DNA of 42,536 bases. Origin: a virus. The stretch lies in the IMG/VR virus record IMGVR_UViG_3300025853_000191, positions 1 through 42,536 of that record; one strand, 5' to 3'. Every line of letters starts with the position of its first letter. The stretch's first letter is position 1. A model generated the notes under the pieces. The model was not told the origin of the DNA. It searched no databases and saw nothing but the letters and a program-made list of their open reading frames with translations. This document shows, one piece after another, positions 1-42,536 of this stretch. The translations under genes were made by a program, and so were the position numbers.

Positions 1-2
1 AC

Positions 3-545
3 CAAGATGATGACCACGACCCTATATCTCAGAACATAAATAACTCTGACAGCAACATACAATTCTTGTACAGACCAGCCTTTGGACTTGACTTCAAGCA
101 CAGTCAGATGTTCAGGTCTTATGTAGCACTGAAAGGCAGCAGTCCTCAAGAGAACTCAAACTTCTACAGGGCTACTGCTGGCGGTAAGTATGGTATGTTC
201 ACTAGTGATGCACCGGGCGCTCGTACAGGTACTCCGAGTAATCCGCCTTACGCACCTGTCTATACAGTAGACCCAGCGACCAGTACAACTGTACCTGTCA
301 GTCAAGGGCCGAACATACCCGGTGTCGATGTCACAGGTTACGACAAGTCAGATATTACCAGCCCAGTGGCCAGAATGGTCATGTCAGAAAACACTCTTGA
401 GCACTTCAGAGCCGACGCAAGTCGTCGTTCTATAGATGATGACGAGGGTGATTACAGTGTTCAACCGAGGCACAGCCAGACGCTACATCCAAAGGGTAGC
501 AAAGGGGATGCATCTTATAATACAGGAGACCATAGTGGGGAGTGA
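3..545 (+). CDS. Virion/tail-module protein, 5' incomplete
   Basis: The reading frame is open from the window edge to TGA at 543-545, so the true start lies outside; the TTG at 66 is only an internal codon. The visible 180 codons encode a hydrophilic protein with a Pro/Thr/Ser-rich middle (APVYTVDPATSTTVPV) and an acidic stretch (IDDDEGDY), more like a linker or surface protein than an enzyme. I do not recognise a family. It is followed without a gap by the baseplate-hub-like gene, so a structural (tail or baseplate) role is inferred from context only. Confidence 0.75.
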   Translation, partial: QDDDHDPISQNINNSDSNIQFLYRPAFGLDFKHSQMFRSYVALKGSSPQENSNFYRATAGGKYGMFTSDAPGARTGTPSNPPYAPVYTVDPATSTTVPVSQGPNIPGVDVTGYDKSDITSPVARMVMSENTLEHFRADASRRSIDDDEGDYSVQPRHSQTLHPKGSKGDASYNTGDHSGE

Positions 546-547
546 AC

Positions 548-2200
548 ATGGCGCTAGGTAAGAATCTCGCAACAGGTCGAGCAGACGCTGCTCAGAACAC
601 TGTGATGAAGAAGATTCGTAAGCCACGCTTTGTCGACAATGCTGTTCGTCATGCTCAATACACCAAAGTCAAGGCTGGCTTTGCGGCTAACAAACCTACC
701 AAAACAGACTTCATACCTACGCCTGAGCGTAGATACAAACTCATCGAGGAAGAAGATACTATCCGTTTGCTTCACAATCCGACAGACAGTATGACCTATG
801 AGGGCTCTTTGTTTTATGATGGTGACAAAGTGACCACTACTAGCACTCTGCCTGCGCTGGCCGTTGGTAGTGAGAACCATACTCAAGCATTAGTTATGTC
901 CGAAATCAAGACATCAACTAAGGGTAATAGGTACGGAATAGAGAACTTGAAGGGTAGAAAATTACACGATATCGGCTTTACAGACAAAACTATCCGTTTT
1001 GCTCAGAAAGTAGGTGTGGGTTTGCGAACTTCTGACCTAGCAATCAAGTTGGGTAATACTTCACAGAGTTCAATCAACGGTTTGAAGGTAAAAAGACCAA
1101 GCGGTACATTCGTCGCTCAAGATTTCTATGGCATCGACTCACTCACTGCCATCAGATTCTTGGCCAAGCATGACTTTTACTCACCAAGAAGCGATAGGTT
1201 CGGTAATCTGGTCTATTCCCCTCAAACTCAGATAGAAAGAGAGCATCTTTTGACTGAAAACAGGGTGTCTGGGGGCACATCAGAGAACAATAATAGCGCT
1301 TTACCCAACAGAGTAGTAGTTAGAGGCAAATCTAGGGCTAACAATGATAAAAATGTTGTACAAGTCGACGATTTTGGCACTCAAGGCGACTCTGTTAACG
1401 AAGTACCCGGTGGTATTTACGCACCTACTGCTTTGACCAAGGCTAGTGCTAGAAGAATAGGTCAAAACATGCTTAGAATGTCAAAAAAGGCTAATGATTC
1501 TAAAATATTGGTAGATGTTTTAGAGGGCTCTCATATACAGCCCGGAGATTTAGTTAGTTACCAATCAAGGACTGACAATAACAAACAAATTGTACTAAGT
1601 GGTAATTATGATTTAATAAACCGTAAATCGGACTTGCATATCAATTCAGTTGACGGGACACTTGAAGATGTATTGCAGAAATTTCAAGAAGTTGACATAA
1701 GCAACACATCAGAAGATGACTTTGACAGAAACAGGCAGTTTAGCGTAGAAGAGTTTAGCACTGCTTTTGGTTTCAAAGTCAAAATCAGTTGGGAGATAGC
1801 AGAAAGAGTCGATAACAACAGGGGTGTAGGGTTCAACCTTGGTCAGCCCGACAGAGACACTATACATGGGGGTCGTGTACTCCAAAGTACGGGTGTACTG
1901 ATTGACAACAGTGGTGGTCACGCTATAGGTACGACCTCATTTACAGTAGACGGAGTAAGCGCTACTTCTGTATTTGCTACCGACAACCAACCAGTCTACA
2001 CATCTAGCGGTAACAAATTAGGTCATATTCATCTAGCCGGAGTTTTGACAAACACTGTCGTTATTAAATCAAGAAGTGTTCATCCAGTACTAGACAACGA
2101 AGAACTACTGATAAGGTCAGATACTGTTCCAGAATCAAAGAACGCTCATCTCAAGTTGGGCACAGTGCAAAGTAGATACTTGAAAAACAGGAGAGGTTGA
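548..2200 (+). CDS. Baseplate hub / tail protein (phage late-control-D-like), putative
   Basis: The protein has 550 residues. ATG 548 is preferred over GTG 542 because a GGGGAG Shine-Dalgarno site (537-542) sits 5 bases upstream. Residues about 130-185 (GRKLHDIGFTDKTIRFAQKV) and about 295-345, with an A-x-RRIGQNMLR helix followed by IQPGDLVSY, resemble the way gpD/gp27-type hub proteins join an alpha-helical segment to a ...PGD.V beta-strand. That suggests the baseplate hub of a tailed virus. The match is by eye and divergent. The neighbours (tail-fibre-like genes downstream, coupled translation) agree with it. A different tail protein remains possible. Confidence 0.5.
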   Translation: MALGKNLATGRADAAQNTVMKKIRKPRFVDNAVRHAQYTKVKAGFAANKPTKTDFIPTPERRYKLIEEEDTIRLLHNPTDSMTYEGSLFYDGDKVTTTSTLPALAVGSENHTQALVMSEIKTSTKGNRYGIENLKGRKLHDIGFTDKTIRFAQKVGVGLRTSDLAIKLGNTSQSSINGLKVKRPSGTFVAQDFYGIDSLTAIRFLAKHDFYSPRSDRFGNLVYSPQTQIEREHLLTENRVSGGTSENNNSALPNRVVVRGKSRANNDKNVVQVDDFGTQGDSVNEVPGGIYAPTALTKASARRIGQNMLRMSKKANDSKILVDVLEGSHIQPGDLVSYQSRTDNNKQIVLSGNYDLINRKSDLHINSVDGTLEDVLQKFQEVDISNTSEDDFDRNRQFSVEEFSTAFGFKVKISWEIAERVDNNRGVGFNLGQPDRDTIHGGRVLQSTGVLIDNSGGHAIGTTSFTVDGVSATSVFATDNQPVYTSSGNKLGHIHLAGVLTNTVVIKSRSVHPVLDNEELLIRSDTVPESKNAHLKLGTVQSRYLKNRRG

Positions 2201-2201
2201 T

Positions 2202-2558
2202 ATGCCATTATTAGATGAAGGAACTAGATTTTTGATAGATACACTTAGAGCAAGAATTAACGAAGTGGTGTTCGGCTTTGACGGTACTGTTGCTACTCAG
2301 CAAGACGGTGGTATAGGTAGACCAGCAGTCGTTGTCAAGCCAGATGTCAAAGTAATAGACGACAACACCTTGTCAGTCGAAGCAAAACTGTCATTAGATG
2401 TTAGTTTCACGCTACCTTTGAGAGAGGTAGTAATTAGGTACAAGAATCCGAGCGATGATACGGATACTACTGACTTCTGTAGATACACTTACAACTCAAT
2501 TGAAAAGACTAGTAATAATGAAATAAAATTCACAGCAATCATCGAGGTGGGACAATGA
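2202..2558 (+). CDS. Small virion protein preceding the tail fibre
   Basis: A 118-residue protein. The start follows GAGAGGTTGAT, with the previous stop one base away. The N-terminus (LLDEGTRFLIDTLRARI) is helical, then VVFGFDGTVATQQDGGIGRP, then alternating beta strands. This short protein, with its 'G-DGT-A' turn, is commonly found just upstream of tail fibres in tailed viruses of archaea and may link fibre to baseplate. It overlaps the next gene by ATGA (2555-2558), so the two are translationally coupled. The role is inferred from position. Confidence 0.55.
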   Translation: MPLLDEGTRFLIDTLRARINEVVFGFDGTVATQQDGGIGRPAVVVKPDVKVIDDNTLSVEAKLSLDVSFTLPLREVVIRYKNPSDDTDTTDFCRYTYNSIEKTSNNEIKFTAIIEVGQ

Positions 2559-3733
2559 CTAATCCAAAAGCAGGACATACAAGCGCAACAGGTTACGGGG
2601 CTAATTCACAAGGACTCAGAGACGGAGACGGGCTTACTAGTCCTAGTCTCACTAATCTATACGAAGGGTTACACGGTAACGGTATCTTGAGACTAAGTGA
2701 CGGTGCTAAAGGTCATTCGCTTAGAAACAGCGTGGTATCTGGTACTCCCGGTTACATCACAGCGGGTAACGCAGGCTTGATTACAGTCAACGGAGGTTAC
2801 TGCAAAATAGATGGTATCATGTATAAGTTTGCAGGAGGTCCATCAAGCACTGTCAGTTTTACTGTCAAGACAGACTCCAATTTTTCTGGCGATTTACCAA
2901 GCAACCCGTCTTCTAACTCAGAAGTATTCGTTGTAATATACTTGGTAGGTAACGGTTCACCCAAAGACAATGTCATGTACGAAATGGGTACACCAGTCGT
3001 AGCATCAGAAGGTACTCCCTTAATACCTAACCGATTCTTGTCTGACCCTAGTATAACAGCCAACACCGATTCTAATCACCAAAGTACAGTTTTAGCAGTA
3101 CTTAGGTATACGATAAGTACTAGTGGTGTCTTAGGTAATGACCCAATCATCTTTGACCGTAGAACATTTTTGGATAACACTGTTAACTTTTTGACACCTA
3201 TGACAAAGGCGGAGAATGGCAACACAGTTTATCCCGCTAATTCTATCAATTCCGCTGCTGACCTAGACGGTTTCTTCACTTCGCCAGAAAACGGAGACTT
3301 TGCTGGTAGCACTTTTGGCGCTATATGGCAGAGTCACACTGCTGATGTAGCGGGTAATCGACATGGGCTGATATACGCAGCAAATCCAAGAAATCTACAA
3401 GCCACTCCTTCAACAGATACCCATGTATTGGGGCCAAATAGATTAGAAGTAGTGACAACCAGTGCGGATGTCACATTCAACTTTGACCAAGGTAATATAT
3501 GGATAGTTACTACTGACGCTGCTAGAAAAATAAATCCTACAGGTGATTTTCCAAGAGGTCATGTTGTTGAAGTATATCACAAGGCTGGAAGTCACACCTT
3601 ACACTTTGACTCTACTGTTGGTGGACACAGTAGCGGTACTAAGATAAATGTCAATGTAGCAATCAATCAGTATGCTAAGTTTGTCTATGACGGTGCTGAT
3701 TGGCATAAACTAGACTTGCATACGGTGAGTTGA
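2555..3733 (+). CDS. Tail fibre / receptor-binding-like protein, putative
   Basis: A 392-residue Gly/Ser/Asn/Thr-rich protein with almost no long helices. The N-terminal part has GYGANSQGLRDGDG and NAGLITVNGGYCKIDG, a repetitive beta-rich style typical of fibres and adhesins. The C-terminal 90 residues (TTSADVTFNFDQGN...) look like a compact beta domain of the kind that caps phage fibres. ATG 2555 overlaps the previous stop and has GAGGTGG upstream. It probably contributes to host attachment. No specific receptor-binding family is recognised. Confidence 0.55.
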   Translation: MTNPKAGHTSATGYGANSQGLRDGDGLTSPSLTNLYEGLHGNGILRLSDGAKGHSLRNSVVSGTPGYITAGNAGLITVNGGYCKIDGIMYKFAGGPSSTVSFTVKTDSNFSGDLPSNPSSNSEVFVVIYLVGNGSPKDNVMYEMGTPVVASEGTPLIPNRFLSDPSITANTDSNHQSTVLAVLRYTISTSGVLGNDPIIFDRRTFLDNTVNFLTPMTKAENGNTVYPANSINSAADLDGFFTSPENGDFAGSTFGAIWQSHTADVAGNRHGLIYAANPRNLQATPSTDTHVLGPNRLEVVTTSADVTFNFDQGNIWIVTTDAARKINPTGDFPRGHVVEVYHKAGSHTLHFDSTVGGHSSGTKINVNVAINQYAKFVYDGADWHKLDLHTVS

Positions 3734-3990
3734 TGGGTAGACTAATTGACATGCTTAAACAAAGGTGCGAGAACTGTAATCGCATTTCTCTACCTTTGTC
3801 GATATCGGGTTGCTATGTATCAGGTGAGCCTGTAGTTCTACACCAGTGCTCTTTCTGCGACTACATACGCTTTCACGGGCAACTCGGATTCAAGGGTGTC
3901 CGTAAGCGTAAGGCTGAGCCTATATCAAGAAAGGCTGGCGGCAGATTCTCCCGCTATCTTGGCAAAATGGCTGAGAAGTTAGGAAGGTAG
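3733..3990 (+). CDS. Zinc-ribbon protein at end of the rightward module
   Basis: An 85-residue basic protein. It has two CxxC knuckles, CENC near residue 13 and CSFC near residue 40, spaced as in a zinc ribbon, then a Lys/Arg-rich tail (VRKRKAEPISRKAGGRF) that could bind nucleic acid. ATG 3733 overlaps the upstream TGA (TGATG) and has GGTGAG ahead. Its TAG ends at 3990, directly abutting the stop of a converging gene at 3991. Function unknown. Confidence 0.7.
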   Translation: MGRLIDMLKQRCENCNRISLPLSISGCYVSGEPVVLHQCSFCDYIRFHGQLGFKGVRKRKAEPISRKAGGRFSRYLGKMAEKLGR

Positions 3991-4086
3991 TTACTCTTCT
4001 TCATCTTTTCCACGGAGACACGCTAAGCAGTATCTAAATCCTCGATGGGCTAGATTAAAACAGCCTCTTTTTGAACATAGTCTCAT
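3991..4086 (-). CDS. 31-residue CxxC mini-protein
   Basis: A very short gene read directly from the sequence: MRLCSKRGCFNL... ends in KDEEE. Four cysteines (positions 4, 9, 20, 23; C-x4-C-x10-C-x2-C) could hold one zinc ion. The ATG starts one base after the chaperonin stop, as is usual in this tightly packed block, and it is the last gene of the leftward block. Function unknown; the conserved cysteine layout and tiling argue that it is real. Confidence 0.55.
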   Translation of the reverse strand: MRLCSKRGCFNLAHRGFRYCLACLRGKDEEE

Positions 4087-4087
4087 G

Positions 4088-5584
4088 TCACTCGCCACGC
4101 TTTCCGATGATGTCGTCGATTCGTAGTATACTGATTGTAACTTCACTGGCCGATTGAATAGCCTGCTTGACTAAATCAAGTGGCTCGAAGACATCTTGCT
4201 CTTTCATCGAACAAGCACCGCCGTTTTCTATATCTGGACCACTGTCAGTGTTACCCGCCTTGTGTTCATTTCTTAGTGTCAGTATAGTGTCAAGTGGGTC
4301 ATGACCTGCATTTTCTGCAATCGTAGCCGGTATAGACTCCAATGCGTCAGCAAATGCGTCGATAGCCATTTGCTCTCTACCGCCTGCTTCCGCAGCCCTT
4401 GAGCGTAAGTGCAATGCTGCATTGAGATAAGCAGAACCTCCGCCGTAGACAACCGAGTCGCTGTTGTAAGCCAAGCAAACTACACCAAGAGCATCTTCAA
4501 ATCCACGCTCAGTCTCGTCAAGAGTTTGCTTAGTAGCGCCTCTTAGAATAAGCGTAGTGACTTCTCCTTCACCTTTGACAACGACATACTTCATGTCACC
4601 GATAGTCTTACACTCTGCATCGCAATCTACAGCCTCTTGTAGGTCTTCTGTAGTGTGAGCGATAGTAGTGTTGAGTAACTTGGCTAATGCTGTCATGTCA
4701 CTTTCAGGTATTCTGTGCACCATGGATATGTTGTGCTTGGCTAATGTAGCCGCTACAACTTCATGAACAGTGTCTCTGACAAATACTACGCCTCCTTCTG
4801 GTAGAAGGTTAGTTATGGTCTTGGCCTTGTCTACCCACTGCTCTCTACCTGATTGTCGCTTGTATTGCTGGTATTCGGCAGCAGAGCCAAGATTCAGTTG
4901 AACATTATCATCGCTTTTGATATCACTTAGACCAGTGTTGATTAGTAAAGCCTGACCATTTGGTAGAGTAGGCATAGCAGGTAACATGAACTCTTTGTGC
5001 AAAACTACACCGCTAAAGCAAGACGAGTCATCTAGGCTACCACCCGGCTGACATAGAACTCTGATTCTTTCAAAGTCACCTGCTGCTTTCTTGACCGCCT
5101 CTACACATAATCCACTAACATGCTCTACGCTAGATTCTAACGCTTTGCCTGTAATAGAAGTCTTTGCTACATTACTAAGATGCTTAGAGCCTTTGAAAGA
5201 CAGTGACTGTATGTGGTCAGTTGCCCACTTGGAGGCTTTTCTGTAACCACGACAAATAATATTGGCATGAAGCCCTTTGTTAAACAGAAGTTCACTGTTA
5301 CCCAGTAACTCTCCTGCCAAGACTACCGTACTTGTCGTACCATCATAGCATATGTTCTCTTGTGTGTTAGCCGCTTCGACTACCATTTTAGCCGCAGGGT
5401 GACTGATGTCTAACTCTTGTAGAATAGTGGCACCGTCGTTAGTAACTATTACATTACCACCGGCATCCACCATCATCTTGTCCATACCCATCGGGCCAAG
5501 TGTTGTCTTGACCGTCATTACGGCTCTTTTTGCTGCTCTTATATTATGCACTACTGCGCTTGTGTTGCTCTCGTTTTCGTTCAT
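4088..5584 (-). CDS. Group II chaperonin (thermosome/CCT-like)
   Basis: A 498-residue protein-folding ATPase; family members form double-ring cages. Hallmarks in order are TLGPMGMDKM, VTNDGATIL, the nucleotide loop (YDGTTSTVVLAGELL), the EDALGVV segment that carries the second catalytic Asp, GGGSAY, GGREQMAIDAFADAL and ENAGHDPLDTI. Both ATPase aspartates appear kept, but the usual GDGTT reads YDGTT and the Glu after GGG is lost. At 498 residues it is slightly shorter than cellular thermosomes (about 545). ATG 5584 has GAGGG upstream; an in-frame TTG at 5599 is disfavoured. It overlaps the upstream gene by 41 bases. Magroviruses are known to carry such chaperonins, presumably for virion or replication protein folding. 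Confidence 0.95.
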   Translation of the reverse strand: MNENESNTSAVVHNIRAAKRAVMTVKTTLGPMGMDKMMVDAGGNVIVTNDGATILQELDISHPAAKMVVEAANTQENICYDGTTSTVVLAGELLGNSELLFNKGLHANIICRGYRKASKWATDHIQSLSFKGSKHLSNVAKTSITGKALESSVEHVSGLCVEAVKKAAGDFERIRVLCQPGGSLDDSSCFSGVVLHKEFMLPAMPTLPNGQALLINTGLSDIKSDDNVQLNLGSAAEYQQYKRQSGREQWVDKAKTITNLLPEGGVVFVRDTVHEVVAATLAKHNISMVHRIPESDMTALAKLLNTTIAHTTEDLQEAVDCDAECKTIGDMKYVVVKGEGEVTTLILRGATKQTLDETERGFEDALGVVCLAYNSDSVVYGGGSAYLNAALHLRSRAAEAGGREQMAIDAFADALESIPATIAENAGHDPLDTILTLRNEHKAGNTDSGPDIENGGACSMKEQDVFEPLDLVKQAIQSASEVTISILRIDDIIGKRGE

Positions 5585-5708
5585 TATTTTCCCTCTCAAA
5601 ATATTCTTCCAATATGGAATCTATACAGGAAGTACACACTCTATGCTTAGAGCATCTAATTCCTGACCAATTATCTCTTTCGCATACTTCGCAGACTATC
5701 ATTGACAT
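5544..5708 (-). CDS. 54-residue zinc-finger mini-protein
   Basis: Begins MSMIVCEVCERDNW, with ATG 5708 overlapping the exonuclease stop (TAATG). Six cysteines as CEVC, a lone Cys, and CTSC form a likely zinc finger, followed by a charged helix (EEYFERENNERKREQHKR). Its last 41 bases overlap the start of the chaperonin gene. Function unknown. Confidence 0.6.
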   Translation of the reverse strand: MSMIVCEVCERDNWSGIRCSKHRVCTSCIDSILEEYFERENNERKREQHKRSSA

Positions 5709-6313
5709 TACCAGTCCACCTCGTATTCTTTGACATCTCCCGTTTTTCTGCATCTCGCCTTTACGAAGCCTTCTTCCATACCATGTTTCCAAAGTTCGTA
5801 TACGAGTTCAGCGTCTTTCAAGCAATATTCAGCGACTTTGCTGTAATTACCCTTGCGCCACTCTATCGGGGCATCGTGACTGTTCATAAGTTTACCCTTG
5901 TTTAAAGTGTGATAACAGGCATCCGACAAGGGCACTGCGTGACCCACTATACTTTTCAACAAAACAGATGTATCAAAAACTTGCTCAGTGGATTTTTTCA
6001 TTATTTCACCAACAGTATAGCAATCAAGCGCATCCCTAATAATAGGTAAATCAAAGTTTTTCAAATTGTGACCCAGTACCATACCACCTTCACCGACATG
6101 CTTGGCTAAGTCGTCTCCTATTATCTCAGGATGCATCTTTTTGACTAAAGTACCCTCTGGTAAGTATTTAGAAACCGACTCATTGGAGTATACTACGCCT
6201 TGGTTCCCATCCCATGTGGCTACTACAGTAGGCTCGAATAGATGCGTCTGACCAAAGCCACCTATATCGTGGCTAAAGTTAGCAGTTTCTATGTCGAGCG
6301 CTAACATCTTCAT
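5708..6313 (-). CDS. DEDDy-type 3'-5' exonuclease (DnaQ/RNase H-fold)
   Basis: A 201-residue stand-alone exonuclease. Exo I is LDIETA (Asp-x-Glu, residues about 6-8), Exo II is GHNLKNFDLPII (Asp near residue 88) and Exo III is YCLKDAELVY, the Y-x3-D form that defines the DEDDy class. This predicts a metal-dependent 3'-5' nuclease of the PolB-proofreading/RNase T superfamily. It is separate from the exonuclease domain inside the virus polymerase, so it probably serves repair, recombination or host DNA breakdown. It is coupled to both neighbours (TGATG upstream, TAATG downstream). Confidence 0.88.
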   Translation of the reverse strand: MKMLALDIETANFSHDIGGFGQTHLFEPTVVATWDGNQGVVYSNESVSKYLPEGTLVKKMHPEIIGDDLAKHVGEGGMVLGHNLKNFDLPIIRDALDCYTVGEIMKKSTEQVFDTSVLLKSIVGHAVPLSDACYHTLNKGKLMNSHDAPIEWRKGNYSKVAEYCLKDAELVYELWKHGMEEGFVKARCRKTGDVKEYEVDW

Positions 6314-6453
6314 CAGTTATCCCCCGACATACAGGATAAGCACCAATCGCAAACAGCAATCCTCTTCTTACCCTTGTGACCCATGAAATAGCCTCCGATA
6401 TTATCACCTAATACACTTTCGCAGCATATACATTCTATATCCCAGAAACTCAT
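6313..6453 (-). CDS. 46-residue zinc-binding mini-protein
   Basis: Short gene between helicase and exonuclease: MSFWDIECICCESVLG... with cysteines at 8, 10, 11, 35, 38, 41 (CxCC and CxxCxxC). ATG 6453 overlaps the upstream stop (ATGA) and its own TGA overlaps the next ATG (TGATG). That perfect packing supports reality. One of about fifteen small Cys-rich proteins in the window. Function unknown. Confidence 0.6.
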   Translation of the reverse strand: MSFWDIECICCESVLGDNIGGYFMGHKGKKRIAVCDWCLSCMSGDN

Positions 6454-7883
6454 GAGTTACCACCTTTCGGCTGCTTTACATCTTTGTTGAGTCTAATAAA
6501 TATCCTTGCCCCTTCACGAGTATCTTTGAATATTTCTTTGCCATATAATTTGAATTTGTCATTGATAGAAGCATGACTACTGTAGTTTGCTATCTTACCA
6601 AAGTTGTCCATGACCTCTTTCTTTTTAGCCCATCCGTGACCTCTAGTATCGTCAAAGTCGAACTTTTCTGCTTGGCCGAATGCACTAATCCAGTAACCTT
6701 CCATCTTCTTCTTTTCACTAGCACCGGCACCGATGTTTATTTCGGACTCTAGCCACTGAATCAAGTTACCGTACAGGTCTAAGAGTATCTCTTTGGCCAT
6801 ATCTATATGGTCGCCTCTGACCACCCATGTTCCTTCAATCATTGCCATGTGATGTGCTAATACATTGGTGTAGTTTTGTAGACCCATGATGAAAGAAGAA
6901 CATATACCTTGTTTATCGGGGCTCATTACTTCTACTGCGCTGTAATAATCGTCTATTGCTGACATAAGCGCTGGTACATAGGCTTCGTCTGGCTGAAACA
7001 TCAAATGCTTCAAATTACCCACTACTACATCTTGGTCTTCCTCTGACATCTCATCCCATTCTAGTGGTGCAATATCAGATAGTTCCAGCACTCTTCTTTT
7101 CAGTTTACGCCTCATGTCTTCAAAGAAAGTTACGACCTCTTCAAACGATACAGTGTATGTTGGTATATTGTAAACGGCCTCCGCTAGCAATTGGTTGATA
7201 TCCTTCTTCATTTCAAGAGTCCAGTGTCTCCAGTATGTCAAAACACGCTGAAAAATACCTTTGTCAAGTACATGCTCTTTGATACCCTTCGGAGGGTATG
7301 TGGTAATCCATAGAGATACCTCAGATTTGACACTGAATGTGTCTCTTGCCATGTGCTTAGTGAGTATGTTACGACCAGTACCTGCCGAGTTCAATGCAGA
7401 CTGTAGGAATAGGGTAGTATTTTCATTATGTTGACCAGACTTCAAGATTACGCTACCCTCGTCGAAGTTAAGCCCTTTTCTACCAGCCAATATACCCGGT
7501 CTTGGTATTTGTGGTGCGTCTCTTACTGGTCCGTCAAATTCAGGGTCAGGGATTAGTGTGCCAACTAAAGCAGCGTCGTTACCAGAGTTGTAATCTTCGC
7601 TTTGCATCCCTGATTCTTTCAACACTCTCTCTATGATTTGGTATGCTGCCGATTTACCTGTCCTAGTATCTTGAATCCAAAATATACTGACTCTTGGGTC
7701 AAGGTTACTACCGCCGACAGGTATCCTAACATAAGGCACTGCTGCTTGTCCCAGTATGAAAAAGAAAGATATCAAACCCGGTATCTCATTATTCTTACTC
7801 ACTTGGTTAAAGTGTTCAAGATACCCTTTCAATATAGGGTATTGTTTCACGCAATCATACTTATCTGCTCTGTGTTCCATCAT
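6450..7883 (-). CDS. P-loop ATPase, putative replicative helicase (DUF3987-like)
   Basis: A 477-residue protein. The Walker A-like loop QDTRTGKSAAY (about residue 72) lacks the first Gly of the classic motif but keeps GKS. GLNFDEGS is Walker B. VSLWITTYPPKG fits a sensor strand, and GIFQRVLTYWR supplies a candidate arginine finger. This order is typical of DUF3987/SF3-like helicase ATPases found beside viral primases, and here the primase lies two genes upstream. It probably unwinds DNA at the fork. MCM- or DnaB-specific motifs were not seen. The start overlaps the ERCC4-type gene by 23 bases, with GGGAAAGGA ahead. Confidence 0.65.
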   Translation of the reverse strand: MMEHRADKYDCVKQYPILKGYLEHFNQVSKNNEIPGLISFFFILGQAAVPYVRIPVGGSNLDPRVSIFWIQDTRTGKSAAYQIIERVLKESGMQSEDYNSGNDAALVGTLIPDPEFDGPVRDAPQIPRPGILAGRKGLNFDEGSVILKSGQHNENTTLFLQSALNSAGTGRNILTKHMARDTFSVKSEVSLWITTYPPKGIKEHVLDKGIFQRVLTYWRHWTLEMKKDINQLLAEAVYNIPTYTVSFEEVVTFFEDMRRKLKRRVLELSDIAPLEWDEMSEEDQDVVVGNLKHLMFQPDEAYVPALMSAIDDYYSAVEVMSPDKQGICSSFIMGLQNYTNVLAHHMAMIEGTWVVRGDHIDMAKEILLDLYGNLIQWLESEINIGAGASEKKKMEGYWISAFGQAEKFDFDDTRGHGWAKKKEVMDNFGKIANYSSHASINDKFKLYGKEIFKDTREGARIFIRLNKDVKQPKGGNS

Positions 7884-8595
7884 TTCCTTTCCCTCTCTTG
7901 TTGTATGTTTTCTGAATCCTAATCGGTTCTTCGGATGTCAGTACATTTAGCAATCTCTGTCGCAGAGTTGTCCCCATTCCTCTTACTTGTTTAAGTGATT
8001 CGGGAAACAACATCTCTTCGATTGACCCGCATTTTTCTAGCAACTTGTCCACTAAATCTGGACCAAAGCCCGGTATCGTAACAAGCATGTCTGCTCGTAC
8101 ATCATTAGTGCTTACTCTCGTTATCGCTTTTGCACCATGCTTGCTGGCAGGTTTGTTCATTTTAGCATGTAACTTGGCTATGAAAATACCTGCCTCGGTG
8201 TAATCCTTTGCTCGATAAATATGACAATCGAAATCTGCTGTAAGTCTGGCAAATATCCCTAGCATCATGTCTAAGACCTTTGGATAACTGGTAGGTCTCC
8301 CTTGATTTTTACACATTGCGACATACTTGGCGATGTCACCGTGTACCAGCAAAACGACTCTGTCGCAGTTAGCATCCAAGTTTTCTATTTGCCTTTGTAG
8401 ATGGCCCTTGAATGTAGATTGAATCAAATCGGATATACTTTTACACTCTATGTGAGCATTACCTGCTTTGTAGTCTCCCATGCCCTGTAAATGTTCTTTC
8501 TTTACAGAGAAGCCCTCTCTTTCGGCGGCACGAATGACAGCATCATGTAGAGGCCCTCTTTCGTTAGTGTCAATTATTAGAGGAGATTTACTCAT
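7861..8595 (-). CDS. ERCC4-type structure-specific nuclease with helix-hairpin-helix domain
   Basis: A 244-residue XPF/Mus81/Hef-like nuclease. The N-terminal catalytic motifs are DTNERG, GDYKAGN and ECKSISDL, matching the family pattern D-x-R-E ... GDY ... ERK-x3-D with Arg replaced by Cys. The C-terminal third is a tandem helix-hairpin-helix (IPGFGPDLVDKLL, then VRGMGTTLRQRLL) for binding branched or flapped DNA. It likely resolves replication forks or recombination intermediates. ATG 8595 has AGGAGG 7-8 bases upstream and overlaps the previous stop by 8 bases. Confidence 0.9.
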   Translation of the reverse strand: MSKSPLIIDTNERGPLHDAVIRAAEREGFSVKKEHLQGMGDYKAGNAHIECKSISDLIQSTFKGHLQRQIENLDANCDRVVLLVHGDIAKYVAMCKNQGRPTSYPKVLDMMLGIFARLTADFDCHIYRAKDYTEAGIFIAKLHAKMNKPASKHGAKAITRVSTNDVRADMLVTIPGFGPDLVDKLLEKCGSIEEMLFPESLKQVRGMGTTLRQRLLNVLTSEEPIRIQKTYNKRGKGNDGTQSR

Positions 8596-8827
8596 AACCT
8601 TTCCTCCTGCATAGTGCACACTTGTCTATGTTTCTATCAAATCTTACACCGTTACATAGACGGCCACTTTTGATAGTGCGTGTGCATAATAACTTTCTAG
8701 GGACTAACTTTTTGTACCTACAGACTTGACAGATAATAACTGGGTCTTCGATAGATGCGTATCTATCTCTCATACTTTTGGTGGCTCTAACACGCTTTTC
8801 GCAAATTTCGCAATAATGCAATGTCAT
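8588..8827 (-). CDS. Zinc-finger protein, 79 residues
   Basis: Four cysteine pairs (CEIC, CQVC, C...C around residues 48-58, CALC) suggest two zinc sites in a basic protein ending RRKGYE. ATG 8827 overlaps the primase stop (TGATG), so it is translated right after the primase, and its end overlaps the nuclease start. It may be a nucleic-acid-binding accessory to the replication genes. No family recognised. Confidence 0.6.
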   Translation of the reverse strand: MTLHYCEICEKRVRATKSMRDRYASIEDPVIICQVCRYKKLVPRKLLCTRTIKSGRLCNGVRFDRNIDKCALCRRKGYE

Positions 8828-9930
8828 CACTCTTCCTCCTCAATAGCGCCAGTCTTATCCCAATATCTACACTTACCCAAGCACATACCTTTCTTGTACA
8901 GCATAGAGCAGGTCTGTGGATATTCTGTTCCGACAATTGTACTAACTTGATATCTGGTTGTCCTTTCGTCGAAGTCTGCCCACTCTAATGTCCTAATGTA
9001 ATCTATGATAGTTTCTGTGTCTTTCTCGACCTTTTCTTTACTTACTCTTTCGACTGGTATGAAGTTTCTCAGCCGTTTAGCCAGATACTTGACTAACTGT
9101 ACTCTAGCGTCATGGCTAGGGTTACTCCCTTGACGACACGCTGCTGAGTTTAAACATGGTAATATGATGACACCTTCCATTGATACTGTCGGTAAATCAA
9201 TTGGCTTTGATTTAGGATTGAAAACATTAGCCTTTTTGTGCGACTCTTTGATAACTAAATCGAGTCCTCTTTCACCATAACTAATCACTCCGTTTTTAGG
9301 ATTAAGTGCCTTAACCATGATGTGGTCTAGCCCTCTTTCTAAATCGTTGGTAGTCAAAGGTATTGACCACGAACCCCTCTTTGAATTGTACGAGTTAGGT
9401 ATTCTAATCATCCCACTGGTATCGAAAGGGACAGCAGGGTCAGAACAAAATAAGTTCATATCTCTTATCCAATCATTGACGACTTGCATACCTGCATCTT
9501 TGATAGCAGATAAGTGATTACCGTTACTCGGCATGTAAGGCTTGTCTAGCCCCACCCATACATGAAATCCTCCTCCACTATACCATATAGCGTGAGATAT
9601 ATTTTCTTTGAGTAAATAGTAATGTAAAGTCTTAGTCTGTTCCATCGCTTTCTCTGGGTCAACATCAGGTCTACTTCTTTGTCGAAAGTCTTTAGGGTCA
9701 AAGTCCATAACAAAGTGCCTTACTATAGGGGTGAGTAAATCTACCCTGTTGTTATGAGGCTGCTTCGTGGCACGATAACCGTAAACAGTCATGTAGGCGT
9801 TAGATACGCCGTTTTTTCCAGCCCAGTATCTCTCTAGGTCGCCACTGCTTCTGACGATTTTACGGAAGCCCCTACCATTCTCATTTCCAAGTTCCATTAC
9901 CTCTCTTGGAAAGTCAAATGTTATTTTCAA
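8827..9930 (-). CDS. Archaeo-eukaryotic primase, PriS-like domain fused to PriL-type Fe-S domain
   Basis: A 367-residue single-chain primase. The catalytic AEP motifs are FVMDFDP (DxD metal site), YSGGGFHVWV (S-x-H) and FDTSGMIRIPNS. The C-terminal third carries LPCLN...C with a GSNPSHDARVQ segment, then TCSMLYKKGMCLGKC. This mirrors the cysteine pattern of the PriL C-terminal 4Fe-4S domain, including its TRYQVSTIVG lead-in. Cellular archaea keep PriS and PriL as separate chains; fused forms are known from archaeal mobile elements such as plasmid pTN2. It starts at TTG 9930, 7 bases after AGGAAG; no ATG fits upstream. Confidence 0.88.
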   Translation of the reverse strand: MKITFDFPREVMELGNENGRGFRKIVRSSGDLERYWAGKNGVSNAYMTVYGYRATKQPHNNRVDLLTPIVRHFVMDFDPKDFRQRSRPDVDPEKAMEQTKTLHYYLLKENISHAIWYSGGGFHVWVGLDKPYMPSNGNHLSAIKDAGMQVVNDWIRDMNLFCSDPAVPFDTSGMIRIPNSYNSKRGSWSIPLTTNDLERGLDHIMVKALNPKNGVISYGERGLDLVIKESHKKANVFNPKSKPIDLPTVSMEGVIILPCLNSAACRQGSNPSHDARVQLVKYLAKRLRNFIPVERVSKEKVEKDTETIIDYIRTLEWADFDERTTRYQVSTIVGTEYPQTCSMLYKKGMCLGKCRYWDKTGAIEEEE

Positions 9931-9934
9931 GGGT

Positions 9935-10192
9935 TCACTTCCTGCTCTCGATGATTTTGTCTATGGTGTTGATTAGTTCGCCTGTATCTTGTAAAAGATA
10001 GTTGTTCAGAGTGATGTACATAGGTCCTTTCGGTCCTTGTACATTCTCGTCAAACTCGTACAGCGATGTCTGAATAGCGATACTATAGTCGTTACCTTTA
10101 CCCAAATGAGAAAAGTTAACTTCTACATTTCTGTCTACAACCATAGTCATCATTTTTTCTATCAAACGGCTTACCATCCCTTTATCCATCAT
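9935..10192 (-). CDS. Unknown 85-residue protein in replication operon
   Basis: Met-rich N-terminus (MMDKGMVSRLIEKMMTMV), then a beta-like middle and a C-terminal helix. No motif recognised. AGGAGG precedes two adjacent ATGs (10192 and 10189), and either may be used. It lies between the Cas4-like nuclease and the primase, so a link to DNA replication is likely but unproven. Confidence 0.6.
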   Translation of the reverse strand: MMDKGMVSRLIEKMMTMVVDRNVEVNFSHLGKGNDYSIAIQTSLYEFDENVQGPKGPMYITLNNYLLQDTGELINTIDKIIESRK

Positions 10193-11184
10193 TCTTCCTC
10201 CTGATAATTATCCAAATATTCTTGTGGATTGTCACTTCCTTCCCATGCCGGGCAGATTTCTTTAAAACTACACCAAGCGCACTTACCCGCACTAGAACTA
10301 GTAGGGAAATCACCACTCAAATAAGCCGTAATCAAACCTACTTTCAGTTTGTCAATTTGCTTAGTATATGTAGTATCCATACGCTTGGTAATCTTTTCAT
10401 AAAATATTTTGTTGATGCTTCTTTGTTCATAGCCGTATTTGTTAAGAGAATCTAACCCTTCTACTGTACCTGATGGGTAAACCCAACCCCAGTGCGTCAC
10501 ATCCTGTAAAGGGTGGTCTGCTAATTTTAGCAACTTCTTGTAAAACGCCATTTCTCTTCTCATGGACTTTACTTTAAAATCTGAGTCTTTCCACTCATCG
10601 TTTCTTTTAGTTTGAACCCACTTACCCGTTTTCAATTCCATGATGGCTACGCCGCCTTCTTCTTCGCTGAAACCACGGTCAATGCTGCCCGCATAGTGAA
10701 TCGGTATAGTGTGCACTTCGCCATTGAATTCAATCTCTTCCTCAACATAAGCGTGTATCTCAGATTCATTGATAATAGGTAAATAGTCATCTACTCCTAC
10801 ATGTTTCAATCTCTGTAAGTCCCAGTGTATTCTGGTATCAATCGACGGTTGTTCACCCAATTGATATTCTTTGTCAGGTAAAATTGACTTGGCCAGTTCA
10901 AGCGCTTCTTTCATCTTGTCTCTTTGTACAAGAGTATGTAGTTCACCTACTATTGGCATGACATTGTCATAATAAAACTCTATAGCATCGTGTACATTTG
11001 TACCCTTTGTCATAGCATCTGTTGACGGCTCTGGTAAGCGATGAATACGCTTGTATTCATACTGTTTAGGGCAGAAATCAAAGTCACTGGTAAGACTAGT
11101 CTTGGTGATACGAAGCATCTTTTCGTGTCCCGGCTCCCACTGATAGGTCGATTTAGCGTAGGCACTCCAATCTCTATCGCTCAT
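10189..11184 (-). CDS. Cas4/RecB-like PD-(D/E)XK exonuclease with Fe-S cysteines
   Basis: A 331-residue nuclease. The PD-(D/E)XK core is GSIDRGF followed by AIMELKTGKW (Asp ... E-x-K-T), then REMAFYKKLL in the place of the usual QxxxY motif. An N-terminal Cys (FDFCPKQYEY) and a C-terminal cluster (CAWCSFKEICPAW) supply the four cysteines that ligate 4Fe-4S in Cas4/AddB-type enzymes. ATG 11184 follows GAGGAGG; a longer frame exists but has no ribosome site. It probably processes DNA ends for recombination with the RadA-like ATPase. There is no Cas1/Cas2 or repeat array nearby, so a CRISPR role is unlikely. Confidence 0.87.
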   Translation of the reverse strand: MSDRDWSAYAKSTYQWEPGHEKMLRITKTSLTSDFDFCPKQYEYKRIHRLPEPSTDAMTKGTNVHDAIEFYYDNVMPIVGELHTLVQRDKMKEALELAKSILPDKEYQLGEQPSIDTRIHWDLQRLKHVGVDDYLPIINESEIHAYVEEEIEFNGEVHTIPIHYAGSIDRGFSEEEGGVAIMELKTGKWVQTKRNDEWKDSDFKVKSMRREMAFYKKLLKLADHPLQDVTHWGWVYPSGTVEGLDSLNKYGYEQRSINKIFYEKITKRMDTTYTKQIDKLKVGLITAYLSGDFPTSSSAGKCAWCSFKEICPAWEGSDNPQEYLDNYQEEE

Positions 11185-11366
11185 TCTGATTCCTCCTCGA
11201 TTAATTTCTGTAGGTAGACAGCCAAGTCCATGGCTTCTTCTTGAGCATGGATGAGCCATTCTAGCCTAGACAAAGGTGCAGTCTCCATAGTAACTCCGTA
11301 CTTCGCTTTACCGACTTCTGCTCTCCCTTGTATTTTCTTACATACTTCGTCTTCTATTCTGCTCAT
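11181..11366 (-). CDS. MazG-like mini-protein, putative nucleotide pyrophosphohydrolase fold
   Basis: 61 residues with the layout R-x3-GKAKYG ... LEWLIHAQEEAMDLAVYLQKL, which resembles small MazG-like phage proteins (EE-x2-D metal-binding helix). If active, it would cleave NTPs or alarmones, but at this length it carries little more than the core helices. ATG 11366 follows GGTGATAAA. It is coupled to the nuclease by ATGA. The family call is by eye. Confidence 0.55.
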   Translation of the reverse strand: MSRIEDEVCKKIQGRAEVGKAKYGVTMETAPLSRLEWLIHAQEEAMDLAVYLQKLIEEESE

Positions 11367-11370
11367 TTTA

Positions 11371-13722
11371 TCACCAATATTGTTTAGGCATCGCTGCCCC
11401 GCTTGCTCTTTCTAAGTCCCAATCTAGGGCTCTGAATATAGGTTTTATTTTGTCTTTGACAATTTTATCAACCATTAAATCATAATCTATTACGAAACCG
11501 TCTAGTTCGCTGACATCTTCGTAAGCAACTACTGGAGTAGAAGGTAAACCGTCTTTCGGCTTGGCAATATATACCCAGTCTACGCTGTCTCCTTCCCCAA
11601 AGTGGTTACGCCCAACCATGTGCCGATTGTAATACCTAGCCGCTTTAACAGCACCGCCAGCAGTATCCGAGTATTCTGTCAACCTTTTCTGTAATCTAGT
11701 AGTAGTAGATATATCCTTTATATCGACATCCCCTCGCTTTATTTTCTTAGCCAACGGTCTTACTATGCTGATGACCTTTTCTTCGTCAGCCCCAGTGCAG
11801 ATAGCAGTGAGTATATCGTTTTCTAAGTCCTTCGATATCGGAGACAAAGTACTAATTTTGCCCCACCTTGCTGATTTCTTTTTACCTTCGTCTTCCGGTG
11901 GCCAAGAACAGATACCGTAGTACAGATTTTTACCGCCGACAATCCAGTAAGGCATGTAAGCCTCAAACTCTACAATCAAATGACTCGCTTCATGGTCACG
12001 CTGTATCGTCTCAGTTAGATGCTTGGCTAAAGCAGGTGCTTCATCGAAAGGTACTTCGACAAAAGCAGAATCTGTGTGACCGTACAGTGCCTTGTAGCCA
12101 GCCTTTTCTGACTCTTCCATAAGAGCCTTGATTGCCCTTCGACCACAGGCCGTGATAGCACTGGCTATGTCGAAATCCGACCAACCCCAGTAAGCACTGG
12201 CAGTCATGCCGTAAAACGATGCCATTACACGCTTTACTGCAAGTTGTAATGTGTTCCATCCGTTTCGCTCATTTTCAGTGGGGGCTTCTCGCATTTTCTT
12301 TTTGTAATTGTCACGGAGTTCAAACATCTCCGTAACAATCTTAGGTAGCAATGCAGGGACATCTTGTCTCCAACAAGTACCATCAGGTAATTGCCTAACA
12401 TTGTCTGCCTCTGCCATGTGCTTAGGAACTTGGGTCTCCCACGATAGATTATGGCTCAGTATGATACTAGGGTAGAGACCCTTGTAATCAACACAAGCCA
12501 CACCCTCATATCTACCGGGCTTGGGAGGTGGAATGAAAGCACCTTCGTACTCTTGCTTCTCTTGCATAGAACGACTCGGTGCCTTCCAGTGTGTTCGTCT
12601 GTTCAACAGACCTTTGGCGAACCGTGTAACATTGTGACACGATTCAAAAGAAACGCCACATAATCTTTGTAGCGATAAAAAGAAATTCAGTACATGGTTA
12701 CCTTCGTCTATCTTTTTGAGCAATAAAGTATCTTGCATACAGTAATCGACATAGTCATCAAACCTTTCTGTCCAACCTGTCTTGACATCCATGTCGAACT
12801 TACCACCTAGTTTACAGGCTTTGGCGATAGTATCTAATTTCAAATTCTTGAGTTGGGGTTGACCACTATCCTTCCATACACGCTCAAAGCCGCTACCGCT
12901 TCTTACTGGTGCAGCAGTATCAAAGCATAACCTACCTACGATAGGTTGGGCTACATAATCATAAGCACCGCTTTTCATAGGTTTCATGACTCTGCCCAAA
13001 GGACTCAGTTTTCTGAAACGCTTTAGTCTGTCAATCAAGTGAGGTAGGTCAGCCCACATGATAGCGTGGGCTACAAATACATCTGGATTACATTCGTCTA
13101 GGTAGTAAAGAAAGGCATCATGCATTTCTTGTTCTGAACCGTAGAGGTATCTCTCGTAAGTAAATTCTTGAACTTCACCGTTAACTTCGTACTCTACGAT
13201 TTTATTCTCTAATTGATAATCGTTATCATGTAAGCCGTTAGGATTGTACTTCTTCCAACAAAAAGCCACATGACGATTGTTGTAGTTGTCTATAACCGCC
13301 ATCACTGTGGTTTCTTTGGTCTTAACATCCCACTCTAAATCAAAGTGCCATACTCTTGGTTTCCATTCGGGCATTTCTTTTACATTGTCTATCAGATATC
13401 TGTCTTGTAGACTGAGGTCTGCTTCCCATGTTTTTCTGAACATAGCGGCCATACTCTTGACATCGGATTGTCTGTAAGCGTACACCTTGACTAATGGTTC
13501 ATCGTCTCTAAGGCCAACCGCTTTGTCTTCCCAGTCTATACGAGAGCCGGGGAACTGGTCGATGACCGAGTTAGCGATTTGCTTAGAAGTATTGGCTGAA
13601 ATCCAAAAGTAAGGCTCGAAGTCAGTAACTGTTTCTTCAATCAAATTACCCTCAGCGTCACGCCATCTCTTGTAGATATGGTCGGGACCTGTAGGGTCTG
13701 GTTTGAAGATGTCGATTATCAT
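11371..13722 (-). CDS. polB: Family B DNA polymerase with 3'-5' proofreading exonuclease
   Basis: A 783-residue replicative polymerase. The exonuclease motifs are HFDLEWD (Exo I), VAHAIMWADLPHL (Exo II) and YCMQD (Exo III). The polymerase motifs are DYKGLYPSII (motif A), KRVMASFYGMT (motif B) and YGHTDSAF (motif C, catalytic TDS). All catalytic acidic residues look intact and the length is normal for the family, with no intein. The PCNA-like clamp lies three genes upstream. It would copy the virus genome. Start ATG 13722 overlaps the RBS module GAGGAATAGATATG that also ends the previous gene. Confidence 0.97.
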   Translation of the reverse strand: MIIDIFKPDPTGPDHIYKRWRDAEGNLIEETVTDFEPYFWISANTSKQIANSVIDQFPGSRIDWEDKAVGLRDDEPLVKVYAYRQSDVKSMAAMFRKTWEADLSLQDRYLIDNVKEMPEWKPRVWHFDLEWDVKTKETTVMAVIDNYNNRHVAFCWKKYNPNGLHDNDYQLENKIVEYEVNGEVQEFTYERYLYGSEQEMHDAFLYYLDECNPDVFVAHAIMWADLPHLIDRLKRFRKLSPLGRVMKPMKSGAYDYVAQPIVGRLCFDTAAPVRSGSGFERVWKDSGQPQLKNLKLDTIAKACKLGGKFDMDVKTGWTERFDDYVDYCMQDTLLLKKIDEGNHVLNFFLSLQRLCGVSFESCHNVTRFAKGLLNRRTHWKAPSRSMQEKQEYEGAFIPPPKPGRYEGVACVDYKGLYPSIILSHNLSWETQVPKHMAEADNVRQLPDGTCWRQDVPALLPKIVTEMFELRDNYKKKMREAPTENERNGWNTLQLAVKRVMASFYGMTASAYWGWSDFDIASAITACGRRAIKALMEESEKAGYKALYGHTDSAFVEVPFDEAPALAKHLTETIQRDHEASHLIVEFEAYMPYWIVGGKNLYYGICSWPPEDEGKKKSARWGKISTLSPISKDLENDILTAICTGADEEKVISIVRPLAKKIKRGDVDIKDISTTTRLQKRLTEYSDTAGGAVKAARYYNRHMVGRNHFGEGDSVDWVYIAKPKDGLPSTPVVAYEDVSELDGFVIDYDLMVDKIVKDKIKPIFRALDWDLERASGAAMPKQYW

Positions 13723-13724
13723 AT

Positions 13725-13922
13725 CTATTCCTCTTTTAGATAGGGCTCTGCTTTTCTGTAACGCTTAGTTGCATGATTGTATACTATACCTTCATAAGAT
13801 TCAAGACATGTTGCACAGGTCAATTCACCTTTATGTTGGAACAGCATCTCCTCATCATCATAACCGCAACCGTATGCACATTGAGGCTCTTCTGGTCCGA
13901 ATAAAAAATCAATCAATCCCAT
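13725..13922 (-). CDS. 65-residue zinc-binding protein
   Basis: Starts MGLIDFLFGPEEP and carries CAYGC and CATC, a likely single zinc site, then a basic segment (NHATKRYRKAE). ATG 13922 follows GAGGAATAGAT. An in-frame upstream extension lacks a ribosome site and overlaps the neighbouring gene. It lies between the polymerase and another zinc ribbon. Function unknown. Confidence 0.6.
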   Translation of the reverse strand: MGLIDFLFGPEEPQCAYGCGYDDEEMLFQHKGELTCATCLESYEGIVYNHATKRYRKAEPYLKEE

Positions 13923-13924
13923 AT

Positions 13925-14113
13925 CTATTCCTCTTCGTGTATCTGTACATAAGTTACATCGGCACCGCACGATGAGCAGTGTAGTGTTGCCACTATACCC
14001 TCTCCATCATAGCCGTAATCCTCTGGGTCAAAGTCTGCGCCCCAAATGAGTCTACCGCCGCATAACCAACAGACATCTCTTCTTTGATGGTTCACATGTA
14101 TGTAGTTAGTCAT
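13925..14113 (-). CDS. 62-residue zinc ribbon
   Basis: CWLC near residue 15 and CSSC near residue 46 flank an acidic loop (DFDPEDYGYDGEG), a classic treble-clef or zinc-ribbon spacing, ending IHEEE. ATG 14113 has GAGGACTGATT upstream. Coupled with the clamp gene. It may be a small transcription or replication regulator; no direct evidence. Confidence 0.6.
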   Translation of the reverse strand: MTNYIHVNHQRRDVCWLCGGRLIWGADFDPEDYGYDGEGIVATLHCSSCGADVTYVQIHEEE

Positions 14114-14115
14114 AA

Positions 14116-14877
14116 TCAGTCCTCCTCGTATTCTTGGTCGATAACTATCATAATAAAATCGGTACTTGGTTGCACTACAATTAGTACGCTTTCGTTGGCA
14201 GTGTGAATCTCTACATCACCGTTAGGTATGTTAGATAACAAGTCAGGTAGCCACTTATCAAAAGCCGACCTTGCTGATGTAGCAGGTGCCTCTAGTTGCG
14301 TTAGTGTTGCTCTTACAAACATCTTACCCGTCGCTGATTTGCCGCCTCTTACGATAAACTCTGAACCGTCTGAATCGAACTCGGTCTTACAAGAATACTT
14401 GTCACCCAGAACTTTCTTGAATCCAGTTGCTGGTTTCAACTCAAGCGAGTTAAGCGTAGCATGATGCGTTAACGGACTGTTAAACCACATACGCCACATA
14501 CTCTGCTTAGATTGCTCGATAGCCTTCTGCATGATGCCGACTCGCTTTTGCGATTCTATATGTGAAGAAGTGGGTAGTTGTAAACTACTCTTACCGCATC
14601 TTACATGAAGCGTACCCGTCTTACCTTCTTGGTTGATTTCTAAGTCCTTTGACTTTACATTACTAAGAAAAGATTTCAACTTAGGGATATCAGTGATGTA
14701 TACTTTACCACCCTTTTCTACCCCGCAGTCTATCTTTCTATAGATATAATGAGTAGATTTCCCCACCGCCGCAGATATACTTCCGACATTAGCATCAATA
14801 GCAATGTCTGCCAAATCTTTACCGAAACTTCCGATAAAGTGGTTGAAGTTATCTTTGTCGATTGTGAAACTAACCAA
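14116..14877 (-). CDS. Sliding clamp, PCNA-like (putative)
   Basis: About 253 residues, the usual PCNA length. The N-terminal part (FIGSFGKDLADIAIDANVG, ending VYITDIPKLKSFLSNV) follows the helix-strand order of a PCNA half-domain, and the C-terminal half repeats it. It lies between the RadA-like and polymerase genes, with the clamp loader three genes upstream. I place the start at TTG 14877, where GAGGTGA lies 5 bases upstream; GTG 14886 is an alternative but overlaps the ribosome site itself. No PCNA signature is decisive by eye, so the call leans on length and context. Confidence 0.6.
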   Translation of the reverse strand: MVSFTIDKDNFNHFIGSFGKDLADIAIDANVGSISAAVGKSTHYIYRKIDCGVEKGGKVYITDIPKLKSFLSNVKSKDLEINQEGKTGTLHVRCGKSSLQLPTSSHIESQKRVGIMQKAIEQSKQSMWRMWFNSPLTHHATLNSLELKPATGFKKVLGDKYSCKTEFDSDGSEFIVRGGKSATGKMFVRATLTQLEAPATSARSAFDKWLPDLLSNIPNGDVEIHTANESVLIVVQPSTDFIMIVIDQEYEED

Positions 14878-14887
14878 GTCAATCACC

Positions 14888-15922
14888 TCAGATTACACCG
14901 TCTCGTAGTTCAGGTAAACCGTACCACTGTGCATTTTCACCTTTCTTAGTAACAAAGTAAAGTCTCTCTTGATTCAACAAGTTTGGATTAGTCTTCTGCT
15001 TGAAGAACTCAGCAGTGTATCTAACTTCGCCAGTCAAAGAACCATCATTGTTTCTCATATACTTGTTCTTACACCATAGTATTTGGAACAGGTCTTTGTT
15101 AGCACTAGCATGCCAAGCGAACTTCCATCCGTCGAATCCTACTTTGCCATCTTTGTCTTCTTTAAGATGAGTCTCCCAATAGACATCGACACCTAGCCTG
15201 TTCAGTTTTTGACACTGAGCAGTTAGTTGCTTGAATCTTGTAGCACGAATATTCCAGTTCCAACCAATCTCGGCATTGAGTTTGGAGTGGCTGGCTTCGA
15301 CAGCATTAGTAGCAGTCATGTCCAAGTCGTAAATCTTCATACAGGTAATACACATCTCGTCAAACTGGTCAACGCCAGTGACAATGAATGATTTGAGCAT
15401 TGGTCCTTCAAAGCCCGGCTTGTACTGATTCTCTGCATACTCTACAGCAAACTTGGCAAGTTCCATGACTCGGTTGTAACTGAGTAAGTAGTTGTAAGCA
15501 GTCTTGTCTTCCTGTTGCATAACCCAAGGTGAGAATATACGGAAGGCAGGGTCGTTGTTGTAGTGAGCCTGTTTACAGGATAATCCGCCATTGTCATGGT
15601 CAATTACTATACAAAGAGAATCTCCATGCTTATGCTTGTGAGCATCCATAGCCAGACCAGTCTTACCAGTACCTTCGTGACCGACTACGCCCATGAAAGT
15701 AGCACTAGGTTGTATAGCAGGCGCTTTCGCTTGCTCTTTCATTTCCTGTGCAATAGCAGGGAACCTACTGATAAATTCAGTAGAGGTCTCAGGAGTTAAC
15801 TTCTCCTTGATATTCTGCTCTATGTTTTCTTGAACCACAGGCTCAGCGGCTGCTGATGCAACCGGCTGAGTTGTAGTTACTGGCTGTGCTTCGTCTCCTA
15901 GTAATGCATCCCATCCACTCAT
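14888..15922 (-). CDS. RadA/Sak4-like recombinase ATPase
   Basis: 344 residues. About 70 low-complexity residues (TTTQPVASAAAEP) precede a RecA-fold core with Walker A GHEGTGKTGLA and Walker B-like SFIVTGVDQFDEM. The single compact core without the RadA N-terminal helix-hairpin-helix fits the Sak4 class of viral single-strand annealing/recombination ATPases. It would act with the adjacent putative single-strand binding protein. ATG 15922 overlaps the previous stop and follows GGAGGAGATGAAC. Confidence 0.78.
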   Translation of the reverse strand: MSGWDALLGDEAQPVTTTQPVASAAAEPVVQENIEQNIKEKLTPETSTEFISRFPAIAQEMKEQAKAPAIQPSATFMGVVGHEGTGKTGLAMDAHKHKHGDSLCIVIDHDNGGLSCKQAHYNNDPAFRIFSPWVMQQEDKTAYNYLLSYNRVMELAKFAVEYAENQYKPGFEGPMLKSFIVTGVDQFDEMCITCMKIYDLDMTATNAVEASHSKLNAEIGWNWNIRATRFKQLTAQCQKLNRLGVDVYWETHLKEDKDGKVGFDGWKFAWHASANKDLFQILWCKNKYMRNNDGSLTGEVRYTAEFFKQKTNPNLLNQERLYFVTKKGENAQWYGLPELRDGVI

Positions 15923-17169
15923 TGTTCATCTCCTCCAAATTGATTTAGGCTTGTGTTCCCACTTCCACCCGCAGGGCGAGCAGTTCTGTGTGGAATGTAA
16001 ATACCAAGCGCTGATAGGCTTGGTTGCATTTCATTGTTGAATGGCCGTAGTCTCAATCTACCAACTACGATAACATTGGTCTTCTCATTGTAGTGACCCC
16101 ATTCACCCTTTGCATTTTTGTATTCAAACACTCTGTCTTCATCGTGCATTCTACCAGATACCCAGACCGTTACTGGGTCTACATTCTGGCGATAGATGCT
16201 GAGACGATACGAGCGACCAGTCGGGTCATACTCACTTTCCATCGGCTCTCTGTTCAGATAAGTGATTGAACCATATGTGATTACGACAGGGTTGATTGTC
16301 ATACCATTGGCTGTAGTGATTTTCTTTGCTGCGTGAGCGTCAAGTAAGTTACCTAACTCTACATACTCACCATGCATATCACCGTTGATTAGAAGCCTCT
16401 CTGCGCTAAAGGCTACTCTAAGGTGCTCAGGTAGCCAAGAGTCAGTGTATTCAACTGTTTCATGGAAGTTGCGATTTGTATACAAGATGTCTTGGTCTTT
16501 ATTCTTAGGCTCTACTACTTTTATTCGACTTGCTACCCACTTCTCGTAGTCAGCGTTCATAGACTTCCCTTGAAGACTGATTGACCATTTCTTTATGTCG
16601 CCACCGCTTTCCGGTGAGCCTAAGAAGTAAGCAGTCCTACTGATACTAGTAGGTGCAATAGGCTTTCTTTCATTGTTTCTTTCAGCCATTAGACACAGAA
16701 TCATGTCGTCAAACTCAAAGCCGTACCAAGGTAGGTCGCTACCTTGAACTCTGTCGTTTGTTTCTTTACCATTGAGATGCCACTTACCAGACTTAGCAGT
16801 AAGAATACCAATATGACCTTCGTCGATTGCTCTATCTCTGTTCGTCTTGAACATGTTAATTGCTCTGTCATACATACCCTTTCGGTTATCTCTTTCAGTG
16901 TCTTCAATTCCAATGAACATACCGACATAAGTAACAGTGTCTTGCTGACGGCTTGCACTTTCGTTTCTATTTTCTATTACGAATTGTTCACTCCATTGAC
17001 TTAGATAGAATGGGTCTTCATCGAATGGATTTTCTACTGCAAACTCATCTTTCAACCACTTGTTGAATTTGTTGGCGGCTTCCCCCAACTTGATGCCGGT
17101 TCGCTCAGCATACCCATTCAGTCTTTCAATCACATCTTCTGGCCATTTGGTTCCATTATTTTCTTCCAT
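15919..17169 (-). CDS. Putative single-strand DNA-binding protein (RPA/OB-fold-like)
   Basis: 416 residues, mostly beta strands with OB-fold-like segments (TVTYVGMFIGIEDTER; PVTVWVSGRMHDEDR; TNVIVVGRLRLRPF). It ends with a flexible Gly/Asn/acidic tail (GGSGNTSLNQFGGDEQ), as many SSB proteins do. It lies between the RadA-like ATPase and the clamp loader. I chose ATG 17169 because GGAGG sits 7 bases upstream, too close for ATG 17175. Function is inferred from context and fold impression. Confidence 0.45.
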   Translation of the reverse strand: MEENNGTKWPEDVIERLNGYAERTGIKLGEAANKFNKWLKDEFAVENPFDEDPFYLSQWSEQFVIENRNESASRQQDTVTYVGMFIGIEDTERDNRKGMYDRAINMFKTNRDRAIDEGHIGILTAKSGKWHLNGKETNDRVQGSDLPWYGFEFDDMILCLMAERNNERKPIAPTSISRTAYFLGSPESGGDIKKWSISLQGKSMNADYEKWVASRIKVVEPKNKDQDILYTNRNFHETVEYTDSWLPEHLRVAFSAERLLINGDMHGEYVELGNLLDAHAAKKITTANGMTINPVVITYGSITYLNREPMESEYDPTGRSYRLSIYRQNVDPVTVWVSGRMHDEDRVFEYKNAKGEWGHYNEKTNVIVVGRLRLRPFNNEMQPSLSALGIYIPHRTARPAGGSGNTSLNQFGGDEQ

Positions 17170-17171
17170 AA

Positions 17172-18098
17172 TCATTCCTCCATATTTTTCTTTAGTTTTG
17201 CTACAAAGTATTCCACAAACGACAAGTCATCATCAGGCCATTGCTGAGCCATCATGACAAACTCTCCGTAGGTGAACATGAAATTGTACCAATCGTCTTC
17301 GCTTTCCATAAGCGACTTGGCACGAAAGCGCAAACCTTTCAGTATGTAGAATCGACCTTGTCCCGATTCTATGGCTTGCTTAAGATAAGCGGTTAACTTG
17401 GTATAATCCGAACTCATCAGATTAAGTGCCGCTTTGTTAAGGAACTCTCCCTCCTTTCGGATTCTGTCTTCGAGAGCAGTTCCTACTTTTGGCAGACTGT
17501 CAAGAATGTCTATTGACTGTCTTAGGCTACCGTTAGTGAATTTAATTAAGTTAGGTAAATGCTTTTTCCAATGCTCAGGCATTTGTTCTTTATCGACAAT
17601 CATCTCTAACCTATCAGTGTTGTAAGGGTCGATAGGGCTGAATACAAATGTAAGACAACGGTCTCTGATTGCATTGTGAATAGGACCAATGTCATTGGCT
17701 GTTAGAATAAAGATAGTGTTCTTGTGACTTTCTTCCATTACTTGGCGGAGTGCTTTTTGAGCAGGTGCAGTGAAACTTTCAAACTCATCTAGGAACTCAA
17801 TGCGTCTACTGGCACCAAGTGCCTTGCTCTTACTGATTTGCTTTAGTTCTCTAACAGCGTCAATACCTCTTTCGTCACTCGCATTGGTAACTCTAAAGTT
17901 AACTGAGTTGAACCACTCTCCTAGTAAGTCTTTAGCCAAAGCAATAGCAGCACTGGTCTTACCAACACCGGGAGGACCAACAAGTAGAATGTTAGCAGGG
18001 CACGATTCCAGTGTCCATGTCTCAGCAGAAGTAATAAACTCAGAGCATCCTGCTAGGTCTGCTAAGGTCTGTGGTCTGTACTTCTCTCGTAGGTTCAT
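17172..18098 (-). CDS. Clamp loader, replication factor C small-subunit-like
   Basis: About 308 residues, AAA+ ATPase. It has the RFC-box start (LREKYRPQTLADLAG), Walker A GPPGVGKTS, Walker B IEFLDEFE (in place of DEAD), sensor-1 ILTAND and an RDRC motif in place of the usual SRC arginine finger. It loads the sliding clamp using ATP. No large subunit gene is seen, so it may form a homo-oligomer or use host RfcL. A TATA box at 18128-18135 lies about 30 bases upstream, so the transcript is nearly leaderless; ATG 18098 is preferred to ATG 18107 on that basis. Confidence 0.92.
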   Translation of the reverse strand: MNLREKYRPQTLADLAGCSEFITSAETWTLESCPANILLVGPPGVGKTSAAIALAKDLLGEWFNSVNFRVTNASDERGIDAVRELKQISKSKALGASRRIEFLDEFESFTAPAQKALRQVMEESHKNTIFILTANDIGPIHNAIRDRCLTFVFSPIDPYNTDRLEMIVDKEQMPEHWKKHLPNLIKFTNGSLRQSIDILDSLPKVGTALEDRIRKEGEFLNKAALNLMSSDYTKLTAYLKQAIESGQGRFYILKGLRFRAKSLMESEDDWYNFMFTYGEFVMMAQQWPDDDLSFVEYFVAKLKKNMEE

Positions 18099-18115
18099 TC
18101 TAATCATCTCCCATC

Positions 18116-18140
18116 CTTTGTTAGTTCTTTATATAGTCAA
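18116..18140 (-). promoter_or_regulatory. Leftward TATA promoter, family A copy 1
   Basis: The top strand reads CTTTGTTAGTTCTTTATATA; on the minus strand this gives TATATAAAG followed by AACTAACAAAG. The same block recurs at 23640 and 27684. It lies just upstream of the clamp loader start and would initiate transcription about 25 bases downstream of the TATA box. Archaeal TBP/TFB-type promoter by sequence. Confidence 0.75.
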
Positions 18141-18144
18141 TATT

Positions 18145-19596
18145 TCAGTCACTCATTTCTATCAAATCTGTTAGTTGAGAAACATCGGAAAATCCTAAGT
18201 CATCATCAAGATACTTTATCTCACCATCAGTAACAGAAAGGTCTTGTAAAGAAAATTCTTTCATCTCCATAACTACCACCATTCCATATTCGTCGACTGG
18301 TAACCAGTCTTGTCCAGCAAGCACTCCCTGCTGTGCCAACCTTTGACGGAGATGTTGTGCAACCGAGACGGTTAATTTAACTTGCCCGACTTCATAACTC
18401 TCATAACCGTCTAATGCAGATAGTCTTACGAAGGTATCATATTCTTCGTCACGCTTTACTGCGTTAACGAGTAACTGTATGTGGAATGCGTCTTTCATTA
18501 CTAACCATCCACCTTGTCCTCCAGCAACTATGCCGTCAGTGTTAGTAAGCCTCAATCTTTCAGTAGGCTCTATTGTCTCTAACATGTGAGTAAAGTCAGT
18601 AGCGTTGGAAACGAACTTACCAGATTTAACAGGCTTACTCAAATTTAATTGTTCCAACTTATTCACCCTGTCTCTATAATCTGATTTGTGAATATCCCAA
18701 TCCTTGTCTAGTGATAATATATCAGTGACGAACTTTATGTCTAGTCCATCTACCTCTACTTCTAAGATAGCCTCTTGTTCAATAGGCAGGCTGAGAGGCT
18801 TACCCATAAGTTGTCGATGCCTGTCATAAAGAACACCTTTGAAGTTACCTTTTGGAAACTCGGTGATGTGTAAGTATCTTCTTGGATTGGATATTACTTC
18901 TACAAATACATCTGTAGGAGTTGTGAATTTATCCCACGCTTTGTAAACGGGACCAACGAATGGCTGACCCGGTTGCATGGTTCTTACTTCGATTGGTTTC
19001 TGAGTACCAATCATTCTTTGTGCTATCTCTGCTGGTAGCATCGTTTGGAGTAGGATATTGATTGATTGTAATGTTTGAGGATTCTCGCCCACTACATAGG
19101 ATATGATTTGTAAAAAGCGATTGATAGGTATAGGTGGCCTTTCACCTGTGGCTCTTGCCCAGAATACTAATGCCTCTTTCTCATTCATTTTGCTGGCAAT
19201 CTCAAGGAAGCCTAGGTCTTTTATTCGAGCCATCAAATTGAGTCCTTGTTTGACGGTCAATCCGTCGCCCCCATACTCTGGGGACTCAAGTGCTAATAGT
19301 GGCACCATCGGTTTACCTGCCAATGCTTCATCCCATACTAAGGGAGAGATTGACAACTTCTTACACACATCGTCTCTTAGGTCTCGAAAAGAAACATACT
19401 GTCTTGGATATTTAGAATAGGAAGGGAAGAACATATCTATTAGTTGGTTCAAATCATCTATAGAATCACGCACTGCGAGACTAACTGTATCTATCAACTT
19501 GTTAAAGTATTGAGAACGGTTCTCACTATCTCGCATATAGTTGCGATAATAGTTACGCAGTTCTTCCGATATCTGAGATGCCTCAGCCAGTAGCAT
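18145..19596 (-). CDS. ATP-dependent DNA ligase-like protein, apparently lacking the catalytic lysine motif
   Basis: 483 residues. The second half follows the layout of ATP-dependent ligases: FVTDILSLD (motif III region), YRDRVNKLEQL, GGWLVMKDA (motif IV region), then an OB-fold-like tail ending GMVVVMEMKEFSL. Where K-x-D-G-x-R should stand, the aligned segment reads VEVISNPRRYLHI, so the nucleotide-attaching lysine, Asp and Gly are not visible. It may be a dead ligase used as a structural or nick-sensing factor, or a highly diverged enzyme. The N-terminal half is helical, as in ligase DNA-binding domains. Confidence 0.45.
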   Translation of the reverse strand: MLLAEASQISEELRNYYRNYMRDSENRSQYFNKLIDTVSLAVRDSIDDLNQLIDMFFPSYSKYPRQYVSFRDLRDDVCKKLSISPLVWDEALAGKPMVPLLALESPEYGGDGLTVKQGLNLMARIKDLGFLEIASKMNEKEALVFWARATGERPPIPINRFLQIISYVVGENPQTLQSINILLQTMLPAEIAQRMIGTQKPIEVRTMQPGQPFVGPVYKAWDKFTTPTDVFVEVISNPRRYLHITEFPKGNFKGVLYDRHRQLMGKPLSLPIEQEAILEVEVDGLDIKFVTDILSLDKDWDIHKSDYRDRVNKLEQLNLSKPVKSGKFVSNATDFTHMLETIEPTERLRLTNTDGIVAGGQGGWLVMKDAFHIQLLVNAVKRDEEYDTFVRLSALDGYESYEVGQVKLTVSVAQHLRQRLAQQGVLAGQDWLPVDEYGMVVVMEMKEFSLQDLSVTDGEIKYLDDDLGFSDVSQLTDLIEMSD

Positions 19597-19852
19597 TCGT
19601 TTCCCTCAGTTCTTCGAGGGTATGTGTTAACGCTTTGATTAGAGTGCTTGTATCTTCAAGTGACAACCTTACGCCCTCTCTCGTAAAGCCTTCACCTTTC
19701 GGATGCTCTATTGTTCTTCGAGTTCTAATATCAATGGCAGGTTTACCTCGACCTTTGGGAGTAGCAACGCTCATGACTATCTCAGCCTTTCCTTTCCACT
19801 TAGCAGTGGTTGAAGGAACACGCCACTTAATCTCTTGGTCGAATGCACTCAT
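19583..19852 (-). CDS. PC4/YdbC-like nucleic-acid-binding protein (putative)
   Basis: 89 residues. The C-terminal half (IDIRTRRTIEHPKGEGFTRE followed by GVRLSLEDTSTLIKAL) resembles the PC4 transcription-coactivator fold: beta hairpin, a T..G..L motif, then a long helix. Such proteins bind single-stranded DNA and can modulate transcription or replication. ATG 19852 is chosen; the upstream in-frame extension overlaps a zinc-ribbon gene. It overlaps the ligase-like gene by 14 bases. Confidence 0.5.
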   Translation of the reverse strand: MSAFDQEIKWRVPSTTAKWKGKAEIVMSVATPKGRGKPAIDIRTRRTIEHPKGEGFTREGVRLSLEDTSTLIKALTHTLEELRETNATG

Positions 19853-19977
19853 ACTGGTCTTCCTCCGCCTCTTTGGTGACCACAAGACCATATCTTGATT
19901 TCAACACCGTCTTCAATGCCATGGAATAAAACATTGGTTTGACCGCATGTAGGGCATTTTCGATTCTTCCACTTCAC
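19849..19977 (-). CDS. 42-residue zinc-ribbon mini-protein
   Basis: Starts at GTG 19977 with GGAGGTGACAGC upstream: MKWKNRKCPTCGQTNVLF, later IKIWSCGHQRGGG. CPTC plus CGH could bind one zinc. GTG overlaps the previous TGA (GTGA), and its own end overlaps the next ATG. Together with the PC4-like gene it may form a small transcription module. Confidence 0.6.
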   Translation of the reverse strand: MKWKNRKCPTCGQTNVLFHGIEDGVEIKIWSCGHQRGGGRPV

Positions 19978-20267
19978 GCTGTCACCTCCACGCCTTCTCC
20001 ATCCCCTAACTCAGACCAATCAAACTCACCATCGGCTTTCCATCGAATGACCCAACTCTTTGGGACATACTTGATGTGTTCTTTGTGTAGTTTGACTCTT
20101 TGGTGAAGTCGGTTTGAATCACCATGAGCAGGGCACAAGCCCCACTCCATGTCTCCTTCGTGGTCATCCCACTTTGGAGTTCGCTCAATGAAGTATGGCT
20201 CTTGTTCATCACCACACTCCATACAATACCAACTTATCTTGAGTGAATGATACTGTCTTTTACTCAC
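19974..20267 (-). CDS. 97-residue Cys/His protein with VEVTA tail
   Basis: Starts at GTG 20267 with GGAGGTGACGGC upstream. CMEC, then a Cys/His pair (CPAHGD), suggest a zinc site; Trp-rich and acidic afterwards, ending GEGVEVTA. The same VEVTA ending occurs in the two genes upstream because their last codons contain the next gene's ribosome-binding site. Function unknown. Confidence 0.6.
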   Translation of the reverse strand: MSKRQYHSLKISWYCMECGDEQEPYFIERTPKWDDHEGDMEWGLCPAHGDSNRLHQRVKLHKEHIKYVPKSWVIRWKADGEFDWSELGDGEGVEVTA

Positions 20268-20404
20268 GCCGTCACCTCCACGCCTTGCCACCAATTAAGA
20301 CACCCAATGACATCTTCTCCTCCGAACTTTTTATTCCATCTTGGGTCTTTCTTGAGTGGTATGTGGTAGCACCACGCACATTCATTTTCTCTTCCGCAAG
20401 CCAT
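20264..20404 (-). CDS. 46-residue Cys-rich mini-protein
   Basis: MACGRENECAWCYHIP..., cysteines at 3, 9, 12 and 38, ending WWQGVEVTA. ATG 20404 overlaps the previous stop and has GGAGGTGACTGC upstream. Its end overlaps a GTG start. Probable single zinc site; no family recognised. Confidence 0.6.
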   Translation of the reverse strand: MACGRENECAWCYHIPLKKDPRWNKKFGGEDVIGCLNWWQGVEVTA

Positions 20405-20919
20405 TACGCAGTCACCTCCCACCAAGTAGGGACATCTGCTCGAATGTATCTGACACCACCCTTGCTGTATTCCTTAGACTTGTAGTAAGACCTGTAGGCT
20501 TTGACTACATCGTCATCGGATTTGTATTCGTCTGGCATAGCCTGTGCAAATGGTGTCATGTAATTCTCCTCAAACTTAGCGGTCTTCCACATACGAGCCA
20601 TGTGATTGATTGGTCCGTAACAAGCATGTTCTTTGCCGAACCTTCGAGTGTATTCCTTGCATTGTTCGATTGCATGTAGAGCAAGCCATACAAAGTTAGC
20701 ACGACTGTCGCCAGCCCATACTGTGCATGGGTGATGCTTGTAGCCTCCCTTGTATGGCTTACCTGCTTTAGTAAGTGGCATCTCTTCATCAGTAGCACCA
20801 TGTCTACGCAGGGCCGATGCCATCATCTGTGCGCTTTCTACGCACATCTTGGGTAGTCTAACATCGTCTAGGTATCTAGCGGCTTGCGCTGGGTCTTCAT
20901 CTAATACAAATATGTTCAT
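20404..20919 (-). CDS. Pyr_excise-like protein (often annotated pyrimidine-dimer glycosylase)
   Basis: 171 residues with the recognisable pattern MNIFVLDEDPAQAARYLDD, RLPKMCVESAQMM, HHPCTVWAGDSRAN, AMPDEYK and AYRSYY, common in marine phage genomes and usually annotated as pyrimidine-dimer DNA glycosylase-like. If that function holds, it would repair UV damage, useful for a virus of sunlit water. The biochemical role of this branch is not established, so treat it as a family call. ATG 20919 follows GGTGGAAGC. Confidence 0.65.
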   Translation of the reverse strand: MNIFVLDEDPAQAARYLDDVRLPKMCVESAQMMASALRRHGATDEEMPLTKAGKPYKGGYKHHPCTVWAGDSRANFVWLALHAIEQCKEYTRRFGKEHACYGPINHMARMWKTAKFEENYMTPFAQAMPDEYKSDDDVVKAYRSYYKSKEYSKGGVRYIRADVPTWWEVTA

Positions 20920-21053
20920 GCTTCCACCTGCCCTTCAAGGGTTATGATAAGTCCCAGAATTGTCTCTCTTGCTTTATCTATGTCACCGTTGTCTATATGC
21001 GCTATTGCTATACCTGCCAATCCAATGATTGCTTTATCTCGATGTGTATTCAT
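20916..21053 (-). CDS. Unknown 45-residue protein
   Basis: MNTHRDKAIIGLAGIAIAHI then DNGDIDKARETILGLIITLE; an amphipathic two-helix peptide with an acidic end. ATG 21053 follows GAGGAATAGAT and its end overlaps the next ATG (ATGA). No family recognised. Confidence 0.55.
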   Translation of the reverse strand: MNTHRDKAIIGLAGIAIAHIDNGDIDKARETILGLIITLEGQVEA

Positions 21054-21055
21054 AT

Positions 21056-21337
21056 CTATTCCTCTCTATCTTCATACATTACTACAATCGCCATACCTTT
21101 AGCCATTAGTTCCATGCACCATTGTTTCATCTTTTTATCAGACCATTTATCTCTACCGTGATGTTCATCGTTACATGTCATGCACCAGTCTTGGTCTTCT
21201 TTGAATAATAGTTCATGTTGCCAAGAAGGTTTACCGCAGTTTTCGCAAGGGTTACTGACATCATTCTTGGACACCATTATTGCTCTAACAAATGGTAAGT
21301 AATTGCTATCTTTTGATTGTAATATTTCTACTCTCAT
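21056..21337 (-). CDS. 93-residue zinc-finger protein
   Basis: CENC near residue 31 and CMTCNDEHH near residue 52 form a Cys/His zinc site reminiscent of HNH-like or ribbon folds, but no catalytic HNH pattern is clear. C-terminal helix and strand (MELMAKGMAIVVMYE). Coupled by ATGA to the gene upstream. Function unknown. Confidence 0.6.
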   Translation of the reverse strand: MRVEILQSKDSNYLPFVRAIMVSKNDVSNPCENCGKPSWQHELLFKEDQDWCMTCNDEHHGRDKWSDKKMKQWCMELMAKGMAIVVMYEDREE

Positions 21338-22014
21338 TCTTCTTCGCTCCTTTCTATTTCTTTGAATGTAACAACCGCCCCTCTGACATGAGGAGGTAGT
21401 AGGTCACCGTTAAACGGACAGAATGTTCCGAGTATTAACAAAGAGTCGCCTATCTTACTGTCTATCATGTCGATAATTGTAGGCCGGTCAATCGCAGTGT
21501 AAACTATTTTGCTGGTTTTGTAAGTGAGCATTGCTTCATCGTCACCTGCAAGTAATCCGTAGTCGTAAGGTTCAGTCGGTATCTCTGCATCACAAGTAGG
21601 ACAGGTTATCAAGACATGCCATTGCTCAACCATCTCGGTCTCACCGTTAGGTAACAACATCTCTTGCTGACCTTCGTGTTTCCATACACCTTCCTCAAGT
21701 GGGAAAGCCGACAGTGGAGTACCACAAGAGCATTTCCAACTCTGTGCTAACTCTTGTCGCATCTGCATCTCTTTGACATGCTTCTGCTCTGGTGTCAAAT
21801 GCTCTACTTCAACAAGTTGACATGTGGTTTCGTCTACAGTCCACCCGACATCCTCAAGTAACAATCTCATTCGTATCCTTGCTTGGGCACTCATAGGAGT
21901 GTTTTCTTGTGTTGTTAGTGTAACTTTGTTATTACCCTCTTTGACATAGGATAATCCTAAGCCATGCGGTTGCCAAAGCCCTCCTTCTCTCAGTCGTTCT
22001 AGTATTAGTTTCAC
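21334..22014 (-). CDS. Unknown protein with zinc ribbon; start codon uncertain
   Basis: About 226 residues from GTG 22014. A middle zinc ribbon (CSCG ... CPTC) divides an N-terminal helical part from a C-terminal beta-rich part. GTG 22014 lacks a ribosome site. In contrast, an in-frame ATA at 22036-22038 stands exactly where ATG should be after GGGGGAATAAAC, the standard ribosome module here, and would add EETPEEA. Either a rare AUA start or a base change is likely. No family recognised. Confidence 0.6.
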   Translation of the reverse strand: MKLILERLREGGLWQPHGLGLSYVKEGNNKVTLTTQENTPMSAQARIRMRLLLEDVGWTVDETTCQLVEVEHLTPEQKHVKEMQMRQELAQSWKCSCGTPLSAFPLEEGVWKHEGQQEMLLPNGETEMVEQWHVLITCPTCDAEIPTEPYDYGLLAGDDEAMLTYKTSKIVYTAIDRPTIIDMIDSKIGDSLLILGTFCPFNGDLLPPHVRGAVVTFKEIERSEEE

Positions 22015-22050
22015 TGCTTCTTCTGGTGTTTCTTCTATGTTTATTCCCCC

Positions 22051-23568
22051 TCAGTATAAAATTTGACTGAACATTGGTATGTTCTCAAGTTGCTTTTCAA
22101 TTGATACTCCGTCAATGCTCTTCCTTGTAATATCGCCAAGCACTTTGTGAACTGTCTGTAGTCTGTCAGTCATGGTGTTGTAGTTGAGCGTAGAACCTTT
22201 CAGATTAGTTCCCTTACCATCTGTCCACTCTGGCTTGTGAGTGATAGCACCCGTCAATATGTTCATGACTTGATATAGAGTTCCTTGGTCTTTAGGACTG
22301 ACTGCTACCCAAGGCTCGCTTGGGTTAGTCCAACCTTGTCCCATGAGTCTCCACATGTAGCCTCTGCTCAATCCAGTAACATTACCTGCGTCGTCTCTTT
22401 TGACAACTGGCTTAGTGATTAGTTTCTTTCTTTGACAGATGGTCATTAGTTTCTCAAAGACATCTCTGTTGATTTGTATATCTTTCATTGATTCGGCTAC
22501 AATGATTTCTTGAGCCGCTACTTCCAAAACTTCCATTATCTTCTCAGCCAAGCCTTCAAAGTCATAGTTACCTAGTGCATTGGTTGTGTGCTTGAGATTA
22601 ACGATGGTAGCACTGTCACCTAACACTTGTCCGTTTGAACACTGTAGTCTCTCAGCAACTGCTTGAACCTTGAACGCTGATGAGCCATCGAGACTGTTGT
22701 AGATAGCGAAACCAATACGATAGTCGCCTTGATTGCGGAAGCCTCTCCTTGTCCACTTGTCTCCTAAGTTAGAGGTGGCCTTTTCCCAATCTACATTACT
22801 AGTAGCGTCTACAAACATGGCAGATGCTTTACCTTCGTTCCATGCAAGGACTTGCGCTGGCCAACCTTTCTCAGCGGCCATGTCCAATATTGGGCCATAT
22901 CCTTTTCGATAAGGCATAGGATAGTATGTCGGACTAAATGTCCCTAAGTAAGCACCAGCAGGTCGCTTGTTGCTTTGGTAGAGTGGATTGAAGATGTGGT
23001 AAGCAATTGGCTCACCTGCTTCATTGTTTACTCTAGCAACAGTAGCACCTTCTTGACCTTCTTCGTGAACTACGAAAGCAGGTTTTCTTACAGGTTCAAA
23101 GTCCCAGTTGATTGTGTCTTTCTTTTTCCTTCCGCCACTGAACAACATATCGTCAAATGGGCCATCTGGCATGACTACTGTTTCAGTACCACTGTCTTCG
23201 TCTACTAATGTAATAGTAGGTGCTTCTTGTGGCAAAGACCATACAGGTACATCATCCGATTCTTCTGCTTGTGTAGTCGTTGGTATGTCTTCGTGGTTTT
23301 CCATAGCAGTTACTATGTCAATCTGTTCTTGGGTTACATGAAGTGGTGCCCAGTCGCCTTGAACTATCTTAGCGATGTGTGCGCCTCTTACTGTTCCGTC
23401 ATCCGGTCTTACTAACAATGCAACTCTACCACCTTCGATGCGCTCGAATCGTGCTATCATTGTCCTTGTTAATCTGAGAGTGTGAACGCCCGTTACTGTC
23501 GGGTATTCGACCTCTACCAAATTCTGTGTGCTCTGTGTTATCTTGCCTATCAATACTACTTCTGTCAT
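22051..23568 (-). CDS. DUF932-like phage/plasmid protein
   Basis: 505 residues. After a variable, acidic N-terminal 160 residues, the region from AYHIFNPLYQSNKRPAG through DYRIGFAIYNSLDGSSAFKV and AERLQCSNGQVLG matches the DUF932 (phage/plasmid-like) layout, with the conserved ...R..CsNG... segment. Members are common in phages and plasmids, and their function is not settled. ATG 23568 follows AGGAGGAACAAAAT; ATG 23607 is in frame but lacks a ribosome site. Promoter family A lies about 85 bases upstream, giving a leader of about 60 bases. Confidence 0.72.
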   Translation of the reverse strand: MTEVVLIGKITQSTQNLVEVEYPTVTGVHTLRLTRTMIARFERIEGGRVALLVRPDDGTVRGAHIAKIVQGDWAPLHVTQEQIDIVTAMENHEDIPTTTQAEESDDVPVWSLPQEAPTITLVDEDSGTETVVMPDGPFDDMLFSGGRKKKDTINWDFEPVRKPAFVVHEEGQEGATVARVNNEAGEPIAYHIFNPLYQSNKRPAGAYLGTFSPTYYPMPYRKGYGPILDMAAEKGWPAQVLAWNEGKASAMFVDATSNVDWEKATSNLGDKWTRRGFRNQGDYRIGFAIYNSLDGSSAFKVQAVAERLQCSNGQVLGDSATIVNLKHTTNALGNYDFEGLAEKIMEVLEVAAQEIIVAESMKDIQINRDVFEKLMTICQRKKLITKPVVKRDDAGNVTGLSRGYMWRLMGQGWTNPSEPWVAVSPKDQGTLYQVMNILTGAITHKPEWTDGKGTNLKGSTLNYNTMTDRLQTVHKVLGDITRKSIDGVSIEKQLENIPMFSQILY

Positions 23569-23639
23569 ATTTTGTTCCTCCTTGTTTTTGTTTATATTTT
23601 TTACCATTCGTTTTGCTGGTTCTTTGTTCGCTACCGTTC

Positions 23640-23666
23640 CTTTGTTAGTTCTTTATATAGTGAATC
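23640..23666 (-). promoter_or_regulatory. Leftward TATA promoter, family A copy 2
   Basis: The same block as at 18116 (CTTTGTTAGTTCTTTATATA on the top strand), with TATA core at 23652-23659. It would drive the DUF932-like gene and those below it. Confidence 0.75.
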
Positions 23667-23671
23667 TTCGT

Positions 23672-23911
23672 TCAATCGAACAGAAAAACGCATGGAATCG
23701 GTGTACTCCGCTTGATTTTATACTCTTCACGGTCTAGTAGAATGCCTCTTTGAATAGCCGAAGAACTATCATGGTTCATTTTTTCTAGCCCTTCGTCTAA
23801 GACTTCCAACATATCTTGAATAGTTTTACCTTCATGTGGAAATAACTGAACGCACTTAGTGTCTTCAATGTCGTGTAATACTATTGTACCAACTTCACTA
23901 AAGTCTATCAC
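23672..23911 (-). CDS. Unknown 79-residue protein
   Basis: Acidic protein MIDFSEVGTIVLHDIEDTK..., starting at GTG 23911 with GAGG upstream and overlapping the previous TGA. No motif recognised. It is the last gene before the promoter at 23650. Confidence 0.55.
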   Translation of the reverse strand: MIDFSEVGTIVLHDIEDTKCVQLFPHEGKTIQDMLEVLDEGLEKMNHDSSSAIQRGILLDREEYKIKRSTPIPCVFLFD

Positions 23912-24228
23912 GATATCAACCTCTTAATACATCTAACTGCTTTGACATGGTTTCCTTCTAAGTGTTTAACCATCAGTTGTCTACTGCAAGATTTCCATCC
24001 ATGGTCGTTAAGAAAATTCTCACTGATACAATGAAGTATTCTTTCTACAGGAATGTGATTATTGTAATGCATTTTGTGACCAGTCTTTGCATAGTACTTT
24101 TCGTAAACTACTGCGTAATAATCTCTTTTGACTACATGCTCTTGGTCATCGGATATCTCGTCAAGTGCTTCTACAGCCGCTTCTCTAACGGACTTCCAAT
24201 CCAAACTTTTCTGAGAGCCTCTACCCAT
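23908..24228 (-). CDS. Unknown 106-residue protein
   Basis: A helical, His/Lys-rich protein (MGRGSQKSLDWKSVREAAVE; KHLEGNHVKAVRCIKRL). The ATG at 24228 overlaps the helicase stop (TAATG), with GGAGG upstream. Could bind DNA, but no domain is recognised. Confidence 0.55.
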   Translation of the reverse strand: MGRGSQKSLDWKSVREAAVEALDEISDDQEHVVKRDYYAVVYEKYYAKTGHKMHYNNHIPVERILHCISENFLNDHGWKSCSRQLMVKHLEGNHVKAVRCIKRLIS

Positions 24229-26333
24229 TACTTGAACCTCCAGCCTCGCTCTTTCTTCAATCGCTTAACTAATTCACTGACAAGACCCTTTCGCTGTTGG
24301 ACATTACCACCGTCGAGAACAGCCTTGACAACTTGCCGCTTCTGCTCTACAACCCTGTCAAAGTGTTCGTCAATTGTTCCAACACATGACAAGTAGACAG
24401 CGTGTACATGTTGACTCTCCTGTCCAATACGATATACACGGTCTTCGGCTTGCTCTTCATCAGTCGGTGTCCATTCTCTTTCGATGAACAAGACTGTGTC
24501 AGCCTTAGTAAGAGTGATACCTTCCTTTGCCGCAATAGTATTACAGACTAAGACACCAATCTTACCCGCTTGAAAGTCGTCAACAAGTTCTTGCCTTGTC
24601 TTTGAATCAGTCGCACCGGATATTATCTTACCGTTCACTTTCTTGGCCAGTCTTTCGACTACCTCACGGTGATGTGCAAATACCACTATCGGCTTACCTG
24701 TTTGTTCTCTGTATTGCTTAATCCAGTCAGCCGCATAGTTAACTTTGATGTGACCGCATATCTGTCGCAGGTCGTTAATCATAGTGAGCATAATACCCTT
24801 TGGCAAAGACTGACCATTTAGATAGTAAGAATCAATCTGTCTGTCCCATTCTTCTTGAGCGAAGTCGTATGGACTTCTTACCGCTTTGTCTAATTCAATA
24901 GGGAAGAAAGTTCGTGTCTTCGGTGGTAGTTCGGGTAGCACCTCGCTCTTGAGTCTACGAATACACAAGTCTCTTGTGCGTTCATTGAGTTCTTTAATAT
25001 TGGATGCACCGTTGAAGTTCCAACCAAACCCATCATTGTATGGGTCGCAGTATCTTTGTGCAAAGTCCCAAAAAGAATTGAACTGACTTGGTCTCATGAG
25101 ATTGAGAGTATTGAAGAACTCTTTTGGTCTACTAGATATAGCAGTACCGGACAAAGCAATCACTTTAGGGCTGGCGTGTGCTATTGTTAAAGTAGCAGTA
25201 GTTCTTTGAACAGGATTCTTTTTGCTTCCAACATTTTTGATGTAGTGACTCTCGTCAAGAATTACTAACTTGAGCATCTTTGAGTAAAGTGACTTGTTAT
25301 ACTTCATCATCATGTCGTAATTGATGATTATGAAATCGACATCCGGTATGTATTTGTCAGCAAAGATACCTCTGCTCTCCAAAAACTTCTCAGCCGTTTT
25401 CCTCGTTTTCAAGTCGGATTCTTTTGCACCTTTTTCCTTGGCGATGTTCTTGACATCAGCCGCTTTGATATCGGAAGAGGGAGTTACTACATGAACAGTC
25501 TCATTAGGTAACCACTTGTTCAATTCCTTCTTCCAGTTGAATTTGACATTGGATGGACAGACAACCAAAGCAGGTCGGGCTTTCGGATTGATAGCCGCAT
25601 AACCTATGGCACTGATTGTCTTACCAATACCCATCTCGTCTCCGATAAGGCATCTACCTTTACTGGCCTCAGCAAAAGCAACCGCTACCTTTTGGAATGG
25701 ATATAGGTCAAGACCTTCGGGAAACTTACCCGCTAGTCTTTCGTTGATACTTTCAAGGCTGACATCATCAAGTTCAGCCGCACCGCTAAGTTCTACTCTC
25801 TCGATGCTACTCTCAATCTCAGCCTTAACTGAGTCATCTGTTCGGATGGCTTCGGCCAGAGGCTCGTAGAAATCTGCGAGCATACTGTATAAAGTAGAAG
25901 CCTGTGCAATTGGAATACTCCAACACTTATCCTCAGCGTGGAACTTCCAACCTGCCACACTTCTTACAGTCAAACGAACCTTATTTCTCAAGTCTTCGTC
26001 TCGAATAAAAGGCCAGTGAAGATAGAGTCGTGTGCGCTTTTTCTTCACCCAGCAGTTAGATTTGTTTCGCCCGTTTTTGGAAAAGGATTTGGTGTATGTT
26101 TTTACGACGCTGACATCATAGCCAAGATTGTCTAATAGTTCACAAGCGTCGTTTACGGTTTCGGGACTTGCATCAATACTCCACAGTTTCTTTTCGACAT
26201 CGAACATGTAACGAGGGAAAGGGATGTTATCTTTCAAGTAATGAAAGGTGTCTAAGTTATACCGCATCTTCAATCCAACTCGCTCACCAAACTGAGCGTG
26301 TTTGTAAAGTTCAACGGTTACTAATTCTTGCAT
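24228..26333 (-). CDS. SNF2-family ATPase/helicase, SMARCAL1-like
   Basis: About 701 residues. Motif I GDEMGIGKT, motif II LDESHYIKN, motif III LSGTAISSR, then the C-terminal lobe with VCNTIAAKEGITLTKAD and AEDRVYRIGQ (motifs V-VI). The N-terminal 190 residues hold two FDVEKKLWSI/EDKCWSI-type repeats like HARP domains. SMARCAL1 enzymes anneal or remodel stalled forks, which suits viral replication. ATG 26333 is chosen because GTGATAAG precedes it; ATG 26351 lacks a ribosome site. Confidence 0.92.
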   Translation of the reverse strand: MQELVTVELYKHAQFGERVGLKMRYNLDTFHYLKDNIPFPRYMFDVEKKLWSIDASPETVNDACELLDNLGYDVSVVKTYTKSFSKNGRNKSNCWVKKKRTRLYLHWPFIRDEDLRNKVRLTVRSVAGWKFHAEDKCWSIPIAQASTLYSMLADFYEPLAEAIRTDDSVKAEIESSIERVELSGAAELDDVSLESINERLAGKFPEGLDLYPFQKVAVAFAEASKGRCLIGDEMGIGKTISAIGYAAINPKARPALVVCPSNVKFNWKKELNKWLPNETVHVVTPSSDIKAADVKNIAKEKGAKESDLKTRKTAEKFLESRGIFADKYIPDVDFIIINYDMMMKYNKSLYSKMLKLVILDESHYIKNVGSKKNPVQRTTATLTIAHASPKVIALSGTAISSRPKEFFNTLNLMRPSQFNSFWDFAQRYCDPYNDGFGWNFNGASNIKELNERTRDLCIRRLKSEVLPELPPKTRTFFPIELDKAVRSPYDFAQEEWDRQIDSYYLNGQSLPKGIMLTMINDLRQICGHIKVNYAADWIKQYREQTGKPIVVFAHHREVVERLAKKVNGKIISGATDSKTRQELVDDFQAGKIGVLVCNTIAAKEGITLTKADTVLFIEREWTPTDEEQAEDRVYRIGQESQHVHAVYLSCVGTIDEHFDRVVEQKRQVVKAVLDGGNVQQRKGLVSELVKRLKKERGWRFK

Positions 26334-26337
26334 CTTA

Positions 26338-26580
26338 TCACAGCCTTTCATGTGCTATCCAGTATATGTCGTCTGCCAAACCATCTACTTCTACCTTACA
26401 GTCAGAGCAAAGGCTTTCGTATTCTTCTTCCTCACCGATACATGCTTTACATGGTATGTCAAAGCCGTTGTAGTGTAAGCATCTGTCACAGCAAACCTCA
26501 CCGTCTGGGTGGCATTCTTTACAGAACACTTCGTATTCGGTTTCTCCATCTGCTGATTCAACGATGTGTGTTTTTCTCAT
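26338..26580 (-). CDS. Cys-rich zinc-finger protein
   Basis: 80 residues with CKEC, CCDRC, CKAC and CSDC, enough for two zinc ions, interspersed with acidic runs (GEEEEYE). ATG 26580 follows GAGTGACGGC; upstream in-frame sequence overlaps the next gene. Function unknown. Confidence 0.6.
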   Translation of the reverse strand: MRKTHIVESADGETEYEVFCKECHPDGEVCCDRCLHYNGFDIPCKACIGEEEEYESLCSDCKVEVDGLADDIYWIAHERL

Positions 26581-26584
26581 GCCG

Positions 26585-26725
26585 TCACTCTCCGTTGTAT
26601 GTAGCACCGTTGGCCATGTTGACTAACTGGTCAATTGCATACTCTCTGTCTACTTGACTGGTGCTTTCTTTAGCAATCAGTTCTAGGAATCTGATGTAAC
26701 CTGCTTTCTTAGGTGTCATGTTCAT
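26585..26725 (-). CDS. Unknown 46-residue protein
   Basis: MNMTPKKAGYIRFLELIAKE..., helical. AGGAGG is 7 bases before ATG 26725; the closer ATG 26731 is only one base from it. No family recognised. Confidence 0.5.
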   Translation of the reverse strand: MNMTPKKAGYIRFLELIAKESTSQVDREYAIDQLVNMANGATYNGE

Positions 26726-26727
26726 TT

Positions 26728-26865
26728 TCATTCCTCCTTTTCCACTGAAATATACTCCTCTGCTGAAATGTATTTCAAACCGGGACTTTCATTAATCCAA
26801 TACTGTCCGTCTTTTCCATTATGCCTCATCCCGACAATCTCATATTTTACAATCAGTATTCTCAT
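26728..26865 (-). CDS. Unknown 45-residue protein
   Basis: MRILIVKYEIVGMRHNGKDG... ending SVEKEE; beta-rich. The ATG overlaps the upstream stop (ATGA). The C-terminal EE comes from the ribosome site of the next gene. Function unknown. Confidence 0.5.
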   Translation of the reverse strand: MRILIVKYEIVGMRHNGKDGQYWINESPGLKYISAEEYISVEKEE

Positions 26866-26933
26866 ATTGAAGCCTCAGTGTATTCTTCGTAGATGTATTC
26901 CTCTGTTTCGATTCTAAGTTTTAGTTCACTCAT
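26862..26933 (-). CDS. 23-residue peptide with ETEEYIY motif
   Basis: MSELKLRIETEEYIYEEYTE..., very short but overlapping neighbours on both sides by ATGA. A 27-residue gene at 29207-29290 shares I-ETEEYIY, which argues that both are expressed mini-proteins rather than chance frames. Confidence 0.45.
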   Translation of the reverse strand: MSELKLRIETEEYIYEEYTEASI

Positions 26934-27109
26934 TCTTCTTCGCCTCTGTCAAATGAGTTTACTTCTACTGGGTCAAGAGTGACTTCAATCTTGCCGACTA
27001 CACTTGCGATGTTCGGCTGAGGGTCAATCCCTTTCTCAATCAAATAGTTCATTCTCCAAACTTCAATTGCATGCTTTAGTTCGTTCATTATTCCATCATT
27101 GTATGTCAT
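26930..27109 (-). CDS. Unknown 59-residue protein
   Basis: MTYNDGIMNELKHAIEVWRM... ending DRGEEE; helical N-half, strand-like C-half. GAGGAATAAGA precedes ATG 27109. Function unknown. Confidence 0.5.
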   Translation of the reverse strand: MTYNDGIMNELKHAIEVWRMNYLIEKGIDPQPNIASVVGKIEVTLDPVEVNSFDRGEEE

Positions 27110-27111
27110 TC

Positions 27112-27543
27112 TTATTCCTCTCCTTTCATGTTTTTTACTATGTTAGAGACATCGACTTTGTAAGTACCGCTTTCAGTGGTTTCTGTCTCCAGTGGAAGTG
27201 GGGGTTTCTCATCCGTTTCTGTGGTTTCTTGAGAAGGTTGGTCGTCATCTATCTCAATATCTTTGAGTTTCTTACCTGCTAAATCACCAAACAATTTTGG
27301 GTCGTTTGGCATCTCTAACTGCATAGGAGTCTTAGGTTCGATGAGATAGTTAGCACCAGTGATGATACAGATAACTTCTATGCAGTGTATTTCACCGAAC
27401 TTATCGCTGTAGACATGCGTCTTAAACTCATGATAATTTTTCTTTGCTATCTCTAAGTCACGGTATGTTTGCATGGTCTTTTCAAGTTTCAAGGCTTGTT
27501 CGTTTAATTCTTTTATTTGTTTTTCATAATCTTCTTTCTTCAT
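27112..27543 (-). CDS. Unknown coiled-coil protein
   Basis: 143 residues: an N-terminal coiled coil (KKEDYEKQIKELNEQALKLE), a middle beta segment (EIHCIEVICIITGANYLIEP), and a disordered Thr/Glu/Pro-rich region before the C-terminus. Ends KGEE. No family recognised. Confidence 0.6.
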   Translation of the reverse strand: MKKEDYEKQIKELNEQALKLEKTMQTYRDLEIAKKNYHEFKTHVYSDKFGEIHCIEVICIITGANYLIEPKTPMQLEMPNDPKLFGDLAGKKLKDIEIDDDQPSQETTETDEKPPLPLETETTESGTYKVDVSNIVKNMKGEE

Positions 27544-27666
27544 TCAATCACCTCTGCTAAATGGGTTCTTTGTGGTAGACCTCCAACACTCGTCACATAT
27601 CTTGTAGACAGGATGAATGTTGACGCTGGTTCTTCTTTTACATCGCTTGCATTCTAAGTCTTTCAT
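27544..27666 (-). CDS. 40-residue zinc-ribbon mini-protein
   Basis: MKDLECKRCKRRTSVNI... with CKRC and CDEC and basic residues; probable nucleic-acid-binding zinc ribbon. It is the first gene after the family A promoter at 27684-27710, with GGAAAGGAAGTGAGA before ATG 27666. Confidence 0.6.
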   Translation of the reverse strand: MKDLECKRCKRRTSVNIHPVYKICDECWRSTTKNPFSRGD

Positions 27667-27683
27667 TCTTCTCACTTCCTTTC

Positions 27684-27710
27684 CTTTGTTAGTTCTTTAA
27701 ATACTGAATC
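27684..27710 (-). promoter_or_regulatory. Leftward TATA promoter, family A copy 3
   Basis: Same block as at 18116 and 23640 but with TTTAAATA in the TATA position (27696-27703). The first downstream ATG is 27666, giving a leader of about 8 bases. Confidence 0.72.
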
Positions 27711-27945
27711 ACTCCAGTGGGTGGTCTATGTTCGTATCTCCTAATGTCCATCGAAGGGCTTTGACCACACCCTCCAACGCTTTGTAATTACGCATGTGAT
27801 ACATGCGGTCTTTTCTTTTACATCTCTGCATAGCAGTATAATGCTGATTCTGTTTCCTCTCTGCTCTATCAAGCATGTTATGTATATCTTCCCATGTTCT
27901 ATTGTATGTGAAGTGTTCACTGTCTTGGTGGTCGCTCATTGTCAT
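27709..27945 (-). CDS. Paralogue A of duplicated SDHQDSEHFTY protein
   Basis: 78 residues, MTMSDHQDSEHFTYNRTW ... KALEGVVKALRWTLGD. Clearly homologous along its length to the protein at 28924-29181, with the first 14 residues identical. Helical, with conserved Trp and Arg. No known family. GAGGAATAAAC precedes ATG 27945. Confidence 0.65.
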   Translation of the reverse strand: MTMSDHQDSEHFTYNRTWEDIHNMLDRAERKQNQHYTAMQRCKRKDRMYHMRNYKALEGVVKALRWTLGDTNIDHPLE

Positions 27946-27947
27946 GT

Positions 27948-28415
27948 TTATTCCTCTTCTTCGAATAGTATTTGTGCGAACTTTGAAGGTTCAAGGGTCT
28001 GCCATCCGTCTGATGACTCAATTATAAACTCAAACTTGTCGGGCTTGTATTCGTTTAAATCAACATTTGCTTTCAACAACTTAAGCCAAACATCGTCGTA
28101 ATCTAATGAATCTATGATAGTTCTTGAGAAACGAGCGTATTCGATTATCAACCCAATCCTTCTTGTGTTTAGTGAGTCTAAGTAGAACTGTACATCTAGT
28201 GCTTGTTCAGTTTCTTTGTGCTGTTCTTCCATTACATCTAAGAATATGTCAGCCTTGCTTCCATCAACTGTCTCTAACCAGACGACTCCATACTCATCTT
28301 TCACGGTTTGCCATTCGTTTCTGTCGTATTTTTTACGGAGTTCTTGCTCTACGCTGATTCGATTACATTTCTCCATCAGCGTAGAGTTATCTCCAAATGG
28401 GAAACTTCGTCTCAT
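27948..28415 (-). CDS. Unknown 155-residue acidic protein
   Basis: MRRSFPFGDNSTLMEKCNRI..., a Trp-containing (WLETVDGSKADIF) mixed fold ending FEEEE. The ATG overlaps the previous stop. No motif recognised; very acidic, as for several neighbours. Confidence 0.6.
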   Translation of the reverse strand: MRRSFPFGDNSTLMEKCNRISVEQELRKKYDRNEWQTVKDEYGVVWLETVDGSKADIFLDVMEEQHKETEQALDVQFYLDSLNTRRIGLIIEYARFSRTIIDSLDYDDVWLKLLKANVDLNEYKPDKFEFIIESSDGWQTLEPSKFAQILFEEEE

Positions 28416-28621
28416 TCAATCAACTCCTTCAATTCGTGTGTTTCTATTTCTAAGTCTAAGTAAGCCTTGATACCTTCACGCAACCGCTTGACTTCTTCAA
28501 GAAGAAGTGGTGCGTCTTGTATCAACGCTCTATCTGCATCGTGGTCAAAATGACTTGCATATTGTTTCCAAGTCCAAATGTAATCATCTGTATGTCCTTC
28601 GTATTTGTCTGTGTCAATCAT
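28412..28621 (-). CDS. Paralogue of MIDTDKY coiled-coil family (copy 1)
   Basis: 69 residues: MIDTDKYEGHTDDYIW ... LLEEVKRLREGIKAYLDLE. Shares the MIDTDKY start and the LL-EVKRLR helix with the gene at 30589-30828. Likely a small coiled-coil protein; function unknown. Confidence 0.6.
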   Translation of the reverse strand: MIDTDKYEGHTDDYIWTWKQYASHFDHDADRALIQDAPLLLEEVKRLREGIKAYLDLEIETHELKELIE

Positions 28622-28722
28622 TGGTGAATCAACTCCAGTATAATTTCCATTTGTCCGTTTGCATATTCTATCACACAGAAAGGCAATGCCTCTCCGTGTC
28701 TTGTTTCTATTACTTTGTTCAT
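28618..28722 (-). CDS. 34-residue mini-protein
   Basis: MNKVIETRHGEALPFCVIEY..., mostly beta-like. It overlaps both neighbours (ATGA), with GGAGTGGATGAT upstream. Function unknown. Confidence 0.45.
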   Translation of the reverse strand: MNKVIETRHGEALPFCVIEYANGQMEIILELIHQ

Positions 28723-28931
28723 ATCATCCACTCCTTCATTTCTTCCGTGTAATCTTCTTCGATGAAAGTCCTTGCGTTACTGGTTATCCAGTCAAACAAA
28801 TTTTCATTCTCGAAGAGGCCAACGCTGTCCGAAATGACCATGATGGATTTCAGTAACCCTGCCTCTCTTTTCTTCATTCTTGCTAATTCTTTTCTTGTTT
28901 TTGCTAATTGTATTCCTAATCCTTTACTCAT
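28719..28931 (-). CDS. Unknown 70-residue coiled-coil protein
   Basis: MSKGLGIQLAKTRKELARMK ..., a basic N-terminal coiled coil, then an acidic C-terminus (EEDYTEEMKEWMI). Overlaps the upstream paralogue by 8 bases. No family recognised. Confidence 0.58.
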   Translation of the reverse strand: MSKGLGIQLAKTRKELARMKKREAGLLKSIMVISDSVGLFENENLFDWITSNARTFIEEDYTEEMKEWMI

Positions 28932-29181
28932 TCTTATCTCTCCCTAGTACTTTTTCTTTTGGCATTTTCAAGTCACCAAGCACCCATCGTAGGGTATTGA
29001 TGACTCCTTCAAGTCCCTTGTAGTTATTCCAGTGTTGCATACGCAACGACTTAGGACAACGCTGAAACGCTGTCCATCTTTTGTTCTGCTCTTTTTCTGC
29101 TTCATCTAGTAGTGATTCAATCTGTTCCCATGTCTTGCTGTATGTGAAATGTTCACTATCTTGGTGGTCACTCATTGTCAT
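28924..29181 (-). CDS. Paralogue B of duplicated SDHQDSEHFTY protein
   Basis: 85 residues, MTMSDHQDSEHFTYSKTW ... KGLEGVINTLRWVLGDL. The DNA at its start nearly repeats that of the paralogue at 27945, pointing to a gene-level duplication about 1.2 kb apart. Function unknown. Confidence 0.65.
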   Translation of the reverse strand: MTMSDHQDSEHFTYSKTWEQIESLLDEAEKEQNKRWTAFQRCPKSLRMQHWNNYKGLEGVINTLRWVLGDLKMPKEKVLGRDKNE

Positions 29182-29206
29182 TTGTTTCCCTCACAAAAGA
29201 TGATAG

Positions 29207-29290
29207 TCACTCCGTGTAGTCCGGTTCTGAACATTCCCAATAGATATACTCCTCAGTCTCTATCTTGATTACCAAGTGCGTGTTCTTCAT
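29207..29290 (-). CDS. 27-residue peptide with ETEEYIY motif
   Basis: MKNTHLVIKIETEEYIYWEC... ends YTE. Shares ETEEYIY with the 23-residue peptide at 26862-26933. ATG 29290 overlaps the upstream stop (ATGA). Confidence 0.45.
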   Translation of the reverse strand: MKNTHLVIKIETEEYIYWECSEPDYTE

Positions 29291-29727
29291 TCTTCCTCGC
29301 CCCAGTTGTTATCTCTTTTCTCGTTTTCATTCTGTACTACGGCTGGCCAAACACTGATACTTCTGTATCTCTCTAAGTCTCCTTTGATGTAGTACAACTG
29401 TTTGACTGTACAGTTTCTAAACCTTGAATCACGATGTCTAATCATATCAAACAACACAGGCCAAGTGACTGTATGCCAATCACTTAAGTGTTCACCGAAC
29501 TTCAACAATATACTGAGACGCTTCCTACCCTTGGCTCGCTGTAATTGTTTCAACCTCTTAACTGCACCATCAACTGTATACAGTGTCCACTTGTATTCGT
29601 CTTCTTGTGTTCCTTTCTCAATCCAATTAGGAGACACAGCGATTCCCTTGTTGAACTTCCCTTCGTCATTTAGTATGTATTCTAAATCTGTTACTTCCCC
29701 TTTTCTTATAGACCTCTTTCCCTTCAT
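29287..29727 (-). CDS. Unknown 146-residue basic protein
   Basis: MKGKRSIRKGEVTDLEYILN... with KRLKQLQRAKGRKRLSILLK, a basic helical stretch, then Trp-rich strands and an acidic tail (WGEEE). Possible nucleic-acid binder. The ATG overlaps the previous stop. Confidence 0.6.
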   Translation of the reverse strand: MKGKRSIRKGEVTDLEYILNDEGKFNKGIAVSPNWIEKGTQEDEYKWTLYTVDGAVKRLKQLQRAKGRKRLSILLKFGEHLSDWHTVTWPVLFDMIRHRDSRFRNCTVKQLYYIKGDLERYRSISVWPAVVQNENEKRDNNWGEEE

Positions 29728-29885
29728 TCTTTCACCTCAAATATATCGTTTCTTTGTGCTTCACTTGCATACCATTCAACATGCGTTACTTCTTCACCAT
29801 CCATCCAATAGATGCCATAGACATAACCATCGTTGTCATCATCGTCAAATGCTCTTTCGTCATACCAGTTCACCTTTATCTTCAT
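29724..29885 (-). CDS. Unknown 53-residue acidic protein
   Basis: MKIKVNWYDERAFDDDDNDG..., strongly acidic loop then beta strands. ATG 29885 follows GAGGTGAAGGA; a longer frame overlaps the next gene without a ribosome site. Function unknown. Confidence 0.55.
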   Translation of the reverse strand: MKIKVNWYDERAFDDDDNDGYVYGIYWMDGEEVTHVEWYASEAQRNDIFEVKE

Positions 29886-30058
29886 TCCTTCACCTCGATT
29901 TCGTATTCGTTTCTTTCCAACGCATGTTCGATTGCATCCTTCCAGCACTTGAGGAAGTAGTCAAGGTCATCCTTGACACAGCAATGTTCTATGTCATGTT
30001 GGATGTCCTCTAAGACTGATTGGTAAATTAGTTCTTTGTCAATGTAATACTTTGTCAT
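29882..30058 (-). CDS. Unknown 58-residue protein
   Basis: MTKYYIDKELIYQSVLEDIQ..., helical, with paired Cys-Cys and a lone Cys. GAGGAGGAATAGAT precedes ATG 30058. Function unknown. Confidence 0.52.
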   Translation of the reverse strand: MTKYYIDKELIYQSVLEDIQHDIEHCCVKDDLDYFLKCWKDAIEHALERNEYEIEVKE

Positions 30059-30060
30059 AT

Positions 30061-30246
30061 CTATTCCTCCTCGCTGAAAAATACTGCTGTCAAATAGTCA
30101 ATCAAACTCCTTGCATCTTCTTTGGTGAACAGTCTCAAGTCCTCTTCGTAGATTGAGTCTGCAATGAAAGCGTGGTCTACTTCTACTCTTGTAGTGTATA
30201 GTTTTTCGTCACCGTTGGTGCATATTATTTCATGTACTGCTATCAT
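30061..30246 (-). CDS. Unknown 61-residue protein
   Basis: MIAVHEIICTNGDEKLYTTR..., beta-rich first half, helix then SEEE tail. The tail codons contain the next gene's ribosome site (GAGGAGGAATAG). Function unknown. Confidence 0.55.
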   Translation of the reverse strand: MIAVHEIICTNGDEKLYTTRVEVDHAFIADSIYEEDLRLFTKEDARSLIDYLTAVFFSEEE

Positions 30247-30248
30247 AC

Positions 30249-30386
30249 TTAGTCCTCCTCTACATCAATGTCTCCGTTGTAGATGATGTCACGGATGTTC
30301 TCTTCGATATAATCTCTGAGCGTTGTGTCCATCAAATCCACTATGTCTATCTCATGTGTTGCTTCTATCCTTATGTTAATTCTCAT
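30249..30386 (-). CDS. Unknown 45-residue acidic protein
   Basis: MRINIRIEATHEIDIVDLMD..., beta strand then acidic helix, ending VEED. ATG 30386 is 7 bases after GAGGAGG. Function unknown. Confidence 0.5.
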   Translation of the reverse strand: MRINIRIEATHEIDIVDLMDTTLRDYIEENIRDIIYNGDIDVEED

Positions 30387-30388
30387 AT

Positions 30389-30496
30389 TCATTCCTCCTC
30401 TTCTGTGTGTTTCATTCTTAGAGCGTTGAGTAATCGCTTCTTAAACTTCGCTCTGTATCTGCTGTTCTGTGCTTGCTTTTGTCTTGCTGTTTTCAT
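30389..30496 (-). CDS. 35-residue basic peptide
   Basis: MKTARQKQAQNSRYRAKFKK..., strongly basic helix with an EEEE tail. Could bind nucleic acid. AGGAGGAATGAAT precedes ATG 30496. Confidence 0.45.
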   Translation of the reverse strand: MKTARQKQAQNSRYRAKFKKRLLNALRMKHTEEEE

Positions 30497-30499
30497 TAT

Positions 30500-30589
30500 T
30501 CATTCCTCCTTGTTTTGTTTCTTTTTGTTTGGGTCTTGGTAGTTTTCTATACCAAGTATGTGTGCTATCATTTCGTTGAGTGTTTTCAT
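30500..30589 (-). CDS. 29-residue peptide
   Basis: MKTLNEMIAHILGIENYQDP... then Lys/Asn-rich tail. ATG 30589 overlaps the previous stop (TGATG). Function unknown. Confidence 0.42.
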   Translation of the reverse strand: MKTLNEMIAHILGIENYQDPNKKKQNKEE

Positions 30590-30828
30590 CAATATCCCTC
30601 TCCTATCAAATGTTCTTGTCCGTATTTGGTCATCATGTTTCTCAATTCCTCCTGTGTAAGTGGGAACTCATCATAGTCAGGTAGGTCAATCGCTCGGAGG
30701 ATAGAAATTATGTCCTTACGCAATCGCTTGACTTCTGCGAGGAGTTCTTTGTATTCATCAACCGAAAGGCTACTGTATCTCTCAAGTAATTCTTCATTCG
30801 TCATTCCGTATTTGTCTGTGTCAATCAT
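30589..30828 (-). CDS. Paralogue of MIDTDKY coiled-coil family (copy 2)
   Basis: 79 residues: MIDTDKYGMTNEELLERY ... LLAEVKRLRKDIISILRA. Homologous to the protein at 28412-28621. GAGGAATGAACA precedes ATG 30828. Function unknown. Confidence 0.6.
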   Translation of the reverse strand: MIDTDKYGMTNEELLERYSSLSVDEYKELLAEVKRLRKDIISILRAIDLPDYDEFPLTQEELRNMMTKYGQEHLIGEGY

Positions 30829-30831
30829 TGT

Positions 30832-31779
30832 TCATTCCTCTCCGTTTGGTAGGTAGCCCCAGAACTCATCCCATGTGTTCTTCCACATGACAGATGCATC
30901 GTAAGCAGTTGTGTGAACATTCAGCCAGCGTGTGAGTAGAGCATCTCTTTGTTCAATGAGTGACTCATGTATGTTACGCAGTTTGTTTGGTAGAGTAGCC
31001 TTGTAGTTACGCATGACATTGGATTGATAGTCCATGAATTTAGTAGTGACTTCTGCGAGGTCAAGTGGTATGAGTTCACCTGTTTCTCCGTCAATGTATT
31101 TGGTGTTGTATGACAGAGCAAACGAGAACTTGCCATGAGTAGAACTTGAGTTACCATTACGATACTCAGAAAGTGTATCCATGATGTGTTCGTAGATTTG
31201 GCGACCATTGTTGTAGAGGGATTTGTTATTTTTCTCCAATTCGTTAATCCTAATTTCCATGTTGTCTAAGTTCCTTTGGTCAAGCCAGATAGTATGTGCG
31301 TCATTGTGCTGATTGTATTCAGCCATGTACTTGACTAAGCCTTCCAACTGTTTGGATAGCATTTCTTGGACTGAATTTTTGCGGTAGTAGTAGTTAGATG
31401 CTGCGCCACGATAAGGGTTATTCCAATGCGCTCTTTCATAGTCCACCTTTGGTTTCTTGGTCACACGGTATTCGTAGTCACGACCATACCAATCCTTTTC
31501 CCTGTAAGTAATCACATGGTCTTTCTTGGATGTCAACCAACCGAACACCTCAAGTAGTTCTGCTTGTGTTAGTGAAGTCTTAGTCAGTGCTTTTACTATC
31601 TCTTCTGTATTGGTGGGTATGTCACCATAGTATCTGACTGAACCTTTGATTGCGTTCAAGTAAGTGTTCACAATGGCTGGGACTTTCTCCCACTGAACCT
31701 TACGCTGGTATGTCCATTCTATCTCTTCGTCTGTTATTTCTTTTGCTTGTTTCTTCATCATTGCTATTGTGTTATTCAT
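30832..31779 (-). CDS. Unknown 315-residue protein
   Basis: A large helical protein with a possible winged-helix-like segment (TSLTQAELLEVFGWLTSKK, about residues 68-86), a Tyr/Asn-rich stretch (RGAASNYYYRKNS) and long coiled coils (QRNLDNMEIRINELEKNNKS). Ends LPNGEE. A DNA-binding or scaffold role is possible; no family recognised. GAGGAATAAAT precedes ATG 31779. Confidence 0.62.
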   Translation of the reverse strand: MNNTIAMMKKQAKEITDEEIEWTYQRKVQWEKVPAIVNTYLNAIKGSVRYYGDIPTNTEEIVKALTKTSLTQAELLEVFGWLTSKKDHVITYREKDWYGRDYEYRVTKKPKVDYERAHWNNPYRGAASNYYYRKNSVQEMLSKQLEGLVKYMAEYNQHNDAHTIWLDQRNLDNMEIRINELEKNNKSLYNNGRQIYEHIMDTLSEYRNGNSSSTHGKFSFALSYNTKYIDGETGELIPLDLAEVTTKFMDYQSNVMRNYKATLPNKLRNIHESLIEQRDALLTRWLNVHTTAYDASVMWKNTWDEFWGYLPNGEE

Positions 31780-31781
31780 AT

Positions 31782-32426
31782 TTATTCCTCCTGTGTTGTG
31801 AACAGATTGGTTTGGTCGGGATGTTCAGCCGCCCTTCTTTGTATTGCCCTTGTCGAGTTACCGAATAGGTAATCAGTTTCTTCTTTGATGAGTTCGTTCA
31901 AGTCACCGTTACACCACACCGAACCGTCACCCTCTACACAGACCTCACATTCATAGAGCAAGTGTGATACTAGTCTGTCCATTTGTTCAATGGTCAAGTC
32001 GTCGTTGTTTATACACATGGTAACCATCTCTCTTTCCCAATTGTAGTATTGGTCATCTTCGCTTGCTAGTTGTAGGTAGTCGTAACCATTGTCCTGTATG
32101 TATTCATAGATTTCTTCACCCGCTTTAGTGAGTCTACCATCTACGATTGGTCGAGTATTAATTTGCATGACATAGCCACAAGCCCAGTGTCTGAATCTAA
32201 CTACATCATGGTTGTCGCTATCCATGTCTGTTAATTTTTCATCAAGTATAGCGAAAGCAATCTCTTCAAGTTTAGTTTGTGTTGGATTCCATGATACAGT
32301 GAGTAGCCACCCATCATCATCCCAGAAGTTATCACCACCGTAGTCGCTGGGGTATTGTTGTTCTTTCATCAAGGACTCAAAGTAGTCCATCGCTTCTTTC
32401 TCGTATTGTGTTATCTCTTCATTCAT
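31782..32426 (-). CDS. Unknown 214-residue acidic protein
   Basis: Strongly acidic (SDYGGDNFWDDDGWLL; EDDQYYNWEREMV) with a Cys pair (CEVC) and a basic C-terminal patch (RAIQRRAAE). ATG 32426 is preferred because GAGGAATGAAT precedes it; ATG 32432 overlaps the upstream stop. Acidic proteins in this position can mimic DNA, but that is speculation. Confidence 0.6.
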   Translation of the reverse strand: MNEEITQYEKEAMDYFESLMKEQQYPSDYGGDNFWDDDGWLLTVSWNPTQTKLEEIAFAILDEKLTDMDSDNHDVVRFRHWACGYVMQINTRPIVDGRLTKAGEEIYEYIQDNGYDYLQLASEDDQYYNWEREMVTMCINNDDLTIEQMDRLVSHLLYECEVCVEGDGSVWCNGDLNELIKEETDYLFGNSTRAIQRRAAEHPDQTNLFTTQEE

Positions 32427-32428
32427 AT

Positions 32429-32671
32429 TCATTCCTCTCCATCTGTGTTTGAAATGTAGAACTCGCCACGCATTATATTCATAATCTCGGTGGCCGCTTC
32501 TTCTATGTCATCAACTAATCCATCGTTAGCGTTGAAGAAAAAGAAGCGAGCGAGATTGAGAATAGATAAGTCGTTGGCGATACTTTTGTTATCAACCAAA
32601 CCATACTCATTCAGTTCGTAGGTGTGGTAAGGCCATTCATCTTCGTCGGGTGTTATTATTGTTTCATTCAT
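32429..32671 (-). CDS. Unknown 80-residue acidic protein
   Basis: MNETIITPDEDEWPYHTYEL..., with an FFFFNANDG segment and an acidic helix, ending DGEE. ATG 32671 chosen by ribosome-site spacing. Function unknown. Confidence 0.55.
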   Translation of the reverse strand: MNETIITPDEDEWPYHTYELNEYGLVDNKSIANDLSILNLARFFFFNANDGLVDDIEEAATEIMNIMRGEFYISNTDGEE

Positions 32672-32673
32672 AT

Positions 32674-32829
32674 TCATTCCTCCTCAATTAATTCTAGTTC
32701 GTCATTGTCAATACATCGCTGTACATATTCACGGAAGGTTTCTTCCATAACCCATCCGTGGTTTTGGTAGTACCACTCCTTGTATTCTTTGAAGTCATTG
32801 TAGAGTGCAAATAATGTTTTTATCTTCAT
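32674..32829 (-). CDS. Unknown 51-residue protein
   Basis: MKIKTLFALYNDFKEYKEWY..., aromatic-rich helix, ending IEEE. The ATG overlaps the upstream stop (ATGA). Function unknown. Confidence 0.5.
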   Translation of the reverse strand: MKIKTLFALYNDFKEYKEWYYQNHGWVMEETFREYVQRCIDNDELELIEEE

Positions 32830-33110
32830 ATCAATTCACCTTCCTCATCATATTCCCACAGTCCGAAGTCGCCTTCTTCCCACGACCAATGGATATTGTC
32901 TGGTCTTTCTGTCGCTACATTGAGGTATTCAATCGCTTCATCTACAAAGCAAACCAGAACATCAAGGTCTGTCATTTCATCTGCATTAAGTTCAGTAGCA
33001 TCCCAACCATGTTGATATGCGAACTCAATTATTCTTCTCGTGTTGTATTCAAATCCGAATGCCCCATCGAAGTAGCATCCTATATCTTCTCTTGTGTATT
33101 TATCTTTCAT
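32826..33110 (-). CDS. Unknown 94-residue acidic protein
   Basis: MKDKYTREDIGCYFDGAFGF..., acidic and aromatic (DNIHWSWEEGDFGLWEYDEE). ATG 33110 follows GGTGATAAC. It lies directly downstream of the ArdA-like gene, so an anti-defence partner role is conceivable. Confidence 0.58.
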   Translation of the reverse strand: MKDKYTREDIGCYFDGAFGFEYNTRRIIEFAYQHGWDATELNADEMTDLDVLVCFVDEAIEYLNVATERPDNIHWSWEEGDFGLWEYDEEGELI

Positions 33111-33114
33111 GTTA

Positions 33115-33696
33115 TCACCGATTCCTGTCAATGAGGTAGATGCTTTTCTCGTAAGTGCTGTGTTGAAGGTCAATCCTTGTGTAGTGATGCATCATGTCAC
33201 GAGCATAGTCATCCCAATCAATGTATGATTCCATGGGATGTCCTTCTGTCATGTCACCTGTGGAATAAGCCCACTCCATGAAGAAGTCCTTGATGTCACT
33301 CTCGTATTCACCTATGTAGTAGAGTAAATCAACGGCCTCTTCTACTTGCTCGACAGTTGGAATACTTCTTCCGTGATGTTGCATTGCCGCTTCAATACCT
33401 GCGACATATCTTTGACCGTGTTCATCAACCAAGTCCATGATGTCAGCAAGTTGTTCAAGGTCAGGCCACTCACCGAAGTCCGAAGAGAACCTACCAATCT
33501 CACCGTCGTAGTCTTGGATGTGCCACTCGTCACCACAGTTTGGCCGAGAGCATACTGATTTGACTACGCCAACCTCGATGGCTTCTCTTAGTTCGTCTGC
33601 GTTTATCCATTTGAATGTCAGTCTGCCATCATTGTAACAGCCCAGACATCCCATTGCTATTCTTTCTTCTCGTATTTGTTTTGTTTCGCTTATCAT
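33115..33696 (-). CDS. ArdA-like antirestriction protein
   Basis: 193 residues. The run MGCLGCYNDGRLTFKWINAD, then DEWHIQDYDG, FGEWPDLEQLADIMDLV, IGEYESDIKDFFMEWA and YIDWDDYARDMMHHY follows the domain order of ArdA, a DNA mimic that blocks type I restriction enzymes. It is rich in Asp and Glu, as expected. An extra CxxC and a later Cys pair (CSRPNC) are unusual. GAGGAATAAAC precedes ATG 33696; the ArdA domain proper begins 14 residues in. Position in the early block suits defence against host restriction on entry. Confidence 0.75.
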   Translation of the reverse strand: MISETKQIREERIAMGCLGCYNDGRLTFKWINADELREAIEVGVVKSVCSRPNCGDEWHIQDYDGEIGRFSSDFGEWPDLEQLADIMDLVDEHGQRYVAGIEAAMQHHGRSIPTVEQVEEAVDLLYYIGEYESDIKDFFMEWAYSTGDMTEGHPMESYIDWDDYARDMMHHYTRIDLQHSTYEKSIYLIDRNR

Positions 33697-33698
33697 GT

Positions 33699-33815
33699 TT
33701 ATTCCTCCTCTTGCTTCTTTTGTAATTCTAATTTCTTGCGCTCGTCTTGCTCTTTCTTTCTCTTGTAGTATTCAGCAGTCTTGAATGGATTGTACGGTTC
33801 TCTTCTTCTTCCCAT
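33699..33815 (-). CDS. 38-residue charged peptide
   Basis: MGRRREPYNPFKTAEYYKRK..., basic helix with Lys/Glu repeats ending QEEE. GAGGAATAAAT precedes ATG 33815. Function unknown. Confidence 0.48.
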   Translation of the reverse strand: MGRRREPYNPFKTAEYYKRKKEQDERKKLELQKKQEEE

Positions 33816-33817
33816 AT

Positions 33818-34105
33818 TTATTCCTCCTTGTCTACTGTGAGTAGTTCATCCATTACGGTTCGCAAGTAGTTCAGCATCCTGTAATCTTCTGTAGTGCGAG
33901 CAGTTTTGTGATGGTGATTGTATAGTATGTTCAGTTTTTTCTTGTGTGCTATCAGTTCCTCAAGCGTGAGTCCTTGTTTGATTGTAGTGTGTTCATCTCC
34001 CTCACTATGCCAGTCACATATGTTGCATGAGGAGAACCAGTCTCCTCCAAATGAAGCAGTGTATGAGTGCTCAATTGGTTCGTTACATCCTGTACAGTTT
34101 GTCAT
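33818..34105 (-). CDS. Zinc-finger protein, 95 residues
   Basis: CTGC near the start and CNIC about 24 residues later make one zinc site (with nearby His), then a helical C-terminal half ending DKEE. ATG 34105 chosen by ribosome spacing over ATG 34111. Function unknown. Confidence 0.6.
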   Translation of the reverse strand: MTNCTGCNEPIEHSYTASFGGDWFSSCNICDWHSEGDEHTTIKQGLTLEELIAHKKKLNILYNHHHKTARTTEDYRMLNYLRTVMDELLTVDKEE

Positions 34106-34107
34106 GT

Positions 34108-34761
34108 TCATTCCTCCTCATCGTAAAGGTATTCCTTGCCACCTGCGGTTCGATACATCTCTTCGATGTAATACATGTAGTCACCACCGTCGTGTAATTC
34201 TTCACGCCATTGTTCACCAGTATCTTCGTCAGTGTATGTGTAGTGAATGACTGTATCTTCTCGTTGCATAATCTTGATGAACCAACCCATGCTTTCGGTG
34301 CGAGATACAACCTCGTCTTTGAGTCTACCGAGTTCAACATAGTGTTGGTTGGCATAGGTCTTGGTACCGATGTTAGAGTCAAGTAGTTCTCTTAGTTTCT
34401 TGTGCGCTTTCATGCAATCAACGACGAGTTGCTTGGTTGCTACATCCTTGAACTTGAACAGTCCGTGTAGTCCGTTCTCCTCATTGACAAACTCCGCCTC
34501 GAAGAATAAGTCTGCGAGTTCAATAGGTATTCCGTAGGCTGCGAACTGTGACATCAACATAGTGTTGTTGTGGTAGTCTTTGTTCTTGTACCAGTGAGAG
34601 TCAGTACCTTGATTGACATCAGTGTACTCCCAAAGGTTTCCTGAGTAGACACCCATGATGAGCATGTTGCCCTCACTTCTTCCTCCCTCTTGTCCGAGAA
34701 ACCTAATCTCGCTATCTTCTTCTTGCTCGCTTGTGTTATTCTTTTCTTGTTCTTGTTTCAT
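34108..34761 (-). CDS. Unknown 217-residue protein
   Basis: Acidic/polar N-terminal 30 residues, then a mixed fold with two Trp-containing strands (GWFIKIMQREDTVIHYTYTD). No motif recognised. TAAGGAGGAATAAAT precedes ATG 34761. Confidence 0.6.
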   Translation of the reverse strand: MKQEQEKNNTSEQEEDSEIRFLGQEGGRSEGNMLIMGVYSGNLWEYTDVNQGTDSHWYKNKDYHNNTMLMSQFAAYGIPIELADLFFEAEFVNEENGLHGLFKFKDVATKQLVVDCMKAHKKLRELLDSNIGTKTYANQHYVELGRLKDEVVSRTESMGWFIKIMQREDTVIHYTYTDEDTGEQWREELHDGGDYMYYIEEMYRTAGGKEYLYDEEE

Positions 34762-34773
34762 ATTTATTCCTCC

Positions 34774-35052
34774 TTATCTTACCTCGTAGATGACTTCACC
34801 GTATTCGTTTTCCCAACACATGATGTCGTCAATTACATCGTAACTTATCGTTTCGTATTCAAACATCAATGCTAGGTGATTGATACAAGTGATTACATCA
34901 AACGAATTCATGTTCCATGCGTTACAGAACATGACAATGTTTTCTGCTAATTTGTAGGGGTGTGCATACATATCTGCAACACCTCTAAACACTAGTTCTC
35001 CTATCATGAGTTTTTGTTTCGGTGTTAATTCATAATCCGTATTCATATTCAT
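34774..35052 (-). CDS. First gene of the leftward block; unknown 92-residue protein
   Basis: MNMNTDYELTPKQKLMIGEL..., helical with alternating hydrophobic segments (VADMYAHPYKLAENIVMFCN). It lies about 50 bases downstream of promoter family B (35100-35125), so it should be among the earliest expressed. Function unknown. Confidence 0.58.
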   Translation of the reverse strand: MNMNTDYELTPKQKLMIGELVFRGVADMYAHPYKLAENIVMFCNAWNMNSFDVITCINHLALMFEYETISYDVIDDIMCWENEYGEVIYEVR

Positions 35053-35099
35053 GTTTATTCTTCCTGTTTTTTCTGGGTTAGCAAACCAAGGTGAAGCAA

Positions 35100-35125
35100 C
35101 ACTTCTTTATCCCTTTATAAAGGAA
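35100..35125 (-). promoter_or_regulatory. Leftward TATA promoter, family B copy 1 (head of the block)
   Basis: A 26-base block with the palindromic core CCTTTATAAAGG, identical to that at 37093-37118. On the minus strand it reads TTTATAAAGGGATAAAGAAG. It directs the leftward genes from 35052 down; being palindromic it might also fire to the right. Confidence 0.72.
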
Positions 35126-35156
35126 GCCTAGAGAAAGGGCTACTGAGCCTTTGTTC

Positions 35157-35313
35157 ACTTTGTTCGATAGATATTCTAGTCACAATACAATAGGTAGTTT
35201 GTATAGTATATTCATAGTAGTCTAAATTATAATAATATAAATATAGAGATACTACTATACACAATACTAATGCTTTGGTTTGTATTCTGACTAGAGTATA
35301 CATCGAACAGATT
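35157..35313. other. Candidate replication origin: AT-rich core between inverted arms
   Basis: Arms 35157-35189 and 35281-35313 are inverted repeats matching at 27 of 33 positions. The 91-base core is mostly A/T and holds inner inverted pieces: ATAGTAGT (35214-35221) with ACTACTAT (35251-35258), and TAGTTTGTATAGT (35195-35207) with a near partner at 35254-35269. A long AT-rich cruciform beside the start of the replication block is what an origin often looks like. A transcription element with TATA boxes is the main alternative. Confidence 0.4.
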
Positions 35314-35339
35314 GTACAAAGCCGTAGTGCCACGGTTTG

Positions 35340-36215
35340 TATGGAAGGGAGAGCCCAACTGACATGATATTGAGCATCATGCTCACCCCCACATTACCTC
35401 AATGCAGGTATGGGTATTCGTCGGACTCCCCCTGTGAATGTCAATCATGGGCGTGGCAAGGAGTTGCACCCTGCTCTTTCCCTAAAGTGATGCACCACTT
35501 TAGGGTTGTGTCATGTAGAGAGAACCGGCTTCTCTAATCTATCGCCATGATATGTTCAGCATCACTGCTGAATTAGTTATACTATTGCGTATAACTATTG
35601 CCGGAAACGCATTGCTGCGTAAGAATCCCTTAGATGTAAAGGATTGGTGAATAGGATATGGAAAGGTCTTGGGTAGTGGGTGGGGAGGTCTGGTTGCATG
35701 GCTCGCTGTGGCGTAGGTGCAGATTTTCTGGAAAGAAAATAAGGAAGCAACCCACATGGTGGAGTGGGCAAGGTGAGGTTACATCACAATGGATTAGGTT
35801 GCGACCCTTAGCCTTATTAGCGGCACCAAAGTGATTTTGCACCTTGCCCACTCCGTGAGTGGGTGGGAGAGTTCGACACGAAGTAGTGGACATCCCGGCT
35901 GTCCCCGCCATGTGAGGTCTTTTGGTCGAACTCTCCCGTGAGTGGGTGGGATGGGGCAGGCGAAACGCGAAAAAGCCTGCCCCACCCCTGATGATATATG
36001 ATGAGTGGGTGGCAGGTAAGGACTCCCATGTTTAGTTAGAGTTGGCCACATACTGGCACACTTGGATGCTCTAACCACGCTCACACATGTTAAACAGAAG
36101 TGCTTTGCAGTGCCTTACCCACCATGAATGGGAAGTCACGGAGTGAGGTTGTTTTTGCCTGTCTCATAAGAAGTCGCTCTCGACTGTATGAGTTTCACTC
36201 ACTCCGTGATGTGAT
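35340..36215. ncRNA. Candidate large structured non-coding RNA region
   Basis: No plausible gene fits this stretch, but it is full of strong hairpins: 35371-35385, 35480-35505 (10 bp), 35519-35535, 35555-35572, 35575-35596, 35624-35645, 35723-35740 (7 bp closing a GGAA tetraloop), 35761-35775 with 35840-35854 (15 bp), 35865-35876 with 35926-35937 (12 bp), 35888-35904, 35952-35984 (10 bp), and a three-level nested stem at 36136-36209. The GGAA loop suggests the plus strand, but strand and ends are uncertain. Parts are clearly more G/C-rich than the surroundings, as structured RNAs in AT-rich genomes often are. Confidence 0.45.
35675..36012. repeat. GTGAGTGGGTGG direct repeats
   Basis: Copies at 35855-35867, 35938-35950 (identical 13-mers), shorter ones at 35675-35684 and 36002-36012, and another at 37228-37238. 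Some lie immediately at the ends of stems, so they may be stem-joining segments of an RNA or protein-binding sites. Confidence 0.5.
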
Positions 36216-36270
36216 GTTGTACCGCACATATTTTCCTACCCAGTGCGGTTTGGGTACGGTTGGGGGTTAC

Positions 36271-36993
36271 TCAAGAAAAGTTCTTGTCGTATTCGGAGTA
36301 GTCTCCGTCAGCCTTGTACACGGTCACGAAATCAACCGCTTCCAGTTTCATACTGGCTTTGTTAGGTTGTTCCCACCAGTCAGAACCGTAGGTCATGTTA
36401 CAGTATTTGTTGATTGCTTTCTTAGCGTTAGGTAGTGGGTCAGAAGTTTCCCAGCCAATGATGCGGTCTTTCTTCTGTCTGTTGTTTTCTCTACCCATGA
36501 TAGGCTTTCTGACTACAAGCGCAGTACCCGTCTTGAGTGCAAGGTTCAATTCAGCGTTGTTCTTAGCCGTCTTGATAGCCGATTTCTCAGCCCTTCGAAC
36601 AGTCGCTAGACAATGGAACAGCGCATTGACTCTAGTACCTGCATTGTGACCTCTAGTAATCGGGTGACTCAAATCTAGCATGTTCTTCAATCCCGCAAGG
36701 TTAGGTGTACCTGTAGGGAATCCTTTGACTACGCTTATCGGTCTACCATGCTCTAGCACTCTAGCATGAGAAGTTTGTAGCCCACGGATAATCTCATCAC
36801 GGGTAAATGTGTTCATGGTATTCTCTTTGCCATATCCTACGGTAAATTCAATCTTGCCCTCGGCCAGAAATTCATTACGCTTGATAGGTAAGTCAAGTGA
36901 CTTACTCCTACCTCGTAAGAAGCCCACTAGAGTAGGGCGTACTTGTTCTTCTTCCATTTGCATTGCATAACTAGGTGTGTTATTATTGTTCAT
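36271..36993 (-). CDS. Unknown 240-residue protein with its own promoter
   Basis: Stands alone between two non-coding regions. Acidic N-terminus, a basic middle (RRAEKSAIKTAKNN; NRQKKDRIIGWE) and an aromatic acidic C-terminus. No family recognised. GAGGAATGAAAT precedes ATG 36993; promoter family B lies about 100 bases upstream. Its place between the iterons and the candidate origin suggests a regulator or initiator, but there is no motif to prove it. Confidence 0.62.
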   Translation of the reverse strand: MNNNNTPSYAMQMEEEQVRPTLVGFLRGRSKSLDLPIKRNEFLAEGKIEFTVGYGKENTMNTFTRDEIIRGLQTSHARVLEHGRPISVVKGFPTGTPNLAGLKNMLDLSHPITRGHNAGTRVNALFHCLATVRRAEKSAIKTAKNNAELNLALKTGTALVVRKPIMGRENNRQKKDRIIGWETSDPLPNAKKAINKYCNMTYGSDWWEQPNKASMKLEAVDFVTVYKADGDYSEYDKNFS

Positions 36994-37092
36994 ATTTCAT
37001 TCCTCTTGTAGCGCACCATGCCACACTCCCCATACCACACCACTCCACAGTGGGAGAGGGGGAGGGGGGAGTAGCAAAGTTTGCTGGGAAAT

Positions 37093-37118
37093 CACTTCTT
37101 TATCCCTTTATAAAGGAA
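37093..37118 (-). promoter_or_regulatory. Leftward TATA promoter, family B copy 2
   Basis: Identical in 26 bases to 35100-35125, core CCTTTATAAAGG. Upstream of the lone gene at 36271-36993, with a leader of about 90 bases. Confidence 0.7.
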
Positions 37119-37164
37119 CTCTCTATTCGGTGGACTGAGAGCCATCGGAATAAACATCGTGTAT

Positions 37165-37188
37165 AGTTTAGACGATGGGTTTAGACGA
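37165..37188. repeat. Iteron pair AGTTTAGACGA (outlying)
   Basis: Copies at 37165-37175 and 37178-37188, starts 13 bases apart, matching the main cluster at 37461-37572. Confidence 0.6.
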
Positions 37189-37460
37189 ATGCGTAAGAAG
37201 ATGAATGTATGTACAGTTCCACCCATATGAGTGGGTGAGTGCGTAGCACACCCCACCGACCACAGACAACCACGCACCACACACCCAGACAGACACAGCC
37301 GGGCGGCTCACATTGGTGCGGGTATTACACACGGCTCGCTCACATTCGTATGCGTACGCCTATGGCTTTCAATTCTCAGGCGAATGCCTAGCGTCATGTA
37401 CGCCCGCCCCTCATGTACGACAGGCGTACGCCTCACATGCGACCCGTACCTGTGGCTTCT

Positions 37461-37572
37461 AGTTTAGATGGCTAGTTTAGACAGCCCAGTACCCCGGTCT
37501 ATAGAACAGGGCACGGCAGTTTAGACGGCCAGTTTAGACGGAGGAATGCAGTTTAGATGGCAGTTTAGACTT
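37461..37572. repeat. Iteron cluster AGTTTAGAYGG
   Basis: Six copies start at 37461, 37474, 37518, 37531, 37550 and 37562, forming three pairs 12-13 bases apart (about one helical turn plus). Such paired iterons normally bind a replication initiator or a master regulator. Confidence 0.65.
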
Positions 37573-37674
37573 CTTTAACCACACACGGCGCTCCGAAAAA
37601 AAAATTTTCAGAAAACTTTTTGGTATACCTAAATTGGCGATAACCTTTTCTTTAGTTGACCCTTCGGTTTACTC

Positions 37675-37851
37675 ATGAGTGCCATCAATGATGCATGGAC
37701 TGTCCTCAAAAATTACCGAGGGCCAGAAGATAGTCCACGGATGGCTAGTATGACGAGTCAAGAGATGGCGGGATACATAGCCGAAATTCAACAACTCAAA
37801 GAAGAGAATGCAATGTTGCGAGCGCAGTTAGAAAGTTTACAACAGCAATGA
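37675..37851 (+). CDS. Small leucine-zipper protein with AW-x-LLK-type N-terminus
   Basis: 58 residues: MSAINDAWTVLKN, then a C-terminal heptad helix (IQQLKEENAMLRAQLESLQQ). The N-terminus is the most diverged copy of the tag shared with the four genes below. The heptads predict oligomerisation. First gene of the rightward module after the divergence; no clear ribosome site. Confidence 0.62.
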   Translation: MSAINDAWTVLKNYRGPEDSPRMASMTSQEMAGYIAEIQQLKEENAMLRAQLESLQQQ

Positions 37852-37902
37852 ACTTTTTGGTTGACCGCTGGCTTTTTACCCCCAGCCCCTATCGGATAGT
37901 AC

Positions 37903-38439
37903 ATGGGCGCATTCGACAGGGCTTGGGCTTTGCTCAAAGGTCAGTATATGCACCCTAGCGTAATGGGCCACTTTGCTCGTGGCTCAATGGTTCGGGAAGC
38001 AGATGACAGTAATGAATATGCTTTTGATGACTTTGGCGACCCTGCCAACGCACCAACAATGTTTTCAGGGACACCAGCAGACCTTAAACACAGGCAGCAA
38101 CAAAAGATTGCTGAAAAGTCTCATTTTGAAAATGCTGCTGAAATGAGAGAGGCAGGTTTTAGACCAAGAGTAAGAGAACAAGCCATGTCTATACCTCAAG
38201 AAGAAGTTGAGGCGTTTATTCAAAACAGATTGGTAAATCCTCCAGTAATACCGGCTAAGTTCCATCCTTCGGCATATCCCGGCGAAAGGGCTTTGTCTGA
38301 CTCAATGCTTGACGGACCTGACGAAATCAATCTTAAGAGATTAATTGCTGCAAAGCAAGGAGGACATTATGATGATGGGCCTGAGTTCGGTTTGAGTGAA
38401 CCTACGGACAGACGAGATTTATTCCAACCTGACCAATAA
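37903..38439 (+). CDS. Tagged protein: AW-x-LLK N-terminus, otherwise unknown
   Basis: 178 residues, starts MGAFDRAWALLKGQ. The rest is hydrophilic and looks disordered (Gln/Glu/Pro-rich; YPGERALSDSMLDGPDE). No ribosome site before ATG 37903. A TTGACC element 42 bases upstream resembles one before 37675. Proposed virion-associated from position and tag. Confidence 0.6.
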   Translation: MGAFDRAWALLKGQYMHPSVMGHFARGSMVREADDSNEYAFDDFGDPANAPTMFSGTPADLKHRQQQKIAEKSHFENAAEMREAGFRPRVREQAMSIPQEEVEAFIQNRLVNPPVIPAKFHPSAYPGERALSDSMLDGPDEINLKRLIAAKQGGHYDDGPEFGLSEPTDRRDLFQPDQ

Positions 38440-38470
38440 GTTTAATTTCTACACTGCTCTGGTCTCCGAC

Positions 38471-38653
38471 ATGAGTATGTTTGAATTTTTATTAACCAGA
38501 TTGGTCGGATTATTTGCATTTGGTATTATCTTTGGATTTACATGGGCTTGGTTCGCCCTCGTTGAAGAAAAAGACCCCGGTTTAGTTATCTTTGAAGACG
38601 AAGCCGAACTGCAAGAAATGTGTATCGGTGGCCTTCGGAGAGTGAAGGAATGA
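38471..38653 (+). CDS. Small membrane protein
   Basis: 60 residues, one transmembrane helix (LVGLFAFGIIFGFTWAWFAL) near the N-terminus and an acidic cytoplasmic-like tail. ATG 38471 is chosen; ATG 38396 would extend it into the preceding gene. Its stop overlaps the lyase ATG, so the two may be co-translated. Could be holin-like or a membrane anchor; unproven. Confidence 0.6.
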   Translation: MSMFEFLLTRLVGLFAFGIIFGFTWAWFALVEEKDPGLVIFEDEAELQEMCIGGLRRVKE

Positions 38654-39477
38654 AGGTAACCGTCTATGAGGTCGGCCCTCGTGACGGTTTACAATATCTT
38701 GAGCATATCATCGACACAGACGACAAAAAGAATCTCATTAACGCACTCTATAGAGCAGGGATAGAGAATATCGAAGAGGTAAGTTTTGCTCATCCTAAGC
38801 GTTTGCCTCAAATGGCTGATGCTGAAAAGACATTTACTGGTTTTGGTGCTGGACTTGTGATGAACAAGCGGGGTTATGACAGGGCAGTAAAGGCGGGTGT
38901 GGAGAAGATAAACATCGTTTTCAGCCCTTGTGAGACTTTCAATGTCAACAATATGGGTAAGACACGGCAAGAAATTGTTTTGATGTACAAGACTTTCATG
39001 GACAAGGTGCCCAAAGAAAATGTCAGAGTTTACATCAGTATGGCTTTTGGTAGTCCTCATAGTGGTATTGTGAAGCCACAAACTATGCTTTCTTGTCTTA
39101 GGGATGCCAAGATGTTTGGTAATACTGTCGTGCTTTCTGACACTGTTGGTGTAGCGAGTCATCAAGAGATTGCGCTTTGGGCTGAGATGGCGCTCGACGA
39201 AGGTCTTGTACCAGCCCTTCATTTACATCACAAAGGTGACGAATCCAGAGCAGTGTCATTAGTAAAGAGTGGCTTACTTAACGGTATCAAGGAATTTGAC
39301 AGTAGTATCAACGGACTTGGCGGTTGCCCATTTGCTGAGGGCAGTGGGGCTAACTTGAGTACCCAGACCTTGGTGCGCCATCTAAACGCATGGGGTTTTG
39401 ATTGTGGTTTGCAGGAAGAAGACCTTGCTGACGCTGCTCGTATTGCTCGTGCGCTTACCAATGTTCTTTTATCCTAG
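38650..39477 (+). CDS. 3-hydroxy-3-methylglutaryl-CoA lyase-like enzyme (DRE-TIM metallolyase)
   Basis: 275 residues, a TIM-barrel lyase. GPRDGLQ (residues about 9-15) supplies the metal-binding Arg/Asp; EEVSFAHPKRLPQM, LSDTVGVA, the His-x-His pair in ALHLHHKGD, and the Cys loop GLGGCPFAEGSGAN match HMG-CoA lyase active-site positions. The expected reaction is HMG-CoA to acetyl-CoA and acetoacetate. The His-x-His-Asp of cellular enzymes reads His-x-His-His here. ATG 38650 overlaps the membrane gene stop. An unusual metabolic gene within a virion-type module. Confidence 0.85.
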   Translation: MKVTVYEVGPRDGLQYLEHIIDTDDKKNLINALYRAGIENIEEVSFAHPKRLPQMADAEKTFTGFGAGLVMNKRGYDRAVKAGVEKINIVFSPCETFNVNNMGKTRQEIVLMYKTFMDKVPKENVRVYISMAFGSPHSGIVKPQTMLSCLRDAKMFGNTVVLSDTVGVASHQEIALWAEMALDEGLVPALHLHHKGDESRAVSLVKSGLLNGIKEFDSSINGLGGCPFAEGSGANLSTQTLVRHLNAWGFDCGLQEEDLADAARIARALTNVLLS

Positions 39478-39494
39478 TTTGCTCTAGCCCGACT

Positions 39495-40292
39495 ATGGCG
39501 GGGCCATTTCAACAGTCTTGGTTAATTTTAAAAGAATTATCTCAAAGGGACTTACTAGAAGCCTCTCAATTCGGTATGCCGTCGAGAATGCAACGCTTCC
39601 CAGCAGAGCATCCGTTAAATCCAGACTTAGTTCAAGGAGTGAGTGGTATCAACTATCCTCAGTCAAGAGGCGGGCAAGGTATGTCGGATACTATTCAAGA
39701 ATATAATGAAGCAGTGTTTCCCGAACAAGAGGCTTATGAACGACAGATAAACACCCCCACTCCTCTTTCATCTTCTACGCCAGAAGAAATAGCATCTATG
39801 GCTTATGGGGAACAGGCTTTACAGGGTCGTTTACACGATGACATTATAGAAGAACGAAGAGCGCACAGTGATAGAGAAAGGGCTTATGAAAAACTAGTTC
39901 CAATGAACCCCGCTGAAACAGAAGAGGGTATCATAGAGGCTCAGAAATATCAACAAGATTTACAAAACGCAATCAGACAAAGAATGGGGACAGAAGGTAG
40001 GTTAGATAGAAGACAAGAAGCGCTCAGACAAGCGCAGATTCCAAGTTTACCTGATGACAGTATGGCTGACCCTCGTGAAATGAGTAGTTCTGCCGCAGAT
40101 GCTGCTATGGATTTCATAAGAGATAATCAGCGAACTTTGCCAGCAAGACCGCCTCAAAGCATTACTGATAGAGCCAGTCCAAACTTTCCCGGCAAAAACT
40201 TGCACAACCCGAACATGCCCAGAGACAGAGGCTATGCAGATTATCTCAAAACAGTTTTTGAGATGCGGAGAAAAGAAGCATTAGGTGAGTAA
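39495..40292 (+). CDS. Tagged protein: MAGPFQQSW-x-LKEL, unknown
   Basis: 265 residues. The N-terminal tag (FQQSWLILKELSQRDLLEAS) is the variant of AW-x-LLK. The remainder is disordered and Glu/Gln/Arg-rich with helices (RREEALRQAQ-like). Starts 17 bases after the lyase stop without a ribosome site. Scaffold- or internal-protein-like by composition. Confidence 0.6.
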   Translation: MAGPFQQSWLILKELSQRDLLEASQFGMPSRMQRFPAEHPLNPDLVQGVSGINYPQSRGGQGMSDTIQEYNEAVFPEQEAYERQINTPTPLSSSTPEEIASMAYGEQALQGRLHDDIIEERRAHSDRERAYEKLVPMNPAETEEGIIEAQKYQQDLQNAIRQRMGTEGRLDRRQEALRQAQIPSLPDDSMADPREMSSSAADAAMDFIRDNQRTLPARPPQSITDRASPNFPGKNLHNPNMPRDRGYADYLKTVFEMRRKEALGE

Positions 40293-40294
40293 TA

Positions 40295-41056
40295 ATGATA
40301 GCATTCGAGCAAGCATGGAACCTTTTGAAAGCCTTGGACACACAAGACTTGAGACAGGCTGCTCGAACTGGAGGCCTGCGTGAAACTCCTGAAAGGAAGC
40401 AGGCTTACAGGGATGTAGGTATGCCTTACAATGCGCCACCTATGCTACAAACAATCCGTGACGCTAGATTTGGCTTGGCAGACATAACACCTGCGTCGCA
40501 CACTGGTAGTCAAAGAGATGCAGAAAGGTTAATGGAAAGTCAGAAACCAAATTTTGCTTTTAAAGACCCAGCGCTTGATAGAACAAAGCCTTTGGGTACA
40601 AGACGGAGGTCTAAAGAGTATTTTGGCGGATGGAACAAAAAGGATGAAGGTATGGGTCAATTTTCTGAATTACACTACCCCGGACTTGACCAAGGTGATA
40701 TATTACATCCCGATATAATGACTGACCCAGAATTTGAACCACTGATGGAAGGTCCTACTGATGAACCATTTATGTTAGACGATGTACTTGAAGGTCAACC
40801 CGCACCTCCCACTCAAGAAATGCCTTCTTCTGAACCATTTGATATTGTTAACAGAAGAGTAGCAGCACGAGAAGAAGCGGCTCGAAGAGAAGCAGAATCA
40901 GAAAGGGCTAGACAGGAACTGGTCGCTCAGCGTCGTCAGGAAATGATGAGCAGAAAACAACCTACTCAACCTGTCACACCAGAAATAAGCCAGTCTGTAC
41001 AAAACGCTGCTATGCAAGCAATACTTGCACGACAAAAAGAATTAGGACTTAGGTGA
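40295..41056 (+). CDS. Tagged coiled-coil protein: MIAFEQAWNLLKA, unknown
   Basis: 253 residues. The N-terminal MIAFEQAWNLLKAL is followed by ...QDLRQAARTGG. C-terminal region is an Arg/Glu/Gln coiled coil (REEAARREAESERARQELVA). AGGTGAG precedes ATG 40295. The first 39 bases of the gene match the next gene's at 37 positions, pointing to recent duplication of the tag alone. Confidence 0.65.
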   Translation: MIAFEQAWNLLKALDTQDLRQAARTGGLRETPERKQAYRDVGMPYNAPPMLQTIRDARFGLADITPASHTGSQRDAERLMESQKPNFAFKDPALDRTKPLGTRRRSKEYFGGWNKKDEGMGQFSELHYPGLDQGDILHPDIMTDPEFEPLMEGPTDEPFMLDDVLEGQPAPPTQEMPSSEPFDIVNRRVAAREEAARREAESERARQELVAQRRQEMMSRKQPTQPVTPEISQSVQNAAMQAILARQKELGLR

Positions 41057-41062
41057 ACAACT

Positions 41063-42316
41063 ATGAGAGCATTCGAACAAGCATGGAACCTTTTGAAAGC
41101 CAGACCGGAAGAACAACTCATGGGAATGGGTGGCACCTACTCTGGTGGTATGACGATTGACCCTCGTGTAATGTCTATGGCAGGCGGCAGAAAGGGCGTA
41201 GAAAGAGCACCTTTTACTTCTGACCAAGGACTCACAAGAGAGCAATTACAAGCCGAAGCAGCAAGAATGCAAGCGGAAGGATTGTCAGACGAACTGATAG
41301 CACAGCGTCAAGCACAGGCTATGCTTGCTGACCCAAGTGTTGCAGGTAGACCACTGCGTGAAACAGAATTAGCAGAAGGCTTCCAAAGTCCGGGTGAAAG
41401 AAGAGCAGATGTTGCAGGTCTTACGGGTGCTGCAAGAAGGCAACTTGGCGGCGGTCAACGAGGTCTTAGAATGGACACTTCAAGTATGACACCGGGACAA
41501 CGGCAAAATGTTGTTGACAAAGAAACTGGCGAACTTGGTATGCGTCGTAAGGTAAGAGTTCGTCGGGGTAACGAAGAAGGTATCATGACCATGGGAAGAG
41601 GCCGAGGTAGAAAGGGTGCTTTCAAACAAAGAAGTTACGAAGCACTTGGTAGAAATCCAGACAAGCGTCAGTTTAAGACTGATGCTGAGAAAACTAGTGA
41701 TGTGTTAGCAGATGTTGCTGCTCAAATCGGAGCAGACTATACTCGGCCAGAAAATGCTAGTATGATTGCTCAACCTAGAAAATTCAAAGAAGGACTCAAG
41801 CCGGGCAGTGATGCTTATGAGGCTAGGCATCAACAGTTAGAAGACCAAGAGGAATTGTTCACTCAGATGTATGGTCCTGAGATGGCTGCAAGAATAATGC
41901 AAGAGATTACAGAAAATCCTGAGCCTCCAACCTTTACTCCACGAGCAAGTATGCAGGCCGCTGACCAATTCCAAGGTGACAAGCCTGTGTTCAGACCGAG
42001 CAGGGGCGGCGCTTTCTTAGGCCCTCAGTTTGACGAAAAAACTGGTGCGCCTAAGATGACTTCCAGAGGTACGCCTTCGATGACAGGTATTACACCTGTA
42101 GACATTGAAGAAATGGGTCGTCAGGCTATGGTCCCTGACCCTAACGACCCCGATAAATCTATTATTGACCCAGCAATTTTGTCCAGATATCAAGATAAAT
42201 TAGACGCAGCGCCAGTGACTGCTGATGAAAAGAGAGCAGTTGCTGACAGATTAAGGGCAACAACAGAAAGAGCAATTTCTGATAGACAAGCGAATAAGGG
42301 TAGAGTTAGGCTTTAA
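41063..42316 (+). CDS. Tagged disordered protein: MRAFEQAWNLLKA, unknown
   Basis: 417 residues. After the tag MRAFEQAWNLLKAR the protein is Gly/Arg/Gln-rich (GRGRGRKGAFKQRSYEALGR) with long helices. AGGTGA precedes ATG 41063. Strong bias in composition but no known domain. Candidate internal virion or scaffold protein. Confidence 0.63.
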   Translation: MRAFEQAWNLLKARPEEQLMGMGGTYSGGMTIDPRVMSMAGGRKGVERAPFTSDQGLTREQLQAEAARMQAEGLSDELIAQRQAQAMLADPSVAGRPLRETELAEGFQSPGERRADVAGLTGAARRQLGGGQRGLRMDTSSMTPGQRQNVVDKETGELGMRRKVRVRRGNEEGIMTMGRGRGRKGAFKQRSYEALGRNPDKRQFKTDAEKTSDVLADVAAQIGADYTRPENASMIAQPRKFKEGLKPGSDAYEARHQQLEDQEELFTQMYGPEMAARIMQEITENPEPPTFTPRASMQAADQFQGDKPVFRPSRGGAFLGPQFDEKTGAPKMTSRGTPSMTGITPVDIEEMGRQAMVPDPNDPDKSIIDPAILSRYQDKLDAAPVTADEKRAVADRLRATTERAISDRQANKGRVRL

Positions 42317-42357
42317 GTGACACCAAAGTTCAAGTATGGTATCACTAACCCATAACC

Positions 42358-42528
42358 ATGTTCTGGGACCTCATAGTAGGTTTGTGCTTACTCGGACTGT
42401 GCTTAGCATCTTACACATTGGCTAAGCGCTTAGAGACAGCACAATCTGAAATTAAAGACCTGTCTTCAATGGTCAGGGTTCTGAGATACAATGCTATGGA
42501 GAGTTTGAAAAATGATAAAACAGACTAA
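42358..42528 (+). CDS. Small membrane/coiled-coil protein
   Basis: 56 residues: one N-terminal transmembrane helix (IVGLCLLGLCLASYTLA) then a charged coiled coil (KRLETAQSEIKDLSSMVRVL). Layout resembles Rz/spanin- or holin-type lysis accessories, unproven. Confidence 0.55.
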   Translation: MFWDLIVGLCLLGLCLASYTLAKRLETAQSEIKDLSSMVRVLRYNAMESLKNDKTD

Positions 42529-42536
42529 GGGTAAGC
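42512..42536 (+). CDS. Possible next gene, truncated by the window end
   Basis: ATG 42512 overlaps the end of the membrane protein gene and reads MIKQTKGK to the edge. It follows the overlapping gene style of the window but is too short to judge. Confidence 0.25.

Follow-up and report, generated by a model that had tools for sequence, protein, structure and literature searches.

A putative cargo tag shared by unrelated late proteins of magrovirus-like archaeal viruses

Known peptide signals for loading proteins into virus particles

One precedent for a short peptide shared by otherwise diverse phage proteins is the capsid targeting sequence (CTS) of phage T4, which is conserved on a diverse set of defence proteins (PMC3012670) and on all internal head proteins, including Alt (PMC5694885). 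Carriers of this sequence (IPI, IPII, IPIII and Alt) are soluble proteins that include an ADP-ribosyltransferase, and the peptide is cleaved. In the giant phage SPN3US, N-terminal propeptides are thought to target inner-head proteins, and two diverged proteins (gp53 and gp54) share their N-terminus (PMC5694885). Those propeptides, however, are mostly longer than 100 residues and are cleaved. A third arrangement is found in the Photorhabdus virulence cassette, a phage-derived particle in which N-terminal signal peptides load unrelated effectors into a contractile tail tube with an AAA ATPase (PMC11495950).

Here we examine a 12-residue tag carried by many proteins of viruses that infect abundant ocean archaea. 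As in T4, a short N-terminal peptide is shared by unrelated soluble proteins, the predicted cargo includes ADP-ribosyltransferase folds, and a prohead protease is encoded. In contrast to the T4 sequence, the tag is present on 3-18 genes per record, also occurs internally and at C-termini, and is found in archaeal viruses. Its sequence does not resemble that of T4, as the tag profile scores only -9.7 to -20 on the N-termini of IPI, IPII, IPIII and Alt. No conserved residue follows position 15, where information is about 0.2 bit or less, although the specificity of the viral protease that might act there is unknown. Compared with the SPN3US propeptides, the tag is far shorter and shows no evidence of cleavage. 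Unlike the Photorhabdus cassette, magroviruses are predicted to have non-contractile tails (PMC10768690). The closest cultured relatives of the capsid protein are in HVTV-1 and HCTV-1 (Druskaviridae; 32% identity), which have the same terminase-portal-protease-MCP gene order, but HVTV-1 lacks the tag (best score 7, with no N-terminal match). We found no earlier description of the tag in literature searches, which did not cover most subscription papers.

Five tagged genes in a magrovirus-like record

The window analysed is the whole 42,536-nucleotide IMG/VR record IMGVR_UViG_3300025853_000191. A sequence-only reading had noted that five different rightward proteins share an N-terminal tag, that the first 39 coding bases of the last two genes match at 37 positions as if a start module had been copied, and that the tag might be an archaeal-virus targeting, docking or packaging signal comparable to that of T4. 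We confirmed the observation, which proved to be larger than first described. All five open reading frames and starts are present on the plus strand. Copy 1 (MSAINDAWTVLK, 37675-37710; profile score 22.3) begins a 58-aa coiled-coil protein (37675-37851), and copy 2 (MGAFDRAWALLK, 37903-37938) begins a 178-aa protein (37903-38439) whose orthologue at position 8406 of a related record, L111, keeps the tag. Copy 3 (MAGPFQQSWLILK, 39495-39533; profile score 22.3) has one extra residue after Met and begins a 265-aa protein (39495-40292). Copy 4 (MIAFEQAWNLLK, 40295-40330) begins a 253-aa protein (40295-41056), and copy 5 (MRAFEQAWNLLK, 41063-41098) begins a 417-aa protein (41063-42316) with tagged orthologues in the related records L109 and L110 (71% identical). 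The genes carrying copies 4 and 5 match at 37 of their first 39 bases, but at only 6 of the next 21. From residue 15 onward, the five bodies show no significant similarity to each other (best blastp E 0.41).

Two other plus-strand genes within this block are untagged: one for a small membrane protein (38471-38653) and one that is HMG-CoA-lyase-like (38620-39477, ATG at 38651; Pfam HMGL-like, E 5e-22). The latter serves as an in-operon negative control, and the same family is untagged in each of 18 records in which it was found. An array of AGTTTAGAY repeats (37461-37575, plus strand) lies just upstream of the first tagged gene, at the early/late boundary. The opposite, early strand carries a chaperonin gene (4088-5599; phrog_5725, E 2e-45) and a family B DNA polymerase gene (11371-13722; phrog_262, E 8e-83) whose nearest full-length hits are from haloarchaeal tailed viruses. 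A family B polymerase, a chaperonin, an HMG-CoA lyase and two opposed gene clusters are the hallmarks of Magrovirales, tailed viruses of Poseidoniales archaea (PMC10768690). The assignment as magrovirus-like rests on these features rather than on phylogenetic placement with named members (ON649702, OR863078 and PP497040).

A portable motif on unrelated late-strand proteins

A strict degenerate pattern for the tag matches 106 stretches in IMG/VR, whereas a permuted pattern of the same residues matches none. The nine hits in GTDB genomes are chance-like, and a host-derived motif is rejected on this basis. In 24 related records, a profile finds 200 ATG starts scoring 12 or higher, compared with 0-1 for shuffled N-termini. 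Chance is therefore rejected by permuted and shuffled controls, and also by the reversed pattern described below. We grouped 442 distinct tagged proteins into 174 body clusters, and information falls to about 0.2 bit by residue 15. Furthermore, untagged homologues of DUF7831 proteins in bacterial phages start where the tag ends, indicating that the tag is an add-on. A full-length domain shared by the tagged proteins, which had been set in advance as grounds for rejecting the targeting hypothesis, is thus ruled out.

Tagged genes lie on the terminase strand (132 versus 2), in a block that opens the late operon, with strand serving as a proxy for the timing of expression. The second ground set for rejecting the targeting hypothesis, absence of tagged proteins from late modules, thus also fails. 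In a sample of 50 records selected by terminase, 33 strict matches in 15 records all reside on the terminase strand, and the reversed pattern gives 0. A search limited to 10-kb flanks of the terminase undercounted prevalence because the block lies further upstream, and so we relied on whole-record searches. Four large records with no strict match still carry 7-14 motif copies on the late strand (46 versus 2 weak).

The motif is not only N-terminal, and in this respect the sequence-only description was too narrow. It also occurs inside or at the C-terminus of larger late proteins of related viruses, with 48 late and 3 early copies compared with 0-1 for shuffles, and up to three copies in one protein. 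The motif is therefore a portable linear element, [AP]-[FM]-[DE]-x-A-W-x-[LV]-[LV]-K. Its hydrophobic moment peaks at 100-110 degrees, as expected for an amphipathic helix, and an AF2 model predicts a separate helix at residues 3-11 ahead of the enzyme fold.

The carriers include proteins with a predicted ADP-ribosyltransferase fold, as well as NUDIX, HD_4, SLOG, DUF7831, D12 methyltransferase and zinc-ribbon proteins. However, PHROG and Pfam name few tagged bodies, and most have no recognisable function. For a kinase-like cluster, the AF2 model was unusable (pLDDT 53) and a PDB profile search gave nothing meaningful. A tape-measure-like PHROG hit among the tagged set (position 11315 of record L163) is probably a false tag call. 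Only 1% of tagged proteins have a membrane segment, compared with 12% of other late proteins. One tagged late enzyme (G028_54995, record L219 at 14995-16230) has an untagged early-strand homologue in another record (G022_41642). The head machinery is present, including a portal, an S78 protease (Peptidase_S78, E 8.5e-12; phrog_23555, E 4.5e-15) and an MCP, and these proteins and the terminase are untagged.

A candidate loading signal and its alternatives

Taken together, these observations are most consistent with the hypothesis that the tag is a cargo-loading signal of magroviruses, working like the T4 capsid targeting sequence without resembling it, and we hold this view with moderate confidence. 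What the analysis establishes is a peptide-level motif attached to many unrelated, soluble, late-strand proteins, mostly at the N-terminus, in every one of the 28 related records scanned in full, and absent from the capsid, portal, protease and terminase and from a metabolic gene in the same operon. The remainder is inference, including virion location (no magrovirus virion proteome exists in the material searched), any cleavage of the tag, and its receptor. In this view, the helix would dock during prohead assembly on an abundant inner-head component, most likely the scaffold-like tail of the S78 protease protein or another conserved late protein. Tagged proteins would then be enclosed before DNA packaging and ejected with the genome, such that ADP-ribosyltransferases and other effectors act at once on the next host cell. 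The sequence-only interpretation is thus partly supported: the archaeal-virus host group and the late-module location hold, and the T4 comparison holds as an analogy of how the tag may work.

If the tag is a loading signal, it reveals a large, fast-changing set of delivered effectors against Poseidoniales hosts, and it would be, as far as we could find, the first such signal in an archaeal virus and a short tag for loading foreign proteins into an archaeal virus head. Loading into the virus particle would turn a large pile of unknown viral genes into one testable class. The tag sorts 174 unrelated protein clusters into one class with a presumably shared fate and provides a simple rule for finding more. 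More tentatively, the tag might represent an order-wide protein-sorting code, wherein one viral receptor reads a degenerate helix motif at N-terminal, internal or C-terminal positions of up to about 20 proteins per virus. Any gene that captures the motif would become virion cargo, and magroviruses would carry an exchangeable arsenal of injected effectors unlike anything described in archaeal viruses.

Other functions are less likely, but some fit part of the data. The internal and multi-copy motifs look like a general linear interaction motif and fit a general docking motif as well as a packaging tag, and perhaps the tag gathers effectors at a virus assembly site or on a host factor within the producing cell, where the cargo would act late in infection. 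The late-only distribution fits this possibility equally well, but we consider it unlikely because host-modifying enzymes such as ADP-ribosyltransferases are more useful at the start of infection, and because one homologue is encoded early without a tag. Loading into the tail lumen rather than the head, by analogy with the Photorhabdus cassette, seems more doubtful still given the predicted non-contractile tails. In siphovirus-like tails the lumen holds the tape measure. Moreover, the tagged block lies next to terminase and head genes, and many tagged proteins are large.

A similarly improbable alternative is a quality-control signal, such as a degron or a chaperone-delivery or chaperonin-client tag. 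The virus encodes a chaperonin, and exposed amphipathic helices can be degrons or chaperone clients. However, the large structural proteins that would most need a chaperonin are untagged, the chaperonin gene is on the early strand, and the strong conservation of W8 and K12 suggests a specific pocket. Least likely is a nucleic-acid-level element (a translation enhancer or recombination cassette) that happens to encode these residues. The near-identical DNA of copies 4 and 5, a codon bias at L10/L11 and a slightly higher synonymous identity within records (0.49 versus 0.42) would be consistent with such an element. This reading is largely refuted by codon diversity, since codons at fixed residues are mixed, and the same peptide motif occurs internally and at C-termini. 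DNA copying explains how the module spreads, but not why it is kept. Finally, a secretion signal is rejected because the motif is charged, has no long hydrophobic run, is not confined to N-termini, and is rarely found on proteins with a membrane segment.

A portable peptide motif

All five ORFs and their start codons are present in the sequence at the stated positions (window 37675-41101), and the observation made in the sequence-only reading, that five different proteins begin with a shared N-terminal tag, is correct. The last two genes agree at 37 of 39 bases and then at only 6 of the next 21, so the shared stretch ends sharply. Beyond the tag, the bodies of the five proteins exhibit no significant similarity to each other (best E value 0.41).

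Several searches demonstrated that the tag is not a product of chance. A degenerate DNA pattern representing M-x-A-F-x-x-A-W-x-[LF]-[LF]-K hits 106 stretches of IMG/VR, nearly all of them at ORF starts, whereas a pattern carrying the same residues in permuted order hits none. In GTDB genomes (257 Gb) there are nine hits, seven of which reside in ORFs of less than 40 amino acids. Furthermore, a position-specific profile applied to all starts in 24 fetched records, using our own simple gene calls, finds 200 ATG starts with scores of at least 12, compared to 0-1 for shuffled N-termini. This profile was trained on the same data that it scans, but its controls were scanned in the same way.

The window, a linear IMG/VR record of 42.5 kb that ends before the head genes, carries a chaperonin, a family B polymerase and an HMG-CoA-lyase-like gene. 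These genes, together with opposed early and late gene blocks, are the features given for magroviruses of Poseidoniales (PMC10768690), and our assignment rests on this resemblance. The capsid protein of a close relative (record G016) is 32% identical to that of HVTV-1 and HCTV-1.

Sequence information in the tag is concentrated in residues 2-12 and falls to about 0.2 bit or less from residue 15 onward, and the consensus is M-[TSN]-[AP]-F-[DE]-x-A-W-x-[LVI]-[LVM]-K. The hydrophobic moment peaks at 100-110 degrees, and an AF2 model of one tagged protein shows a separate predicted helix at residues 3-11 that precedes the enzyme fold. Codons at the fixed residues are mixed, so selection is on the peptide, although some codon bias and the fourth and fifth copies in the window suggest that the DNA module is also copied between genes.

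Although the sequence-only reading described a strictly N-terminal tag, the same motif occurs inside or at the very C-terminus of larger late proteins. We found 48 such copies in late proteins and 3 in early ones, compared to 0-1 in shuffled and 0-2 in reversed sequences. The internal copies have their own flavour, [GS]-E-P-[FM]-D-I-A-W-[RQ]-L-L-K, some proteins carry two or three of them, and a second IMG/VR scan for this flavour found 35 stretches. A related arrangement is seen at L124:6271-6585 (L numbers denote stretches of related records) and its homologues in most records, where a highly conserved and basic DUF6321 domain of approximately 88 residues, about 80-94% identical across otherwise divergent records, is preceded in most by the tag or a degenerate version of it.

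Genomic distribution and carrier proteins

Tagged genes are associated almost exclusively with the late module, where 'late' denotes location on the terminase strand and is not a measure of expression. In 18 records with a terminase match, 132 tagged genes are on the terminase strand and 2 are on the other (Fisher p 3e-30). These genes form a block at the start of the late operon, before terminase, portal, protease and MCP. An independent sample, chosen by terminase rather than by tag, gave 33 strict matches in 15 of 50 mostly partial records, all on the terminase strand, with none for the reversed pattern. Four large records from that sample, which were chosen because they looked negative (no strict match), still carry 7-14 motif copies on the late strand by profile, or 46 in all against 2 weak ones on the other strand.

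The proteins that carry the tag are diverse. A total of 442 distinct tagged proteins, drawn from records that are mostly fragments, fall into 174 body clusters, of which 110 are singletons. In several carriers a recognizable domain starts soon after the tag, as observed for NUDIX at residue 17, HD_4 at residue 17 and DUF7831 at residue 24. DUF7831 homologues in bacterial phages begin where the tag ends, so the tag is an addition to a complete protein. Carriers are soluble, in that 1% have a membrane segment compared to 12% of other late proteins.

A large cluster whose members begin with YHGT has a profile match to RNA 2'-phosphotransferase KptA (E 3e-4), and its AF2 model (pLDDT 83) matches KptA and ADP-ribosylating toxins in the PDB (best E 8e-5, probability 1.00, TM about 0.4), which supports membership in the superfamily but does not indicate a substrate. 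Others match NUDIX, HD_4, a SLOG family, D12 methyltransferase and zinc ribbons. A further tagged family (L098:6901-7668, L044:7970-8809 and relatives; alignment A5) exhibits by eye a kinase-like GDRHxxN...DLD pattern, but neither database searches nor structural modeling confirmed this resemblance.

Not every gene in the late module carries the tag. Portal, MCP, protease and terminase are never tagged in the 24 records, and the HMG-CoA-lyase-like gene (window 38620-39477), which sits amid tagged genes, is likewise untagged in all 18 records that have it. Furthermore, one tagged late protein (G028_54995, L219:14995-16230) has a 39.5%-identical homologue in another record (G022_41642) that is untagged and encoded on the early strand. 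This is what one would expect if the tag lets a late-made protein act early in the next cell, although it is only a single case.

A possible signal for packaging effectors

Our analyses establish that the tag is a portable and late peptide motif that is present on soluble, unrelated proteins and absent from the core head proteins. It is an inference from these characteristics that the motif binds an abundant inner-head component during prohead assembly, and that its carriers are enclosed in the head. The virus group encodes an S78 protease (L125:9414-10832; alignment A8) whose long and variable C-terminal tail has a conserved end, suggesting a protease-scaffold fusion, and this scaffold-like tail is a plausible but entirely putative receptor. 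Phage T4 accomplishes such loading with a different peptide. T-even internal proteins are described as a diverse set of defence proteins with only a conserved targeting sequence (PMC3012670), all T4 internal head proteins are stated to join the core through a CTS (PMC5694885), and the T4 record notes that Alt, an ADP-ribosyltransferase, is in the capsid and enters the host.

The interpretation offered in the sequence-only reading, that the tag may be an archaeal-virus targeting, docking or packaging signal comparable to that of T4, is therefore partly supported. The tag works like a T4 CTS in the features that can be read from sequence, but a direct comparison revealed no sequence similarity to the T4 peptides, no conserved site at which the tag might be cleaved follows it, enclosure of its carriers is only inferred, and we do not classify it as a CTS. 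Taken together, these observations reveal a real and striking feature of magroviruses, apparently undescribed in the open-licence papers covered by our literature search, for which the packaging of effectors is the best explanation, held with moderate confidence.

Additional features of these genomes

AGTTTAGAY repeats are present at the early/late boundary of the window (37165-37575), and a related GGGTTTAGAC lies directly before the start codon of some tagged genes in relatives. The region between the early and late blocks also carries a 47-nt direct repeat (window 35079-35125 and 37072-37118), whose copies are 2 kb apart and 79% identical. Between portal and protease, a giant late protein of 1860 amino acids (L125:3800-9382) has a weak match to an ATP-dependent DNA ligase domain (E 7e-5, below the Pfam cut-off), and HVTV-1 has a large protein annotated as zeta toxin at the same place. 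Finally, early-strand genes in record G003 (L145:10542-12735), and also in records G031, G008 and G001, share another repeated N-terminus, MIDTDKYEGH, plus a second block, DAPLLLxEVKRLRE. With five or more consecutive copies in G003, this looks like a diverging paralogous family rather than a tag.
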